A stretch of 64,000 nt of DNA from an uncultured Flavobacteriaceae bacterium (GTDB lineage: Bacteria > Bacteroidota > Bacteroidia > Flavobacteriales > Flavobacteriaceae): positions 1 through 64,000 of the forward strand of contig CAJWAA010000002.1 in assembly GCA_913020295.1 (NCBI GenBank), in the 5' to 3' direction. The notes beneath the pieces were generated by a model that did not search any database, had not been told where the DNA came from, and was given only the letters and a program-made list of their open reading frames with translations. Positions 1 to 64,000 of the stretch are shown one piece after another. A program made the translations under genes and the position numbers. Numbering within the stretch: position 1 is the stretch's first letter; each line of letters begins with the position of its first letter.

Positions 1-598
1 TATTATTGAGGTTGAGGACACCCGCACTGAGTAATCCGATGGCTGTTCCCAGAAACAGGGCAGTACTATCAACCGTTTGAGTCTGTAAATAATAGGCACC
101 CATCACACTTACCCAGCCAAAAAAGAGAAAAACAAATAAATCACCCAAACCATGGTATCCATATGCAGCTCGACCCACTGTATATCTGATAGCAGCCCAA
201 ACTGCTGCACCCGCAAGCACGATAAAAAAGAAAGAAACTAACAATTGTTCCTCACCCAATGCTATGTAAATTAAACTTAAGGCCAATAGGATTGAAATCA
301 ATGCAGCAATAACAATCCCTTTTTTTAGGGCTTTGGCCGAAAGCAATCCCTGCTGCAATATTCGTCCAGGTCCCAACCTATTTGCATTATCTGTACCCTT
401 TATTCCGTCTCCATAATCATTGGCAAAATTGGAAATGATTTGAAAAGCTATGGCGGTCATAATGGAGCCGATAAAAACCACTGAAGAAAAGTTTTCTTCC
501 TTGGATGCAATAGCATTACCGGTGATGATCCCTGCAACGGACAGTGGCAAGGTTCTTAATCGAGCAGCAGCCAACCAAACTGAAAATTGAGTCCTCAA
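1..598 (-). CDS. menA: MenA, 1,4-dihydroxy-2-naphthoate prenyltransferase (3'-truncated by window edge)
   Basis: This is a UbiA-family membrane prenyltransferase that attaches the polyprenyl tail to DHNA in menaquinone synthesis. About 199 codons are readable. After an N-terminal LPLSVAGIITGNA segment comes the first aspartate-rich motif NFANDYGDGIKGTDN, then RLGPGRI, several hydrophobic helices and GYHGLGDLFVFLFFG. All of these are typical of MenA. There is no ATG in frame near the start; a TTG at 596-598 lies five bases after the menB stop, so I chose TTG. The family is usually about 300 residues, so roughly the last third lies outside the window. It is the fifth gene of the men operon. The family call is firm; the exact start is less certain. 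Confidence 0.9.
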   Translation of the reverse strand, partial: MRTQFSVWLAAARLRTLPLSVAGIITGNAIASKEENFSSVVFIGSIMTAIAFQIISNFANDYGDGIKGTDNANRLGPGRILQQGLLSAKALKKGIVIAALISILLALSLIYIALGEEQLLVSFFFIVLAGAAVWAAIRYTVGRAAYGYHGLGDLFVFLFFGWVSVMGAYYLQTQTVDSTALFLGTAIGLLSAGVLNLNN

Positions 599-602
599 TG
601 AA

Positions 603-1424
603 TTAAGGAAATTTAGGATACTGTTTGAAATTGGGGTCCCTTTTGTCGAGAAAAGCCTGTTTACCCTCCTGTGCCTCGTCCATCAGGTAATACATCAAGG
701 TAGCATCTCCTGCCAATTGCATCAAACCGTGCTGACCGTCCAATTCTGCATTTAAACACCTCTTGATCATGCGTAAAGCTAAAGGACTTCTTTTTTGCAT
801 CAGCTTACACCACTCCAAAACAGTTGTCTCTAATTCATTTAATGGAACAACTTTGTTTACCAATCCCATTTTTTCTGCTTCGGCAGCTGAATATTGTTGA
901 CATAAAAACCAAATTTCTCTAGCTTTTTTTTGACCTACATGTCTTGCCAAATAAGAAGAACCAAAACCACCATCAAAGCTACCTACCTTTGGACCGGTTT
1001 GTCCAAAAATAGCATTTTCACTGGCAATGGTCAAGTCGCAAACCACATGCAAAACATGACCTCCTCCAATGGCATAGCCATTGACCATAGCCACTACGGG
1101 TTTAGGCAATTCTCTGATACGTTTATGTAAATCCAATACATTCAATCGGGGTACACCGTCTTCTCCAACATATCCACCTACTCCTTTCACGTTTTGATCA
1201 CCACCACTACAAAAAGCCTTGTCACCAGCTCCTGTTAAAACCACTACATCAATGTCATTGCGCTCTCGACAAACTTCCATAGCTTCAAGCATTTGAATAT
1301 TGGTCTCCGGACGAAAAGCATTATAAACCTTGGGGCGATTGATTGTAATTTTGGCCACTCCTTCGTTTAACTCAAATTTAATGTCACTATAATCTGCTAG
1401 ACTCTCCCATTCTATTTTTTTCAT
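603..1424 (-). CDS. menB: MenB, 1,4-dihydroxy-2-naphthoyl-CoA synthase
   Basis: A crotonase-fold enzyme of 273 residues that closes the second ring of o-succinylbenzoyl-CoA to give DHNA-CoA. MenB hallmarks are visible: [11 protein letters not shown] in the oxyanion-hole region, [28 protein letters not shown] followed by [13 protein letters not shown], and the C-terminal [14 protein letters not shown]. Length is normal for the family. It sits 118 bases downstream of menD and ends five bases before the menA start, so menB and menA are probably co-transcribed. It could only be confused with another enoyl-CoA hydratase, but the motif set and neighbours make MenB clear. Confidence 0.97.
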
Positions 1425-1542
1425 CTATTTAAATCTTTAATAATAAGCTGATATTTGATCAGTTCCTTTCATTAATGAATTTGTATTTGCGGTTTAAATC
1501 GCTCTTGCTGAGGTTTAATTAGGTTGTTATTAGATTTCAAAT

Positions 1543-3330
1543 TTAAGACTTTTGCATGGCTTTAAAGTAATTTAATAAGATACTGTCATTAATCTTTCTA
1601 GGGGTCTTAATCTCTAAAAGCTTCGGCTTATACGATGGATTAAAGAAGCTTTTTAATGCCCATTTTAATCCGGTATTGGTATTTACTGATTTATAATGAA
1701 AACCAAAATCCTTACATATTCGACGTGCATTTCGGTTATGTATGGTTTCAAAATAAGTATCGTAAATAGGACTGTCTTTTAACCCAGAAAGAATTCTAAA
1801 AATCCCACCTCCATGATTGTTGATCAAAACAATCCTAAAATTTGAGGGAATATAATCATTCCACAATCCATTTATATCATAAAAGAAACTAAGATCTCCA
1901 GTCACCAATAAGCTTGGATTAGGATTAATCATTGCTGCACCAACAGCAGTTGCGGTTGATCCGTCAATTCCACTAGTTCCACGATTACAATAAACTTCTG
2001 CATGCTGAGGCATATCAAAAAGCTGTGCGTAGCGTACTGTGGAACTGTTGGCCAGCTGCAGATGAAGCCTCCCTGGAAGATTTGAAAAAATAGTTTCAAA
2101 AGCTTTCAAATCAGAAAAAGGAATATCACGAAGATAAGCACTTCCCAAATTAAGTTGAGCCCTATACTGACCTAGAATCAAAGACTTATAACTGCCCTTC
2201 CCCTTAGAGTAATCTTTAAATAATTCAGAGAAAAAAGTATTTACCGTCATGGAAAAATGTTGCGTCAAACTATAATAAGTATCAAAAGCCCTGAAAGGAT
2301 CTATATGCCAATGTTCCTTGGGAGAAAAATCTCTCAATATTTTTTTTATCTTTTTTGAAACCACCATTCCTCCAAAAGTCAATAAAATTTCAGGTTGTAA
2401 GATTTTAAAAAAATCTGTGTTGGCATTTTCCAATGGGGCAATCAATGAATCAATAGAATTTATAGCATTGGGCATTCGCAGATTGGAAGTGGTCTCGGTA
2501 AACATAATCACGGTGGGATCAGCGTCTATTATATCTAACCACTCTTTATCAATATTATCGGGGTCGTTTACACCAACTAAGACCATTTTTTTCTTAACCT
2601 GCTGCCATTTTTTTTTGAATACTTCAAAATCAAGCTCAGAATTGGAAATCTCAGGTGCAATCATTTGGGAGATTTTCAACGGGTAGGTGGTCATCCCATA
2701 CAATGGTTCTTCCATGGGAATATTTAAGTGAACAGGTCCACTTTTTTGAATGGCTCGGCTTAAAACCCTATTGATTTGTTCCTCGTTGGACTTTTGGATT
2801 TTCTTTTGTTTGGTTTCGATTTGTTTTTGAGTAGATTTTTTGGGAATCAGTTTTTGATTTGGATTCTCCAATAAAGTCGCGGTGGCATGACTCACATCCG
2901 GACTCAGATATGAAAAATCTACCAAGTGGGGTTCAAAGACACCTTTCTGTTGAATGGTTTGCCCATCTCCAATATCAATGCTATAAGGCATGCGATCGGC
3001 AGAAATAATGACCAGTGGAATATTACTATAAAAAGCTTCAGCAACGGCAGGATAAAAATTCAGAAGAGCTGAACCCGAGGTACAAACCACTGCGCTAGGA
3101 GTTGTAAGTTGCTGCGCCATTCCCATAGCAAAAAAAGCTGCCGAACGCTCATCAACAACACTATAGGTCTTGAAGAAAGGGTTTTCCGTAAAACCGTTGG
3201 TCAGAGGAGCATTTCTTGAACCCGGACAAATAACTATGTGTCGTATACAGTTCATTTCACAAAACTTGACAATGGTCTGGGCTATTGGAATCTCTGGATA
3301 TTTAATCGATGTACTCCCTGAGTTTTTCAT
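1543..3330 (-). CDS. menD: MenD, SEPHCHC synthase
   Basis: A thiamine-diphosphate enzyme that joins isochorismate and 2-oxoglutarate to give 2-succinyl-5-enolpyruvyl-6-hydroxy-3-cyclohexene-1-carboxylate. The N-terminal PYR domain carries CPGSRNAPL and VDERSAAFFAMGMAQ; the C-terminal PP domain carries NRGTSGIDGSTATAVGAA and GDLSFFYDINGLWN. I chose the ATG at 3330 (595 aa, MKNSGSTSIKYPEIP). The frame is open to a TTG at 3387 overlapping the menF stop, but the extra 19 residues (beginning MIFLRDHSP) do not look like the family N terminus. A lysine-rich stretch near residues 160-200 looks like a linker or insertion. It follows menF in the operon. Confidence 0.95.
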   Translation of the reverse strand: MKNSGSTSIKYPEIPIAQTIVKFCEMNCIRHIVICPGSRNAPLTNGFTENPFFKTYSVVDERSAAFFAMGMAQQLTTPSAVVCTSGSALLNFYPAVAEAFYSNIPLVIISADRMPYSIDIGDGQTIQQKGVFEPHLVDFSYLSPDVSHATATLLENPNQKLIPKKSTQKQIETKQKKIQKSNEEQINRVLSRAIQKSGPVHLNIPMEEPLYGMTTYPLKISQMIAPEISNSELDFEVFKKKWQQVKKKMVLVGVNDPDNIDKEWLDIIDADPTVIMFTETTSNLRMPNAINSIDSLIAPLENANTDFFKILQPEILLTFGGMVVSKKIKKILRDFSPKEHWHIDPFRAFDTYYSLTQHFSMTVNTFFSELFKDYSKGKGSYKSLILGQYRAQLNLGSAYLRDIPFSDLKAFETIFSNLPGRLHLQLANSSTVRYAQLFDMPQHAEVYCNRGTSGIDGSTATAVGAAMINPNPSLLVTGDLSFFYDINGLWNDYIPSNFRIVLINNHGGGIFRILSGLKDSPIYDTYFETIHNRNARRICKDFGFHYKSVNTNTGLKWALKSFFNPSYKPKLLEIKTPRKINDSILLNYFKAMQKS

Positions 3331-3383
3331 TTTCTTCGCACTACAAAAATACAAAACCCTAGGGGAATGATCCCTCAAAAATA

Positions 3384-4427
3384 TCAAAGAGCAGCCAATA
3401 AGGTTTTGGCTTTATTTTGGGTTTCCTCCCACTCTTTTTCAGGATCACTGTCTTGGGTAATTCCTGCTCCTACATACAATTGTAAGTCTTGTGAAATAAT
3501 TTGGGCACAGCGAAGATTCACAAACAAATCAATTTGATCTTCTCCATTTACAGGACCAAAAAAACCAGTATAATAGCCTCGATCTAGGTTTTCGTGTTCT
3601 TTGAGAAAACTCATACCCAGCTCAACGGGGATACCGCCAACAGCAGGTGAAGGATGTAACTTTTTTAACAATGCTGTCATATTGACCTGCTCTACTTCCA
3701 GTGAAAATTCATTACACAAATGAACTAAATTACCCGCCCTCCGTGTAAATGTCTGGGAACATTTTACTGCTACCGATGGAAAAAGGGCTTTCAAATCACT
3801 TTGTAATGTATCTCTCACCCATGCCTGTTCTTTCCTCTCTTTGTCTCCCCAATTATATTTCTCGCGGGGGTGATAGGGCAAAGTTCCTGCTAGTGCCATA
3901 GTGGTCAGTTGACCCGAATGAAGAGAAAAAAGGTTTTCAGGACTTGCGCCAACCCATGTCTCAGCTTTAGGATGATGCCAAAAATAAACCATTGCTTGAG
4001 GATAGAGCGTCAATAAATGGGTGAATAATTGCAAAGCATCCAACCCACCGCTTTTGGTCATCTTTCTTGCAACCACCAATTTTTTGAGGTGGCCCGATGC
4101 GATTACTTTCTTTGTTTTATTTACTATTTTTATGAAAGACTCTTTATGTTCCGAATGAAATAAGTTTACAACTCCTTTTGACTCAAAAGCTTTGGTTTTA
4201 TAATCAAATTTTAAATGGTTTTTTGCAGACACATAAACGGCAGGGAGAGGAGAATCAAAACGACTCATCACAAAACCATTGATCTTTAAATCGTTGGTAA
4301 GAAGCAAGGAATTATCATCTTGAAAGTTACAATGGACGTTATTGGTATTAGGTAATCTGTAAAAAACAAAGGGTTGGTCACGGGACAAAAGCTTTGCAAA
4401 AACTTCCTCAAGATCGTACTTTTTCAT
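3384..4427 (-). CDS. menF: MenF, isochorismate synthase
   Basis: A chorismate-binding enzyme of 347 residues that converts chorismate to isochorismate, the first committed menaquinone step. Visible family motifs are WVGASPENLFSL, TMALAGTLPY, LHPSPAVGGIP, RGYYTGFFGPV and the C-terminal YVGAGITQDSDPEKEWEET. An entC-type siderophore role is possible by sequence alone, but placement between the hotdog thioesterase and menD argues for menaquinone. The ATG lies immediately after the stop of the upstream gene with no gap, and the stop overlaps the possible TTG start of menD, which indicates translational coupling. Confidence 0.94.
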   Translation of the reverse strand: MKKYDLEEVFAKLLSRDQPFVFYRLPNTNNVHCNFQDDNSLLLTNDLKINGFVMSRFDSPLPAVYVSAKNHLKFDYKTKAFESKGVVNLFHSEHKESFIKIVNKTKKVIASGHLKKLVVARKMTKSGGLDALQLFTHLLTLYPQAMVYFWHHPKAETWVGASPENLFSLHSGQLTTMALAGTLPYHPREKYNWGDKERKEQAWVRDTLQSDLKALFPSVAVKCSQTFTRRAGNLVHLCNEFSLEVEQVNMTALLKKLHPSPAVGGIPVELGMSFLKEHENLDRGYYTGFFGPVNGEDQIDLFVNLRCAQIISQDLQLYVGAGITQDSDPEKEWEETQNKAKTLLAAL

Positions 4428-4844
4428 TTATTTTTTGGATAGGGAAAAGGTGGAAAGCTTACAATGGGAAATCAAATTGTCTTGATCATCAACCACCCTA
4501 ATCTCAATCAACTGAATGGTTTTTCCCATGTGTAGTGGTTTGGCAGTAGCAGTGACGTATCCACTACTTGTACTTTTCAGGTGATTAGCAGAGATTTCAA
4601 TTCCAACGGTAGAAATGGATGGGTCTTGACTCAAGACCGAAACAGCAGCACTTCCGACAGTTTCAGCCAAAGCAACTGTAGCTCCACCATGAAGCAAACC
4701 ATGTATCTGGTGAACTTTAGGAGTAACGGGCATTCGTGCAGAAAGAAAATCTTCTCCTAAATCAACAAACTCAATCTCCAAAGTCTCCATTAAGTTCCCC
4801 TTTACCATGGCATTACAGATCTCTAGAATTTTTTCTTTTTCCAT
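4428..4844 (-). CDS. menI: Hotdog-fold (PaaI/YdiI-type) thioesterase, probable DHNA-CoA hydrolase MenI
   Basis: A single hotdog domain of 138 residues. The segment HGLLHGGATVALAETVGSAA contains the active-site region, with Glu as likely catalytic residue, as in YdiI/MenI-type enzymes; the C-terminal half has VGIEISANHLKS, typical of PaaI thioesterases. The position as first gene of the men operon, abutting menF, makes hydrolysis of DHNA-CoA to DHNA the most likely role. The family alone would also allow phenylacetyl-CoA or general acyl-CoA thioesterase activity, so the specific name is inference from context. Confidence 0.75.
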   Translation of the reverse strand: MEKEKILEICNAMVKGNLMETLEIEFVDLGEDFLSARMPVTPKVHQIHGLLHGGATVALAETVGSAAVSVLSQDPSISTVGIEISANHLKSTSSGYVTATAKPLHMGKTIQLIEIRVVDDQDNLISHCKLSTFSLSKK

Positions 4845-4864
4845 ATCCTCTAAGTAAAATTATA

Positions 4865-4897
4865 AAAACCTCCCACCAATAAACGGCAGGAGGTTTT
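4865..4897 (-). terminator. Intrinsic terminator of dnaK
   Basis: An inverted repeat of nine bases (AAAACCTCC at 4865-4873 and GGAGGTTTT at 4889-4897) with a 15-base loop lies just after the dnaK stop. Read on the minus strand the right arm runs into a T-rich tract. It separates dnaK from the men operon. Confidence 0.8.
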
Positions 4898-4919
4898 CTT
4901 TTGAATCTTCAAATCAAAA

Positions 4920-6836
4920 TTAATCCTTTACTTCTTCGAAATCAACATCTTGGACATCGTCTCCACCTTTAGCATTATCTTTTTCTTTGGAAGGTGGTGT
5001 ATCAGCTGTATTATTGCCTTTAGCAGATTCTGCTTGGGCTTTGTACATTTCTTCAGATGCATTTTTCCATGCTTCATTGATTTTCTCTAAAGCAGCATCA
5101 ATAGCAGTTAGCTCTTTAGACCCATGTGCTTTTTTCAATTCTTCTAAAGCAGATTCTATGGGAGCTTTTTTCTCGTCAGAAAGCTTCTCTCCAAATTCCT
5201 TCAACTGCTTTTCAGTTTGAAAGATCATTTGATCTGCACTGTTGAGTTTATCGACTTCCTCCTTTGCTTTTTTATCGCTGTCAGCATTTGCCTCAGCTTC
5301 TTTTTTCATTTTTTCGATTTCCTCTTCTGTGAGGCCTGAAGAAGCCTCAATACGGATATCTTGTGATTTTCCAGTAGCTTTGTCGGAAGCACTCACTTTT
5401 ATGATTCCATTGGCATCGATATCAAATGTAACCTCAATTTGTGGGGTACCTCTTGGAGCCGGTGGTATCCCATCTAAGTGAAATCTTCCTATGGTTTTAT
5501 TGTCAGCTGCCATGGAACGCTCACCTTGAAGCACATGAATTTCTACTGAGGGCTGATTATCTGCTGCAGTAGAAAAAACCTGTGATTTTTTAGTCGGAAT
5601 AGTGGTATTAGCATCGATCAGTTTAGTCATTACACTACCCATGGTTTCAATGCCCAGGGATAGAGGTGTTACGTCAAGCAACAAAACGTCTTTGACGTCT
5701 CCAGTCAAAACACCTCCTTGAATAGCAGCTCCAATAGCAACAACCTCGTCAGGATTAACTCCCTTAGAGGGTTTTTTACCAAAAAACTTTTCTACTTCTT
5801 CTTGGATGATAGGAATACGTGTAGAACCCCCTACCAATATCACCTCGTCAATATCTCCTGTGGAAATCCCTGCATCGTTCAATGCCTTTTCAACAGGCGC
5901 CATGGATCTTTTAACCAATTGATCAGAAAGTTGCTCGAATTTGGCACGTGTCAAATTGGTGACCAAATGTTTTGGTCCAGAGGCCGTTGCTGTGACATAT
6001 GGCAAATTAATTTCAGTTTGTGCTGAGGAGGACAATTCAATTTTAGCTTTTTCAGCGGCCTCCTTCAAGCGTTGTAATGCCATTGGATCGTCTCTCAAGT
6101 CAATTTGCTCAGCTTTTTTAAAATCATCAGCAAGAAAATCAATCAATACTTGATCAAAATCATCTCCACCCAAGTGAGTATCTCCATTGGTTGACAAAAC
6201 CTCAAAAACACCATCACCTAATTCTAGAATAGAAATGTCAAAAGTACCGCCTCCCAAATCATAAACGGCAATTTTACTATCGCCCCCACTTTTCTTGTCC
6301 AAGCCAAAGGCTAATGCAGCTGCTGTAGGTTCATTGATGATTCTTTGGACCTTTAATCCGGCAATTTCTCCTGCTTCTTTTGTAGCTTGACGTTGGGCGT
6401 CATTAAAATATGCCGGAACAGTTATTACCGCTTCAGTTACATCTTGCCCCAGATAATCCTCTGCTGTCTTTTTCATTTTTTGTAAAATCATGGCAGATAG
6501 TTCTTGTGGGGTATATAGACGTCCGTCAATATCTATTCTTGGGGTATTATTATCTCCTTTGGCTACCTTATAAGCCACTGTTTTAGCCTCTTTAGATGAT
6601 TCTGAAAATTTATTACCCATAAATCTCTTTACAGATGCAATTGTTTTCGTGGGGTTCGTCACTGCCTGTCTTTTAGCAGGATCACCCACTTTTATTTCGC
6701 CTCCCTCAACAAAAGCGATTACAGAGGGAGTTGTTCTTTTGCCTTCAGCATTAGGAATGACCACGGGTTCGTTTCCTTCCATTACAGAAACGCACGAATT
6801 GGTAGTTCCTAAGTCAATTCCGATTATTTTGCTCAT
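4920..6836 (-). CDS. dnaK: DnaK, Hsp70 chaperone
   Basis: A full-length Hsp70 of 638 residues. The ATPase domain begins [18 protein letters not shown] and contains [27 protein letters not shown] and [14 protein letters not shown]. The substrate-binding domain has [13 protein letters not shown]. The lid and acidic tail end in [13 protein letters not shown], the usual EEVKD-type C terminus. It folds nascent and heat-damaged proteins with DnaJ and GrpE, neither of which is in this window. It is monocistronic: a terminator follows directly, and panB diverges upstream. A sigma54-like sequence lies about 30 bases before the start codon. Confidence 0.98.
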
Positions 6837-6862
6837 AATTATATTAGGTTTAATTTAGTTTA

Positions 6863-6878
6863 TTCAAGCATTGTGCCA
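6863..6878 (-). promoter_or_regulatory. Sigma54-like -24/-12 sequence upstream of dnaK
   Basis: On the minus strand this reads TGGCACAATGCTTGAA. TGGCAC, five bases and TTGAA match the sigma54 layout TGGCAC-N5-TTGCW at 10 of 11 positions; the normally conserved C of the -12 GC is replaced by A. The -12 element is about 27 bases from the dnaK ATG, which would give a short leader. The missing -12 C makes function uncertain. Confidence 0.3.
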
Positions 6879-6970
6879 TTATGATATCTCTGACACCTTG
6901 TCATACCCTTTATACAGAATGGAATATTTTTTACAACATCAAAACAAAAAAAACTATTTTTACAACCATT

Positions 6971-7789
6971 ATGTCAAAAGCATCAGAAAATTACGTTCGG
7001 GTTACAACTCGTACTTTATCAGAAATGAAAGCCCATGGGGAAAAAATTGCCATGCTCACAGCCTATGATTTTACAATGGCTGGGATTGTTGATAAGGCAG
7101 GAATTGATGTAATACTCGTGGGTGATTCAGCCTCGAATGTCATGGCAGGTCATGAGACTACTTTACCCATAACTCTTGATCATATGATCTACCATGCCAC
7201 AAGTGTTGTAAGAGGTGTGAATCGGGCGTTGGTAGTTGTTGACCTTCCTTTTGGTACTTACCAAGCAGATTCTAAGGAGGCACTTCGATCAGCGATCAGA
7301 ATCATGAAAGAGTCTGGAGCACATGCCCTAAAGCTTGAAGGGGGTAGTCAAATTAAGGAATCCATAGAAAGAATTCTTCAAGCCGGTATACCCGTAATGG
7401 GACATTTGGGATTAACTCCGCAATCCATATATAAATTTGGAACCTATTCAGTCAGGGCGAAAGAGAAGGCAGAAGCGGAACAATTGCTCAGTGAAGCTCA
7501 AATGCTTGAAAAGGCTGGTTGTTTTAGTATTGTTTTGGAAAAAATTCCAGCTAAATTAGCTGAAAAAGTATCCAAAACAGTTAATATTCCTATCATCGGA
7601 ATTGGGGCAGGGGTACATGTCGACGGTCAGGTTTTGGTTTTGAATGACATGCTAGGGATGAATAAAGAATTTAGTCCACGTTTTTTAAGACGATATCTTA
7701 ACTTGGATAATGAAATTTCTAAAGCCATCAAAAATTATACTGCTGACGTTAAAAACCAAGATTTCCCCAATAACCAAGAACAATATTAA
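6971..7789 (+). CDS. panB: PanB, 3-methyl-2-oxobutanoate hydroxymethyltransferase
   Basis: This transfers a one-carbon unit from 5,10-methylene-THF to 2-oxoisovalerate to make ketopantoate for pantothenate and CoA. The protein is 272 residues from the ATG at 6971 ([16 protein letters not shown]). The frame extends upstream to 6881 but that stretch has no family similarity. Seen: [36 protein letters not shown] (metal-binding Asp and substrate loop), [10 protein letters not shown], and [18 protein letters not shown] with catalytic-region glycines. It diverges from dnaK and is followed 14 bases later by a pseudouridine synthase. Its substrate is the product of IlvD, encoded elsewhere in this window. 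Confidence 0.96.
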
Positions 7790-7803
7790 CACCCCACAAA
7801 ATC

Positions 7804-8478
7804 GTGCTTAGTGTCCTATATGAAGACAATCATCTAATAGCAGTCAATAAAGTAGCAGGGTATTTGGTTCAAGGAGATAAGACTGGAGACCAACCCTTGG
7901 TTGATAAAGTTAAGTCCTACATAAAAAAAAAATACAACAAACCAGGATCAGTATTCCTGGGCGTAGTGCATAGGTTGGATCGACCCACTAGTGGGGTCGT
8001 ACTCTTTGCTAGAACATCCAAAGCTCTCAGCCGAATGAATCTTCAATTTAAATTGAGAAACATAAACAAAATTTATTGGGCTGTTGTAGGGTCTGACATT
8101 AATCCACAAGCAAATACCCTAATCCATTGGCTAAAAAGGAATAAAAAAATGAACAAGTCTACAGCCCATGAGAATGAGATTATTGACTCTAAAAAGGCAG
8201 TACTTCACTACAAAAAGTTAATTGATTTGGATCGATATACTGTTTTGGAAATAAAGCTTGAAACGGGTAGACACCATCAAATTAGAAGTCAAATGACAAA
8301 AATTGGGTTTCCCATAAAAGGGGATCTAAAGTACGGTGCAAAAAGAAGTAATCCAGATGGAAGCATTGACCTACATGCACGCTCGTTGAGTTTCGATCAT
8401 CCCACCACAAAAGAGAGAATCAATATTGTTGCTCCCCCACCTGTTAAACCTCAATGGAACTTCTCTCTTTCCGATTGA
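7804..8478 (+). CDS. RluA-family RNA pseudouridine synthase
   Basis: A single-domain pseudouridine synthase of 224 residues. The catalytic motif HRLDRPTSGVVLFA contains the active-site Asp, and the C-terminal ETGRHHQIRSQMTKIGFPI plus GDLKYGA are typical RluA-family blocks. No S4 domain is seen, so it is closer to the RluA/TruC type than RluC/RluD; the RNA target cannot be assigned. The start is GTG at 7804, with the protein beginning right at the usual VLYEDNHLIAVNK strand. It follows panB closely and its 3' end overlaps the convergent gene by 35 bases. Confidence 0.9.
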   Translation: MLSVLYEDNHLIAVNKVAGYLVQGDKTGDQPLVDKVKSYIKKKYNKPGSVFLGVVHRLDRPTSGVVLFARTSKALSRMNLQFKLRNINKIYWAVVGSDINPQANTLIHWLKRNKKMNKSTAHENEIIDSKKAVLHYKKLIDLDRYTVLEIKLETGRHHQIRSQMTKIGFPIKGDLKYGAKRSNPDGSIDLHARSLSFDHPTTKERINIVAPPPVKPQWNFSLSD

Positions 8479-10012
8479 TCACTTTGGCTTTTTCGCGAAT
8501 GATTTCTCCGACGGGGCGATTTTCAATTTTACTTTCCAGCCAAGACAATATATCGAGGTACAAATAGGCACGGCGTTCGTAAGGATCGTCTTCATATTGC
8601 TTTAATTCTTTGTGGAGTTTTACAAATGCAGCCTTAAGTTCGTGTGGATAAATATCACCAAGAGAGCGAACAAATCGTATCATGGCTTTTTGAACCTCAT
8701 GAAGATCATTCATTTTAATCAGAAACTTATAGGTTTCTCGTAAATGCGCCTCTAGATGATAATCAAAACCCGCTTCATAATGAGCTACTACGCTAAGTAC
8801 TCTGGTGAAACAAAGAAGGTCTTCCCTCATCTTAAGGTGTTTGTTGTTAATGATCTTATTTAGGTAAACAATACAATTTTCGTGATCGTCTAAGCCAAAA
8901 TACAAACAGGCAATCTTGTAATAGAACATCATTACATGGTGGGGATCAATCTGGTTTTTAAATTCCTCAATTCCCTGAATAACCTCTGATATAATAACCA
9001 GCCCCTCCTTGAAATCACCTTGTAGGAAATACAAATTAAACAGATTATTATACGAGTACAAAAAACGCTGGGCGGCCAAATTTTCATTTTTTGGAAATTC
9101 CTCAGAATTGACCCTAATTAGCATATTGTTCAGGGTCTCTTTAAACTTTTCTGGATACTTAATCAAGGCCAAAGACTCCATTAAAAAATTATTTCCCTTG
9201 AGATAAAAAACAGGGTGGATGGAAATCATCTCCGTGTTTTCATTGAACATATCCACCCATTTGTTTGAATACTTGTAAGATGAAAGAAAATCTTGAACCA
9301 AAAAGCTATACCATACATGAGCTTTATAATACCATAACTTCTCTCTAAACCCAAGTTTTTCCAACTCCAGAGGCGGCATTTTTTCATAGAAAAACTTGGT
9401 AATTTCTCTGAATTCATCATCACTTTTTGCATAGCCTGTTTTGATGAGTTTTTCGTACAGCAACAGTGATAAATTGGATAATTGACTGGTCAGGTCATTA
9501 TGGGCTCTAAGGTTATCGGCTTCAATTATCAACTTTTCTGCTCGATTGGACAAACTGCGGGTAATGTATTGGGATTCTATGAGTTTTTCAAACTCTACAA
9601 TATCGTATGCAGCGTATTTTTCCTCATTTTTGAGAGCCAATGCCTTGGCCTTGTCCAAAATCTTTAGACTGAGTTTATACAGACCTTTTTGATACAATAT
9701 AGCTGCAAAATCCATTTGCTCTCTGATTTGGATGCGTATATTTTGATGAATGGGATTAAGTCTTAAACTTATAAGTATTTGTTTGTAAAGATGCGCTTTG
9801 AGATTAGAAAGCTGTTGTTTGGTTACAATCCCTTTGTCCAAAATTGCCTTTTCACTATATTTATCTAGCTTGTCTAGAAAATTGAAAAGACTCAAAAATT
9901 TTGCATTGTTATTGGATCCCATCCGCCCCACATACAGCTTAAATTGCCGCTTTTCAGATTTTGTCAATGACTTAATCAGCTGAAATAAATTGTCTTTTTG
10001 TTCATTAATCAT
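8444..10012 (-). CDS. Uncharacterised helical-repeat (TPR-like) protein
   Basis: I do not recognise a named family. The protein is 522 residues, cytoplasmic by appearance (no signal peptide or membrane segment), almost wholly helical and rich in Leu, Lys, Glu, Tyr. Repeating helix pairs such as YKLSLKILDKAKALALKNEEKY and GLVIISEVIQGIEEF look like degenerate tetratricopeptide repeats. The N terminus (DNLFQLIKSLTKSEKRQFK) looks like a conserved capping segment. A good Bacteroidota promoter precedes it (10064-10097), so it is expressed on its own. It overlaps the convergent pseudouridine synthase by 35 bases at the 3' end. A scaffold or protein-interaction role is only inference. Confidence 0.75.
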   Translation of the reverse strand: MINEQKDNLFQLIKSLTKSEKRQFKLYVGRMGSNNNAKFLSLFNFLDKLDKYSEKAILDKGIVTKQQLSNLKAHLYKQILISLRLNPIHQNIRIQIREQMDFAAILYQKGLYKLSLKILDKAKALALKNEEKYAAYDIVEFEKLIESQYITRSLSNRAEKLIIEADNLRAHNDLTSQLSNLSLLLYEKLIKTGYAKSDDEFREITKFFYEKMPPLELEKLGFREKLWYYKAHVWYSFLVQDFLSSYKYSNKWVDMFNENTEMISIHPVFYLKGNNFLMESLALIKYPEKFKETLNNMLIRVNSEEFPKNENLAAQRFLYSYNNLFNLYFLQGDFKEGLVIISEVIQGIEEFKNQIDPHHVMMFYYKIACLYFGLDDHENCIVYLNKIINNKHLKMREDLLCFTRVLSVVAHYEAGFDYHLEAHLRETYKFLIKMNDLHEVQKAMIRFVRSLGDIYPHELKAAFVKLHKELKQYEDDPYERRAYLYLDILSWLESKIENRPVGEIIREKAKVINRKERSSIEV

Positions 10013-10063
10013 TGTAACAAAAAATGATTTAAAAGGTTGTTTTATAGCTATTTATACCTAAAA

Positions 10064-10097
10064 CAAAGGTAGAGGATATTGTAATAAAATTAAGCAA
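10064..10097 (-). promoter_or_regulatory. Bacteroidota-type promoter for the helical-repeat protein
   Basis: On the minus strand TTG (10095-10097), 23 bases, then TACCTTTG (10064-10071), a full match to TTG-N17-23-TAnnTTTG. It lies about 52 bases upstream of the ATG at 10012. Confidence 0.55.
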
Positions 10098-10158
10098 TTA
10101 ATTAAAGTATTTCACATTTCGTACTACATTCGTTTTTGATTACAACCAATCCTTAGTA

Positions 10159-11313
10159 ATGGCCAAGGAATCAGTACAAATATTTGACACTACTTTACGC
10201 GATGGGGAACAAGTTCCAGGTTGCAAACTAAACACTCCCAACAAGCTGATCATTGCTGAACGTCTAGATGAATTGGGTGTAGATGTTTTGGAGGCAGGAT
10301 TTCCCATTTCAAGTCCAGGTGATTTCGATTCGGTCGTAAAAATTGCTCAACTTGTTAAAAAAACCAGAGTGTGCGGGCTAACCCGTGCTGTTAAAAAAGA
10401 CATAGAAGTGGCTGCAGAGGCTCTTAAAGATGCAAAAAAATCAAGAATCCATACTGGCATTGGCACGTCCGATTCTCATATAAAATATAAGTTTAATTCC
10501 AACAGAGACGATATCATAGAGCGTGCTGTGGCCGCAGTGAGTTATGCTAAAAGCTTTGTTGAGGATGTTGAATTTTATGCCGAAGATGCCGGCAGAACAG
10601 ATAACGATTTTTTGGCTAAAGTTTGTGAGGCAGTTATCAAAGCCGGAGCCACTGTGCTTAATATTCCCGACACCACTGGTTATTGTTTACCAGAGGAGTA
10701 TGGTGCGAAAATCAAATATCTAAAGGAAAATGTTACTGGAATTGACAAAGCAATTCTTTCGTGCCACTGTCACAACGACCTTGGATTGGCTACCGCTAAC
10801 TCTATCTCGGGGGTTATCAACGGCGCAAGGCAAATTGAGTGTACTATCAACGGCATTGGTGAAAGAGCAGGAAATACCTCTTTAGAAGAAGTCGTTATGA
10901 TAATGCGCCAACACCCCAATTTAAACTTGGACACTAATATTAATTCTAGGCTGCTTTTCTCTACCAGTCAATTGGTATCTGAAAGTATGGGCATGCCTGT
11001 TCAACCTAATAAGGCCGTTGTTGGAGCCAATGCTTTTGCCCACAGTTCCGGCATACATCAAGACGGTGTAATCAAAAAACGAGAAACATACGAAATTATG
11101 GATCCCCATGATGTGGGTGTCACTGAATCTGCAATTGTTTTGACCGCAAGAAGTGGTCGTGCTGCCCTAGCTTATCGTGCCAAAAATATTGGGTTTGAAT
11201 TAGACAAACTACAATTGGATAAAGTCTATAAAGAATTTTTAAAAGTTGCAGACCAACAAAAGGAAGTCAGTGATAATGATATTCCTAAAATTATCAAAAC
11301 CTGCGGATTATAA
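10159..11313 (+). CDS. leuA: LeuA, 2-isopropylmalate synthase (short form without regulatory domain)
   Basis: A DRE-TIM metallolyase of 384 residues that condenses 2-oxoisovalerate with acetyl-CoA, the first step of leucine synthesis. Seen: [14 protein letters not shown] (catalytic Arg and metal-binding Asp), [36 protein letters not shown] (metal His pair), [15 protein letters not shown] and [11 protein letters not shown]. It ends around residue 384, where full LeuA proteins continue for about 120 more residues with the leucine-sensing dimer domain; that domain is absent. The start ATG is the first in frame. It heads the leu operon, 22 bases before leuC. Homocitrate synthase is an alternative by fold but the operon rules it out in practice. 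Confidence 0.93.
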
Positions 11314-11335
11314 AAACCCTTATTTTTACATTATA

Positions 11336-12736
11336 ATGAAAAAAACACTTTTTGATAAAGTTTGGGACAAGCATGTGGTTCAACAAATAGTCGAAGGCCC
11401 GGATGTATTGTTCATAGATCGCCACATGGTACATGAGGTCACTAGCCCAGTAGCCTTTCTTGGCCTTAAAAATCGAAACATAAATGTAATGTACCCCGAA
11501 CGCACTTTTGCCACCGCAGATCATAATACACCTACTCTCAATCAACACCTTCCGATAAAAGATCCTCTTTCAGCCAAACAGTTGGATGCTTTAGAAAAAA
11601 ATGCTGCAGAACATGGTATTTCTTATTGGGGGTTGGGGCATGAAAAAAACGGGATTGTTCATGTAGTAGGTCCAGAATATGGAATCACCCTTCCAGGCGC
11701 AACTATAGTTTGTGGAGACTCCCACACTTCTACTCATGGTGCTTTTGGTGCAATCGCCTTTGGAATTGGTACTTCGGAAGTTGAGATGGTCCTGTCTACC
11801 CAATGTATCTTACAGCCGAAACCAAAAAAAATGAGAATTAATATTAATGGAACCCTACAGAAAGGAGTTACTCCAAAAGATGTGGCACTTTTTATCATTT
11901 CCAAATTGACTACCTCTGGAGCAACGGGGCACTTTGTAGAATATGCAGGAGAGGTTATTAAAAACATGACTATGGAGGGGAGAATGACGGTTTGTAACCT
12001 CAGCATCGAAATGGGAGCTAGAGGTGGTATGATCGCTCCTGATAAAAAGACCTTTCACTACATCAAAAACCGAGAGTTCACTCCCAGAGGAGCTGCATGG
12101 GACAAAGCTATGGACTACTGGCAAGAACTCTACACTGATGAAGGGGCGGATTTTGACAAAGAGTTTTTCTTTGATGGAAACGAAATAGAACCAATGATCA
12201 CCTTTGGGACGAATCCTGGAATGGGAATGGGTATCTCCAAAAACATACCTACGGCCGACTCCATAGAGGGTGGTGCTTCCACTTATCAAAAATCGCTGAA
12301 CTATATGGGTTATAAAGAGGGAGAAAGTATGATCGGTAAGGACATTGATTTTGTTTTTATCGGTAGTTGTACAAACGGAAGGATTGAAGATTTTCGTGAC
12401 TTTACTAAAATTGTAAAGGGGCGAAAAAAAGCTGACCATGTGACTGCTTGGTTGGTTCCCGGATCCCACAAAGTGGAAAAAGCCATCAAAGAAGAAGGTC
12501 TATTAGATATTCTGCATGCTTCGGGTTTTGAACTTCGTGAACCAGGTTGTTCGGCCTGTTTGGCCATGAACGACGACAAAGTTCCTCAGGGAAAATATGC
12601 AGTAAGTACATCCAATCGAAATTTTGAAGGACGACAAGGCCCCGGTTCTAGAACCTTACTAGCAAGTCCAATGATGGCTGCCGCTGCAGCAGTAACAGGA
12701 AAAGTAACCGATCCAAGAACCCTAATTAATTTCTAA
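11336..12736 (+). CDS. leuC: LeuC, isopropylmalate isomerase large subunit
   Basis: The [4Fe-4S] aconitase-family large subunit (466 aa) that, with LeuD, interconverts 2- and 3-isopropylmalate. Cluster-ligand regions are seen: [14 protein letters not shown] and [13 protein letters not shown]. Other blocks are [21 protein letters not shown] and [15 protein letters not shown] chose the ATG at 11336 ([15 protein letters not shown]), which matches family N termini; the frame is open further upstream into leuA but that is not coding. The stop overlaps the leuD ATG by one base. LeuCD of this type can also act on citramalate in organisms using that route, which matters for the second LeuA-like gene here. 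Confidence 0.97.
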
Positions 12737-13332
12737 TGGCATACGATAAATTTGATATTCTCAACTCATCCGCCGTACCCCTTCCCATCGAAAATGTGGA
12801 TACGGATCAGATCATCCCTGCACGATTTTTAAAAGCCACTGAAAGGATTGGTTTTGGTGAAAATCTTTTTAGAGACTGGCGTTACAACAACGATAACACC
12901 CCCAAAGAGGATTTTGTTCTCAACAACTCTACCTACAGCGGTAAAATACTTGTAGGAGCTAAAAACTTTGGTTCAGGTTCTTCAAGAGAGCACGCAGCCT
13001 GGGCGATATACGATTATGGATTCCGCTGCGTTATCTCAAGTTTTTTTGCTGATATTTTTAGAAATAATTGTTTGAATATCGGTGTATTACCTGTTCAGAT
13101 CAGTCCGGGATTTTTAGAACATATTTTCGCAATCATTGATGAGGATCCCAGAAGTACCCTCACGGTTGATCTGCCAAATCAAAAAGTAACTATTGATAAA
13201 ACAGGAAGTTCGGAAGGTTTTGAGATTAATCCTTACAAAAAGGAAAACATGACCAACGGTTTTGATGACATTGACTATCTTTTGAATATCAAAAAGGATA
13301 TAAAAGACTTTGCTCAAGACACTCCTCTGTAG
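12736..13332 (+). CDS. leuD: LeuD, isopropylmalate isomerase small subunit
   Basis: The swivelling small subunit (198 aa) partner of LeuC. Seen: PLPIENVDTDQIIPARFLK, NFGSGSSREHAAWA (substrate-binding Ser/Arg loop) and SFFADIFRNNCLNIGVLPV. Full length for the family. The start codon overlaps the leuC stop by one base, giving tight coupling and likely 1:1 synthesis. It is followed 24 bases later by the second LeuA-like gene. Confidence 0.97.
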   Translation: MAYDKFDILNSSAVPLPIENVDTDQIIPARFLKATERIGFGENLFRDWRYNNDNTPKEDFVLNNSTYSGKILVGAKNFGSGSSREHAAWAIYDYGFRCVISSFFADIFRNNCLNIGVLPVQISPGFLEHIFAIIDEDPRSTLTVDLPNQKVTIDKTGSSEGFEINPYKKENMTNGFDDIDYLLNIKKDIKDFAQDTPL

Positions 13333-13356
13333 TATCATTTGTTTGTATAATAGGAA

Positions 13357-14877
13357 ATGAAAAAAAGAACCATTGAGATCATGGATACCACTCTGCGAGA
13401 TGGGGAACAAACCTCCGGTGTGTCTTTTTCAGTTGCAGAAAAATTGACTCTTTCTAAGCTATTGTTAGAGGACCTCAACGTTGATCGTATCGAGATTGCT
13501 TCAGCTCGGGTTTCAGAAGGTGAACTCAATGCCGTAAAAGAAATCACCCAATGGGCTCAAGAAGTTGGTCAAAATCAAAGGATCGAGATTCTTACATTTG
13601 TTGACGATGGTGCCTCAATTGATTGGATGAATTTGGCAAATGCAAAAGTACAAAACCTTCTTACTAAAGGATCGCTTAACCATCTGAAATACCAACTTAA
13701 AAAAACCCCAAACCAACACTTTAAGGACATTGAAAAAAATGTCCTCGAAGCGAAGGCTGAGGGAATTATTACCAATATCTATTTAGAGGATTGGAGTAAT
13801 GGAATGCGGAATTCTCCGGATTATGTAAAAAATTTTTTGAATTTTGTAGCCACTCTACCCATCAAAAGGGTCCTATTACCCGATACACTTGGTGTAATGA
13901 CTTATTACGAAACGTATTCATTCATCTCTGAGATGATTCAAAATCATCCTAAAATCCATTTTGATTTTCATGGACACAACGATTACGATCTAAGTGTTGC
14001 AAATGCTATGGAAGCAGTGAGAGCTGGTTGTCATGGTATACACCTAACGGTGAATGGTATGGGAGAGCGAGCAGGAAACACACCCATGGCAAGCACGGTA
14101 GCCGCAATTAAAGATTTTATGCCAGAGATTAAAATAAATATCAATGAATCCTCATTGTATAGAGTCAGTAAACTAGTTGCTACTTTTACCGGGTTTAGAA
14201 TTCCTGCAAATAAACCTGTAGTTGGACAAAACGTATTTACCCAAACTGCAGGGATCCATGCTGACGGAGACAAAAAGAAAAACCTATATTTCAATGACTT
14301 ATTGCCAGAGCGCTTCGGAAGAACTCGTGAGTACGCTTTGGGTAAAACTTCTGGAAAAGCCAATATCCAAAAAAATCTTCAGAAACTGGGTGTTACCCTT
14401 AACGATCAAGAAATAAAAAAAGTTACACAACGTATCATTGAATTGGGAGATAAAAAAGAAATTGTTACCACCGAAGATTTACCTTTTATCATCTCCGATG
14501 TACTAAAAAGCGATACCGATCAAAAAGTTAAAGTTAAATCATATGTACTTACCCACTCTAAGGGTTTACACCCAAGTACTGTGGTTTCTATAAATATAGA
14601 TGGGGATATTTTGGAGGAAAGTGCTTCGGGTGACGGACAGTTTGATGCCTTTATGAATGCGATCAAAAAAATTTATCAAAAGAAAAAAATGAATCTTCCA
14701 ATGTTGACAGACTATGCTGTTAGGATTCCTCCTGGCAGCAATTCAGATGCGTTGTGCGAAACTTTGATCACATGGAAAAATGGTGATAAAGAATTTATCA
14801 CCCGTGGTTTGGATTCCGATCAAACTGTTTCGGCTATAAAAGCCACAGAAAAAATGTTAAACATCATCTCTAGATAA
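13357..14877 (+). CDS. LeuA-like synthase with C-terminal regulatory domain (isopropylmalate or citramalate synthase)
   Basis: A 506-residue acyl-CoA/2-oxoacid synthase. The catalytic TIM barrel has [62 protein letters not shown] and NGMGERAGNTPMAST. Residues from about 380 form a LeuA-type C-terminal regulatory domain ending DQTVSAIKATEKMLN. It diverges strongly from the short LeuA in the same operon: the segment after the first motif reads IASARVSEGE rather than [10 protein letters not shown], which suggests a different 2-oxoacid. Two readings fit: a second isopropylmalate synthase, or a citramalate synthase (pyruvate plus acetyl-CoA) feeding LeuCD and LeuB toward 2-oxobutyrate. I cannot decide from sequence alone. 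Its stop overlaps the leuB start by one base. Confidence 0.85.
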   Translation: MKKRTIEIMDTTLRDGEQTSGVSFSVAEKLTLSKLLLEDLNVDRIEIASARVSEGELNAVKEITQWAQEVGQNQRIEILTFVDDGASIDWMNLANAKVQNLLTKGSLNHLKYQLKKTPNQHFKDIEKNVLEAKAEGIITNIYLEDWSNGMRNSPDYVKNFLNFVATLPIKRVLLPDTLGVMTYYETYSFISEMIQNHPKIHFDFHGHNDYDLSVANAMEAVRAGCHGIHLTVNGMGERAGNTPMASTVAAIKDFMPEIKININESSLYRVSKLVATFTGFRIPANKPVVGQNVFTQTAGIHADGDKKKNLYFNDLLPERFGRTREYALGKTSGKANIQKNLQKLGVTLNDQEIKKVTQRIIELGDKKEIVTTEDLPFIISDVLKSDTDQKVKVKSYVLTHSKGLHPSTVVSINIDGDILEESASGDGQFDAFMNAIKKIYQKKKMNLPMLTDYAVRIPPGSNSDALCETLITWKNGDKEFITRGLDSDQTVSAIKATEKMLNIISR

Positions 14878-15941
14878 TGCAATTAAAAATCGCCTTGTTG
14901 GCCGGTGATGGCATTGGTCCAGAAGTTATTGACCAAGCTGTAAAAGTCTGCGACGCCATCGCAAAAAAGTTTAATCACGACATCATTTGGTTACCGGCTC
15001 TGACTGGAGCGGCAGCTATTGAAGCTGTTGGTGAACCCTATCCCGATGAGACGCATCAAATTTGTATCAGTTCCGATGCCGTATTATTTGGCGCCATTGG
15101 TCACCCTCGATTTGACAATGATCCCTCGGCCAAAGTCAGACCCGAACAAGGACTACTTAAGATGCGTCAAATGCTTGGATTGTTTGCTAATGTTCGTCCT
15201 ACCTTTACCTTTCCGTCTCTAATTGATAAATCCCCCTTAAAAAGAGAACGTATTGAAGGTACTGACTTGTTGTTCTTAAGAGAACTCACAGGTGGAATCT
15301 ATTTTGGAGAAAGAGGACGTAAAGACAATGGTCACACCGCCTTTGATACTTGTACCTATACCCGTAAAGAAATCGAACGACTGGCCAAAAAAGGATTTGA
15401 CCTCGCCATGACCCGAAGAAAAAAATTATGTTGTGTGGACAAAGCTAATGTGCTGGAAAGCTCACGTCTATGGCGCGAAACTGTTCAGGCCATGGAAAAT
15501 GATTATCCCGAGGTGGAGGTAGCTTACGAATTTGTAGATGCTGTCGCCATGCGGTTGGTACAATGGCCTAACAGTTATGATGTATTGATCACCGAAAATC
15601 TTTTTGGAGACATACTAACCGACGAAGCGTCGGTTATCTCTGGCTCTATGGGCTTAATGCCCTCAGCCTCTGTTGGTGCTGATATCGGTCTATATGAACC
15701 AATTCACGGTTCTTTCCCACAAGCTGCCGGAAAGAATATCGCCAACCCCCTTGCCACTGTACTTTCTGCCGCCATGATGTTTGAAATGTCTTTTGGATTA
15801 GAAAAGGAAGGTGCTTTGATCCGTAACGTAGTAGATCAATCACTTGCCGATGGCATCGTGACCGAAGACTTGGTAGAAGTAGGTGCCAAAGCATTTAAAA
15901 CTAGTGAGGTTGGCGATTACCTTACTTCAAAGATCGTGTAG
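14877..15941 (+). CDS. leuB: LeuB, 3-isopropylmalate dehydrogenase
   Basis: An NAD-dependent beta-decarboxylating dehydrogenase (354 aa) that makes 2-oxoisocaproate. Seen: IALLAGDGIGPEVIDQAVK, AIGHPRFDNDPSAKVRPEQG, FLRELTGGIYFGERG, CCVDKANVLESSRLWRE, the metal-binding DILTDEASVISGSMG and EPIHGSFPQAAGKNIANP. Length is normal. It is the last gene of the operon and is followed by a hairpin terminator. If the upstream LeuA-like enzyme makes citramalate, LeuB would also oxidise 3-methylmalate, as known for citramalate-route organisms. Confidence 0.97.
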   Translation: MQLKIALLAGDGIGPEVIDQAVKVCDAIAKKFNHDIIWLPALTGAAAIEAVGEPYPDETHQICISSDAVLFGAIGHPRFDNDPSAKVRPEQGLLKMRQMLGLFANVRPTFTFPSLIDKSPLKRERIEGTDLLFLRELTGGIYFGERGRKDNGHTAFDTCTYTRKEIERLAKKGFDLAMTRRKKLCCVDKANVLESSRLWRETVQAMENDYPEVEVAYEFVDAVAMRLVQWPNSYDVLITENLFGDILTDEASVISGSMGLMPSASVGADIGLYEPIHGSFPQAAGKNIANPLATVLSAAMMFEMSFGLEKEGALIRNVVDQSLADGIVTEDLVEVGAKAFKTSEVGDYLTSKIV

Positions 15942-15965
15942 ACAATCTTTTAAACATAAAATTTT

Positions 15966-15990
15966 TAACCTCCGATTAGGAGGATTTTTG
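15966..15990 (+). terminator. Terminator of the leu operon
   Basis: CCTCC (15969-15973), loop GATTA, GGAGG (15979-15983), then A and five T (15985-15989), beginning 28 bases after the leuB stop. The stem is short but GC-rich and is followed by a T tract. Confidence 0.7.
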
Positions 15991-16085
15991 TGATTTACCC
16001 TTTTTTCCTAATTTAGAATTGACAAATCTTACTAATGGCTTGAAATAACTATAAACACAGTTATTTTTAAAAATATAAAATTTTC

Positions 16086-16187
16086 ATGATGATAAAAATA
16101 GCAACTATACCAACTAATTTAAAGGTTCTATTTCATAGATCTGATGCATTTGATCTGCTCGATCCTGTTTTAAACATAGAAGAATAA
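16086..16187 (+). other. Possible 33-codon ORF just upstream of the fucosidase gene
   Basis: An open frame starts with two ATGs (16086, 16089) and ends with TAA five bases before the GH29 ATG. The peptide contains VLFHRSDAFDLLDPVLNIEE. It has no recognisable family and no signal. It may be a short upstream ORF coupled to the glycosidase genes, the relic of a longer gene, or chance. Confidence 0.2.
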
Positions 16188-16192
16188 GTAAA

Positions 16193-17665
16193 ATGAATAT
16201 TAAATACATTATCACAGGATTTTCACTATTTTTATTTGCATGCCAGTCCATTACTCCCCCTGACATAATTCCAAATACCATAGTACCCTCCCAAAAATTG
16301 ATCACTTATCAGCAAATGGAATTGATCGGGTTTATCCACTTTACGGTCAACACATTTACTGACAAAGAATGGGGGTATGGAGATGAAAGTCCCGAAACTT
16401 TTAATCCCCTAGCATTGGACGTAGAGCAATGGGTAAAAACCGCTTTTGCTGCGGGAATGAAACAATTAATCCTGACTGCCAAACACCACGATGGTTTTTG
16501 CCTTTGGCCCAGTGAATATACCGAACACAGTATAAAAAACAGTCCCTACAAAAACGGTAATGGCGATGTGGTAAGAGAATTTGTAGCCGCCTGTAAAAAA
16601 TATAGCCTTAAGACAGGACTTTACCTTTCCCCTTGGGATCGTAACCATAAAGACTACGGAACTCCGGCCTATATTACCTATTACAAAAATCAGTTGGAAG
16701 AGTTACTGACCCAATATGGAGAAATCAATGAGATATGGTTTGACGGTGCCAATGGTGGCGATGGTTATTATGGTGGTGCCAATGAGATTAGAAAAATCGA
16801 TAGAGAAACCTACTACGGTTGGGAAGACATTATTCTCTTTGTAAAAAATCTACAACCCAACATTAAAATATTTTCCGATGCCGGCCCCGATGTGCACTGG
16901 ATCGGTAATGAAAAAGGCTTTGCAGGAAGTACTTTTTGGTCCACAATAAACACAGACAGTTTAACCATCGGCGCTTCAAAGACAGATTACCTTAATACAG
17001 GTGATCCAAAAGGTACAAAATGGATCGTAGGGCAATGCGATGTCTCGATACGTCCGGGTTGGTTCTACCATGCCGATCAGGACAGCTTGGTCAAAACACC
17101 CCAACAATTGGCAGATATTTACTACAAATCTGTGGGGAGAAATTCCCTCCTTCTACTAAACCTTCCTCCTGATAAAAGAGGAATTATACACGAAAATGAT
17201 GTTCAAGCCCTTACAGATTTTAGAGCTATTATTGATGAATCTTTTGCAAAAGACTTGGCAAAAGATCAAATGGCTTCAGCAAACAATACTCGTAAAAAAC
17301 ACCCTAAGTTTGCCCCGAGTAATACCCTCGATGAAAATCCCATTACTTATTGGGCTACTGACGACGGTATTTTTCCTGCAATTCTTGAAATTGATTTGAA
17401 TGAAAATAATATTTTTGATCGAATTATGATCCAAGAACCCATTAGATTTGGACAGCGCATCAGTAGATTCGAAATTGATGTCATTGGAAGTAATGGTTGG
17501 GAAACTATTTTTAAAGGAACCACCATTGGTTATAAAAGGATTATTAGAATTTCTCCAATTAATACTCGCAAAATAAGATTGAGAATTACTAAAGCAAATA
17601 ATACGGTTGCCATTTCCAATTTTGGGCTCTATCGATCCTCACACAAAGAAAAAACAACCGATTAA
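16193..17665 (+). CDS. GH29 alpha-L-fucosidase, lipoprotein, with C-terminal F5/8-type domain
   Basis: A 490-residue secreted glycosidase. The N terminus MNIKYIITGFSLFLFACQS is a lipoprotein signal with lipobox Cys17. The catalytic barrel (about residues 30-340) has FIHFTVNTFTDKEWG, LTAKHHDGFCLWPS, GLYLSPWDRN and EIWFDGANGG, where Asp184 is the likely nucleophile. Residues from about 345 form a galactose-binding-like F5/8 type C module (NTLDENPITYWATDDG). The active site pattern and the SPWDRN motif resemble the GH29-B group that prefers branched alpha-1,3/1,4 fucose, but that is inference. It is followed 13 bases later by a GH20-like lipoprotein, suggesting joint trimming of fucosylated N-acetylhexosamine glycans. 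Confidence 0.9.
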   Translation: MNIKYIITGFSLFLFACQSITPPDIIPNTIVPSQKLITYQQMELIGFIHFTVNTFTDKEWGYGDESPETFNPLALDVEQWVKTAFAAGMKQLILTAKHHDGFCLWPSEYTEHSIKNSPYKNGNGDVVREFVAACKKYSLKTGLYLSPWDRNHKDYGTPAYITYYKNQLEELLTQYGEINEIWFDGANGGDGYYGGANEIRKIDRETYYGWEDIILFVKNLQPNIKIFSDAGPDVHWIGNEKGFAGSTFWSTINTDSLTIGASKTDYLNTGDPKGTKWIVGQCDVSIRPGWFYHADQDSLVKTPQQLADIYYKSVGRNSLLLLNLPPDKRGIIHENDVQALTDFRAIIDESFAKDLAKDQMASANNTRKKHPKFAPSNTLDENPITYWATDDGIFPAILEIDLNENNIFDRIMIQEPIRFGQRISRFEIDVIGSNGWETIFKGTTIGYKRIIRISPINTRKIRLRITKANNTVAISNFGLYRSSHKEKTTD

Positions 17666-17678
17666 AATACATCATAAA

Positions 17679-19739
17679 ATGAAAAAACGATATTTCATAC
17701 TTCTCATCTCAATTCTTTTAGTGTCATGTAAACCCAATAACAGTGAAGGTGTTTTCAAGATTTTGCCTCAACCTCAGGAATGGAAAATCAAAGGAAAAAG
17801 TGATCTCAAAAAATCTGATATTGCGTTTCACCACAGCCCCACCTCAAAAACCCTACCTCCTGGAAGTGATTTTTTGGGGCAAGCAAAGGCCACGAACATT
17901 ATAGAACAAGCCCAATTAGTATATTCCATTAATCCGGAACTTGATCTAAAATCTGAGGGTTATATATTGGATATCAATGTGGATCAAGTTCAAATTAACG
18001 CCAAAGATCAAGCAGGACTGATCTATGGATTGGCAACATTAGAACAATTAATGGAGGATGCTGGAGAGCAAGGAGTAAATCTACCTTTATGTCATATCAA
18101 AGACTACCCCCTACTCTCCTACCGTGCCATTCACTTGGACATTAAACACCACAGAGAGACTTTGGATTATTACTACAGTCTGATTGACAAACTCAAAAAA
18201 TACAAGATCAATGCCATAATTGCTGAAGTTGAAGACAAAATAAAATACAAAAGACAGCCTGTAGTTGGTTCCTCAGATGCTTTGACAATTGAACAATGGC
18301 AAAAATTAAGTGAATATGCCCGCAAACGAAATATTTCGATTTCCCCCTTAGTTCAAGGGTTGGGGCATGCCTCATTTGTTCTAAAGCACGAACAATACAA
18401 ATCTCTTAGAGATAACCCGCAAAGCGATTGGGCTTTTGATCCCCTCAATCCCGAAACCTATAGAGTGCAGTATGATCTTTATCTTGACGCATTGGAGGCC
18501 TTACCCCACGGTAAATACCTCCATGTTGGAGGTGATGAGGTAAAAACTACTGGAAGAAACAGTGGAAAGACTTCACTTGAGCTACAATTGATTTGGTTAA
18601 ATAAAGTTTGCCAGTTTGCCGAAAAACAAGGCAGAATACCGATTTTTTGGGATGATATGCCTCTAAAACAAACCGGTCTATATAGTCCTATGTTCCGCCC
18701 TGAAATGCCCAAAGTAAAAGTAGATAGCATTTGGAATGTCAATCAGAAAAATTTAGAGGAATTTCTACCCCAATTTCCAAAAAACTGCATCTATATGCGT
18801 TGGAATTATCACACACCGGAGGCATATGGAAATACTAAAACCATGCAGTGGTTTCGGGATCAAGGACTCAAAGTGATGGGAGCTACTGCCGGACAAACCA
18901 GATGGGTTTTGATGCCTCAAAGGGAAAGCAATATGAAAAATATTCGCTCTTTTGCTTTATCTTCTATCGAAACAGGCCTCAACGGACTGTTATTGACCCT
19001 TTGGGATGACGACTCCCCACATTTTGAATTATATCACCGAGGAATCATTGCTTTTGCCAACGATACCTGGTCGGGAGATCAACTGAGCAAAAGCGAGCTC
19101 AAAAGTGCCTTCCGCCAAAGAGAGTATTCTTTTACATTGGCAGATAAAGACTTTGCTTTTATAGATTCCCTGGAAGAATCGGTTAGTCAATGGAAAAATA
19201 TTTTACTCCAGGGCAACAAAAGAAACTACCTGAAGGAAATGGAAAATCCCGAGGAAAATGGATTGATCGAGCTACCTGATGGCAGGAACTCTGGTCAATG
19301 GACCATTAAGAATAAAGAGCGTCTATCCATTGCAGAGAAAATGATAGAAAACACCACCAAGGTTGGTCAAAAAATCGAGCAAATGCAAAAGCTGGCCAAA
19401 AGGAACTCTTATGCTCTTGAGGTTTATCAAAGGGTGAACGAAATAGTAGGTTTCACCCCAAAAATTTTATTGGCCCTAAAACGTTTTGATTATGCCACTA
19501 AAGGTGAAGAAAAACTGATCGAAAAAGCGAAAATCATTCAGCTTAAATTGGATTTTTACAACTTAAGAGACAAAGTTGAGAAAACTTATTCTAAAACAAG
19601 AGTAATTAATAAACCTAATGACTATATTTTAGATCAAGATCATCATCATCACTTGGCAAATCAATTACATACTTTTGATTGGCAATTTTACGCAGAATTA
19701 CTCATGTTCGATAAGATGGATAAACAACTGAAGTGGTAA
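17679..19739 (+). CDS. GH20-family beta-N-acetylhexosaminidase-like lipoprotein
   Basis: A 686-residue protein from the ATG at 17679; an upstream ATG in frame at 17607 overlaps the fucosidase and lacks a signal, so I rejected it. MKKRYFILLISILLVSCKP is a lipoprotein signal. Residues about 30-150 form the GH20b-like N-terminal domain (IYGLATLEQLMED). The barrel has SYRAIHLDIKHHRETLDYYY and LHVGGDEV, with Asp286-Glu287 as the expected acid/base pair of GH20. The C-terminal about 170 residues are helical and of unknown role. HLDIKHHR replaces the more usual HLDxxRHF-type segment of GH20, so substrate preference may be atypical. It likely forms a two-gene unit with the fucosidase. Confidence 0.85.
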   Translation: MKKRYFILLISILLVSCKPNNSEGVFKILPQPQEWKIKGKSDLKKSDIAFHHSPTSKTLPPGSDFLGQAKATNIIEQAQLVYSINPELDLKSEGYILDINVDQVQINAKDQAGLIYGLATLEQLMEDAGEQGVNLPLCHIKDYPLLSYRAIHLDIKHHRETLDYYYSLIDKLKKYKINAIIAEVEDKIKYKRQPVVGSSDALTIEQWQKLSEYARKRNISISPLVQGLGHASFVLKHEQYKSLRDNPQSDWAFDPLNPETYRVQYDLYLDALEALPHGKYLHVGGDEVKTTGRNSGKTSLELQLIWLNKVCQFAEKQGRIPIFWDDMPLKQTGLYSPMFRPEMPKVKVDSIWNVNQKNLEEFLPQFPKNCIYMRWNYHTPEAYGNTKTMQWFRDQGLKVMGATAGQTRWVLMPQRESNMKNIRSFALSSIETGLNGLLLTLWDDDSPHFELYHRGIIAFANDTWSGDQLSKSELKSAFRQREYSFTLADKDFAFIDSLEESVSQWKNILLQGNKRNYLKEMENPEENGLIELPDGRNSGQWTIKNKERLSIAEKMIENTTKVGQKIEQMQKLAKRNSYALEVYQRVNEIVGFTPKILLALKRFDYATKGEEKLIEKAKIIQLKLDFYNLRDKVEKTYSKTRVINKPNDYILDQDHHHHLANQLHTFDWQFYAELLMFDKMDKQLKW

Positions 19740-19808
19740 AGGAAAGATATTGATTGAGATAATTATGGTCTGAAATTTGTATGTAAACGGTAATTATATC
19801 GAACAGGT

Positions 19809-19857
19809 TAGCTCGTAAGCTACAATACTTTTTGAGGTATTCTTCACAGCATTTGCT
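19809..19857. other. Cluster of three small hairpins
   Basis: TAGCT-CGTA-AGCTA (19809-19822), AATAC...GTATT (19824-19841) and AGCA-TT-TGCT (19848-19857) lie in the convergent gap between the GH20 gene and gapN. None has a clean T tract, so it could be a weak terminator region, a small RNA or chance. Confidence 0.25.
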
Positions 19858-19898
19858 ATGAAAGAATGAAACTTATCCAAAAAAACATAAATTAAGTA

Positions 19899-21527
19899 TT
19901 ATAATATGTAATCAGAAGAGACAAAATTGGACTCATTAGAGTTCAAAAGGCTTTCTAAAATTTCATTATTATAAGGATTATCTTTAGATGCAACAAATGA
20001 TCTTATCGAAAAAGACCTTAAGGCATCATAAACACTCAATGTGCTTACAGCAGAATTTTTTCTGCCAGTAAATGGGTAAACGTCGGGTCCTCTTTGGCAT
20101 GCGCTATTTAGATTCACACGACAAACTAAGTTGGCTAATATATCGATAAGCGGTCCTATTTTTCGCACGTCTCTACCAAAAAGACTTACCTGCTGACCGT
20201 AATCTGATAAGGCCATGGCCTCCAAAGGCTCGTTAATATCTTTGTAGGAAATGATCGGAATTACTGGTCCAAATTGCTCCTCATGATAGAGATCCATGGT
20301 ATCATTGACAGGATAAATTACTGCTGGATAAGTATAATTTTCTGACATCTTTCCTCCCTTTTTATTCATCACTTTGGCACCTTTTGATAAGGCATCTTCG
20401 ATAAGATCTTTGATGTATTGGGGTTTATTGGGTTCGGGTAGTGGAGTCAAAAAAACATCCTTGTCCCACGGCAAACCAAAATTTAAATTATCTACTGCCT
20501 TGGAGAATTTCTTATTGAATTCATCAACAATAGACTCGTGGACATACAGTACCTTGAGAGCAGTACAACGTTGTCCATTGTATGACAGTGTACCGGAAAT
20601 ACACTCTTTAACAGTATGATCTAAGTCAGCATCTGGTAAAATAACACCAGGGTTTTTGGCCTCTAGACCTAATACCAATCTAAGTCTATTTTTGTTAGGG
20701 TGTTCGTCTTGTAAGGATACCGCTGACGAACTGTGACCAATCAATGCCAAAACATCAACATGGCCGGTTTTCATAATTGGCTGTGCAATTTTTCTACCTC
20801 GACCAAAAAGAATATTTACTACGCCGGGAGGAAAACATTCCTGAAAAGCTTCTAAGAGGGGGGTTATCAGAAGCACACCGTGCTTTGCAGGTTTAAATAT
20901 GGCGGTATTACCCATAACAATGGCAGGGATCAACAAACAGAAGGTTTCGTTTAAGGGGTAATTATAAGGCCCTAAACACAAGACCACTCCTAATGGGCTT
21001 CTTCTAATGTGGGCATAGATGCCGCCTTCTTTTTCGAACTTGGCACTCTTTTGGTCCAATTTTTTATAAGCTTCAATAGTATCGTAAATGTAATCAACTG
21101 TTCGATCAAACTCTTTTTGAGAATCTGCAAGTGTTTTGCCAATTTCCCACATCAATAGCTTAACAACCTCTTCTCGGTGTAGCTTCATTTTATCAGCAAA
21201 ACGTTCGAGACAATTCAACCGCTCTCTAACCCGCATAGTAGGCCACTGTCCTTTTCCCCTGTCAAAAGCTTTTTTAGCAGATTCAAGAGCTTTTAAAGCG
21301 GATTCAGATTCCATGTCAGGTACTGAACCCAAAAGCGTAGGAGCCATTTCACCATTCTGATTCTCTGTTCTAATGGTCGAATAAACATCTGCCATATTAC
21401 CATTCCAAGTTTTCAATTCCCCGTCAATAAGATACTGATTGAAATTGGTCAATTTAGGTTGATATTCCACAGGTATGTGACTAGTTTTGAGGTGCTTAAT
21501 ATCAGGTTGGATTAAAACATTACTCAT
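19899..21527 (-). CDS. gapN: GapN-type NADP-dependent glyceraldehyde-3-phosphate dehydrogenase
   Basis: An aldehyde dehydrogenase superfamily protein of 542 residues that most resembles non-phosphorylating GAPDH, which oxidises glyceraldehyde-3-phosphate directly to 3-phosphoglycerate and yields NADPH. Seen: [21 protein letters not shown] (cofactor fold), [18 protein letters not shown]-like catalytic Glu block ([16 protein letters not shown]) and [13 protein letters not shown] with the nucleophilic Cys. I took the ATG at 21527 ([13 protein letters not shown]); an in-frame upstream start at 21557 would overlap the -7 promoter box. It has its own promoter, so it is separate from the ilv operon upstream. 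Substrate assignment rests on remembered similarity; another ALDH activity is possible. Confidence 0.82.
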
Positions 21528-21558
21528 TGTCTTATAGTTTTGTTTTATTTTTATCAAA

Positions 21559-21588
21559 CAAAGTTAGACAATTTTTAGTCAAAGGCAA
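21559..21588 (-). promoter_or_regulatory. Bacteroidota-type promoter for gapN
   Basis: On the minus strand TTG (21586-21588), exactly 19 bases, then TAACTTTG (21559-21566). This is a full match with the optimal spacing to the Bacteroidota primary sigma factor consensus. The gapN ATG is 31 bases beyond the -7 box. Confidence 0.7.
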
Positions 21589-21658
21589 TGAAATATTAAT
21601 CCTGACAACCCCAAAAAAAAAATTAGCTTTAAATGATAATAAACAAAGTTTTACCGTA

Positions 21659-23134
21659 TTAGACGATCTTTTTCATTTCGGTCATGGACTCTCTCAGTTC
21701 ATAGCCGATGAGCTCTACAGGATGATAACGAATAATTTCATTGACATCTATTAATTTGCGATTGTCGACGCTATTTCCTTTACCCTCTGCAAAAGATTTT
21801 CCTATAACGTCAGTATCAATTTCTTTCATAAAATCAACCAACAAAGGTTTTGCGGCATGATCAAACAGATAACATCCATACTCAGCTGTGTCGGATATGA
21901 CACGGTTCATTTCAAACAATTTTTTACGCGCTATTGTATTGGCGATTAGAGGAGTTTCGTGAAGTGATTCATAATAAGCAGACTCTTCTTTAATACCTGA
22001 AGCCACCATAGTGTCAAAGGCCAACTCTACTCCAGCACGAACAAAGGCAACCATCAAAACTCCGTGGTCAAAATATTCTTGTTCCGGAATTTCTTGATCA
22101 GTAATAGTTGTTTTTTCAAAAGCAGTCTCCCCAGTAGCAGCTCTCCATTTGAGGAGATTTTTATCGTCATTTGCCCAATCCTCCATCATGGTTTTGGAAA
22201 AATGTCCAGACATAATATCATCCATATGCTTTTGAAATAAAGGCGTTAGGATTTGTTTGAGGGTTTCGGAAAGTTCAAAAGCTTTAATTTTTGCAGGATT
22301 TGAGAGACGATCCATCATATTGGTGATTCCACCATGCTTTAGGGCCTCAGTAATAGTTTCCCAACCGTATTGAATCAATTTTGCTGCATAGCTTGGGTCG
22401 ACTCCTTTCTCAACCATTTTATCAAAACTTAAAATGGAACCGGTTTGTAATACACCACACAATATAGTTTGCTCTCCCATCAAATCAGATTTTACCTCGG
22501 CCACAAAAGAGGATTCTAATACCCCTGCTCTATGTCCACCTGTCGCAACAGCATATGCCTTTGCATATTCCAAACCATGTCCATCCGGATTATTTTCGGG
22601 GTGAACAGCGATCAATGTGGGAACACCAAATCCTCTCAAAAATTCTTCTCTTACTTCAGACCCTGGACATTTGGGTGCAACCATGATCACAGTCAAATCT
22701 TTTCTAACCTTCATTCCCTCTTCTACAATATTAAAGCCATGTGAGTATGAAAGTATTGCCCCTTTTTTCATCAGTGGGACAACAACTTCTATTACTGAAC
22801 TGTGATTCTTATCGGGAGTGAGGTTTATAACAACATCGGCTGTTGGAACCATTTCTTCGTAGTTACCAACTTTAAAATTGTTGTCAATAGCATTTTGGTA
22901 GGAAGCTCTTTTTTGATCAATGGCTCCTTGGCGCAAAGTATAGCTTATGTCCAACCCAGAATCGCGCATGTTTAAACCTTGGTTGAGCCCTTGAGCACCA
23001 CATCCCACGATCACGATTTTTTTCTCTTTAAGTGCGTTAACACCTTGGTCAAATTCCGATTGATCCATGAAACGACATTGTCCGAGTTGGTATAATTTAT
23101 CTGCTAGTGAAAGTTGATTAAAATAATTTGCCAT
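21659..23134 (-). CDS. ilvC: IlvC, ketol-acid reductoisomerase (long class II form)
   Basis: A 491-residue enzyme that isomerises and reduces acetolactate or acetohydroxybutyrate with NADPH and Mg. Seen: [22 protein letters not shown] (Rossmann loop), [13 protein letters not shown] (phosphate-binding residues for NADPH), [14 protein letters not shown], and the duplicated knotted C-terminal domain with [17 protein letters not shown]. Length fits the long class II enzymes of enterobacteria and Bacteroidota rather than the 330-residue class I. It is the last gene of the ilv operon, 18 bases after ilvN. Confidence 0.97.
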
Positions 23135-23152
23135 TTTGATGATAGGTTTATG

Positions 23153-23680
23153 TTAGTTATCTGATTTAAATTTTTTAAGGATTTCACTGATGCCCATTTT
23201 AGATTTTGTAACTGAAATACGTCCTGATCGGACAAATTGAAGCAAACCGAAAGGTGCTAAGTCTTGATACAAACGGTCAGTTTCGTTTCTGAATCCTGTT
23301 TTTTCAATAACGAAATACTCTGGAGAAACTGTAACTATATTGGCATGTGATTCTTTAATAATATTTTGAATATGTCTTTCTTCAAATAAAGCACTTGATT
23401 TTACTTTATATAGAGCACTTTCTTGAAAAATAGTTTCCTCATCTGTATGATAAAAAGCTTTGATAACATCGACCTGTTTTTCAATTTGTTTGATAAGTTT
23501 TTTTACACCTTCCTCTTGTAATTTAACAATGATAATGAACCTGAAAACGTCTTTGATTTCGGACTGTGAAGTTGTCAAACTTTCAATATTTATATGACGC
23601 TTCAAAAAAATTGATGAGATCCGATTCAACAAGCCAACATTGTTCTCAGAATAGATCGAAATGGTAAAAGTTTTCTCCAT
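23153..23680 (-). CDS. ilvN: IlvN/IlvH, acetolactate synthase regulatory subunit
   Basis: A 175-residue regulatory subunit. Residues 1-80 form an ACT domain (FTISIYSENNVGLLNRISS, FLKRHINIESLTTSQSE) that binds valine, and the C-terminal part is the second ACT-like domain typical of the family (NIVTVSPEYFVIEKTGFRNETD). It activates the catalytic subunit and confers feedback inhibition. Length matches the E. coli IlvH class. It sits between ilvB (11 bases upstream) and ilvC. Confidence 0.94.
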   Translation of the reverse strand: MEKTFTISIYSENNVGLLNRISSIFLKRHINIESLTTSQSEIKDVFRFIIIVKLQEEGVKKLIKQIEKQVDVIKAFYHTDEETIFQESALYKVKSSALFEERHIQNIIKESHANIVTVSPEYFVIEKTGFRNETDRLYQDLAPFGLLQFVRSGRISVTKSKMGISEILKKFKSDN

Positions 23681-23691
23681 TTTGATTACAA

Positions 23692-25425
23692 TTATTTAAG
23701 ACGTATGTCAGAGACAGATGCTCCAGTCGGAATCATAGGGAAAACATTGTCCTCTTTTTCGACACATACCTCAAGGAAATAAGGTTTGTCAGAGGCAATC
23801 ATTTCGGCCACTGCAGCGTCAAGATTTTCTCTTTTGTCAACCTTCTTAGCATCCAAATAGTAACCTTTTGCAATTGTTATAAAATCAGGATTTACCATCT
23901 CTGTAGAGGCATATCGTTTATCAAAAAATAATTGTTGCCACTGCCTTACCATCCCCAAAAACTCATTGTTTAAAACTACAATTTTGACAGCGGCTTGAGT
24001 TTGAAAAATAGTTCCCAATTCTTGAATGGTCATCTGGTATCCACCATCGCCGATCACAGCCACAACCTCTCTTTCGGGAGCCCCCATTTTAGCCCCTAGG
24101 GCTGCAGGAAGCGCAAAACCCATTGTTCCCAGTCCACCTGAAGTGACATTGCTTCTAGAACGAACAAAATCCGTATACCTACAAGCTACCATTTGGTGTT
24201 GTCCTACATCAGTCACCAAAACAGCATCACCTCGGGTATGTTTGTTAATGGAAACAATGACTTCACCCATTGTCAAACCCTCTTTTTGAGGATATAAATC
24301 CTTATCTATGACTTCTTTGACCTCCACTTTCATCAATTCATCAAAACGATCTATCCATTGGTCATGGGATTTTTTCTGAATCAAAGGGATCAAGCTACGC
24401 AAACTCACTTTGCAATCTCCAAGTAAGGGTAAATCGACCTTAACATTTTTATTTATTTCGGCAGGATCAATCTCAAAATGAATGATCTTGGCTTGTTTGG
24501 CGTAAGTATCTAAATTTCCTGTTACACGATCATCGAATCGCATTCCAATCGCAATTAATAGATCACATTCATTTGTCAACAAATTGGGTCCGTAATTTCC
24601 ATGCATCCCCACCATACCTACATTAAGTGGATGAGCTGTTGGTAGTGCAGATAGTCCTAAAATAGTCCATGCGGCAGGGATACCGGACTTTTCCACAAAG
24701 GCTTTGAATTCGTCCTCAGCTCCGCCCAAAATGACCCCCTGACCCCAAACAATAAAAGGTTTTTTTGCATTGTTAATCATTTCAGCTGCTTGGGTAACAG
24801 CTTGAGTATCCAAAGCTGGAGCTGGTTTATAACTTCTCACCCCTGTACATTTTTGATAATTAAAATCCAGAGTTTCAAACTGAGCATTTTTTGTAATGTC
24901 GATCAAAACGGGACCTGGTCTACCTGATTTGGCAATGTAAAAAGCTTTAGCAAAAATTTCAGGAATTTCATCAGCATTTGTGATTTGATAATTCCATTTA
25001 GTCACAGGAGTGGAAATTCCAATAATGTCAGTTTCTTGAAAAGCATCGGAACCCAAAAGATGAGATCCCACCTGTCCTGTTATGCAAACCATAGGAGTAG
25101 AGTCGATTTGTGCATCGGCAATTCCTGTTACAAGATTTGTAGCCCCCGGACCTGAGGTTGCGATGGCGACTCCTACTTTTCCAGAAGTTCTCGCATAGCC
25201 TTGTGCCGCATGTGTTGCCCCCTGTTCATGACGAGTCAACACATGATTCAATTGATCCTGAAACTTGTATAATTCATCGTAAACGGGCATAATAGCTCCA
25301 CCAGGGTAACCATAAATCAAGTCAATACCCTCGGCCAATAAACATCTAATCACGGCCTCGGCGCCACTAATTGTAATACTTTTTGTTACTACCTCTTGTA
25401 AGGCAATTTGATCCTTTGTTTTCAT
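23692..25425 (-). CDS. ilvB: IlvB, acetolactate synthase catalytic subunit
   Basis: A thiamine-diphosphate enzyme of 577 residues that makes acetolactate from pyruvate, or acetohydroxybutyrate from pyruvate and 2-oxobutyrate. Seen: GYPGGAIMPVYDEL, catalytic Glu in TRHEQGATHAAQGYAR, GPGATNLVTGIADA, TSGGLGTMGFALPAALGAK and the ThDP motif GDGGYQMTIQELGT ending VVLNN. I chose the ATG at 25425, four bases past the ilvD stop; a GTG at 25446 inside ilvD is also in frame but less likely. It forms the AHAS holoenzyme with IlvN. Confidence 0.96.
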   Translation of the reverse strand: MKTKDQIALQEVVTKSITISGAEAVIRCLLAEGIDLIYGYPGGAIMPVYDELYKFQDQLNHVLTRHEQGATHAAQGYARTSGKVGVAIATSGPGATNLVTGIADAQIDSTPMVCITGQVGSHLLGSDAFQETDIIGISTPVTKWNYQITNADEIPEIFAKAFYIAKSGRPGPVLIDITKNAQFETLDFNYQKCTGVRSYKPAPALDTQAVTQAAEMINNAKKPFIVWGQGVILGGAEDEFKAFVEKSGIPAAWTILGLSALPTAHPLNVGMVGMHGNYGPNLLTNECDLLIAIGMRFDDRVTGNLDTYAKQAKIIHFEIDPAEINKNVKVDLPLLGDCKVSLRSLIPLIQKKSHDQWIDRFDELMKVEVKEVIDKDLYPQKEGLTMGEVIVSINKHTRGDAVLVTDVGQHQMVACRYTDFVRSRSNVTSGGLGTMGFALPAALGAKMGAPEREVVAVIGDGGYQMTIQELGTIFQTQAAVKIVVLNNEFLGMVRQWQQLFFDKRYASTEMVNPDFITIAKGYYLDAKKVDKRENLDAAVAEMIASDKPYFLEVCVEKEDNVFPMIPTGASVSDIRLK

Positions 25426-25429
25426 TTGA

Positions 25430-27103
25430 TTAATTATCGGTGACACAACCTTCTGAGGCAGTGGACACAGTTTTTATATATTTGTGCAAAACCCCCATAG
25501 AAAACTTGTATGGAGGTTGTACCCAACTTTTTTTTCTATTCTCAATTTCTTTATCTGATAAATTCACACTCAAGGTGTTGGTTTCAGCATCAATAGTGAT
25601 GATGTCACCGTCTTTCAATAAACCAATTACTCCTCCCTCTTGAGCCTCTGGAACTATATGTCCTACTACAAAACCATGGGTTCCTCCTGAAAACCTTCCA
25701 TCAGTAATCAAAGCAACATCTTTCCCCAATCCAGCACCCATAATGGCAGCTGTTGGTTTTAACATTTCAGGCATTCCAGGACCACCTTTTGGGCCCTCGT
25801 AACGGATGACCACTACATCTCCTTTTTTAACTTTTCCGGCTCCTATTCCAGCGTTAGCATCGTATTCACCATCAAAAACTCTTGCAGGGCCAACAAACTT
25901 CAAACCCTCTTTTCCAGTTATCTTAGCTACTGACCCTAATGTTGCTAAATTTCCTTTAAGGATTCTGATATGTCCGGTGGGTTTGATCGGATTTTCAAGA
26001 GGTCTTAACAAGTCTTGTCCTGCTTTAAGGGGGGAAACTTCTGATAGATTTTCGGCCAAGGTTTTACCTGTTATTGTAATACAATCACCATGGAGCATCC
26101 CATTTCCAAGCATAAATTTTAATACAGCAGGGACTCCTCCAATAGCATGAAGGTCTTTCATCAAATATTTACCGCTTGGTTTGAGGTCGGCTAGAAAAGG
26201 AGTTGTATCACTAATCTTTTGGAAATCATCTATGGACAAGTCAATACCCGCAGCATGAGCGATGGCCAAAAAATGTAAAACAGCGTTGGTAGATCCTCCC
26301 AGTACAGATATCAGTCGTAAAGCGTTCTCAAGAGAATTTTTGGTAACTATCTCCAGTGGCTTTAGATCTGTTTGTATTAGTTTACTCATAGCTGAACCTA
26401 CAGCCTTGCAATCTTCTATTTTTTCTTGACTGACAGCCGGGTTTGATGAACTGTAGGGTAATGACATCCCCAAAGCTTCAATGGCGGAAGCCATAGTATT
26501 TGCAGTGTACATTCCTCCGCATGCTCCAGCCCCAGGGCACGCATTTCGAATTACCTTTTTATATTCGTTTTCATCTATTTTACCGGCTACTTTTTCTCCC
26601 CAAGCCTCAAAAGCAGAAACCACATCCAATTCTTTATCTCTGATACATCCCGAGGCAATAGTTCCTCCGTATACTAATATACTTGGACGGTTAAGTCGTA
26701 ACATCCCCATCAATGCACCTGGCATATTTTTGTCGCAGCCAACTACCGTGACAACTCCATCATATGACATGGCCTGAACGACTGTCTCAACTGAATCTGC
26801 AATAACATCTCTTGAGGGGAGAGAAAATCGCATACCGGGAGTCCCCATGGAAATTCCGTCACTCACGCCAATCGTATTGAAAATCAAACCCAACATTTGG
26901 TGGGGCGCAATACCTTCCTTGACATGAACTGAAAGCTCATTGAGGTGCATATTACACGGGTTACCCTCGTAACCTGTACTGGCAATACCTATCAACGGTT
27001 TTTCAAAGTCCTCATCTGTCATGCCAATGGCATGAAGCATGGCTTGGGCTGCAGGCTGAGTGGGATCTTGTGTTACACGTTGACTGAATTTATTAAGGGC
27101 CAT
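25430..27103 (-). CDS. ilvD: IlvD, dihydroxyacid dehydratase
   Basis: An Fe-S dehydratase of 557 residues making 2-oxoisovalerate and 2-oxo-3-methylvalerate. Cluster-ligand regions are visible: [21 protein letters not shown] and [19 protein letters not shown]. The C-terminal [16 protein letters not shown] is another hallmark. It is the first gene of the ilv operon. Its product 2-oxoisovalerate feeds LeuA and PanB, both encoded in this window. Confidence 0.97.
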
Positions 27104-27314
27104 GTTTCAAATTTGATGCTAATTTAATGGCTAACAACCGTTGGCCATAATTTTTTCAACTATTTTACACTATACCCAAATTAATTCAAATCATTATAAT
27201 TATATGATTATCAATTATTTAAATCATGTTTAATAATACATTCAAACCAATAAAAAATAATAACAAATCTATTTAAGTTATATTTATAAAATAGAAGTCT
27301 AAAAGTACCAAACA
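27104..27314. promoter_or_regulatory. Divergent control region between ilvD and the aldehyde dehydrogenase
   Basis: An AT-rich gap of 211 bases. On the minus strand TAGATTTG (27264-27271) matches the -7 box TAnnTTTG, without an obvious TTG partner; if used, ilvD would have a leader of about 155 bases. A hairpin at 27128-27147 (TGGC-mismatch-AAC, loop GGTT, on the minus strand) lies 25-44 bases ahead of the ilvD ATG and could affect translation initiation. No leader peptide rich in branched-chain codons is seen. Confidence 0.35.
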
Positions 27315-28706
27315 ATGAAATATAAAACTTCTAAAGCGATTGATAATTTGTATCAAAAGCAAAAAGTATTTTTTGACTCTCAGACAACCCTACCTAACAC
27401 CTTTAGGATCGAAAAGCTAAAGGCTTTGCAAAAAGAATTAGGTAAAAGGGAAAAAGATATTTATGAAGCCCTAAAAAATGACTTGAGCAAATCGGGCTTT
27501 GAATCAATGGCTTCTGAAACGGTTTTGGTTGAGAAGGAGATTGCCAAAATGATTAAGATGCTACCACTATGGAACAGACCTCATCGAACCAAAAGCAGCT
27601 TGATTAATTTCCCATCTAAAGACTACATAGTACCTGAACCTTATGGAAAAACCTTGATCATAAGCCCCTGGAATTATCCTTTCCAACTGTCTGTGACCCC
27701 TTTAGTGGGTGCTGTAGCAGCAGGAAATACTGTTGTTTTAAAACCATCAGAGTTTGCCCCCCATACAGCAAGCATAATACATTCTATCATTGAAGCGGTT
27801 TTTGACGAGGAACATGTAGCAGTAGTTGAAGGAGATGCCTCCACCGCTACTACACTTCTCAAAAAACAATGGGATTACATCATGTTTACAGGAAGTACGG
27901 TAGTTGGTAAAATCGTAGCCAAAGCCGCTGCTGAATATCTCACTCCCACGACCTTGGAGTTAGGCGGAAAAAGTCCGTGCATAGTCGATGAAACAGCACC
28001 CGTTAGCATCACGGCAAAAAGATTGGTATGGGGCAAATTCCTCAACTGTGGGCAGACTTGTATAGCCCCGGATTACCTTTTGGTTCACGAAGACATAAAA
28101 GATCAGTTGATCCGAGAACTAATCTTACATATTGAAAAATCCTTTGGAAAAAACCAGCAAGATTCAACTGATTATGGTAGGATTGTTCACCAAAAACACT
28201 TCAATAAACTTAAGAAATCACTCCAAAAGCAAAAGCTTGTTTATGGTGGACAAATGGATGAAAAAAAATTATTCTTTAGTCCCACACTGATAGAAAACCC
28301 CCCATTAGAAAGTGAACTGATGCAAGAGGAAATATTTGGCCCCATTCTACCAATCATTGGCTACAGAAAGGAAGAAGATATTCATAATATACTGGAAAAA
28401 AGAGAACGTCCATTAGCTTTCTATGTCTTTTCTAAAAGAAAAAAATTCATCAACAAACTCTTTCGTCGCTATTCCTTTGGAGGTGGAGTCGCCAACGATT
28501 CCATTATACAATTCGCAAATGACAATCTACCTTTTGGTGGGGTTGGTCACAGTGGAATAGGAGCCTATCATGGAAAATACAGTTTTAAAAATTTCACCCA
28601 TGAAAAACCCATAATAAAACGTTCTTTTTGGTTTGATCTTCCGGGGCGCTATGCTCCTTATCCAAAGTCCTTATCTTTGTTAAAATTTTTATTAAAAAAT
28701 CTTTAA
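27315..28706 (+). CDS. Aldehyde dehydrogenase, class 3-type
   Basis: A 463-residue NAD(P)-dependent aldehyde dehydrogenase of the shorter class 3 type (fatty and aromatic aldehydes). Seen: ISPWNYPFQLSVTPLVGAVAAG (cofactor fold), LELGGKSPCIVDE (catalytic Glu) and FLNCGQTCIAPDYLLVH (nucleophilic Cys in GQTC). The C-terminal end is basic and hydrophobic (YPKSLSLLKFLLKNL), as in membrane-associated members. Its stop abuts the start of a nitroreductase gene, so the two are co-transcribed; joint detoxification of reactive carbonyl or nitro compounds is a possibility only. Confidence 0.9.
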   Translation: MKYKTSKAIDNLYQKQKVFFDSQTTLPNTFRIEKLKALQKELGKREKDIYEALKNDLSKSGFESMASETVLVEKEIAKMIKMLPLWNRPHRTKSSLINFPSKDYIVPEPYGKTLIISPWNYPFQLSVTPLVGAVAAGNTVVLKPSEFAPHTASIIHSIIEAVFDEEHVAVVEGDASTATTLLKKQWDYIMFTGSTVVGKIVAKAAAEYLTPTTLELGGKSPCIVDETAPVSITAKRLVWGKFLNCGQTCIAPDYLLVHEDIKDQLIRELILHIEKSFGKNQQDSTDYGRIVHQKHFNKLKKSLQKQKLVYGGQMDEKKLFFSPTLIENPPLESELMQEEIFGPILPIIGYRKEEDIHNILEKRERPLAFYVFSKRKKFINKLFRRYSFGGGVANDSIIQFANDNLPFGGVGHSGIGAYHGKYSFKNFTHEKPIIKRSFWFDLPGRYAPYPKSLSLLKFLLKNL

Positions 28707-29432
28707 ATGTCTGAAAAGAAAGTAAGCGAAGCCATCCTATATCGACGATCCGTAAGGGTTTTTGACGAAAAAAAAGATATAGATCCCGTTATCGTCAAGA
28801 GATGTATTCAACAGGGAGCACTCGCTCCCAATAGCAGTAATCTCCAACTTTGGGAGTTTTATCACATTACCGATACAGAAATAATCAAAAAAATTTCAAC
28901 GGCTTGCTTTAACCAACCTGCAGCAAAAACCGCCAAGCAGTTCGTGATTCCCGTAGTAAGAAAAGACCTTTGGAAAAAAAGGATTACCTCCAATGTAGAT
29001 TTTATCAAATCTGAGTACGAAAAGTCTAATAATAAAGATCCCAAAAAGATAAAATCAGCAATTTCATATTACCAAAAAATACTCCCCAAAATATATGGTG
29101 TCGGGAATTTGGGTGGGTGGTTAAATAGTGTTGCTACCCATGTCAAAGGAATAAAAAAGGTAGTTTATCGTCAGGTGAAAAAGTCAGACATGCGTGTGGT
29201 AGCTCATAAAAGTACCGCCTTGGCTGCTCAAAATTTTTTGGTGAGTATGGCGGGTTTTGGTTATGACACCTGCACTATGGAAGGCTTTGATTCCCTCAGG
29301 GTAAAAAAATTATTAGGCTTACCTAAAACTGCACAGATAAGCATGATTATTGGTTGTGGTATTCGGACGCCACAAGGGGTTTATGGGCCTCGCTTCAGGG
29401 TTCCTTTTGAAGAAGTTTATTTTCACAAGTAA
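28707..29432 (+). CDS. Nitroreductase-family flavoprotein
   Basis: A 241-residue FMN-dependent oxidoreductase of the nitroreductase superfamily. The N terminus has the FMN-phosphate-binding RRSVRVFD and the GALAPNSSNLQLWEFY loop; the C-terminal half has TALAAQNFLVSMAGFGYDTCTMEGFD, typical of this fold. An insertion around residues 85-150 (YEKSNNKDPKKIKSAISYYQ) makes it longer than the 190-220 residue standard and may shape the active site. The substrate is unknown. The ATG follows the aldehyde dehydrogenase stop without a gap. Confidence 0.87.
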   Translation: MSEKKVSEAILYRRSVRVFDEKKDIDPVIVKRCIQQGALAPNSSNLQLWEFYHITDTEIIKKISTACFNQPAAKTAKQFVIPVVRKDLWKKRITSNVDFIKSEYEKSNNKDPKKIKSAISYYQKILPKIYGVGNLGGWLNSVATHVKGIKKVVYRQVKKSDMRVVAHKSTALAAQNFLVSMAGFGYDTCTMEGFDSLRVKKLLGLPKTAQISMIIGCGIRTPQGVYGPRFRVPFEEVYFHK

Positions 29433-29663
29433 TCAAAATTCAACTCATCCAAACCAGCCTCCTATTTTTCCAACTACTTTTAGTTGATCACTTTGGTAAT
29501 GAAATTGATTGCTTCATACACTTAGATTGTCATGCTCTGAAAGTCCACAAAGAAAAAGTACCTCCACAAATAGCTACCGACATATGAAATTTTATAAAAT
29601 GTCTTAATAAAAAAAAAAACTACGACCTTAATCAATATTTTTAAGATTAGCAAACATTATCTG

Positions 29664-29671
29664 TAATTTTG
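29664..29671 (+). promoter_or_regulatory. -7 box (TAATTTTG) ahead of the creatininase-family gene
   Basis: A full match to TAnnTTTG 36 bases before the ATG at 29707. No TTG is found at the expected distance upstream, so it is a half-promoter by sequence. Confidence 0.35.
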
Positions 29672-29706
29672 AGACTATACAAATAATTAAATACAATATC
29701 ATCTTT

Positions 29707-30468
29707 ATGAGACCCTATATATTGATAGAGCGTACATGGAAAGATTTAAAAACAGAGCGTTTTGATTTAGCAATTATACCTTGGGGTGCAACAGAGGCAC
29801 ACAACTACCATTTACCCTACGGTACTGATGTCTATGAGGCCAACGCCATAGCTGCCGAATCGGGAAAAAAAGCATGGGACAAAGGTTCAAAAGTGTTGAT
29901 TTTGCCCACCATTCCATTTGGGGTTAATACTGGTCAGACAGATATTTATTTAGACATAAACATGAGTCCCTCAACCCAAATGGCGATACTCAAAGATGTT
30001 TTGACCGTCCTTGACCACCAGGGAATTAAGAAATTTTTGATCCTCAATAGTCATGGTGGAAATAATTTTAAAACAATGTTAAGAGAGTTAGGTTTGGATT
30101 TTCCAGAAATGTGGCTCAGTAGTTGTAATTGGTTTCATGCCTTGGATAAATCTCAATACTTTGAGGAAGAGGGGGATCATGCTGACGAAATGGAAACAAG
30201 TATTATGATGCATATTCATCCCGAATTTGTCTTACCGCTTTCAGAGGCTGGAATCGGTCTTGAAAAGAAAAATAAGATTAAAGGATTTCAAGAAAAATGG
30301 GCATGGACAGAAAGAAAATGGTCATTAGTTACTAATGATACTGGAGTGGGTAACCCCAAAAAATCTAGCCCCGAAAAAGGGAAAAAATTTTTTAATGATG
30401 TAACAGACAAGATTAGTGAATTGATTCAAGATATATGTAATACCCAACTCGATGACATGTATGAATAG
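29707..30468 (+). CDS. Creatininase-family metal-dependent amidohydrolase
   Basis: A 253-residue protein of the creatininase / formamide hydrolase superfamily. Metal-binding signatures are visible: IPWGATEAHNYHLPYGTDV (Glu, His, Asp ligands), NSHGGN and GDHADEMETSIMM with the distal Glu. Members hydrolyse creatinine, N-formylated cofactor intermediates or mycofactocin-type peptides; no partner gene points to a specific substrate. Length is normal. The stop overlaps the start of the DUF5916 gene by eight bases, so the two are translated together. Confidence 0.86.
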   Translation: MRPYILIERTWKDLKTERFDLAIIPWGATEAHNYHLPYGTDVYEANAIAAESGKKAWDKGSKVLILPTIPFGVNTGQTDIYLDINMSPSTQMAILKDVLTVLDHQGIKKFLILNSHGGNNFKTMLRELGLDFPEMWLSSCNWFHALDKSQYFEEEGDHADEMETSIMMHIHPEFVLPLSEAGIGLEKKNKIKGFQEKWAWTERKWSLVTNDTGVGNPKKSSPEKGKKFFNDVTDKISELIQDICNTQLDDMYE

Positions 30469-32650
30469 GCCTTTGCTCCTCTCTTACAAAATATTTTTAA
30501 TTACCCTTCTCCTGCAGTTTTTTTTTCAAACCGCTAAGGGGCAAAAGATCAATCAAGATTACGTACTAAAAATTGTAAAAACCACCGAGAAATTAGTATT
30601 AGACGGACAGTTAAATGAAAAAGTTTGGGAGAATGCTGATGTAGCTGACAATTTCTCAATGATCCTACCCCATGATGACAGATCAGCCACACAATCTTCA
30701 GAGGTTAGGATGACTTACGACAATAAAAACATCTATATCGCTGTAATTTTCTTTAACAACACCATCCAAGGTGATTATGTTGTGGAATCATATAAACGCG
30801 ATTTTAGTTTTGGAAAAAACGATAATTTTTTAGTAGCACTCGATCCTTTCAACAATATGAACACTGGTTTTGCTTTCGGGCTCAATGCCTACGGCGCCCA
30901 ATGGGATGGCACCATGTTCAATGGACGAAATGTCGACCTGAACTGGGATACCAAGTGGTATTCTCAGGTCTCCTTCGATGATGAAAAATGGATTGCTGAA
31001 ATTGCTATTCCACTGAAATCAATACGTTACAAAGATAACCTTAATCATTGGGGGATAAGTTTTAGTCGACTGGATCTAAAGGCTAGTGAAAAGTCTGGTT
31101 GGACACCAGTGCCCCGACAATTTCCATCTATTACTATGGCCTACTCGGGTGTTTTGGCATGGGATACCCCTCCTCCCTCCCAAGGATCTAATATTTCCTT
31201 TATCCCCTATCTCTCGGGCGAAATTGTCAGTCCCCAAAAAAATATTAACAATCATCAGTTAAATCCCGGTGCCGATGTAAAACTCAATCTGACTTCCTCT
31301 CTTAACCTGGATATCACCCTCAATCCCGATTTTTCTCAGGCTGAGGTAGATCAACAAGTAACTAATCTGGATCGTTTTGAATTGTTCTTTCCTGAAAGAA
31401 GACAATTCTTTCTTGAAAATGCAGACATTTTTGCCAACTTTGGGTACGACAATATTCGCCCTTTTTTCTCGCGAAGAATTGGCCTGGACAACCAAATCAT
31501 AGGGGGCATTAGACTTAGTGGTAATATTGACGAAAAATGGAGAATTGGTCTTCTTAACATTCAAACTCAAGAAGATATTAAAAATAAATTTGAAGCAGAA
31601 AATTTTGGTGTATTTAGTTTGCAAAGAAAGGTTTTAGACCGGTCCTCTATCGGAATGATTTTTGTCAATAAACAACTCTTGGGAGGATTGGAGAATCCTA
31701 ACGATAACCATTCTGATTACAACCGAAATTTTGGATTAGAGTACAATTACTTATCCACTGACAATGTTTGGAACGGAAAGATAATGTATTTAAAATCCTT
31801 TAGCCCTGGAGTTCAAGAAGATGATGCTGTTATTGCTTCCAACTTAACCTATAGCAATCAATATTTTACGGGGTATTTTCAGGCTGAATATATAGGAGAA
31901 AACTACAATGCCGAAGTGGGATACATTCCTCGCACTAAATATTTCAAATTTGACACAGAATTCAAATATTTATTTTTCCCTGCCCAAACTTCCAAAATAT
32001 TGTCCCACGGCCCATCTACAGGTAACATTCAATTCTTTAATCTTGATGGAGAAAGAATAGACAGTAGAATAGACTTTGGTTATGAAATGAATTTTAAAAA
32101 CAGAAGTAAATTTAAGCTTTCCTATGAGAATCAATTCATAGTTTTACAAAACCACTTTGATCCCATCAGAACGGGGATTCAGAGTATTCAAGCTTTTACT
32201 GAACACCGTTGGCAAACCTGCAACCTGGAATACAACTCAAAACCACAAAGTCTTTTTACCTATGACTTTAAATCTTCCTACGGAGGTTATTTCCAAAATG
32301 GGAAAAGATGGCTTTTATTCAGTCAAATGGGATACCGTATTCAACCCTATATCGAATTAAACTCACTTTTAAGCTACAACCGCATCACACTAGATGAGCC
32401 TTGGGGAAGCAATGGATTCTGGCTATTGGGAATAAAATCAAATTTCACCTTTACCAAAAATATTTTCTTTTCCAATCTTTATCAATACAACGAGCAGCAG
32501 AAGTTGTGGAATTTTAATTCGCGTTTTCAATGGAGATACAAACCGGCATCTGATATTTTTTTGGTGTTTAATAGCAGTGATACACGTATGCTCGAACCCA
32601 ACAAAAATTGGAACCTAACATTGAAAATCAATTATTGGATTAACCTCTAA
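30461..32650 (+). CDS. DUF5916 outer-membrane protein with CBM9-like N-terminal domain
   Basis: A 729-residue protein. The signal peptide is KIFLITLLLQFFFQTAKGQ. Residues about 30-220 form a carbohydrate-binding family 9-like sandwich (LVLDGQLNEKVWENADVA, YDNKNIYIAVIFFNN, WIAEIAIPLKSIRY). Then comes the DUF5916 hallmark LNPDFSQAEVDQQVTNLDRF followed by FPERRQFFLENADIF and a long beta-barrel-like region rich in alternating aromatic strands, ending with an aromatic-rich strand NLTLKINYWINL consistent with outer-membrane assembly. Function is not established. I chose the ATG at 30461; another in frame at 30452 adds three residues. It converges on dsbD with a 7-base gap. Confidence 0.87.
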   Translation: MNRPLLLSYKIFLITLLLQFFFQTAKGQKINQDYVLKIVKTTEKLVLDGQLNEKVWENADVADNFSMILPHDDRSATQSSEVRMTYDNKNIYIAVIFFNNTIQGDYVVESYKRDFSFGKNDNFLVALDPFNNMNTGFAFGLNAYGAQWDGTMFNGRNVDLNWDTKWYSQVSFDDEKWIAEIAIPLKSIRYKDNLNHWGISFSRLDLKASEKSGWTPVPRQFPSITMAYSGVLAWDTPPPSQGSNISFIPYLSGEIVSPQKNINNHQLNPGADVKLNLTSSLNLDITLNPDFSQAEVDQQVTNLDRFELFFPERRQFFLENADIFANFGYDNIRPFFSRRIGLDNQIIGGIRLSGNIDEKWRIGLLNIQTQEDIKNKFEAENFGVFSLQRKVLDRSSIGMIFVNKQLLGGLENPNDNHSDYNRNFGLEYNYLSTDNVWNGKIMYLKSFSPGVQEDDAVIASNLTYSNQYFTGYFQAEYIGENYNAEVGYIPRTKYFKFDTEFKYLFFPAQTSKILSHGPSTGNIQFFNLDGERIDSRIDFGYEMNFKNRSKFKLSYENQFIVLQNHFDPIRTGIQSIQAFTEHRWQTCNLEYNSKPQSLFTYDFKSSYGGYFQNGKRWLLFSQMGYRIQPYIELNSLLSYNRITLDEPWGSNGFWLLGIKSNFTFTKNIFFSNLYQYNEQQKLWNFNSRFQWRYKPASDIFLVFNSSDTRMLEPNKNWNLTLKINYWINL

Positions 32651-32657
32651 GTCAATT

Positions 32658-34643
32658 TTAAAAAGCATAGCGATTGGGCTGTTTTGCTATTTGACGATGT
32701 AGCTCCAAACCAGATTGCAACCAGTCCCTGTAGGTTGCCGTATCGGTATATTGAATGGGAGGATTGAGTATAGTTGCGTCGGCGGTCATTAAAACATAAT
32801 AAGGCTGAGAGGCTGAGGAAAAATTTAAGCTCTGAAAAGTCGCCCACTTTTCCCCAAGGGTTTTGATAGTTTTGATCTTTCCGTTGGGATATTGAAAGTT
32901 AAATTTAAGTGCTTTTGGCAATTCTTTGCGGTCATCTATGTAGAGTGAAATAATAACAAACTCCTCGTTCAACAAACGGAATACCTCGGGTCGGGACCAC
33001 ACATTTTCTTCCATTTTTCTGCAGTTTACACAGGCCCAACCGGTAAAATCCAACAAGATAGGTTTGTCTTCTGCTTCGGCATAAGCCCTACCAGTTTCAT
33101 AATCCTTAAAGCACTTCAACCCCAGAGGACATTCTGAATCAGAGGGATAAACACTATAAAATACGGGAGGAGGAAATCCGCTTAATAGGGTTAGGCGTCC
33201 GTCTTGATTTTTTCCCAAACCAGGTATTAAATAGAAAATAAACATCAATACCAAAAAAGTAAAAAATCGTTGGCCTTTTGAAATTTTAGTTTCTTTTACA
33301 TCATAAGGAAAGCGCAACCATCCCATTAGGTACACAAATAATAAAATAGCTATCACTAACCATAAACCTACAAAAATCTCGCGCTTGAGTATCCCCCAAT
33401 TCCCTACCAAATCGGCATTGGACAAAAACTTTAAGGCTAATGCCAATTCCAAAAAGCCCAAGGTTACTTTAACCTTGGTCATCCATCCACCCGATTTGGG
33501 GATGGATTTGAGGGCGTTGGGAAAAAAGGCCAATAAGCCAAAAGGAAGTGCTAAGGCAAATCCAAAGCCGGCCATACCCATAGTCAGTTGGTCAGCTCCA
33601 CCCTCTACCGTTAGCGAACTGGCAAGTAATGAGCCCAATATGGGACCTGTACATGAGAAAGATACAATAGCCAATGTAAGTGCCATAAAAAAGATCCCCA
33701 ATACTCCACCACCGGCAGAGGCAGCATCAGAACGATTCCCCCAACTGCTAGGTAAGGTCAATTCGTAATAGCCAAAAAATGAAAAGGCAAAAAAGACAAA
33801 TACCGAAAAAAAGATCAAGTTCATTACTATATTGGTCGATAACGTATTTAATATTTGAGGATCGAGCTCATCCAAAAAGTGAAAGGGTAAACTCATCAAG
33901 ATATAGATCAACAGTATAAAAAACCCATAAATTAAGGCACGTCCCACCCCTTTGCTTTTGCTTAAACTCTGCTTAAGAAAAAAGGAAACCGTAAGGGGTA
34001 TCATTGGAAAAATACAAGGCGTAAGCAGCGCAATAAAGCCGCCTATAAAACCCAATAAAAATAAGTTTAGCAAATGGTTATCACTATTTTGACTTTGATT
34101 TAGGTTCAAAAATTGCCTATTTTTTAGTGGCAACTCCAATGCCTCTGATTTTTTTAAACTTTCCGGATCAACAGTTTTTTGTGTTTTTGAAATTGATTTG
34201 GAGGGATCCAAAACAAAGCGAAAGGGTTCACTTCTGAAAATACATATTTTATCGTCACAGGCTTGAAAATTGATCTCTCCAGAGACTGTCACAAGCTCGG
34301 GTTGTAGCAATCGGATTTTTTGCCGGAAAGTTGCCTCTCCCTCAAACCAAGATAAATCCATTTCAAAAATAGGATCGAAGGCCGTGACGGTTTTACTTTC
34401 TTCAGTTTTTCCAAGCAATTCTAAAGCAGTATCTAACCCTTCAAAGACAAACTCGGTAGGAAGAGGCCCGTCTTTGGGAAGGTTTTGCGAATACAAATGC
34501 CATTTGGGATGGACCGATGCTTTAAAAATTAGCAAGTATTCCATATCCGTAATCTTTTCTAAGTTGGTTGTCCAAACCACGGGTTCTTGTGCCTGGAGTC
34601 CCAGTGTCCAAAAAAATAATAGAAAAAAGCCTTTTTTAATCAT
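32658..34643 (-). CDS. dsbD: DsbD-like thiol:disulfide interchange protein
   Basis: A 661-residue inner-membrane protein that carries electrons from cytoplasmic thioredoxin to the periplasm. It has a signal peptide (MIKKGFFLLFFWTLGLQAQ), an N-terminal DsbD-alpha domain with Cys pair in QACDDKICIF, about eight membrane segments with ALLTPCIFPMIPLTVSFF and SCTGPILGSLL as the buried redox Cys regions, and a C-terminal thioredoxin domain with WACVNCRKMEE. Length exceeds the E. coli protein (about 565), mainly in the middle and tail (DDRKELPKALKFNFQYPNG). Its ATG overlaps the tilS stop by eight bases. Confidence 0.93.
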   Translation of the reverse strand: MIKKGFFLLFFWTLGLQAQEPVVWTTNLEKITDMEYLLIFKASVHPKWHLYSQNLPKDGPLPTEFVFEGLDTALELLGKTEESKTVTAFDPIFEMDLSWFEGEATFRQKIRLLQPELVTVSGEINFQACDDKICIFRSEPFRFVLDPSKSISKTQKTVDPESLKKSEALELPLKNRQFLNLNQSQNSDNHLLNLFLLGFIGGFIALLTPCIFPMIPLTVSFFLKQSLSKSKGVGRALIYGFFILLIYILMSLPFHFLDELDPQILNTLSTNIVMNLIFFSVFVFFAFSFFGYYELTLPSSWGNRSDAASAGGGVLGIFFMALTLAIVSFSCTGPILGSLLASSLTVEGGADQLTMGMAGFGFALALPFGLLAFFPNALKSIPKSGGWMTKVKVTLGFLELALALKFLSNADLVGNWGILKREIFVGLWLVIAILLFVYLMGWLRFPYDVKETKISKGQRFFTFLVLMFIFYLIPGLGKNQDGRLTLLSGFPPPVFYSVYPSDSECPLGLKCFKDYETGRAYAEAEDKPILLDFTGWACVNCRKMEENVWSRPEVFRLLNEEFVIISLYIDDRKELPKALKFNFQYPNGKIKTIKTLGEKWATFQSLNFSSASQPYYVLMTADATILNPPIQYTDTATYRDWLQSGLELHRQIAKQPNRYAF

Positions 34644-35943
34644 CGTAGCGAATTAACCATTTGTCTTTTGTGTTAGCATTGGCCAAGAAACGCTGATCAG
34701 CCCTTTCTCCTACCACCCAAACAATATCGTCTCCAGAGCAAAGCAACCACTGGGCTTCCTTTTCTAAAAGGGAATATTTCTCGTCTTTAAAATATTTACT
34801 CAATTTCTTACTTCCCTTCAAACCGTTAGGATAAAAATAATCACTTTGTTTCCATTTTCTCAGTATTAAAGGAAACTTTAACTTGGATTTGTCTAACATT
34901 AGGCTTTTAGAATCTACTTTTTTAAAGGTTTTTTCTTTGGTAAAAAAAAGCCTTAGGGGAGTATCAATAGTTGTCAATCCTGAGGCAATAGAATAGGATT
35001 CGGATGGAGATACTTCTATGGGGGTCAATAAAAAACACTCCCTATCTTTGATCAATCGGTGGGTGTTGGAAAAGAGTTGTTTTCCACTTTGTGAATGCAT
35101 CAACTGCTTGAGATCTGCCAAGTTCACAAAGCCGTAGGGGGCAAACAACGCATGCAGGTAATAATTCAATGAAGAAAGGCCTTTCAAAACATCGATTGAA
35201 ATTTTAAACCCTTGTTTTTGTGGGATAAAATTATTCATTTTAAAATCACTAATAACATCCTCCAAAACATTTTGAGCCTCGCCCAAATGTTTGAGTGTTT
35301 CTTGAAACTGCTGATCAAAATTGGGATTCTTTTTTTTCCATTGTGGAATCACCTCGTGCCGAAGTGCATTGCGCAGATACTCAGTTTTTGCATTGGACAG
35401 ATCTTCGCGCCATTGAATTTTATTTTCCAAAGCATATTGCATAATCTCCTCACGTGAAAAAAACAACATAGGGCGCAAGATTTTTCCTCTTTGCATGGGG
35501 ATACCCAATAAACCTTTAAGACCTGTGCCACGCATGACATTGATCATAAAGGTTTCCAAGGCATCATCGGTATGATGGGCAACCAAAATCAAATCGTAGT
35601 CATATTGATTGGATAAAGTGTCAAACCATCGGTAGCGCAACTGCCGCGCTGCCATCTGAATGGATACTTTTTTTTTAAGTGCATGAGCTTGCGTATCAAA
35701 GCTTTGAATATGACATTCCAAACTTTTTTTAAGGGCCAAATTTTTTATCCAATCAGCATCCTCTTTACTTGCTTGACCTCTTAATTGAAAATTACAATGG
35801 GCCAGGGCAGGCATGAGCCCCGATTTCAAACAAAGGTCCAACAAGACACAACTGTCTACGCCCCCACTGAATGACAAAAGTAATCTTTGACCCTTTAGGA
35901 CGAGGGGGTAATCTGACAAATACTTTTGGAACTTTATATGCAT
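34636..35943 (-). CDS. tilS: TilS, tRNA(Ile)-lysidine synthase
   Basis: A PP-loop ATPase that converts C34 of tRNA-Ile(CAU) to lysidine so that it reads AUA. The ATP motif LLSFSGGVDSCVLLDL is near residue 25, followed by AHCNFQLRGQASKEDADW, VAHHTDDALETFMINVMRGTGLKG and EDLSNAKTEYLRNALRHEV, the TilS signature. The C-terminal domain (LMLDKSKLKFPLILRKWK) is present. I used the ATG at 35943 (435 aa, MHIKFQKYL); an upstream in-frame start at 35967 adds eight residues without similarity. It is essential in most bacteria. dsbD follows with an overlap. Confidence 0.94.
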   Translation of the reverse strand: MHIKFQKYLSDYPLVLKGQRLLLSFSGGVDSCVLLDLCLKSGLMPALAHCNFQLRGQASKEDADWIKNLALKKSLECHIQSFDTQAHALKKKVSIQMAARQLRYRWFDTLSNQYDYDLILVAHHTDDALETFMINVMRGTGLKGLLGIPMQRGKILRPMLFFSREEIMQYALENKIQWREDLSNAKTEYLRNALRHEVIPQWKKKNPNFDQQFQETLKHLGEAQNVLEDVISDFKMNNFIPQKQGFKISIDVLKGLSSLNYYLHALFAPYGFVNLADLKQLMHSQSGKQLFSNTHRLIKDRECFLLTPIEVSPSESYSIASGLTTIDTPLRLFFTKEKTFKKVDSKSLMLDKSKLKFPLILRKWKQSDYFYPNGLKGSKKLSKYFKDEKYSLLEKEAQWLLCSGDDIVWVVGERADQRFLANANTKDKWLIRYDD

Positions 35944-36262
35944 ATACAAAATTAAGGATTTTGTCACAGCCCGTTTCCAAAAATTTCAAGTGAAAATATC
36001 TTTTGGAATGTGCATAGCAAACAAAAGTGATCTATGAATATTTTATAACGATTTTGCAAAAAAAAATAAAATTCGGATATTTGCGTTTCAAATGAAAGAT
36101 GCAACGACATATACCTTGGGAATCGCCTCAACTTACAGCCCGGTTCCACTTCGTTCACGCCGCCCCTAGCGGGTACATTTCTCTATTCGAGACTCAGGTG
36201 CGTCCAGTCTCATTTTCCAAAGATCATATCCTATTTTTTCAATTCAAAAATATTTGTCAATA
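35944..36262 (+). promoter_or_regulatory. Divergent tilS/arginine-operon region with a structured GC-rich leader
   Basis: A gap of 319 bases. The first 130 bases are AT-rich. From about 36105 to 36213 composition becomes distinctly GC-richer and self-complementary: GGAATCG (36119-36125) pairs with CGGTTCC (36141-36147, one G-T pair); CCGC (36160-36163) pairs with GCGG (36169-36172) around loop CCCTA; GAGACT (36189-36194) pairs with AGTCTC (36206-36211). The run GATATTTG around 36077-36083 is one base from TAnnTTTG, so transcription could begin near 36090 and give an untranslated leader of about 170 bases for the arginine operon. It matches no RNA family that I recognise. Confidence 0.4.
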
Positions 36263-36787
36263 ATGGAATTAATTATTGCCAACTCAAAACATATTATACA
36301 CGCTAAAGACATCAGTACATGTATCGGCGAATCAGCCAAAATGCGAGGTACCGGTATCGCCAGAAGGAGCCCGCAATATATCAGTAAAAAGATGGAAGCA
36401 GGCAATGCCGTGATTGCCTTGGAAAACGATCAATTCGCAGGATTTTGCTATATTGAAGTATGGGGACACGGCAATTACGTGGCCCACTCCGGTTTGATAG
36501 TCTCTCCTGATCATAGAGGAAAAGGATTGGCAAAACAAATCAAGAAAAGGGTATTCGATCTGTCTAAGGAAAAATTTCCTAATGCCAAAATCTTCGGGAT
36601 CACGACTGGAAAAGCCGTCATGAGGATTAATTATGAATTGGGCTATCAACCTGTCGTATTTTCAGAATTAACAGACGACCCCGAGTTTTGGAGAGGCTGT
36701 CAAACCTGTAAAAATTACGATGTATTGACCCGAACTGAAAGAACCATGTGCCTGTGCACAGGTATGTTATATGACCCAAGACAATAA
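36263..36787 (+). CDS. GNAT acyltransferase with four-Cys tail, probable glutamate N-acyltransferase of the arginine pathway
   Basis: A GNAT-fold protein of 174 residues. The acyl-CoA-binding loop VSPDHRGKGLAKQI is at about residues 80-92, followed by the KIFGITTGKAVMRINYELGYQPV segment. The first gene of an operon with all later arginine genes but no argA or argJ, it is the best candidate for glutamate N-acetylation (or N-succinylation). A C-terminal tail carries Cys146, Cys149, Cys163 and Cys165 (CxxC-x13-CxC), which could bind zinc or act in redox sensing. I used the ATG at 36263; a TTG three codons upstream is also in frame. The enzymatic role is inference from context. Confidence 0.82.
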   Translation: MELIIANSKHIIHAKDISTCIGESAKMRGTGIARRSPQYISKKMEAGNAVIALENDQFAGFCYIEVWGHGNYVAHSGLIVSPDHRGKGLAKQIKKRVFDLSKEKFPNAKIFGITTGKAVMRINYELGYQPVVFSELTDDPEFWRGCQTCKNYDVLTRTERTMCLCTGMLYDPRQ

Positions 36788-36808
36788 TAACCTTTTAGCA
36801 AATCAAAA

Positions 36809-37999
36809 ATGGAAAATAAAAAATTAGTTTTGGCTTACAGCGGCGGTTTAGACACCTCATATTGCTTGATGAAACTTTCTCAAGAAGGTTATGAGGTTCA
36901 CGCCATAAGTGTCAATACTGGAGGATTTGATGCTATGGAAATGGAGGAAATGAAAACCAAAGCCCTGCAGATGGGAGCCCATACCTATCAATCCATTAAT
37001 GCACTAGACTCCTTTTACGAAAAGGTGGTCAAATATTTGGTATTCGGTAATGTTCTCAAAAACAATACCTACCCCCTATCGGTTAGTGCAGAGCGAATTG
37101 TTCAGGCCATGGAAATCGTAGCCTATGCCAATAAGATTAGTGCCAATGCCATTGCCCATGGAAGTACGGGAGCAGGAAACGATCAAGTGCGGTTTGATCT
37201 GATTTTTCAGGTCATGGCACCGGATATTGAAATCATCACCCCCATCAGAGACCAACAACTTTCCAGAGAAGCTGAAATCGCTTACCTCAAAGAAAATGGA
37301 GTAGTCTTGTCATGGGAAAAAGCACAGTACTCAATCAACCAAGGTTTATGGGGAACAAGTGTGGGCGGTAATGAAACCCTGACCTCCAACGATAGCCTTC
37401 CCGAATCGGCTTATCCAAGTCAAATGGAAAAACAACAGGCTCAAAAAGTCACCCTTCATTTTGAAAAAGGAGAATTGGTAGGAATTGATGAGAAGATGGA
37501 CAATCCTGTAAATAACATCATCAAATTACAAGATCAAGCTAAAAAATTTGGGATTGGCAGAGACATCCATGTGGGAGACACCATTATAGGTATCAAAGGC
37601 AGGGTCGGTTTTGAAGCTGCTGCCCCTCTATTGATCATTAAAGCCCATCACCTGCTTGAAAAACATACACTAAGCAAATGGCAACAATTTCAGAAAGAAC
37701 AATTGGGAAATTTTTATGGGATGCTGCTCCACGAAGGACAATATCTGGATCCGGTCATGCGGGACCTGGAGGCCTTTTTGAGCAACAGTCAAACAACGGT
37801 TAGCGGGAAGGTTTTCGTAACCCTGCACCCCTATCGATTTGAACTCAACGGTATTGAATCAGATCACGACCTGATGAATGCAGCTTTTGGTAGATATGGG
37901 GAAGAAAACAAGGGTTGGTCAGGTGATGACGCCAAGGGTTTTATTAAACTACTTTCCAACCAAAACAAAATATACCAATTCGTAAATAAAGAAAAATGA
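36809..37999 (+). CDS. argG: ArgG, argininosuccinate synthase
   Basis: A PP-loop ligase of 396 residues joining citrulline and aspartate with ATP. Seen: LVLAYSGGLDTSYCLMKLS (ATP-binding SGGLDTS), the aspartate/citrulline-binding stretch IAHGSTGAGNDQVRFD, and GRVGFEAAAPLLIIKAHHLLEKH with TLSKWQ. Length is near the usual 400. It follows the GNAT gene by 21 bases and overlaps argC by four bases (ATGA). Placing argG early in the operon, before argC, is typical of Flavobacteriaceae as far as I recall. Confidence 0.96.
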   Translation: MENKKLVLAYSGGLDTSYCLMKLSQEGYEVHAISVNTGGFDAMEMEEMKTKALQMGAHTYQSINALDSFYEKVVKYLVFGNVLKNNTYPLSVSAERIVQAMEIVAYANKISANAIAHGSTGAGNDQVRFDLIFQVMAPDIEIITPIRDQQLSREAEIAYLKENGVVLSWEKAQYSINQGLWGTSVGGNETLTSNDSLPESAYPSQMEKQQAQKVTLHFEKGELVGIDEKMDNPVNNIIKLQDQAKKFGIGRDIHVGDTIIGIKGRVGFEAAAPLLIIKAHHLLEKHTLSKWQQFQKEQLGNFYGMLLHEGQYLDPVMRDLEAFLSNSQTTVSGKVFVTLHPYRFELNGIESDHDLMNAAFGRYGEENKGWSGDDAKGFIKLLSNQNKIYQFVNKEK

Positions 38000-38955
38000 A
38001 AAAAGTAGGCATTATTGGGGGTTCAGGTTATACCGGAGGAGAATTGATCCGATTGGTATTACACCACCCCGCATTGGAATTGGATTTTGTGTACAGTACT
38101 AACAGACCAGGAACACCATTGCACGATACCCATTCAGATTTACTGGGCAGCGGAGGACCGGATTTTACAGCAACCATTAACCCAGATGTCGATGTGGTAT
38201 TCCTCTGTGTGGGACATGGTAAATCGGTTGGTTTTTTGGAAAAAAATCAATTTTCTAAAAATACCATCATTATTGACTTGAGTAACGATTTTAGATTGAA
38301 AAAAGATACCCAATTTCAGGACTATAATTTTGTATATGGATTGCCGGAATTTCAGCGGGAAAAGATTAAAAAAACCAATGCTATTGCCAATCCTGGTTGT
38401 TTTGCCACAGCGATTCAACTGGCTCTTTTGCCTATTGCTAAAGCACAAAGGATCCGGGAAGCAGTCCATATCAACGCCACTACAGGCAGCACAGGCGCGG
38501 GGGTGGGATTAAGTCCCACCGGACATTTCAGCTGGAGAAACAACAATATATCATGGTACAAACCCTTCACCCACCAACACTTGGGCGAAATCGGTGAAAC
38601 CTTAGGCAACCCAAAAATCTATTTCCTTCCTCAAAGAGGGAATTTTACGAGAGGGATTTTTGCCAGTTGCTACACCCCCTTTGATGGTAAGCTCAAAGAA
38701 GCGACTGAAATGTACAAAGAGTTCTATAAGAACCATCCTTTTACGCATGTATCGGACAATGAACTTACCCTAAAACAAATAGTAAATACCAATCATTGTG
38801 CCATACATTTACATCAATTTGAAGATCAATTACTGATCACATCGGTCATTGATAATTTGGTAAAAGGTGCCTCGGGTCAAGCCATTCAAAATTTGAACCT
38901 TATAATGGGATGGGAAGAAGATTTAGGTCTACTACTCAAAGCCAGTGTTTTTTAA
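37996..38955 (+). CDS. argC: ArgC, N-acyl-glutamyl-phosphate reductase
   Basis: An NADPH-dependent reductase of 319 residues producing N-acylglutamate semialdehyde. Seen: KVGIIGGSGYTGGELIRLVL (dinucleotide-binding loop), VFLCVGHGKSVGFL, IIDLSNDFRL, VYGLPEFQREKI and the catalytic IANPGCFATAIQLALLP with the nucleophilic Cys; HQHLGEI supplies a catalytic His region. Length matches the shorter ArgC type. The start overlaps the argG stop by four bases. Confidence 0.96.
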   Translation: MKKVGIIGGSGYTGGELIRLVLHHPALELDFVYSTNRPGTPLHDTHSDLLGSGGPDFTATINPDVDVVFLCVGHGKSVGFLEKNQFSKNTIIIDLSNDFRLKKDTQFQDYNFVYGLPEFQREKIKKTNAIANPGCFATAIQLALLPIAKAQRIREAVHINATTGSTGAGVGLSPTGHFSWRNNNISWYKPFTHQHLGEIGETLGNPKIYFLPQRGNFTRGIFASCYTPFDGKLKEATEMYKEFYKNHPFTHVSDNELTLKQIVNTNHCAIHLHQFEDQLLITSVIDNLVKGASGQAIQNLNLIMGWEEDLGLLLKASVF

Positions 38956-38973
38956 AAATTAAAAAGAATAAAA

Positions 38974-39768
38974 ATGAAAATAGCTATCATCGGATCAGGG
39001 AATTTAGGATTGAGTATTGCCAAAGGATTGGTTTACAACAATACCTACACCTCCCTTTATCTGACAAAAAGAGACCTCAGTCCCATCGAAAAATGGGAAG
39101 AATACAACAATGTCAAGATCACTACAGACAACAAAGAGGCTGTAAAAAATGCTGACATTATCATTTTTACAGTACAGCCCCGACAATTTGACGGCATCTT
39201 GGAGGAAATAAAGGATGTATTGACCGACAAACACGTTTTGATCTCGGCCATTACGGGCTACAGTATCCAGCGAATGGAAGAACAATTGGGAAGGAATTAT
39301 CCCATTGTACGAAGTATGCCAAATACTGCCATTTCAGTAGGAAAATCAATGACCTGCTTGTGTTGTAATAATACCGGTGAGAAGAGAATTGCTATTGCAG
39401 AAGCCATTTTCAATGGACTGGGAACCACCATCAAAATTTCCGAAAAACAAATGCAGGCAGCTACCGTAGTTTGTGCCAGTGGAATCGCTTTTTGGATGCG
39501 ACTCATCCGTGCAACTACCCAAGGAGGTGTCCAAATGGGTTTTGATGCCGATGAATCTATGCGCATGTCCATGTATACTGCTTTGGGAGCTGCCAGTCTG
39601 TTGATCGAAACCGACTCCCACCCAGAAACCGAAATCGATAAAGTCACCACTCCTCAAGGTTGCACCATTACGGGTTTGAACGAAATGGAACACCAAGGCT
39701 TAAGTTCTTCTCTAATCAAGGGTCTTGTGGCTTCTTTCGAAAAAATTAATGAAATTAAAATGCAATGA
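38974..39768 (+). CDS. proC: ProC, pyrroline-5-carboxylate reductase
   Basis: A 264-residue NAD(P)H reductase that makes proline from P5C. Seen: KIAIIGSGNLGLSIAKGL (Rossmann motif), VRSMPNTAISVGKSMTCL, and the C-terminal catalytic helix region QGGVQMGFDADESMRM with TPQGCTITGLNEMEHQGL, corresponding to the P5C-binding TPGG-type loop. It is embedded in the arginine operon between argC and argD, so proline and arginine synthesis are probably co-expressed. P5C could come from glutamate semialdehyde; proA and proB are not in the window. Confidence 0.93.
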   Translation: MKIAIIGSGNLGLSIAKGLVYNNTYTSLYLTKRDLSPIEKWEEYNNVKITTDNKEAVKNADIIIFTVQPRQFDGILEEIKDVLTDKHVLISAITGYSIQRMEEQLGRNYPIVRSMPNTAISVGKSMTCLCCNNTGEKRIAIAEAIFNGLGTTIKISEKQMQAATVVCASGIAFWMRLIRATTQGGVQMGFDADESMRMSMYTALGAASLLIETDSHPETEIDKVTTPQGCTITGLNEMEHQGLSSSLIKGLVASFEKINEIKMQ

Positions 39769-39793
39769 AACCTGTCAAAAGGGATTTAAACAT

Positions 39794-40915
39794 ATGAAAC
39801 TATTTGACGTATATCCGCTTTATGAAGTTTCCCCCACAAAGGCAAAGGATGTCTATGTTTATGATGAGGCGGGGACAGAATATTTGGACCTATACGGTGG
39901 TCATGCAGTCATTTCCATAGGACATAGCCACCCCCATTATGTCAGCCGATTACAAAAGCAATTGCAAAAAATTGCCTTTTATTCCAATGCCGTGGAAAAC
40001 CCTCTTCAACAAGAACTTGCAGATGAGATAGGGGAACAATCCTGTTTACACGAATATCAACTATTCTTGTGCAGTTCGGGCGCTGAAGCTAATGAAAACG
40101 CACTAAAGCTGGCCTCCTTTCAAAACGGTAAAAAAAGAGTGGTGGCCTTTAAAAATGCATTTCATGGCAGAACCTCAGCAGCCGTTGCCGCAACTGACAA
40201 TCTCAATATAAATGCACCCCTAAATCAGCAGCAAGAGGTTACATTTATTCCTTTTAATAATGTACAGGCATTGGAAAAAGAATTGCAAAAAGGAGATGTA
40301 TGCGCTGTAATTTTCGAACCTATTCAAGGTGTGGGCGGTCTCGATCAGCCTAAAGAAGATTTCGTATTAAAAATGGAACAATTGTGCTATCAATATGATA
40401 CTGCTCTTATCGCAGATGAAGTGCAATCGGGATTTTCCAGATCTGGGACCTTTTTTGCTTTTCAAAATAACAATATCAAACCCCATGTTATTACCATGGC
40501 TAAAGGAATGGGTAATGGTTTCCCCATTGGTGGGATTTTGGTCCACCCCGATATCAAACCAAAATACGGGATGTTGGGAACCACCTTCGGAGGGAATCAC
40601 CTGGCCTGTACTGCATCATTAGCGGTTTTAGAAGTCCTAAAAAAAGAGAAGCTTCAAAAACATGCTAAAGAAATGGAAGCTTATTTCAGAGACAGAGCAG
40701 AAAAAATAAAAGGAGTGAAAATCAAAGGCAGAGGGCTCATGCTTGGACTGGAATTTGACTTTGAAGTAGGACCCTTGAGAAAAAGGCTTATATATGAAAA
40801 ACATATATTTACAGGAGGTAGCAGCAATAAAAAAGTTTTAAGAATCCTACCACCTTTGACTGTACAAAAAGTACATTTTGATCAACTTTTTGATGCATTA
40901 GAAGATTTATTATGA
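39794..40915 (+). CDS. argD: ArgD, acylornithine aminotransferase
   Basis: A PLP-dependent class III aminotransferase of 373 residues. Seen: DLYGGHAVISIGHSHPHYV, LCSSGAEANENALKLA (PLP phosphate site), AFKNAFHGRTSAAVAATD, the VIFEPIQGVGG segment, LIADEVQSGFSRSG (PLP Asp) and TMAKGMGNGFPIGG with the Schiff-base Lys. I chose the ATG at 39794 (MKLFDVYPLYEVSP); an upstream start at 39725 inside proC is in frame but not plausible. It ends overlapping argF' by four bases. In the linear pathway it transaminates N-acylglutamate semialdehyde. Confidence 0.95.
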   Translation: MKLFDVYPLYEVSPTKAKDVYVYDEAGTEYLDLYGGHAVISIGHSHPHYVSRLQKQLQKIAFYSNAVENPLQQELADEIGEQSCLHEYQLFLCSSGAEANENALKLASFQNGKKRVVAFKNAFHGRTSAAVAATDNLNINAPLNQQQEVTFIPFNNVQALEKELQKGDVCAVIFEPIQGVGGLDQPKEDFVLKMEQLCYQYDTALIADEVQSGFSRSGTFFAFQNNNIKPHVITMAKGMGNGFPIGGILVHPDIKPKYGMLGTTFGGNHLACTASLAVLEVLKKEKLQKHAKEMEAYFRDRAEKIKGVKIKGRGLMLGLEFDFEVGPLRKRLIYEKHIFTGGSSNKKVLRILPPLTVQKVHFDQLFDALEDLL

Positions 40916-41859
40916 AGCATTTTATCACCTTAGCGGATTTACCCAATTTTGAACAGACCCTTGATTTGGCAATGGATTTAAAAAAGAATCCCAAACAATC
41001 CAATGGTTTGGGCAAAGGCAAAACCTTGGGCATGTTGTTCTTTAACCCCAGTTTAAGAACACGACTTAGCACGCAAAAAGCAGCGCAAAACTTGGGACTC
41101 CCCACCATGGTCATGAATTTTAGTCAAGAATCATGGGCCTTGGAATTTGAAGATGGCACTAAAATGAGTGGATTGAGATCTGAACATGTAAAGGAAGCCG
41201 CTAATGTGGTTTCCCAATACTGTGACATGGTTGCCATAAGGGCTTTTGCTTCCTTGTCAGATAAAGAAAAAGACGAGGCTGAGATTGTATTAAGAAGCTT
41301 TACAAAATACGCATCGATTCCCATCATCAATATGGAAAGTGCTACTGCACACCCCTTGCAAGCTCTAGCAGATGCCATCACAATTGAGGAATTTAAACCC
41401 AACCACAAACCTAAAGTAGTATTGAGCTGGGCTCCTCATCCCAAAGCCCTTCCCCACGCGGTTGGGAATTCTTTTACCCAAATGATGAAAAATATGGCTG
41501 CTGATTTCGTTATTGCACATCCGGAAGGCTATTCCCTGAATCCAAAAATTACTGAAGGGATAGAATGCACCACCGACCAAGAAAAAGCCTTGGAAGATGC
41601 TGACTTTGTATATACCAAAAACTGGTGCTCCTATGATTATTATGGACAAATCCTCAGAACAGATGATCAATGGATGATCACACCCGAAAAAATGCAACTG
41701 ACCAACAGTGGAAAATTTATGCATTGCCTACCCATCAGAAGGAATATTGTTGCAGCCGATGGGGTTTTGGACAGTCCAAATTCATTGGTCATTCAACAAT
41801 CCCAAAACAGGATCTATTCTGCACAAGCCGTATTAAAGCAACTATTGGAAAATGGATAA
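40912..41859 (+). CDS. argF: ArgF', N-acetyl- or N-succinyl-ornithine carbamoyltransferase
   Basis: A transcarbamylase of 315 residues. FFNPSLRTRLSTQKAAQNLG contains the carbamoyl-phosphate loop; SLRTR in place of STRTS is the mark of acyl-ornithine rather than ornithine carbamoyltransferases. FMHCLPIRRNIVAADGV and the ATAHPLQALADAITI block also fit. The loop that sets acyl-group preference reads SGLRSEHVKEA, with Ser90 at the position where, as I recall, Bacteroides succinyl enzymes have Pro and Xanthomonas acetyl enzymes have Glu. Acyl specificity is therefore open. It overlaps argD by four bases and argB by eight. Confidence 0.9.
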   Translation: MKHFITLADLPNFEQTLDLAMDLKKNPKQSNGLGKGKTLGMLFFNPSLRTRLSTQKAAQNLGLPTMVMNFSQESWALEFEDGTKMSGLRSEHVKEAANVVSQYCDMVAIRAFASLSDKEKDEAEIVLRSFTKYASIPIINMESATAHPLQALADAITIEEFKPNHKPKVVLSWAPHPKALPHAVGNSFTQMMKNMAADFVIAHPEGYSLNPKITEGIECTTDQEKALEDADFVYTKNWCSYDYYGQILRTDDQWMITPEKMQLTNSGKFMHCLPIRRNIVAADGVLDSPNSLVIQQSQNRIYSAQAVLKQLLENG

Positions 41860-42634
41860 ACTGGCGGTGATCAAAATAGGGGGGAATGTAATAGAAGATG
41901 CAGATATACTGCAATCCTTTTTGACAGACTTTGCCCAAATCCAAAGCACCAAAATTTTGGTTCATGGAGGGGGCAAAAAAGCGACAGCCATGGCTAATCA
42001 AATGGGGATACCTGTCCAAATGGTTGAGGGCAGAAGGATCACCGATACAAAGAACCTCGACATCATCACCATGCTATATGGCGGCAAAATCAACAAGAAT
42101 ATCGTAGCCCAATTACAAAATTTAGGATGCAATGCGCTGGGACTATCCGGGGCTGATGGTAATGCCATTCAGGCGGTTAAGAGACCTGTAAAAACAATCG
42201 ACTATGGTTATGTGGGGGATGTCGTAGGTGTAAATACCGAATTATTTCAAATATTACTCAAAACCGGATATACCCCTGTTTGTTGCGCCATTACACACAA
42301 CCAAAAAGGACAACTCCTTAATACCAATGCCGATACTATTGCCGCCACCTTGGCCCAGAGTTTATCGCAATATTTTGAAGTATTTTTGGGGTATTGTTTT
42401 GAAAAGCAAGGTGTTTTGGAAAATATCGATAACGACAGCAGTGTGATTGAAACAATCACCCCCAAAAAATATAAGAGTTTAAAAGCAGAGCAAGTAATTC
42501 ACTCGGGCATGATCCCAAAGATCGACAACTGCTTTAACGCACTAAAAAATGGTGTTTCATCGGTTAAAATTGGAGCACCAAAAATGATAGCGGGAATTAC
42601 CCCATACACATCTTTAAAATTAAAAGATGAATAA
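41852..42634 (+). CDS. argB: ArgB, N-acylglutamate kinase
   Basis: An amino-acid-kinase-fold protein of 260 residues that phosphorylates N-acylglutamate. Seen: LAVIKIGGNVIEDADIL, KILVHGGGKKATAMANQMGI (nucleotide and substrate glycine loops), GRRITDTKNLDIITMLYGGKINKN, and LLNTNADTIAATLAQSL. The C-terminal IHSGMIPKIDNCFNALKNGVSSVKI is typical. It lacks the N-terminal helix that mediates arginine feedback in hexameric kinases, so it may be feedback-insensitive; this is inference. The gene overlaps both neighbours by eight bases. Confidence 0.95.
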   Translation: MDKLAVIKIGGNVIEDADILQSFLTDFAQIQSTKILVHGGGKKATAMANQMGIPVQMVEGRRITDTKNLDIITMLYGGKINKNIVAQLQNLGCNALGLSGADGNAIQAVKRPVKTIDYGYVGDVVGVNTELFQILLKTGYTPVCCAITHNQKGQLLNTNADTIAATLAQSLSQYFEVFLGYCFEKQGVLENIDNDSSVIETITPKKYKSLKAEQVIHSGMIPKIDNCFNALKNGVSSVKIGAPKMIAGITPYTSLKLKDE

Positions 42635-43682
42635 GCTAACTTCAGCAGCAATTGATTTATTGAGGGATTTGATCTCTATCCCCTCTTTTTCGCAAGAAGA
42701 AAACAAAACCGCTGACAGAATTGGAGAATGGTTTGACCAATATGGTATTTCTTATCAGAGGGTCGGTAACAATATTTGGGCGCGAAACGAAGCTTATGAC
42801 CCAAAAAAACCAACCCTTTTACTCAATTCTCACCACGATACTGTTCAGCCCAACTCGGCTTATACCAATGATCCATTTGAACCCAAAATCGAGGATGGAA
42901 AGCTTTACGGTTTGGGCAGTAACGATGCGGGAGGGGCTTTGGTTTCTTTGATTGCTTTGTTTACCCACTACTATGCTTTCAAAAATCCAAAGTATAATTT
43001 GCTGATGGTAGCCAGTGCGGAGGAAGAAATTGCAGGAAACCAAAGTTTGAGAGGGCTTTTGACTAAACTGCCTAAAATCGATGTAGCCATAGTAGGAGAA
43101 CCCACCGAAATGCATTTGGCAGTAGCCGAAAAAGGATTACTTGTTTTTGATGTTGTCATCAGAGGTACCCCCGGTCATGCAGCCCATCCCAACGATGACA
43201 ATCCCATTATGAAACTTCCCAAAGTATTAGAATGGTTTCAAAACTTTTCGTTGGAAAAACAGTCCAAGTTTTTGGGGGATGTCAAAATTACCGTCACTCA
43301 AGTGAATGCGGGAAAAGAACACAATGTGGTTCCCGCTAGTGTTCATCTTGTGGTAGATGTAAGGGTCAACGACCAATACAGCAATCAAGAATTGGCACAA
43401 ATACTCATAGAATCTGCCCCTTGCGAAATGACTCCACGATCTCTGTACCTCAATTCCTCCTCCATTGGAATGGAGCACGAATTGGTTCAAGCGGGAATAG
43501 CCTTGGGAAGAAAAACTTATGGTTCCCCTACCCTATCCGATCAGGCGGCATTGAAATGTCCTTCTCTAAAATTGGGTCCAGGACTGTCAACAAGGTCGCA
43601 TTCGGCTAATGAATTTATCTTTGTTCATGAAATCGAAGAGGCGGTAAAAATTTATATTGAACTCTTGGGAAAAATACTTTAA
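42627..43682 (+). CDS. argE: ArgE, M20-family acyl-ornithine/acyl-citrulline deacylase
   Basis: A zinc metallopeptidase-family deacylase of 351 residues. Metal and catalytic motifs seen: LLLNSHHDTVQPNSAY (His ligand), GLGSNDAGGALVSL (bridging Asp), MVASAEEEIAGNQSL (catalytic Glu and ligand) and AIVGEPTEMHLAVAEKG. A dimerisation domain begins near residue 175 (VVIRGTPGHAAHP). In a pathway with ArgF' the physiological substrate should be N-acyl-citrulline, giving citrulline for ArgG. The ATG overlaps argB by eight bases. Confidence 0.92.
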   Translation: MNKLTSAAIDLLRDLISIPSFSQEENKTADRIGEWFDQYGISYQRVGNNIWARNEAYDPKKPTLLLNSHHDTVQPNSAYTNDPFEPKIEDGKLYGLGSNDAGGALVSLIALFTHYYAFKNPKYNLLMVASAEEEIAGNQSLRGLLTKLPKIDVAIVGEPTEMHLAVAEKGLLVFDVVIRGTPGHAAHPNDDNPIMKLPKVLEWFQNFSLEKQSKFLGDVKITVTQVNAGKEHNVVPASVHLVVDVRVNDQYSNQELAQILIESAPCEMTPRSLYLNSSSIGMEHELVQAGIALGRKTYGSPTLSDQAALKCPSLKLGPGLSTRSHSANEFIFVHEIEEAVKIYIELLGKIL

Positions 43683-43684
43683 CG

Positions 43685-44968
43685 ATGAAAATCTGGCAAA
43701 AAAATCAAGTCCTAGACGAAAAAATAGACCATTTTACAGTGGGCAAAGATCGGGAGTATGATCTATACCTGGCAGCATATGACTGCCAAGCCTCCATTGC
43801 TCATGCACAAATGTTGGCCAAAACTGGAGTGTTGACAGTGGAGGAGGCTGATCAACTTATCGGAGTATTAAAGGATTTAAAAAGTAAGGCCGATAAAGGA
43901 AATTTTATCATCGAAGCTGAATTTGAGGACATACATTCTAAAATCGAATATGTATTGATTCAAAAACTTGGCGATTTGGGAAAAAAAATACATACCGCCA
44001 GATCTCGAAACGATCAGGTGTTGGTTGCTCTTCATTTGTATCTCAAGGAAGAGATTAAAACTATTAAAGGGTTAACCCTCAATTTTTTTAATTTATTAAT
44101 GGATCTGGCCGATCAACATAAGGATCATTTTTTACCGGGTTATACCCATTTTCAAGTGGCCATGCCCTCCTCATTTGGACTTTGGTTTTCGGCTTATGCC
44201 GAAAGTCTGATCGATGATGTGATCTTACTCAATGCTGCCCATCAAATTGTGGATCAAAACCCATTGGGCAGTGCTGCAGGGTTTGGAAGTTCCTTTCCGA
44301 TTGACAGGAGAGCCACTACCGAAAGTTTAAACTTTTCCGATTTAAAATATAATGTGATTGCAGCTCAGATGAGCAGGGGTAAGGCCGAAAAGACAACCGC
44401 TACTGCTATTGCTGCTTTGGCAGCTACCCTTTCCAAAATGTCAATGGATATCTGTCTCTACATGGGACAGGAACACAATTTTATCAGTTTTCCGGAAGAG
44501 TTGACCACAGGTTCAAGTATCATGCCGCACAAGAAAAACCCCGACGTTTTTGAACTAATCCGTGGGAAATGTAACCTGCTTCAGGGACTGCCTAATCAAT
44601 TGGCTTTGCTGATGACCAATTTGCCTTCTGGTTACCACCGAGAGATGCAGCTCGCTAAAGGGCCGGTCATCGAAGCTATCAATGAACTAAAATCTTGTTT
44701 GGATCTTTTTGTTTTCACTCTCCAGAAGATAAGCGTTAAAGAAAATATTTTGGATGACCCAAAATATCAGTATGTTTTTAGTGTCGACACCTTAAACGAA
44801 TGGGTAAAGCAGGGAATACCTTTTAGAGATGCCTATAAAAAGATGGGAAATGACATCGCAAAGCAGAAGTACATACCCAAAAAAACATTGGATCATACTC
44901 ATCTAGGAAGCTTGGGGAATTTAGCACTCCAAGAAATTGATCTGAAAATGAAAAAGGCAATGGGATAA
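43685..44968 (+). CDS. argH: ArgH, argininosuccinate lyase
   Basis: A fumarase/aspartase-superfamily lyase of 427 residues that splits argininosuccinate to arginine and fumarate. Seen: DREYDLYLAAYDCQASIAHA, EDIHSKIEYVLIQKLG, KIHTARSRNDQVLVALHLYL, GYTHFQVAMPSSFGLW and the signature GSSIMPHKKNPDVFE with the mobile catalytic-Ser loop. Length is slightly below the usual 450-460. It closes the operon two bases after argE. No clear hairpin terminator follows; a 12-base palindrome TGAGTTAACTCA at 45005-45016 lies in the convergent gap. Confidence 0.95.
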   Translation: MKIWQKNQVLDEKIDHFTVGKDREYDLYLAAYDCQASIAHAQMLAKTGVLTVEEADQLIGVLKDLKSKADKGNFIIEAEFEDIHSKIEYVLIQKLGDLGKKIHTARSRNDQVLVALHLYLKEEIKTIKGLTLNFFNLLMDLADQHKDHFLPGYTHFQVAMPSSFGLWFSAYAESLIDDVILLNAAHQIVDQNPLGSAAGFGSSFPIDRRATTESLNFSDLKYNVIAAQMSRGKAEKTTATAIAALAATLSKMSMDICLYMGQEHNFISFPEELTTGSSIMPHKKNPDVFELIRGKCNLLQGLPNQLALLMTNLPSGYHREMQLAKGPVIEAINELKSCLDLFVFTLQKISVKENILDDPKYQYVFSVDTLNEWVKQGIPFRDAYKKMGNDIAKQKYIPKKTLDHTHLGSLGNLALQEIDLKMKKAMG

Positions 44969-45030
44969 AATATCCTTATGACACTAATATGGTTGGGATC
45001 TTATTGAGTTAACTCATCCAAAATTTCCAA

Positions 45031-46431
45031 TCATATATGCAGGGGTCGGTTTTCCGAAGCCGCTAATGCTGCTTCTTTAACTGCTTCAGCATAGGTAGGA
45101 TGTGAATGACTCATCCGCGCAATATCCTCAGCAGAGGCACGAAATTCCATGGCAACAACAGCCTCAGCGATCAAATCGGCTACACGGGCTCCAATCATGT
45201 GTACCCCCAGTACCTCATCGGTTTGGGCATCGGCCAAAATTTTGATAAAACCATCGGTATCTCCACTGGCTCGCGAACGACCTAAAGCACGCATGGGAAA
45301 CTGTCCACTTTTGTAATTTACCCCGCCCGATTTAAGTTCTTCTTCAGTTTTGCCTACGGCTGCCACTTCGGGCCAAGTGTAGATTACATTGGGAATGAGA
45401 TTATAGTCAATATGGGGTTGTTGTCCTGCCAGGATTTCAGCGACCATCACACCCTCCTCCTCTGCTTTGTGGGCTAACATTGCACCGCGAACCACATCAC
45501 CGATGGCGTAAATGTTAGAAGCAGAGGTTTGGAGATTGTTATTGACTTCTATTTCCCCCCGTTCAGTGATTTTTACCCCCGCCGCTTCAGCGTTTAATCC
45601 ACTTGTGAAGGGTTTTCTACCCACAGAAACCAGGCAGTAATCTCCCTCAAAAGTTACTTCCTCCCCTTTTTTATCTGAGGCCGTTACGGTAACCGAATCT
45701 CCATTGCGCTCCACCTTGTTGACTTGATGGGAGAGATAAAACTTTATTTTTTGCTTTTTCATCACCTTGGTCAATTCACGAGACAAAGCACTGTCCATGA
45801 CTGGAGTAATGCGGTCTGCATACTCAATTACAGAGACCTCTGCCCCAAGTCTTTTATAAACCTGACCCAACTCCAAACCAATAACACCTCCACCGATAAC
45901 GATCATGTGTTTGGGAATTTCCTTTAGCTCAAGCGCCTCGGTAGAAGTGATGACGCGTTCTTTGTCAATATTAATGAAGGGCAAGCTCGCAGGTTTGGAA
46001 CCTGTAGCAATGATGATATTTTTGGCCTTAATATCCTCTGTCTTTTCTCCCCCGACCTGAATGGTAGCAGCATCCTTAAAAGAACCCAAGCCGTTAAAAA
46101 CGGTTACTTTATTCTTGTCCATCAAAAAATCAATGCCTTTGGTAGTTTGTTCGACTACGGCGGCTTTTCGGGCAACCATTTTTTCTAGATTTACCTTCAC
46201 CTGCCCGGGAATTTCAATCCCATGTTCTTCAAAATGCTTTACAGCATCCTCATAGTGGTGAGAAGAATCCAGTAATGACTTAGAGGGAATACAGCCCACA
46301 TTAAGGCACGTTCCCCCTAAAGTGTTGTATTTTTCTATCAGTGCGGTTTTCATTCCCAACTGGGCACAACGAATGGCAGCTACATATCCTCCAGGGCCAG
46401 ATCCAATTACGGCAACATCAAATGATCGCAT
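45031..46431 (-). CDS. lpdA: LpdA, dihydrolipoyl dehydrogenase
   Basis: The E3 flavoprotein (466 aa) that reoxidises dihydrolipoamide in 2-oxoacid dehydrogenase complexes or the glycine cleavage system. Seen: DVAVIGSGPGGYVAAIRCAQLG (FAD), the redox disulfide in GGTCLNVGCIPSKSLL, MIVIGGGVIGLELGQVYKRLG (NAD), IYAIGDVVRGAMLAHKAEEEG and the C-terminal SHSHPTYAEAVKEAAL with the catalytic His-Glu pair. Length is normal. It stands alone, with its own -7 box, and converges on argH. Confidence 0.96.
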   Translation of the reverse strand: MRSFDVAVIGSGPGGYVAAIRCAQLGMKTALIEKYNTLGGTCLNVGCIPSKSLLDSSHHYEDAVKHFEEHGIEIPGQVKVNLEKMVARKAAVVEQTTKGIDFLMDKNKVTVFNGLGSFKDAATIQVGGEKTEDIKAKNIIIATGSKPASLPFINIDKERVITSTEALELKEIPKHMIVIGGGVIGLELGQVYKRLGAEVSVIEYADRITPVMDSALSRELTKVMKKQKIKFYLSHQVNKVERNGDSVTVTASDKKGEEVTFEGDYCLVSVGRKPFTSGLNAEAAGVKITERGEIEVNNNLQTSASNIYAIGDVVRGAMLAHKAEEEGVMVAEILAGQQPHIDYNLIPNVIYTWPEVAAVGKTEEELKSGGVNYKSGQFPMRALGRSRASGDTDGFIKILADAQTDEVLGVHMIGARVADLIAEAVVAMEFRASAEDIARMSHSHPTYAEAVKEAALAASENRPLHI

Positions 46432-46453
46432 AGTTTAAATTTTGATTTACAAT

Positions 46454-46461
46454 CAAAAATA
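46454..46461 (-). promoter_or_regulatory. -7 box (TATTTTTG) ahead of lpdA
   Basis: On the minus strand TATTTTTG matches TAnnTTTG and ends 22 bases before the lpdA ATG at 46431. No TTG at the expected upstream distance. Confidence 0.4.
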
Positions 46462-46633
46462 CAAATGTTTACAGTCTTAAAATAGCTTTTTTAAACGAAT
46501 CGATTTATTTAATTTTTAAATTAAAAACTAATCTATCTTAAAGTGAATTATGATTCAACTATTGATATTTAATATAATATCCTAAATATAAAGTTTTTAA
46601 AAATGTTTTAAATTGTAAAATATTTTCAAGAAT

Positions 46634-48067
46634 TTGAAAACCCCGAAATTATCCCTATCGGCCGCTTTACTTCCCTTGATCACTTTGGTCTTACTTTTGA
46701 CTTATAATGTTACTGTTTTTGGTGATAATGCACTGAGTGGTTCCAACCAATTTATTCTTTTGTTAGGGGGAGTTGTAGCGGGCTTGGTAGGTATCCAAAA
46801 TAAAGTCACTTACGGGCAAATGTTGGATAAGGTTGGTGAAAACTTACAATCGGTCACGGGCCCCATTTTGATTTTACTTTTGGTGGGGGCCTTGGCCGGG
46901 ACATGGCTGTTGAGTGGTATCATTCCCGCAATGATCGATTATGGTTTACAAATCGCCAACCCTCGTTTTTTCTTGCCCGCATGTGTATTGATATCGGCCT
47001 TGGTCTCTTTGGCCACAGGGAGCAGTTGGTCCACCTCTGCGACCATTGGGATCGCCTTAATCGGTATTGGTAAGGCTTTGGACTTGCCTGTAGGCATGGT
47101 AGCAGGTGCTGTGATTTCCGGTGCCTATTTTGGAGATAAACTCTCCCCCTTGAGTGATACCACCAACTTGGCTCCTGCCATGGCTGGAAGTGAGCTCTTT
47201 ACCCATATCCGTTATATGCTTTATACGACCTTGCCCAGTATTGTGATTAGCCTTTTGTTGTTTATTGTTTTGGGATGGGGTTTTTCAAGTTCAGGGGAAG
47301 TAGATACTTCCCTGCTAAGTGAATCCATTAGAAAAAAATTTAATATTAGTCCCAGTTTATTTTTGGTGCCTCTTATAGTTATCATAATGATTGTCAAAAA
47401 AACTCCACCGCTTTTGGCCCTCTTTGTTGGAACACTTTTAGGAGGTCTTTTTGCACTGGTTTTTCAACCTCAATTGCTAATGGATTTGTCCGAAAGTTCG
47501 GTATTGAATTTTAAAACCATTTATAAAAGTATTTTTAATGCGATTACTGTCGATACTCAGATAGAAACCAATGATCCTCTTTTGAATGAATTGTTTTCAT
47601 CGGGAGGAATGCAAGGTATGTTAGGTACGGTTTGGTTGATTATTTGTGCTATGTTTTTTGGTGGGGTGATGGACGCAATCGGAGCCTTACAGGCTATCAG
47701 TAATGCTTTTTTAAAATGGGCTAAAACCACTTTTCAACTCGTTGCTGGTACAGCGGGATCCAGTCTGACAGTCAATCTTACCGCTTCAGATCAATACCTG
47801 GCAATTGTGGTACCTGGAAAGATGTTTGCACAAGCCTACCGAGATCGAGAGCTGGCTCCCGAGAATCTGAGCAGAACACTTGAGGATGCAGGAACGGTAA
47901 CCTCGGTATTGGTCCCGTGGAATACCTGTGGGGCATATCAATCGGGTGTATTGGGCGTAGGTGTAGCAGAATATTTTATCTATGCTTTTTTTAATTGGAT
48001 TAGCCCTCTAATGACTTTGATTTATGCATATTTTAAAATACGGTTAAAAAAATTAAATGTTGATTGA
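46634..48067 (+). CDS. nhaC: NhaC-family Na+/H+ antiporter
   Basis: A polytopic inner-membrane protein of 477 residues with about eleven hydrophobic segments. NhaC-type blocks are seen: LATGSSWSTSATIGIALIGIG, SGAYFGDKLSPLSDTTNLAP, GGVMDAIGALQAI, NLTASDQYLAIVVPGKMF and SVLVPWNTCGAYQSGVLGV. It exports sodium in exchange for protons, or an amino-acid derivative in related members. The start is TTG at 46634 (frame begins KTPKLSLSAALLPLITL); no ATG is available upstream. It stands alone between lpdA and katG. Confidence 0.9.
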   Translation: MKTPKLSLSAALLPLITLVLLLTYNVTVFGDNALSGSNQFILLLGGVVAGLVGIQNKVTYGQMLDKVGENLQSVTGPILILLLVGALAGTWLLSGIIPAMIDYGLQIANPRFFLPACVLISALVSLATGSSWSTSATIGIALIGIGKALDLPVGMVAGAVISGAYFGDKLSPLSDTTNLAPAMAGSELFTHIRYMLYTTLPSIVISLLLFIVLGWGFSSSGEVDTSLLSESIRKKFNISPSLFLVPLIVIIMIVKKTPPLLALFVGTLLGGLFALVFQPQLLMDLSESSVLNFKTIYKSIFNAITVDTQIETNDPLLNELFSSGGMQGMLGTVWLIICAMFFGGVMDAIGALQAISNAFLKWAKTTFQLVAGTAGSSLTVNLTASDQYLAIVVPGKMFAQAYRDRELAPENLSRTLEDAGTVTSVLVPWNTCGAYQSGVLGVGVAEYFIYAFFNWISPLMTLIYAYFKIRLKKLNVD

Positions 48068-48125
48068 TATCCTGTCTGAAATGATTAGAAATTCTTATAC
48101 TCACAAAGAAATAAATTATTATCTC

Positions 48126-48158
48126 TTGTAAATTTTACTCCAAATAAATTTAAATTTG
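48126..48158 (+). promoter_or_regulatory. Bacteroidota-type promoter for katG
   Basis: TTG (48126-48128), 22 bases, TAAATTTG (48151-48158): a full match to TTG-N17-23-TAnnTTTG, 32 bases before the katG ATG. Confidence 0.6.
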
Positions 48159-48172
48159 AAAACTAAATATAA

Positions 48173-50407
<2,235 letters not shown>

Positions 50408-50434
50408 GTCTGTCTGAATACTTCGTAATGGTAT

Positions 50435-50468
50435 AACCCCGATCACTTATTGCATCGGGGTTTTTTTA
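50435..50468 (+). terminator. Terminator of katG
   Basis: AACCCCGAT (50435-50443) pairs perfectly with ATCGGGGTT (50454-50462) around a 10-base loop, followed by T residues to 50467. It begins 28 bases after the katG stop. Confidence 0.9.
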
Positions 50469-50492
50469 GTCCAATGATTTCGGATGAATTTG

Positions 50493-50500
50493 TATTTTTG
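50493..50500 (+). promoter_or_regulatory. -7 box (TATTTTTG) ahead of ftsK
   Basis: A full match to TAnnTTTG ending 17 bases before the ftsK ATG and 26 bases after the katG terminator. No good TTG box is seen in the upstream window. Confidence 0.45.
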
Positions 50501-50517
50501 TTTAATAAGCATTATTA

Positions 50518-52821
50518 ATGACCAGAAAGCGTTCCCAACAACCCATATTTTCGGAAGAAAAAAAACAACACATCAGAAAAAGACAAATTCTTTTGGGAAG
50601 TTTTTTCCTGTTGTTAGGGTTTTTGATGACTGTTTCATTTATTTCTTTTTTATTCCACCACCAATCAGATCAAAGCACCATAGAATTATTTTTTGACAAA
50701 AAGGTTCAGTCACAAAATATTTTAAATAAAATTGGAGCCCTGATAAGTCACTTTTTTGTCTATCAATTATTTGGAATATCTGTTTTTATACTCCCATATC
50801 TACTTTGCTATTGGGGTTATTTACTTTTTTTTGATCGTGTTAAAAAAGATCTAATTATCCACTGTAGTTGGGCAATGCTTTATTTGATTTGTTTGTCTGT
50901 ATTTTTCGGATTTTACCACATTGATTCTCCTTTATTAGGTGGGTTGGTTGGCTACGAAATTAATAGTTTTCTTGTAGCATATCTTGGAAAAGTTGGTGTA
51001 TCAGGTTTTCTCATTTTTATATTGATTGCCATATTAGTAATCCAATGGAAATTCACTCCAGAAAAAGCCATATTGTTTTTTAGATCCATTGTTAAAAAGG
51101 AAGAGACAACCCATGAAGTTGGTATCGAAAATAGCTTAGATTTAGAAATCGATGATTTTATTGAAGAGACCGATCAAGATATTGACATAAACCAAGTCGA
51201 CCCCGTTGAGGTTGAAAAATCAACATCAGAAGATGAAATTACTATGGAGGTGGAAACTTATAAAGAAGAAGAAAGTTTGACTGACAATTTAGCTCAATCT
51301 TTAGTTGAGAAACATGGTTTTTTCGATCCAAAATTGGAATTGAGTAAGTACCGTTTTCCCAATCATGACCTACTAAAAGATTACGGAGAAAATTCAATCA
51401 CCATCGATCAAGAGGAACTGGAATTGAATAAAAATAAAATTGTTGAAACTTTAAAAAATTATAACATTGGTATCTCAAAAATTAAAGCAACAGTTGGACC
51501 TACGGTAACACTTTATGAGATAGTTCCAGAGGCGGGAATTAGGATCTCCAAAATCAAAAATTTAGAGGATGACATCGCTCTTTCACTCTCCGCATTAGGG
51601 ATAAGAATAATCGCTCCCATTCCTGGAAAGGGAACCATAGGAATTGAAGTCCCCAACCAGAAACCAAGTATAGTTTCAATGCGCTCTGTTATCACCTCTA
51701 ACAAATTTCAAACGGCTGAAATGGAGTTACCTTTAGCCTTGGGTAAAAACATCAGTAACGAAACTTTTGTTGTGGATTTGACCAAAATGCCACACTTGCT
51801 AATGGCTGGGGCAACAGGTCAAGGAAAATCGGTAGGATTAAATGCTGTTCTTACCTCATTGCTATACAAAAAACATCCAGCTGAAATCAAATTCGTTTTG
51901 GTCGATCCCAAAAAAGTAGAGCTTAATATATACAGTAAAATTGAGCGTCATTACTTGGCCAAATTACCCAATACGGAAGAAGCCATTATTACAGATAATA
52001 CTAAAGTTATACATACACTGAATTCACTATGTATAGAAATGGACAATAGATACGAATTGCTCAAAAATGGAATCTGTCGTAACCTAAAGGAATATAATCA
52101 AAAGTATCGAGAGCGAAAATTAAATCCTGAGGACGGACATAACTTTTTACCTTACATTGTACTGGTAGTAGATGAGTTTGCCGACCTGATCATGACCGCA
52201 GGAAAAGAAGTTGAGACTCCTATTGCTCGATTGGCACAATTAGCGAGAGCTGTGGGGATTCACCTGATAATTGCCACCCAAAGGCCCTCAGTAAATGTCA
52301 TTACTGGAATTATCAAAGCAAACTTTCCCGCCAGAATTGCTTTTAGGGTGACATCAAAAATAGACTCACGTACCATCCTGGATTCAGGAGGGGCTGATCA
52401 ATTGATTGGCCGTGGAGATATGCTCTACACGCAGGGTAACGACTTGACTCGAATTCAATGTGCTTTTGTAGACACACCAGAAGTTCAAAAGATTTCAGAT
52501 TATATTGGATCGCAAATGGGATACTCCAGCGCTTATGTTTTGCCCGAATACATTGAAGAAAATTCCAGTAGTTTGGACCTTGATCCCTCAGAAAGAGACG
52601 ATCTCTTTAGAGAAGCTGCAGAGGTAATTGTTACAGCTCAACAGGGATCTGCATCTCTCCTGCAAAGAAAACTCAAACTTGGTTATAACAGGGCCGGAAG
52701 AATTATCGACCAGATGGAGGTTGCGGGAATTGTGGGGCCGTTTGAGGGAAGTAAGGCAAGACAAGTCCTGATATCCGATTTAAATGCACTTGATGTGTTT
52801 TTGAATAATGAAGATGTATAA
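50518..52821 (+). CDS. ftsK: FtsK/SpoIIIE DNA translocase
   Basis: A septum-anchored DNA pump of 767 residues that moves the chromosome terminus during division and activates dimer resolution. The N-terminal 180 residues contain about four membrane segments; an acidic linker (about 200-255, rich in Glu and Asp) follows; the alpha domain precedes the RecA-like motor, with Walker A GATGQGKS at residues 431-438 and Walker B YIVLVVDEFADLIMTAG. The C-terminal gamma winged helix (SASLLQRKLKLGYNRAGRII) that reads orienting DNA motifs is present. It starts a conserved-looking string with lolA, lptF/G-like and ribB. Confidence 0.96.
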   Translation: MTRKRSQQPIFSEEKKQHIRKRQILLGSFFLLLGFLMTVSFISFLFHHQSDQSTIELFFDKKVQSQNILNKIGALISHFFVYQLFGISVFILPYLLCYWGYLLFFDRVKKDLIIHCSWAMLYLICLSVFFGFYHIDSPLLGGLVGYEINSFLVAYLGKVGVSGFLIFILIAILVIQWKFTPEKAILFFRSIVKKEETTHEVGIENSLDLEIDDFIEETDQDIDINQVDPVEVEKSTSEDEITMEVETYKEEESLTDNLAQSLVEKHGFFDPKLELSKYRFPNHDLLKDYGENSITIDQEELELNKNKIVETLKNYNIGISKIKATVGPTVTLYEIVPEAGIRISKIKNLEDDIALSLSALGIRIIAPIPGKGTIGIEVPNQKPSIVSMRSVITSNKFQTAEMELPLALGKNISNETFVVDLTKMPHLLMAGATGQGKSVGLNAVLTSLLYKKHPAEIKFVLVDPKKVELNIYSKIERHYLAKLPNTEEAIITDNTKVIHTLNSLCIEMDNRYELLKNGICRNLKEYNQKYRERKLNPEDGHNFLPYIVLVVDEFADLIMTAGKEVETPIARLAQLARAVGIHLIIATQRPSVNVITGIIKANFPARIAFRVTSKIDSRTILDSGGADQLIGRGDMLYTQGNDLTRIQCAFVDTPEVQKISDYIGSQMGYSSAYVLPEYIEENSSSLDLDPSERDDLFREAAEVIVTAQQGSASLLQRKLKLGYNRAGRIIDQMEVAGIVGPFEGSKARQVLISDLNALDVFLNNEDV

Positions 52822-52830
52822 ATTTGCATT

Positions 52831-53472
52831 ATGAAATTTAAAAATTACTTTTTGTTTTTATTTATCGGAAGTGTCATTACTGTTTGGACACAGACCCCTA
52901 TCGAAGCACAAAATTTATTGGAATTAGCTTCCAAGCAAATGGAAAGTTATGAAAATATTGAATTCGAATTCAGTTATACACTTAACAACCGTACGGAGCA
53001 AATCAATCAGGAAAGTTCAGGGAAGGTAACTATAGCAGAGGATAAATATAAATTAAAGTTTCTTGACGGAATACAGCTTTTTGATGGAAAAGTATTATAT
53101 ACAATCGTTCCAGAAAATGAAGAAATAACCATTACCCAAGCTAATGATGATGAAGATTTTGGTATAAACCCCAAGGAATTATTAAAATTTCATAAAAAAG
53201 GATATGATTACCATTGGGACATTAGTCAAAGGGTAATGGGAAAAAACATTCAATTCGTAAAACTGATTCCAACTAAAGAAGATGGGGATATCGTTTCCTT
53301 GTTGTTAGGGATCGACACGCAAAAAAATCATTTATATAAATTAATTGAAGTGGGAGAAAATGGTACCGTTACCACACTTACCATTAATCAAATAAAAGTA
53401 GATGGTTCCCTTCCAGAAAATTTCTTCGTTTTTAACCAAGACGACTATCCCAATTATTATATCAACAATTAG
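52831..53472 (+). CDS. LolA-like outer-membrane lipoprotein carrier protein
   Basis: A 213-residue periplasmic protein. The N terminus MKFKNYFLFLFIGSVITVWT is a signal peptide. The rest follows the LolA-like open barrel pattern: ELASKQMESYENIEFEFSYTL, GKVTIAEDKYKLKFLDGIQLFDGK, then alternating strands and a C-terminal TINQIKVDGSLPENFFVF, which matches the end of LolA-family proteins. It would shuttle lipoproteins to the outer membrane. It starts nine bases after ftsK and ends four bases before the permease gene, so all three are probably co-transcribed. Confidence 0.85.
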   Translation: MKFKNYFLFLFIGSVITVWTQTPIEAQNLLELASKQMESYENIEFEFSYTLNNRTEQINQESSGKVTIAEDKYKLKFLDGIQLFDGKVLYTIVPENEEITITQANDDEDFGINPKELLKFHKKGYDYHWDISQRVMGKNIQFVKLIPTKEDGDIVSLLLGIDTQKNHLYKLIEVGENGTVTTLTINQIKVDGSLPENFFVFNQDDYPNYYINN

Positions 53473-53476
53473 AGCA

Positions 53477-54925
53477 TTGAAAATACTTGATCGCTACATA
53501 ATCATTCAGTATTTAATTCGCCTAATCAGTGTATTTGCTATCTGTATGTTAATTTTTGTGGTACAAACCTTTTGGTTATATATTGACGATCTCGCTGGAA
53601 AAGGTTTGGATTTCGAAACGATTTTTAAATTTTTGATTTACTTTGTCCCCAAGCTAATCCCCATCGTACTTCCCCTATCAATATTATTAGCCTCTTTAAT
53701 GACTTTCGGGAGCCTTGCAGAAAATTATGAATTTGCTGCAATGAAATCGACCGGAATCTCACTAGTCCGTTGTATGACGGGTTTATTTTTTATTCATGTT
53801 GTAATCGGTATTGGAAGTTTTTACTTTTCCAATCATGTTATCCCATATGGAGAATTGAAATCCTATAATTTAAGAAGAAACCTGGCCAAGTTAAAACCGG
53901 CCATCGCCATCCGAGAAGGAATTTTTAATGATCTAGGACAAATGAGTATCAAAGTAAATCGCAAGTATGGAGAAAATAAAAGATTACTTGAAGATGTGAT
54001 CATTCACGAAAAAACAAATGATTATAAAAATCGAATTGTCATAAAAGCCAAAAATGGAGAATTAAAAAGTAAAACTACTGATGCAACCCTTCAACTGGTT
54101 TTGTATGATGGAAATCGTTATGAAGAAATTGTAGGTAAAAATTATGAAGAGCGAATGAGGTTTCCTCATGCAAAAGTCCATTTCGAAGAATATGTTATGA
54201 ATATTGACTTGTCTAAATTCAATAACGTAGATCTAAACGAAGAGAATTATACAACTACCTACAAAATGCAAAAAGTAAATCATTTAAAAAAAAGTATCGA
54301 CACCTTGGAACGTGATTTTAGTAACCAGAGAAAAATATTTAGTGAAAACTTTAACAAAAAACACTACGGTAGCCAGATAAAATCAATGAAAAAAGAGTAT
54401 AACTATTTTAAAGATTCACTTATAAATGCAAATATTCTCAATATCATTAAAGCAAATGATGATTGGAAAACCGATCAAATTCTTGAGACGTCTTTAGGTG
54501 ATGTCAGGGGAATTTTGAGAATTTTGGAGAATAAAAAGCGAAACTTTTTTGTATTTCAGAAATTAATCAACTTACACAAAATGATCATGCTTGACAAATT
54601 CACTTTAATTTTCTCATGTATCTTTCTATTCTTGATCGGAGCTTCTCTGGGGGCAATCATTAAAAAAGGTGGATTGGGATTACCTCTGGTGTTATCTGTA
54701 TTAATTTTTCTATCCTATCATTATATTGGAATCTTTGCAAAGAATGCTGCAGAGGACAACAGTATCAATCCGGTTTTAGCCAGTTGTTTATCTTCAATAG
54801 TTTTGGCTCCTTTTGCTTTTTATTTGACAAAAAGAGCTTCATTTGACGAGGGATTTGTCAATTTGGATTTTATAATGGTTCCTATTCAAAAAATGTATTC
54901 CAAACATTTCGGGTCAAAATCATAA
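53477..54925 (+). CDS. LptF/LptG-family permease
   Basis: A YjgP/YjgQ-family membrane protein (482 aa) of the LPS export ABC complex. Two membrane segments near the N terminus (LIRLISVFAICMLIFVVQTF; LIPIVLPLSILLASLMTFG) and SLAENYEFAAMKSTGIS, a large periplasmic domain, and four C-terminal segments match LptF/G. A helical region of about 100 residues in the periplasmic part (VNHLKKSIDTLERDF) looks like an insertion relative to E. coli. I placed the start at a TTG (53477, LKILDRYIIIQYLI); an ATG in frame at 53402 lies inside the LolA-like gene and its extra residues do not fit the family. Confidence 0.87.
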   Translation: MKILDRYIIIQYLIRLISVFAICMLIFVVQTFWLYIDDLAGKGLDFETIFKFLIYFVPKLIPIVLPLSILLASLMTFGSLAENYEFAAMKSTGISLVRCMTGLFFIHVVIGIGSFYFSNHVIPYGELKSYNLRRNLAKLKPAIAIREGIFNDLGQMSIKVNRKYGENKRLLEDVIIHEKTNDYKNRIVIKAKNGELKSKTTDATLQLVLYDGNRYEEIVGKNYEERMRFPHAKVHFEEYVMNIDLSKFNNVDLNEENYTTTYKMQKVNHLKKSIDTLERDFSNQRKIFSENFNKKHYGSQIKSMKKEYNYFKDSLINANILNIIKANDDWKTDQILETSLGDVRGILRILENKKRNFFVFQKLINLHKMIMLDKFTLIFSCIFLFLIGASLGAIIKKGGLGLPLVLSVLIFLSYHYIGIFAKNAAEDNSINPVLASCLSSIVLAPFAFYLTKRASFDEGFVNLDFIMVPIQKMYSKHFGSKS

Positions 54926-54932
54926 AACATCT

Positions 54933-56063
54933 ATGCCAAAAATAATACTCAATACAATAGAGGAGGCAATTGCATCCATTAAAAGGGGAGAAATCATCAT
55001 AGTAGTTGATGATGAAGACCGAGAGAATGAAGGGGATTTTGTTGCGGCTGCTGAGGTAATTACTCCGGAAAAAATCAATTTTATGGCCACCAATGGTAGA
55101 GGGTTAATTTGTACACCGCTGACCGAAAAAAAATGTAAAAAATTAAAATTGGATCGAATGGTAAGTTCTACTTCAGATCCTATGGAAACAGCTTTTACAG
55201 TTTCAGTAGACTTTCGTGGTAATGACGTGACAACAGGTATTTCTGCTGAGGATCGCTCTAAAACTATTCGTGCATTGATCGATAAAAAAACCAGAGCTAT
55301 AGACCTGACTCGTCCGGGTCACGTATTTCCTTTAATTGCCAAGCAAGGTGGGGTTTTACGTCGCACTGGACATACAGAAGCCGCCATTGACTTTGCACGT
55401 TTAGCAGGATTCGAACCTGCTGGGGTAATCGTTGAGATTATGAATAATGACGGATCCATGGCTCGACTTCCGGAACTGTTAAAAGTTGCTCAAAAATTTG
55501 ATCTTAAAATTGTCTCAATTGAAGACTTGGTCGCATATCGGATGCAACACGATAGTTTGATTGAAAAAAAGAGTGATTTTAAAGTAGAAACTCGTTTTGG
55601 GCAATTCCGATTAAGAGCCTACCAACAAACGACGAATCAACAAATTCATTTGGCACTTACCAAAGGGAGTTGGGAAGAAAACGAAGCAGTTTTAACCCGT
55701 ATCAATTCTTTGAGAATCAGCAATGATGTTTTAAGCATGTTGACAGGAGAAATCACCAAAGGGTTGGATGATATTTTTTCTCTCATCAACCAAGCTGATA
55801 AAGGTGCGGTTATTTTTATCAACCAACAACAATCCTCAGAAAATTTGTTATCGAGAATCAAAACGCTAAAGGGTATGCAACAAAAAGGGGAGGTTGACAA
55901 AGCACCCCCAATATTGATGGACAGTAGGGATTTTGGAATCGGAGCGCAAATTTTACATAATCTTAAAATCAAAAATCTGAACTTAATTAGTAATTCTAGT
56001 AAAATGCCCAGAGTAGGTATTACGGGGTATGGTTTAAAAATAGTGGGGCATGTCAATTATTAA
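54933..56063 (+). CDS. ribB: RibB, 3,4-dihydroxy-2-butanone 4-phosphate synthase with degenerate RibA-like domain
   Basis: A 376-residue protein. Residues about 1-205 are the complete DHBP synthase domain for riboflavin synthesis: VVDDEDRENEGDFVAAAE (metal and substrate site), MATNGRGLICTPLT, TTGISAEDRSKTIRALID and RRTGHTEAAIDFARLAG. Residues 210-376 align in layout with GTP cyclohydrolase II and keep SRDFGIGAQILHNL, but the zinc-binding Cys motif and every cysteine of that domain are missing. This half is therefore unlikely to open GTP; a separate RibA should exist elsewhere. It starts seven bases after the permease gene and is followed by tRNA-Ser. Confidence 0.93.
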   Translation: MPKIILNTIEEAIASIKRGEIIIVVDDEDRENEGDFVAAAEVITPEKINFMATNGRGLICTPLTEKKCKKLKLDRMVSSTSDPMETAFTVSVDFRGNDVTTGISAEDRSKTIRALIDKKTRAIDLTRPGHVFPLIAKQGGVLRRTGHTEAAIDFARLAGFEPAGVIVEIMNNDGSMARLPELLKVAQKFDLKIVSIEDLVAYRMQHDSLIEKKSDFKVETRFGQFRLRAYQQTTNQQIHLALTKGSWEENEAVLTRINSLRISNDVLSMLTGEITKGLDDIFSLINQADKGAVIFINQQQSSENLLSRIKTLKGMQQKGEVDKAPPILMDSRDFGIGAQILHNLKIKNLNLISNSSKMPRVGITGYGLKIVGHVNY

Positions 56064-56141
56064 TTTTCACAAATTACTGTCTGATATTTTGTCTGAAAAT
56101 CAATGGGTTGGAAATCAATTAATATTATATTTGCACACCAA

Positions 56142-56229
56142 GGAGAAATGGCAGAGTGGTCGAATGCGGCAGTCTTGAAAACTGTTGAGGGTCATACCTC
56201 CGGGGGTTCGAATCCCTCTTTCTCCGCCA
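56142..56229 (+). tRNA. tRNA-Ser(UGA)
   Basis: An 88-base class II tRNA. Acceptor arms GGAGAAA (56142-56148) and TTTCTCC (56219-56225) pair perfectly; the anticodon loop CTTGAAA gives TGA; there is a long variable arm (TTGAGGGTCATACCTC region), the T arm has GGGGGTTCGAATCCCTC, the discriminator is G, and CCA is encoded (56227-56229). Confidence 0.97.
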
Positions 56230-56242
56230 AATAACTTTTTAA

Positions 56243-56275
56243 AAGCCCCTTTAAACATTAGGGGTTTATTTTTTT
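56243..56275 (+). terminator. Terminator after tRNA-Ser
   Basis: AAGCCCCT (56243-56250) pairs with AGGGGTTT (56260-56267, one G-T pair) around a 9-base loop, followed by a T-rich tract. Confidence 0.65.
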
Positions 56276-56294
56276 GGGTACGTTTTTGGGTGCG
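56271..56294 (+). repeat. 12-base tandem direct repeat 3' of tRNA-Ser
   Basis: TTTTTGGGTACG (56271-56282) is followed directly by TTTTTGGGTGCG (56283-56294); one base differs. It overlaps the terminator T tract, 45 bases past the tRNA end. The rest of 56295-56450 is AT-rich and holds nothing I can name. Confidence 0.6.
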
Positions 56295-56451
56295 GTTTAA
56301 CTAAAAGTTAGCTGTTTTTGGAGCTTCATAAGGCAGTTAATTGCAGAGTATGACATCCTAAGATAACTCCACAGCCTATTGCTTGTTTATTTAAATTTTA
56401 AAAAAACATTGTTTTTTCTGGTAAAAATATCTAATGAAACTAAATAGAATA

Positions 56452-56480
56452 AAAAAACCCTGCAAATTGCAGGGTTTTTT
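56452..56480. terminator. Bidirectional terminator after susD
   Basis: CCCTGC (56458-56463), loop AAATT, GCAGGG (56469-56474), flanked by an A run on the left and a T run on the right, so it should work in both directions. On the minus strand it ends the susCD transcript 18 bases after the susD stop. Confidence 0.9.
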
Positions 56481-56497
56481 AACTGAAAAAATATTAA

Positions 56498-57913
56498 TTA
56501 TTTAGTATCCCAAAAGATTGAAGTCTGTTGAGTATCATTACCACCGTTTGCGGCTTTAACATTAGCTCCATTAATAGTCTGTTCTGACTGAGGATATGTA
56601 TATCTCTTAGGAACAGGTAGATCTAAAGTACCAGCATTTGGTAGAGCTGGTGAATCAAATAATCTGTAAACGGTCCATCCTTCAAACCCTCTGTTATACA
56701 TTGCAATCCAAAATTGCTTGGCAATTTTTTCATGGTCAGTACCAGGTGCAGTTGCGAATGCAACGTTATCTTGAGCCAAATATGCAGTAGTGTGGTCACT
56801 TGAAACCCCCCACTCAGACATACTTGCAGTTATTCCATTCTCATAATGCTGAGCAGCAGTACCTCCAACAGAAAAGCCTCTTCTAGCTGCCTCTGCAAGA
56901 ATAAAACTCATTTCAGCATAATCCATCAATACACCCCTAAAATCTGCGGCATAAAGAGTTTGCGAAATGTGAGAATTATCGTTGAAAGGTGTAGACACTC
57001 CATAAGGACCACCCTGATAGGCACCATTAATTAATGAAGTAGGATCAAAAAACTTATCTGATCTTGGATCACTTAGATCATTCATTACGTTAACAAATGT
57101 GTCAGCAGGAATGAAATCCTGTCTTCCTGATTGAACAAGATCTTCCCAAAGTGGGTTTGTGTTAGGAGGGGAACTCTCAAACTGAAAATAAGCATTATCA
57201 GCGTTAGAGGATATTCCGCTTGCATAATTTGATTCTATCAAACTTTTAGCAGTAGCTTCATTTTGATCAACTAATCTGGAGCCCAATTTAACCAACAATG
57301 AGTGACCAAATTTTTTCCAGTGGGCTACTGAACCTGAGAAAATTAAGTCATCAGATGTGTAGCCTGTGCCTGACCCAGACAGTCCACTAACCGCAGCTTG
57401 AGCACGTGAAATTAAGTCAGCATAGATAGTTGCGTCATCGTCATATGCTGGAGCTAAGTTTGGTGTCTCAGCACCTGCTTTTAATGCTTCAGAATAAGGA
57501 ACATCACCGAATGCATCAACAAGCATCTGATAGGCATAAACTGATAGAAGCTCAATTTGAGCAATCTTAACAGCGTCCGAAACTAAATTTTTTGCATTAT
57601 CCAAATCACCAAGGACGTCCCTGTAAAACTCAGAGAACATATAATCGGGAATGCTTCTGTTTTGCATTTCATAGTTAGCTTCATCGGTATATTGGGTTTG
57701 TGTCCAATATTGAGCGTAAAGTCTAAAGTTGTTCACATTTACGTTAGTAGACTCTACAAAATCAATCAAACTATTTGTAGCTGATACAAATAATTGGGTA
57801 TCTGAAACCTCTGCGGGGGCATTAGGATTTTTATTTAAACCCTCATAGTCTTCGTCAGAGGAGCAACTCACTGTTAAAGCAAGCGCGAAAGTAAGAAATA
57901 TGAATTTTTTCAT
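56498..57913 (-). CDS. SusD/RagB-family outer-membrane lipoprotein
   Basis: A 471-residue surface lipoprotein that captures ligand and lids the SusC channel. MKKFIFLTFALALTVSCSS is a lipoprotein signal; the acidic EDYEGLNKNPNAP after it is typical. Helical segments with TPR-like character (FSEFYRDVLGDLDNAKNLV, AYQMLVDAFGDVPYSEALK) and SGRQDFIPADTFVNVMNDLSDPRSDKFFDP follow the SusD-like pattern. I used the ATG at 57913; an upstream in-frame start at 57958 overlaps susC and lacks a signal. It is 25 bases after susC. No glycanase or regulator is adjacent, so the ligand (glycan or peptide) cannot be inferred. Confidence 0.92.
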   Translation of the reverse strand: MKKFIFLTFALALTVSCSSDEDYEGLNKNPNAPAEVSDTQLFVSATNSLIDFVESTNVNVNNFRLYAQYWTQTQYTDEANYEMQNRSIPDYMFSEFYRDVLGDLDNAKNLVSDAVKIAQIELLSVYAYQMLVDAFGDVPYSEALKAGAETPNLAPAYDDDATIYADLISRAQAAVSGLSGSGTGYTSDDLIFSGSVAHWKKFGHSLLVKLGSRLVDQNEATAKSLIESNYASGISSNADNAYFQFESSPPNTNPLWEDLVQSGRQDFIPADTFVNVMNDLSDPRSDKFFDPTSLINGAYQGGPYGVSTPFNDNSHISQTLYAADFRGVLMDYAEMSFILAEAARRGFSVGGTAAQHYENGITASMSEWGVSSDHTTAYLAQDNVAFATAPGTDHEKIAKQFWIAMYNRGFEGWTVYRLFDSPALPNAGTLDLPVPKRYTYPQSEQTINGANVKAANGGNDTQQTSIFWDTK

Positions 57914-57938
57914 TTTAAATTGATATTTTGAATTCATT

Positions 57939-60900
57939 TTAGAAATTAAACCTGACATTTAAACCATAAGTTTTAACCGCAGGGAAAGCACCCGTTTGAT
58001 ATCCTTGACGATTGCCAGCGCCCAGTCCTGCTTCAGGATCTGTGTAAGGGGAATTTTTTGCGATTATCCACAAGTTTCGTCCCACAAATGCTACAGATGC
58101 ACTTGTAAATGGAGTTTCTGCTAGAACACTTTCTGGGAAAGTATATCCTAATTTTAATTCTCTTAGCTTAGCAAATGAAGCGTCATGAACATGCATCTCA
58201 TGAGGAGCTCCGATTGAGGTCCAACCTTCAGGGTTTGCATAAAAGTCGTATCTACTCATTACATCAGTGTTTTGAGTACCAGCAACGTTTGCTACACCAT
58301 CTGTTATCACTGCATTGTCGGGTAAAATAACTCCGTCTAGTCTTAATCCACCACCATTTGGAATGGTCAGTCTCATATCGTTACCCTTGTGGTTAAGTCC
58401 AACGGATCTGTCATAGGCCCCTGTTCCAAAACCATACCAGGTGTCAAGTGAGAAGAAGTCTCCTCCCTGCTGTATATCTATTAAAAAGCTTAAATCAAAG
58501 TTTTTATATGTAAAAGTATTTCTAACACTTCCAGTCCAATCTGGATTAATATCTCCAATAACGTTATCAGAATTAGATGTTCTTAAATAGTGAGCGTAAT
58601 CATAAGAGCCGCTTCTTACATTAAGAACTTTATTACCATTTGCATCTCTTACATATGCGTGACCACGAATTACACCATAGGGCTCACCAACTTGTCCTCC
58701 TATCTCTATACCACCTTGTGGTGACATGTATCCAAGATATTGGATAGCATTTCCAGTTGCATCGTTACCTAAACTGAGAATTTCAGACGTGTAAGTATTA
58801 TAGTTCATTGTAACATTCCAAGAAAAATCTGTAGTTCTGATCGGGTTAATTCTAACTAATGCCTCAAATCCTTTGTTTTCAATGCTTCCAGCATTTGTAA
58901 CAAGGCCTGAAAAACCAGTTGCAGGAGAAACCCCTAAAGAAGTTAACAAGTCATCAGTTGTTTTGTTATAAAATGAAAAATCAAAACTAAGCTTCCTATC
59001 TAGCATATTGATTTCTAATCCAATTTCATTTTCAGTTGTTGTCTCTGCTTTTAGATTAGAATTTGGTAGCGTGCTAGGATTGGATGCAGATGCAGCTCCA
59101 TTAATTGCTGGGTTAATCGTATAAGCTCTAAAAACATTATATGGTCCTGTGTCATTTCCAACAACAGCATGGTTTAATCTCAATTTAGCAAAAGAAATTA
59201 GATCGCTTTCAATAAGATTAGAAAGGATTGCAGAACCGGAAATTGAATAGTAATTATATGAGTTATTATCAATTGGTAAGGCAGATGACCTATCTCTTCT
59301 GTAAGTTCCTTCAGCATAGTAAGTATCACTAAGACCTAGACTAATAGATGTGTACATCCCCTCAACTTTTTTCTGTGCATCATATTGTGCGACGTCAGCA
59401 GCAGTTAAAGGATTCACTGAGTTTGTCAATGCAAAAATATTTGGGAAGTTAAGGCCTCCATTTGTTTGTGCAGTTGTATGATCCCAATTCTGAACTCTTA
59501 AATTATATCCGAAAATTGCAGATAAATCTATGTTATCGGTCAAATCTCTGGTGTAATCAACTATTAGGTCATAGTTGTACTCAGATCTTATTCTGTTTTG
59601 GGTTTGATATCCTGGTTGATCATCAAATAAATTTGCTCCTTTACCGCCTGTTCCTACTGCAACGTTTGCTCTTTGTTCTCTTGCCTCAGTTACATTGTCA
59701 AAAGTAACTCTACCTAATATATTTAGGTTTTCAGATAAATCATAAGCCAGTGAAACATTACCAAAATGTCTATTTCTTGAATCAGTAGTATAGTTATTGT
59801 ATCTAGACCAATATGGGTTATCAAAGTATAGAGGCTGGTGATTGGGAGATCCGTTAGGATCATCAGTATTGGTACCAATCATATTCCATGAATAGTTTTT
59901 TCCAGTTTCTTCGAAAACTCTTTTTTGCTCTAAAATGCTTGCACCAACTGCCCACCATTGTCTGAAACCTTGCATTGGATTAAGTCCGTCATATCCGGTT
60001 CCAAAACGACCAGTTGTTTGAGTATTAATAAAGCTAACAGATGCATCAGCAGATAACTTTCCAAAGTTTCTATTTGCTCTGAGTGTAACTGTATTTCTAT
60101 ACATCTGTGAGTTTGGAAGTACACCATCACTCTGAGCGTTAGTGTATCCCAATCTGTAGGATCCATTATCATCTCCTCCTTCAAATGAAATAGAGTTTTG
60201 TTGAGTTACATCTGTTTCAAAAAAGTCATTAGGTGTATCACTTGGTGCAACAGCCGGAGCAGTTTTTTGATAAAGATCTGTCCATTCAGGCACCATATTG
60301 AACCAATGATGAACTTCTTGACCAACAAGTTTTGGACCATATGATCCATCATCACCTGTGTAGAAAGCAGAATTGTTTCCCCATTGTCCATAATAATTTC
60401 CAGTCCACTGCTCACCAGCAGCAACAGTAGATGGGCCTATATAAGCTCTTCTGTATTGACCATATCCGTACCCATATGAATCTTGATAAACTGGTAGAGT
60501 TTCAAGATCAACATTACCTACAGTAATTTGAGAATTAACAGTAATGCCCATACCTTTCTTTTTAGAACCTTTTTTTGTTGTAATTAATATTACACCATTA
60601 GAAGCTCGAGAACCATAAAGGGCTGAAGCTGCGGCACCTTTAAGTACTGATACCGATTCGATATCTGAAGGATTTATATCCATTGCAGCATTACCAAAGT
60701 CAACACCACCTCGACCGGTTTGCATATCAGTGCTATTTCCTGTTGAATTGTCAATGGGTGTTCCGTCTATGACAAACAAAGCTTGGTTTGAGCCAGATAA
60801 AGAAGAGTAACCTCTAATTACTACGTTAGCTGAACCACCCATGGTATTGAATGATTGAACATCAAGTCCGGCAACTTCTCCTTGAAGAGCTTCAATAGGG

Positions 60901-61301
60901 TTCATTGACCTTACATCTTCAATCTCGTCACCTCCGACAGTTTGGATTGAATATCCAAGTGATCTTTTTTCTCTTGTGATACCCATAGAAGTAACAACTA
61001 CCTCAGAAAGTTCGAGATTAGGGTTCATTTGAATATCGTAAGAATCTGTTTGACCAACCTGAATTGATTGGTCGGCGAATCCTACAAAAGAGAAAATAAG
61101 TGTACTACCATCTTCAACAGAAATTTCATAATTCCCATCAAAATCTGAGGCAGTTCCTTGTCCAGTTCCCTCTACTACCACGTTAACACCTGGTAAGGGA
61201 ACTCCATCAGCATCTACAACAGATCCTGAAATCACTTGTTGAGCAAAACTTAAATTAAAAGTTAATAGACCAACAAGGATGAAAAGAAAAGAATTTTTCA
61301 T
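57939..61301 (-). CDS. SusC/RagA-family TonB-linked outer-membrane transporter
   Basis: A 1120-residue outer-membrane barrel. After the signal peptide (MKNSFLFILVGLLTFNLSFA) comes a carboxypeptidase-regulatory-like sandwich (VISGSVVDADGVPLPGVNVV), a TonB-box region around EVVVTSMGITREKRSLGY, the plug domain with PIEALQGEVAGLDVQ and VIRGYSSLSGSNQALFVIDG, then the 22-strand barrel ending YGLNVRFNF. It imports oligosaccharides or other large nutrients with the SusD partner encoded 25 bases downstream, powered by TonB-ExbBD. Members near 1100 residues are often glycan or peptide transporters. Confidence 0.95.
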   Translation of the reverse strand: MKNSFLFILVGLLTFNLSFAQQVISGSVVDADGVPLPGVNVVVEGTGQGTASDFDGNYEISVEDGSTLIFSFVGFADQSIQVGQTDSYDIQMNPNLELSEVVVTSMGITREKRSLGYSIQTVGGDEIEDVRSMNPIEALQGEVAGLDVQSFNTMGGSANVVIRGYSSLSGSNQALFVIDGTPIDNSTGNSTDMQTGRGGVDFGNAAMDINPSDIESVSVLKGAAASALYGSRASNGVILITTKKGSKKKGMGITVNSQITVGNVDLETLPVYQDSYGYGYGQYRRAYIGPSTVAAGEQWTGNYYGQWGNNSAFYTGDDGSYGPKLVGQEVHHWFNMVPEWTDLYQKTAPAVAPSDTPNDFFETDVTQQNSISFEGGDDNGSYRLGYTNAQSDGVLPNSQMYRNTVTLRANRNFGKLSADASVSFINTQTTGRFGTGYDGLNPMQGFRQWWAVGASILEQKRVFEETGKNYSWNMIGTNTDDPNGSPNHQPLYFDNPYWSRYNNYTTDSRNRHFGNVSLAYDLSENLNILGRVTFDNVTEAREQRANVAVGTGGKGANLFDDQPGYQTQNRIRSEYNYDLIVDYTRDLTDNIDLSAIFGYNLRVQNWDHTTAQTNGGLNFPNIFALTNSVNPLTAADVAQYDAQKKVEGMYTSISLGLSDTYYAEGTYRRDRSSALPIDNNSYNYYSISGSAILSNLIESDLISFAKLRLNHAVVGNDTGPYNVFRAYTINPAINGAASASNPSTLPNSNLKAETTTENEIGLEINMLDRKLSFDFSFYNKTTDDLLTSLGVSPATGFSGLVTNAGSIENKGFEALVRINPIRTTDFSWNVTMNYNTYTSEILSLGNDATGNAIQYLGYMSPQGGIEIGGQVGEPYGVIRGHAYVRDANGNKVLNVRSGSYDYAHYLRTSNSDNVIGDINPDWTGSVRNTFTYKNFDLSFLIDIQQGGDFFSLDTWYGFGTGAYDRSVGLNHKGNDMRLTIPNGGGLRLDGVILPDNAVITDGVANVAGTQNTDVMSRYDFYANPEGWTSIGAPHEMHVHDASFAKLRELKLGYTFPESVLAETPFTSASVAFVGRNLWIIAKNSPYTDPEAGLGAGNRQGYQTGAFPAVKTYGLNVRFNF

Positions 61302-61830
61302 TTGTTAAAATTGTTTTTTTGTTATATTAATTTGTCCATAATTAGGTCAAAACACTTAGTTAGTTTGGGGTTTAAATCTAACAATCACTAGTTTTAATAT
61401 GCATGCATAATAAATTAGAGAGGTCAAAATTATAAAAAAAAATTAATAAAATTGATTAATTCATTAATTTTTAGATTCTTACCTCTGTATTCCAAAATTT
61501 CTAACTTTACAATTGAAATTATATTAATTACAAACTTATTTAAAAATTGTCATATATAATTGATTTATTTACCATCATAGTGTACAAAATTATCAAATAT
61601 ATCTTTTTTCATACCTATTACGATAAAATTAATCAATCCACCGATGGATATTTAATTTATTTCTAATACAGAAACTATTGCTTCTTAAGTTTTTCATTAA
61701 GTCCATGTAAATCCAAATTACTACTTGACTTAGATCGAAAAATAATACAATATTATTCTCAAATTAATTTTAATTAATTTATAATCAACTATCCTTAAAT
61801 TTATCTGAACTTTTTTAATTTAAAACTTAC
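61302..61830. promoter_or_regulatory. AT-rich divergent region between susC and the DUF2911 gene
   Basis: A gap of 529 bases, very AT-rich. On the minus strand TAATTTTG (61425-61432) matches the -7 box TAnnTTTG and would give susC a leader of about 115 bases. A perfect 12-base palindrome TATGCATGCATA (61398-61409) lies just downstream of that box and could be an operator. No gene or further structure is seen in 61440-61830. Confidence 0.35.
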
Positions 61831-62373
61831 ATGAAAAAAGTAATTATTGGCATATTTATTATACTTACAGCCGGATTATTATACATAATATATCCCATTT
61901 GGATTAACCCAAAAAGTCCGAAACAGATAGATGTATATAAATTTCAGGAACTAAATATTGAAGTCAGCTACTCAAGACCCTCCAAAAGAGGGCGATTAAT
62001 TTTTGGTAAAGAAGATCAAAAACCATTGCTACCTTATGGTAAATACTGGAGGTTGGGTGCTAACGCCCCTACAACAATTACTTTCAGTGAAGATGTTAAA
62101 TTTGCAAGTAAATATTTGAAACAGGGAAAATATTGCATGTATGTAACCCCTTATGAAAAATATTGGAAACTCACATTGAATTCTCAAATCAATTCATCTT
62201 CATATGAGCGTCCAGATCCCTCATTTGATGTTTTTACCCAAGATATAAATCTAAATTACAATTCTCAATCAGTTGAAAAACTGAAAATATCTTTAAAAAA
62301 TAATCATTCAGACATTGATTTATTTATAGAGTGGGATAATGTATTTATTGTGATACCAATCCAATTAAATTAA
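61831..62373 (+). CDS. DUF2911 domain protein
   Basis: A 180-residue protein. An N-terminal hydrophobic segment (VIIGIFIILTAGLLYIIYPI) is a signal anchor or uncleaved signal. Residues about 35-175 match the Bacteroidota DUF2911 pattern: YSRPSKRGRLIFGKEDQ, YGKYWRLGANAPTTITFSED, LKQGKYCMYVTPYEKYWKL and a final beta-strand IDLFIEWDNVFIVIPI. The family is a small beta-sandwich of unknown function, usually secreted. It stands alone between two AT-rich gaps. Confidence 0.85.
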   Translation: MKKVIIGIFIILTAGLLYIIYPIWINPKSPKQIDVYKFQELNIEVSYSRPSKRGRLIFGKEDQKPLLPYGKYWRLGANAPTTITFSEDVKFASKYLKQGKYCMYVTPYEKYWKLTLNSQINSSSYERPDPSFDVFTQDINLNYNSQSVEKLKISLKNNHSDIDLFIEWDNVFIVIPIQLN

Positions 62374-62712
62374 TCTAATGATAATAAAGTCTTTTAATTC
62401 TGTCTTTAAGGATCTTATATTTTCATGCTGATACTACTCCAACTAAAGATACTCTTCACATAATATTTTTAGCCTGTAAACAATTATTTTGATTCTAGAA
62501 TTTACAGAAGAAATAATTTTTGACTTCACAGGTATTTGTATTCTAGACAACAATATTAAATAAGCATTAAAAAATTTTAAAGATTAATCAAGCTTACCGG
62601 AAAAAATGTGATGAACTATAGTGTTAAGTAATTTAAAATTGGTAAAAATTGGTAAAAATTGGATTACAAAATTTATTATATTAGGACGCTAAATTTTTAA
62701 AAGCTTTAGAGG
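62374..62712 (+). repeat. AT-rich gap with a 10-base tandem repeat upstream of the surface protein
   Basis: A 339-base gap. The only structure is two exact copies of GGTAAAAATT (62641-62660), bordered by AAAATT on the left and GG on the right, so TTG recurs every 10 bases. TATATTAG (62677-62684) is one base from the -7 box TAnnTTTG and follows the last TTG by 15 bases and the earlier one by 25. The rest shows no gene. Confidence 0.45.
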
Positions 62713-64000
62713 ATGAGAAAATTTATATTCTTTTTATTAATATCGATAGGAATTAACGCCCAGTTCAACTATCAAGCCATAGTTAAGGATAATAATGGAG
62801 AAATCTTAACAAATAATCAGGTTAAAATTAAGTTTTCAATATCCTATCAATCGACTTCTGTTTCACCAGTTTTCATAGAAGAACATACACTTACTACTCC
62901 AGCTGATGGTGTAATTAATATTTCTGTAGGCAATGGAACCGTTATAGATGGTTCATTTTCTAATATTGATTGGAGTGAAGATGTTTTTATGAAAGAGGAA
63001 TTAGACACCGGAAATGGATATCAGGATATGGGGACCAAGCAATTTGCCAGTGTCCCATTAGCTCAGTTTGCAAATCAGGTATATGGCCTTAGTATTTATG
63101 AAAATGTTGATGCAAATAATCAGGTGACATCTCCTGACACCATAGAACTTGGATTTTCTGATTCAAACTTAATCATAAAATCTGAGTTAATATCTGCTAC
63201 AAACTTAACCATAACAAATATAGTTTCTGCTACTGGAATTGCTGCTCCCTACATTTATGCTGGTACTGTTACCTCATCCATCATTGATGTCTACTCATTA
63301 ACATCTTCAAATATTATGGCTAATACAGTTACGGCTAGTTACTTCGTAGGAGATGGTTCTGGACTTACAAATATTACTGGTTCAGTAGACATTGACTCTA
63401 ATGGAAATCTTTTAATTGTTGATTTAGAACCTTCAATGACCGTATCTCAAGTTGATAATGTTCTACTTGGGGCGGGAGTTGGTTCTAATTTAACAGATGG
63501 TTACCAAAATATTGGAATAGGTTCCTCTGCATTGGCCTCCGCAACTTTGACTTCTAATAATGTTGCTATAGGATCACTTACACTAAGTAAAGCCACGGAT
63601 GCTGATTCGGGTATGAATATAGCCATAGGTAATTCTGCTCTTGAAAATATTGAAGATGGTTATGTTAATATCGCAATCGGAACTACAGCTATGCAGGAGG
63701 TTGAAGAAGGGCGGTTAAATATTGCAATTGGTGCAGGTGCATTAGAGGATTCTAAATTTTCTAGTAGAAGTGTAGCTATTGGAGTTGATGCATTAAATGA
63801 TATGAATATTTCAGGACCGGCTACCATAACTCTTGAAGGGGGGTTTGAATATCCATCAGGAGTAGGAAATACCGCAATTGGTGATGGATCCATGAAATCT
63901 GCAACGGGAGGTAGTTATAATACGGCTTTGGGTCAACGTTCACTCGCAAATAATACAACTGGTATAAATAATGTAGCGGTAGGTTCATATGCATTAAATA
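62713..64000 (+). CDS. Repeat-rich secreted surface protein with YadA-head-like repeats (5' part, runs off window)
   Basis: About 429 codons are visible with no stop. MRKFIFFLLISIGINAQ is a signal peptide, followed by FNYQAIVKDNNGEILTNNQ, a beta-sandwich start common in Bacteroidota surface proteins. From residue 266 (63508) at least nine repeats follow the pattern N-[IVT]-[AG]-[IVL]-G-x2-[AST]-[LM]: NIGIGSSAL, NVAIGSLTL, NIAIGNSAL, NIAIGTTAM, NIAIGAGAL, SVAIGVDAL, NTAIGDGSM, NTALGQRSL, NVAVGSYAL. This is the left-handed beta-roll repeat of trimeric autotransporter heads and phage tail fibres. Such Bacteroidota proteins often end with an endosialidase-chaperone (S74) or sorting domain, which would lie beyond the window. 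Role as adhesin or fibre is inference. Confidence 0.85.
   Translation, partial: MRKFIFFLLISIGINAQFNYQAIVKDNNGEILTNNQVKIKFSISYQSTSVSPVFIEEHTLTTPADGVINISVGNGTVIDGSFSNIDWSEDVFMKEELDTGNGYQDMGTKQFASVPLAQFANQVYGLSIYENVDANNQVTSPDTIELGFSDSNLIIKSELISATNLTITNIVSATGIAAPYIYAGTVTSSIIDVYSLTSSNIMANTVTASYFVGDGSGLTNITGSVDIDSNGNLLIVDLEPSMTVSQVDNVLLGAGVGSNLTDGYQNIGIGSSALASATLTSNNVAIGSLTLSKATDADSGMNIAIGNSALENIEDGYVNIAIGTTAMQEVEEGRLNIAIGAGALEDSKFSSRSVAIGVDALNDMNISGPATITLEGGFEYPSGVGNTAIGDGSMKSATGGSYNTALGQRSLANNTTGINNVAVGSYALN

Follow-up and report, generated by a model that had tools for sequence, protein, structure and literature searches.

The arginine operon and the DNA in front of it

The window, meaning the whole stretch of 64,000 nucleotides that was analysed, carries a set of arginine genes on the plus strand. 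The first gene encodes a GNAT acetyltransferase of 174 amino acids (36263-36787), for which no NCBIfam model scores above cut-off and which could be the N-acylglutamate synthase of the arginine pathway. It is followed at 36809-43682 by argG, argC, proC, argD, an N-acylornithine carbamoyltransferase gene, argB and an argE-like deacylase gene, all assigned with NCBIfam; argC, proC, argB and the carbamoyltransferase exceed their own cut-offs, and for argG, argD and the argE-like gene the names are those of the best matches, which lie below cut-off. A further plus-strand frame at about 43685-44968 appears argH-like, by eye only. According to these gene calls the operon makes arginine, the amino acid that the leader would sense. 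The presence of proC (pyrroline-5-carboxylate reductase, 38974-39768) within an arginine operon is an observation in its own right.

On the 5' side lies a minus-strand open reading frame (ORF) at 34636-35967, presumably a tilS-like gene. Between it and the GNAT gene is a leader of about 180 bases, which holds the stretch singled out in the preliminary description of this DNA. We predict a Bacteroidota-type promoter on the plus strand at 36053-36083, consisting of TTTG (36053-36056), 19 nt and GATATTTG (36076-36083), the last of which differs at its first base from TAnnTTTG, the flavobacterial -7 consensus given in the parts of PMC9723704 covered here. Near relatives (L313-L319 and L321) have a similar promoter stretch. 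Only 37 of 139 loci were found to carry the strict form of TAnnTTTG followed by a start in frame. An ATG at 36092 stands 8 nt behind the end of the -7 box (36083). If transcription starts at the place usual for promoters of this kind, the transcript would begin nearly at the ATG, with hardly any untranslated RNA on its 5' side.

The preliminary description was drawn to this region by its composition. The GC content of 36100-36199 is indeed high (53%, as compared with 26% in 36000-36099 and 27% in 36200-36299), but other 100-base windows reach 50-52%, so that the value is not extreme. The GC-rich stretch is mainly an ORF of 25 codons (36092-36169, plus strand), the key feature of the leader and one that had been missed. 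It reads MKDATTYTLGIASTYSPVPLRSRRP up to its stop and has the arginine codons CGT, CGC and CGC near its end; we attribute the high GC of the leader to such CGY codons together with the arms of hairpins.

Three hairpins in series had also been proposed, and their inverted repeats are present where they were reported (GGAATCG at 36119 with CGGTTCC at 36141, CCGC at 36160 with GCGG at 36169, and GAGACT at 36189 with AGTCTC at 36206). The second and third, here called H1 and H2, are conserved, but the first is not: in an alignment of the window with 10 relatives only 67.5% of its cells are paired, as against 100% for H1 and H2, and we rejected it as a conserved element because it is largely broken in the relatives. 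The leader on its own folds no better than shuffled sequences (z = 0.31, with equal or greater stability in 123 of 200 shuffles), and the support for structure therefore comes from conservation and not from energy. The statement that no known riboswitch class is recognisable also holds. At the gathering threshold Rfam has no match at the leader and yields only a tRNA in the whole window; at a permissive threshold the matches are at chance level, the best reaching 20.3 bits, as against the 40 to 60 needed for the four families listed.

Leader ORF and hairpins in the family

The GNAT gene was sought in 249 genomes of the same family and was present in 168, the nearest titled records being Flavobacteriaceae; upstream DNA was examined for 150 of these loci (30 + 120), the other 18 being left out. 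A comparison among relatives had been suggested as a check on the structured leader, and it reveals both conservation and covariation.

An ORF with at least 3 arginines among its last 12 codons, a definition that makes no use of the pattern described below, is found in 140 of the 150 upstream regions, while dinucleotide shuffles give a mean of 8.65 and a maximum of 15. Codons for the end product are thus clustered in a short ORF between promoter and first gene. Of the 144 loci with a recognised H2, 138 have an arginine codon directly followed by a proline codon (CGN CCN) at a distance of 31-37 nt from the H2 loop, on its 5' side, and one further locus has the pair at 43 nt; five loci are without the pattern, four of which keep Arg-Arg and a frame at that place. 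The Arg-Pro dipeptide is no evidence by itself, since the search pattern demands it. Independent evidence comes from the nine preceding codons, which contain on average 2.90 arginines (138 loci), as compared with 0.68 in shuffles and with 0.49 and 0.18 in the other two frames of the same stretch. These 400 arginine codons comprise 222 CGT and 148 CGC, that is 370 CGY, whereas CGY accounts for 30 of 138 arginine codons in 11 genes of the window used for comparison. Outside the Arg-Pro pair, the residue kept most often is the arginine just ahead of it (126/138), and the best residue other than arginine or proline in the last 22 codons is a phenylalanine kept in 48 of 138. The stop follows the proline directly in 120 of 139 loci and comes 1-9 codons later in the other 19. 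In the window and the seven near relatives L313-L319 the first seven codons (36092-36112) encode MKDATTY, and L321 begins with MTDATTY; the middle of the ORF varies among these leaders. Codon sensing offers no explanation for the conservation of MKDATTY.

H1 (CCGC/GCGG, 36160-36172) spans the stop of the leader, with the last arginine codon inside its 5' arm. Its commonest form among relatives is CGCCC-GUAA-GGGUG, and it hardly covaries because it is nearly invariant in the family. The pairing is supported by a GGG that stays constant after the stop (94-99% per base in 138 rows) and by the replacement of both arms at once (CGCAC/GTGCG) in L082, L086 and L089, three of the loci without the Arg-Pro pattern, which have no proline. 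The fold strength of H1 is not exceptional, the observed median being reached by 24% of shuffles. A U-rich spacer (36176-36188) separates H1 from H2. It is 56% T across 136 loci and of restricted length, with 12-13 nt in 107 of the 136 and 10-15 nt in all of them. A spacer of about 12 nt would fit the geometry of a hairpin-stabilised pause of RNA polymerase.

H2 (36189-36211) has the form GAGACU, a CA bulge, GG, the loop UGCGU, CC and AGUCUC, and across the family its apex is GG-UGNGU-CC with a bulged A. A search for motif and stem together recognised it in 144 of 150 loci of the family. Because such a search favours paired stems, we added a search for the motif alone; with the stem ignored, 134 of the 150 loci have the exact motif GGTGNGTCC within their last 140 nt, and its flanks form 5.86 of 6 possible pairs, as against 4.90 +/- 0.05 when arms are swapped between loci and 3.36 at arbitrary positions. 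Covariation was measured on 44 distinct H2 sequences with a one-base bulge. In these, 96.3% of cells are paired (79.7% when shuffled), 62 cells are changed on both sides (16.4 in shuffles), and the covariation score is 0.499, compared with 0.191 in shuffles and at most 0.131 in slid controls. The loop is TGAGT in 98, TGTGT in 28 and TGCGT in 12 of the 144 loci, the bulged A before GG is kept in 93% of 138 rows, and eight fixed positions are conserved at 96-100% of these rows, values partly favoured by how H2 was sought. No further runs of covarying pairs were seen among the 40 best column pairs.

Two familiar roles for these structures were considered. H2 as an intrinsic terminator was rejected, as just 1 of 138 loci passes the terminator rule. 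An antiterminator formed by the spacer and the 5' arm of H2 looked plausible by eye (UUUC/GGAA) and gained no support from the swap control, with a pairing value of 7.63 against 7.35 +/- 0.18 for swapped arms (19 of 300 as high).

Distribution within and beyond the family

Of the six family loci without a recognised H2, L140 has both leader and H2 at a place further upstream, L111 carries an H2 that is degenerate, L071 and L185 have arginine-containing frames and no clear H2, and L120 and L139 possess the GNAT gene with no recognisable leader within 320 nt. A second set comprised 80 titled loci from the GTDB contig collection (Zobellia, Maribacter, Muricauda, Robiginitalea and many Flavobacteriaceae MAGs), some of which overlap with the first set, on which the rules were made. 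A strict joint rule was satisfied by 67 of these 80 loci, and the 786,453 nt of background taken from them gave no match. Of the 13 loci that fail, two are truncated at a contig end, and the other 11, inspected by eye, have a similar leader in which H2 or the frame deviates. As a side observation, the GNAT homologue of L014 has one in-frame TAG inside it.

In the genome from which the window derives (91% complete), the model R1 has one strong match, the leader itself (E = 1.1e-11), followed by a next best match at E = 1.4. Among 296 genomes drawn from the order 32 have a match at E <= 0.01. Family members account for 22 of them, all with E values of 5.4e-6 or better, and the remaining 10 have values of 9.9e-5 or weaker. 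Thirteen weak matches inspected by eye (5 in the own genome, 8 in the order) include none with a leader plus H2. The own genome has four copies of the pattern AGGTGNGTCC, as compared with 8 and 3 for two control patterns, with 6 of 6 stem pairs in the arginine copy and 3 of 6 in the other three copies. On these results the idea that H2 is a module shared with other operons was rejected.

Conservation before the arginine operon in the family and the one strong match in its own genome support the proposal of a cis-acting element linked to arginine. Sensing would, on this evidence, depend on the translation of a leader peptide with arginine codons, and not on an RNA to which arginine or an intermediate binds. 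The alternative of a small RNA is not favoured, because both the frame and the spacing are conserved in front of one and the same gene.

At the level of the class, 99 of the 295 genomes searched have the GNAT gene, and 63 loci were analysed, 60 from other families and three from genus g127 of the same family; the window, L190, L191 and L199 (which have the standard element), L196, L197 and L217 (short upstream DNA) and 29 genomes were left out. An ORF with at least 3 arginines in its last 12 codons is present in 40 of the 63 loci, as against a shuffled mean of 4.1 and maximum of 9. Hairpins spanning the stop were assessed in the 46 of 63 loci with an ATG frame holding 2 or more arginines, where the group mean is 9.1 compared with 6.6 in shuffles and 0 of 100 shuffles are as high; this is modest evidence for such hairpins in other families, because at a single locus 43% of shuffles, on average, reach the observed value. 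By eye, several loci of other families have a second hairpin with a CC-UNNGY-GG apex. The three g127 loci (L193, L201 and L203) lack the H1/H2 element and share another upstream frame, which starts with MNK.SLHITSLSR and has CGG arginine codons. A second arginine-containing ORF lies upstream of the usual leader in L190, L191 and L199, about 230-305 nt before the GNAT gene (for example MHTSNKTNQISLRRRRPMRRR, then ...SVRRFFPRP), and these are possibly tandem leaders.

Probable attenuation by a leader peptide, and the alternatives

Arginine codons end a conserved frame before arginine genes, and leader-peptide control is therefore the natural reading. We consider it most likely that the leader is a ribosome-mediated attenuator that senses charged tRNA-Arg. 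The ORF, its codon choice, its conservation, the covariation of H2, the placement of H1 and the spacing are what can be read from the DNA; the start of transcription, translation, stalling and the direction of the response we infer from them. Transcription would begin just before or at the ATG, judging from the -7 box, and a ribosome would translate a leader of 25-30 codons whose end is rich in CGU and CGC. When arginine is short, the ribosome would stall at the last arginine codons and cover H1. When it is plentiful, the ribosome would terminate at the stop and depart, and H1 would re-form beside a constitutive H2; H1, the U-rich spacer of restricted length and H2 would then reduce expression of the operon, with RNA polymerase paused or released, or the leader exposed to Rho or another factor. 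The OFF step may be termination at H1, pausing with Rho, or a factor that reads H2.

Folding of 136 leaders fits such a division of roles. H1 forms with a probability of 0.75 without a ribosome and 0.89 with a ribosome six codons upstream, and H2 with 0.55-0.70 in all five ribosome states, which suggests that H1 is the structure touched by a ribosome at the end of the leader and H2 its constitutive partner. The zero probability of H1 with a ribosome on the last codons or the stop is no independent evidence, because it is set by the constraint. One finding speaks against simple occlusion: 105 of 138 loci, the window not among them, have a second arginine codon 5-8 codons before the last, and with a ribosome halted at that point H1 could still form (P = 0.89 at six codons).

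How the OFF step might work is where the explanations divide. H1 could itself be a short intrinsic terminator, with 5 bp, a tetraloop and a U-rich tail, that is covered by the ribosome stalled at arginine codons, leaving H2 an accessory part. The location of the last arginine codon within an H1 arm and the T-rich spacer behind H1 agree with this, and by a loose rule a terminator-like site is found at the H1 position in 56 of 138 loci, or in 59 when two more upstream bases are included. The same counts leave 79-82 of the 138 without one, no terminator-like site was found in the window's own leader, and the conservation of H2 would go unexplained; we regard termination at H1 as possible and doubtful. 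In another explanation, one we think rather unlikely as it stands, H2 is the site of a binding protein or of direct contact with RNA polymerase that sets the operon OFF or ON, and the leader peptide supplies the input of tRNA charging. This would account for a loop and closing pairs that are near-invariant while the stem covaries, for the retained bulged A, for the recovery of the exact motif when the stem is ignored and for an H2 that has no terminator tail, but a rigid pause hairpin could equally keep the loop. A bolder reading, which we hold possible but less likely than not, is an arginine attenuator of the Bacteroidota that combines a near-leaderless peptide with CGY codons, H1, and at a fixed distance the apical motif of H2, for which CC-UNNGY-GG stands, by eye, in several other families. 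RNA polymerase or a protein would read this motif, and H2 would not act as an intrinsic terminator.

Explanations that change the sensor fare worse. Arrest peptides, for which TnaC and SpeFL are the models, would have the nascent peptide and free arginine as a ligand stall the ribosome at RRP-stop. The constant arginine before Arg-Pro, beside the stop, and the retention of MKDATTY in near relatives would suit this. Conservation of the peptide beyond the sensed residues was not found across the family, though, where upstream residues are poorly kept; the position of the stop varies, three loci keep an H1-like stem with no proline, and the codon CCC is also required for H1. We therefore consider a free-arginine arrest peptide improbable. 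A riboswitch or protein operator in which translation has no role would be in keeping with a structured, covarying RNA before a biosynthetic operon. We hold it very improbable, as it leaves unaccounted for the enrichment of arginine codons in a single frame with its CGY bias and the excess of arginine-rich ORFs over shuffles, and Rfam has no match.

Leader-peptide control is best known from other phyla. In enterobacterial trp and his leaders a short ORF behind the promoter carries codons for the end product, a hairpin lies at the stop codon and a second hairpin follows downstream. The arginine leader has the same layout, a short product-codon ORF behind a promoter, a hairpin around the stop and a second one downstream. 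It differs from them in an H2 without the U-run of a terminator (1/138), in an antiterminator pairing that is not supported, in arginine as the amino acid, and in an ORF that, in the window, starts almost at the predicted 5' end of the RNA. A leader element before an amino-acid operon of Bacteroidota is also familiar as Bacteroid-trp RNA (RF01692). Its covariance model had no match in the window or in the 60 class genomes searched, and among 14 controls it matched in Bacteroides only; we rejected identity of the arginine leader with Bacteroid-trp.

The closest studied precedent that we found is orf34 of the Salmonella speF leader, for which the parts of PMC6386406 covered here describe arginine codons in an upstream ORF, a response to arginine in reporters, a hairpin downstream of the stop that forms depending on ribosome position, and control of ornithine decarboxylase via mRNA decay, translation and Rho termination. 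The sensing codons of orf34, AGG CGG, are positions 12-13 of 34 in the same account (PMC6386406). Arginine codons in the ORF and a hairpin past the stop are common to both; the target is a different one. Within the family, the covered parts of a study of F. psychrophilum (PMC9723704) report, in general terms, strong hints that leader peptides attenuate amino-acid operons from upstream positions, the same proposed class of mechanism as that of the arginine leader. The parts of its main text covered here contain no arginine element or H1/H2 structure and mention 'arginine' once, in relation to cyanophycin; an arginine leader may be listed in its supplement. As far as they are covered here, a B. 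thetaiotaomicron map describes short ORFs reminiscent of leader peptides and does not mention arginine (PMC7366714), and the text of a structured-RNA survey of 26 genomes includes no Bacteroidetes or Flavobacteria (PMC8632094). Our searches of the open-access literature brought up no account of an arginine leader from Bacteroidota, subscription papers and supplements being outside that scope.

The class of mechanism is already known, and what appears new is the amino acid, the codon restriction, H2 and the missing terminator. The element is kept across a large family, many of whose members are marine, and draws mainly on one codon box (CGY). Arginine synthesis is probably regulated through it, in organisms whose mRNAs have no Shine-Dalgarno sequences according to the covered parts of PMC9723704. 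The output step becomes a concrete question because the H2 loop is near-invariant, yet H2 is not a terminator. If the bolder reading above is true, the output step of this leader-peptide switch would be a new one, and the switch itself would be ancient enough to occur in many families.

Leaders of other amino-acid genes in the same family were also inspected. The window contains ilvD (25436-27049, minus strand), and no branched-chain leader peptide is evident before it or before ilvD at other loci (23 listed of 29). The his leaders, a precedent within the family, resemble the arginine leader in having a product-codon ORF and differ from it by a terminator-like site. In front of hisG (L219-L243), the ORF richest in histidine carries 3 or more histidines among its final 15 residues at 23 of the 25 loci. 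A terminator-like site occurs in all 25 within the 250 nt scanned, a longer stretch than for the arginine leaders. In the window's own genome (L227, G000:C14) the hisG leader, MKIFNHNIHFFQPIK, lies some 220-270 nt ahead of the HisG match, with a terminator-like hairpin behind it; many other hisG leaders contain HHH or HHHH.
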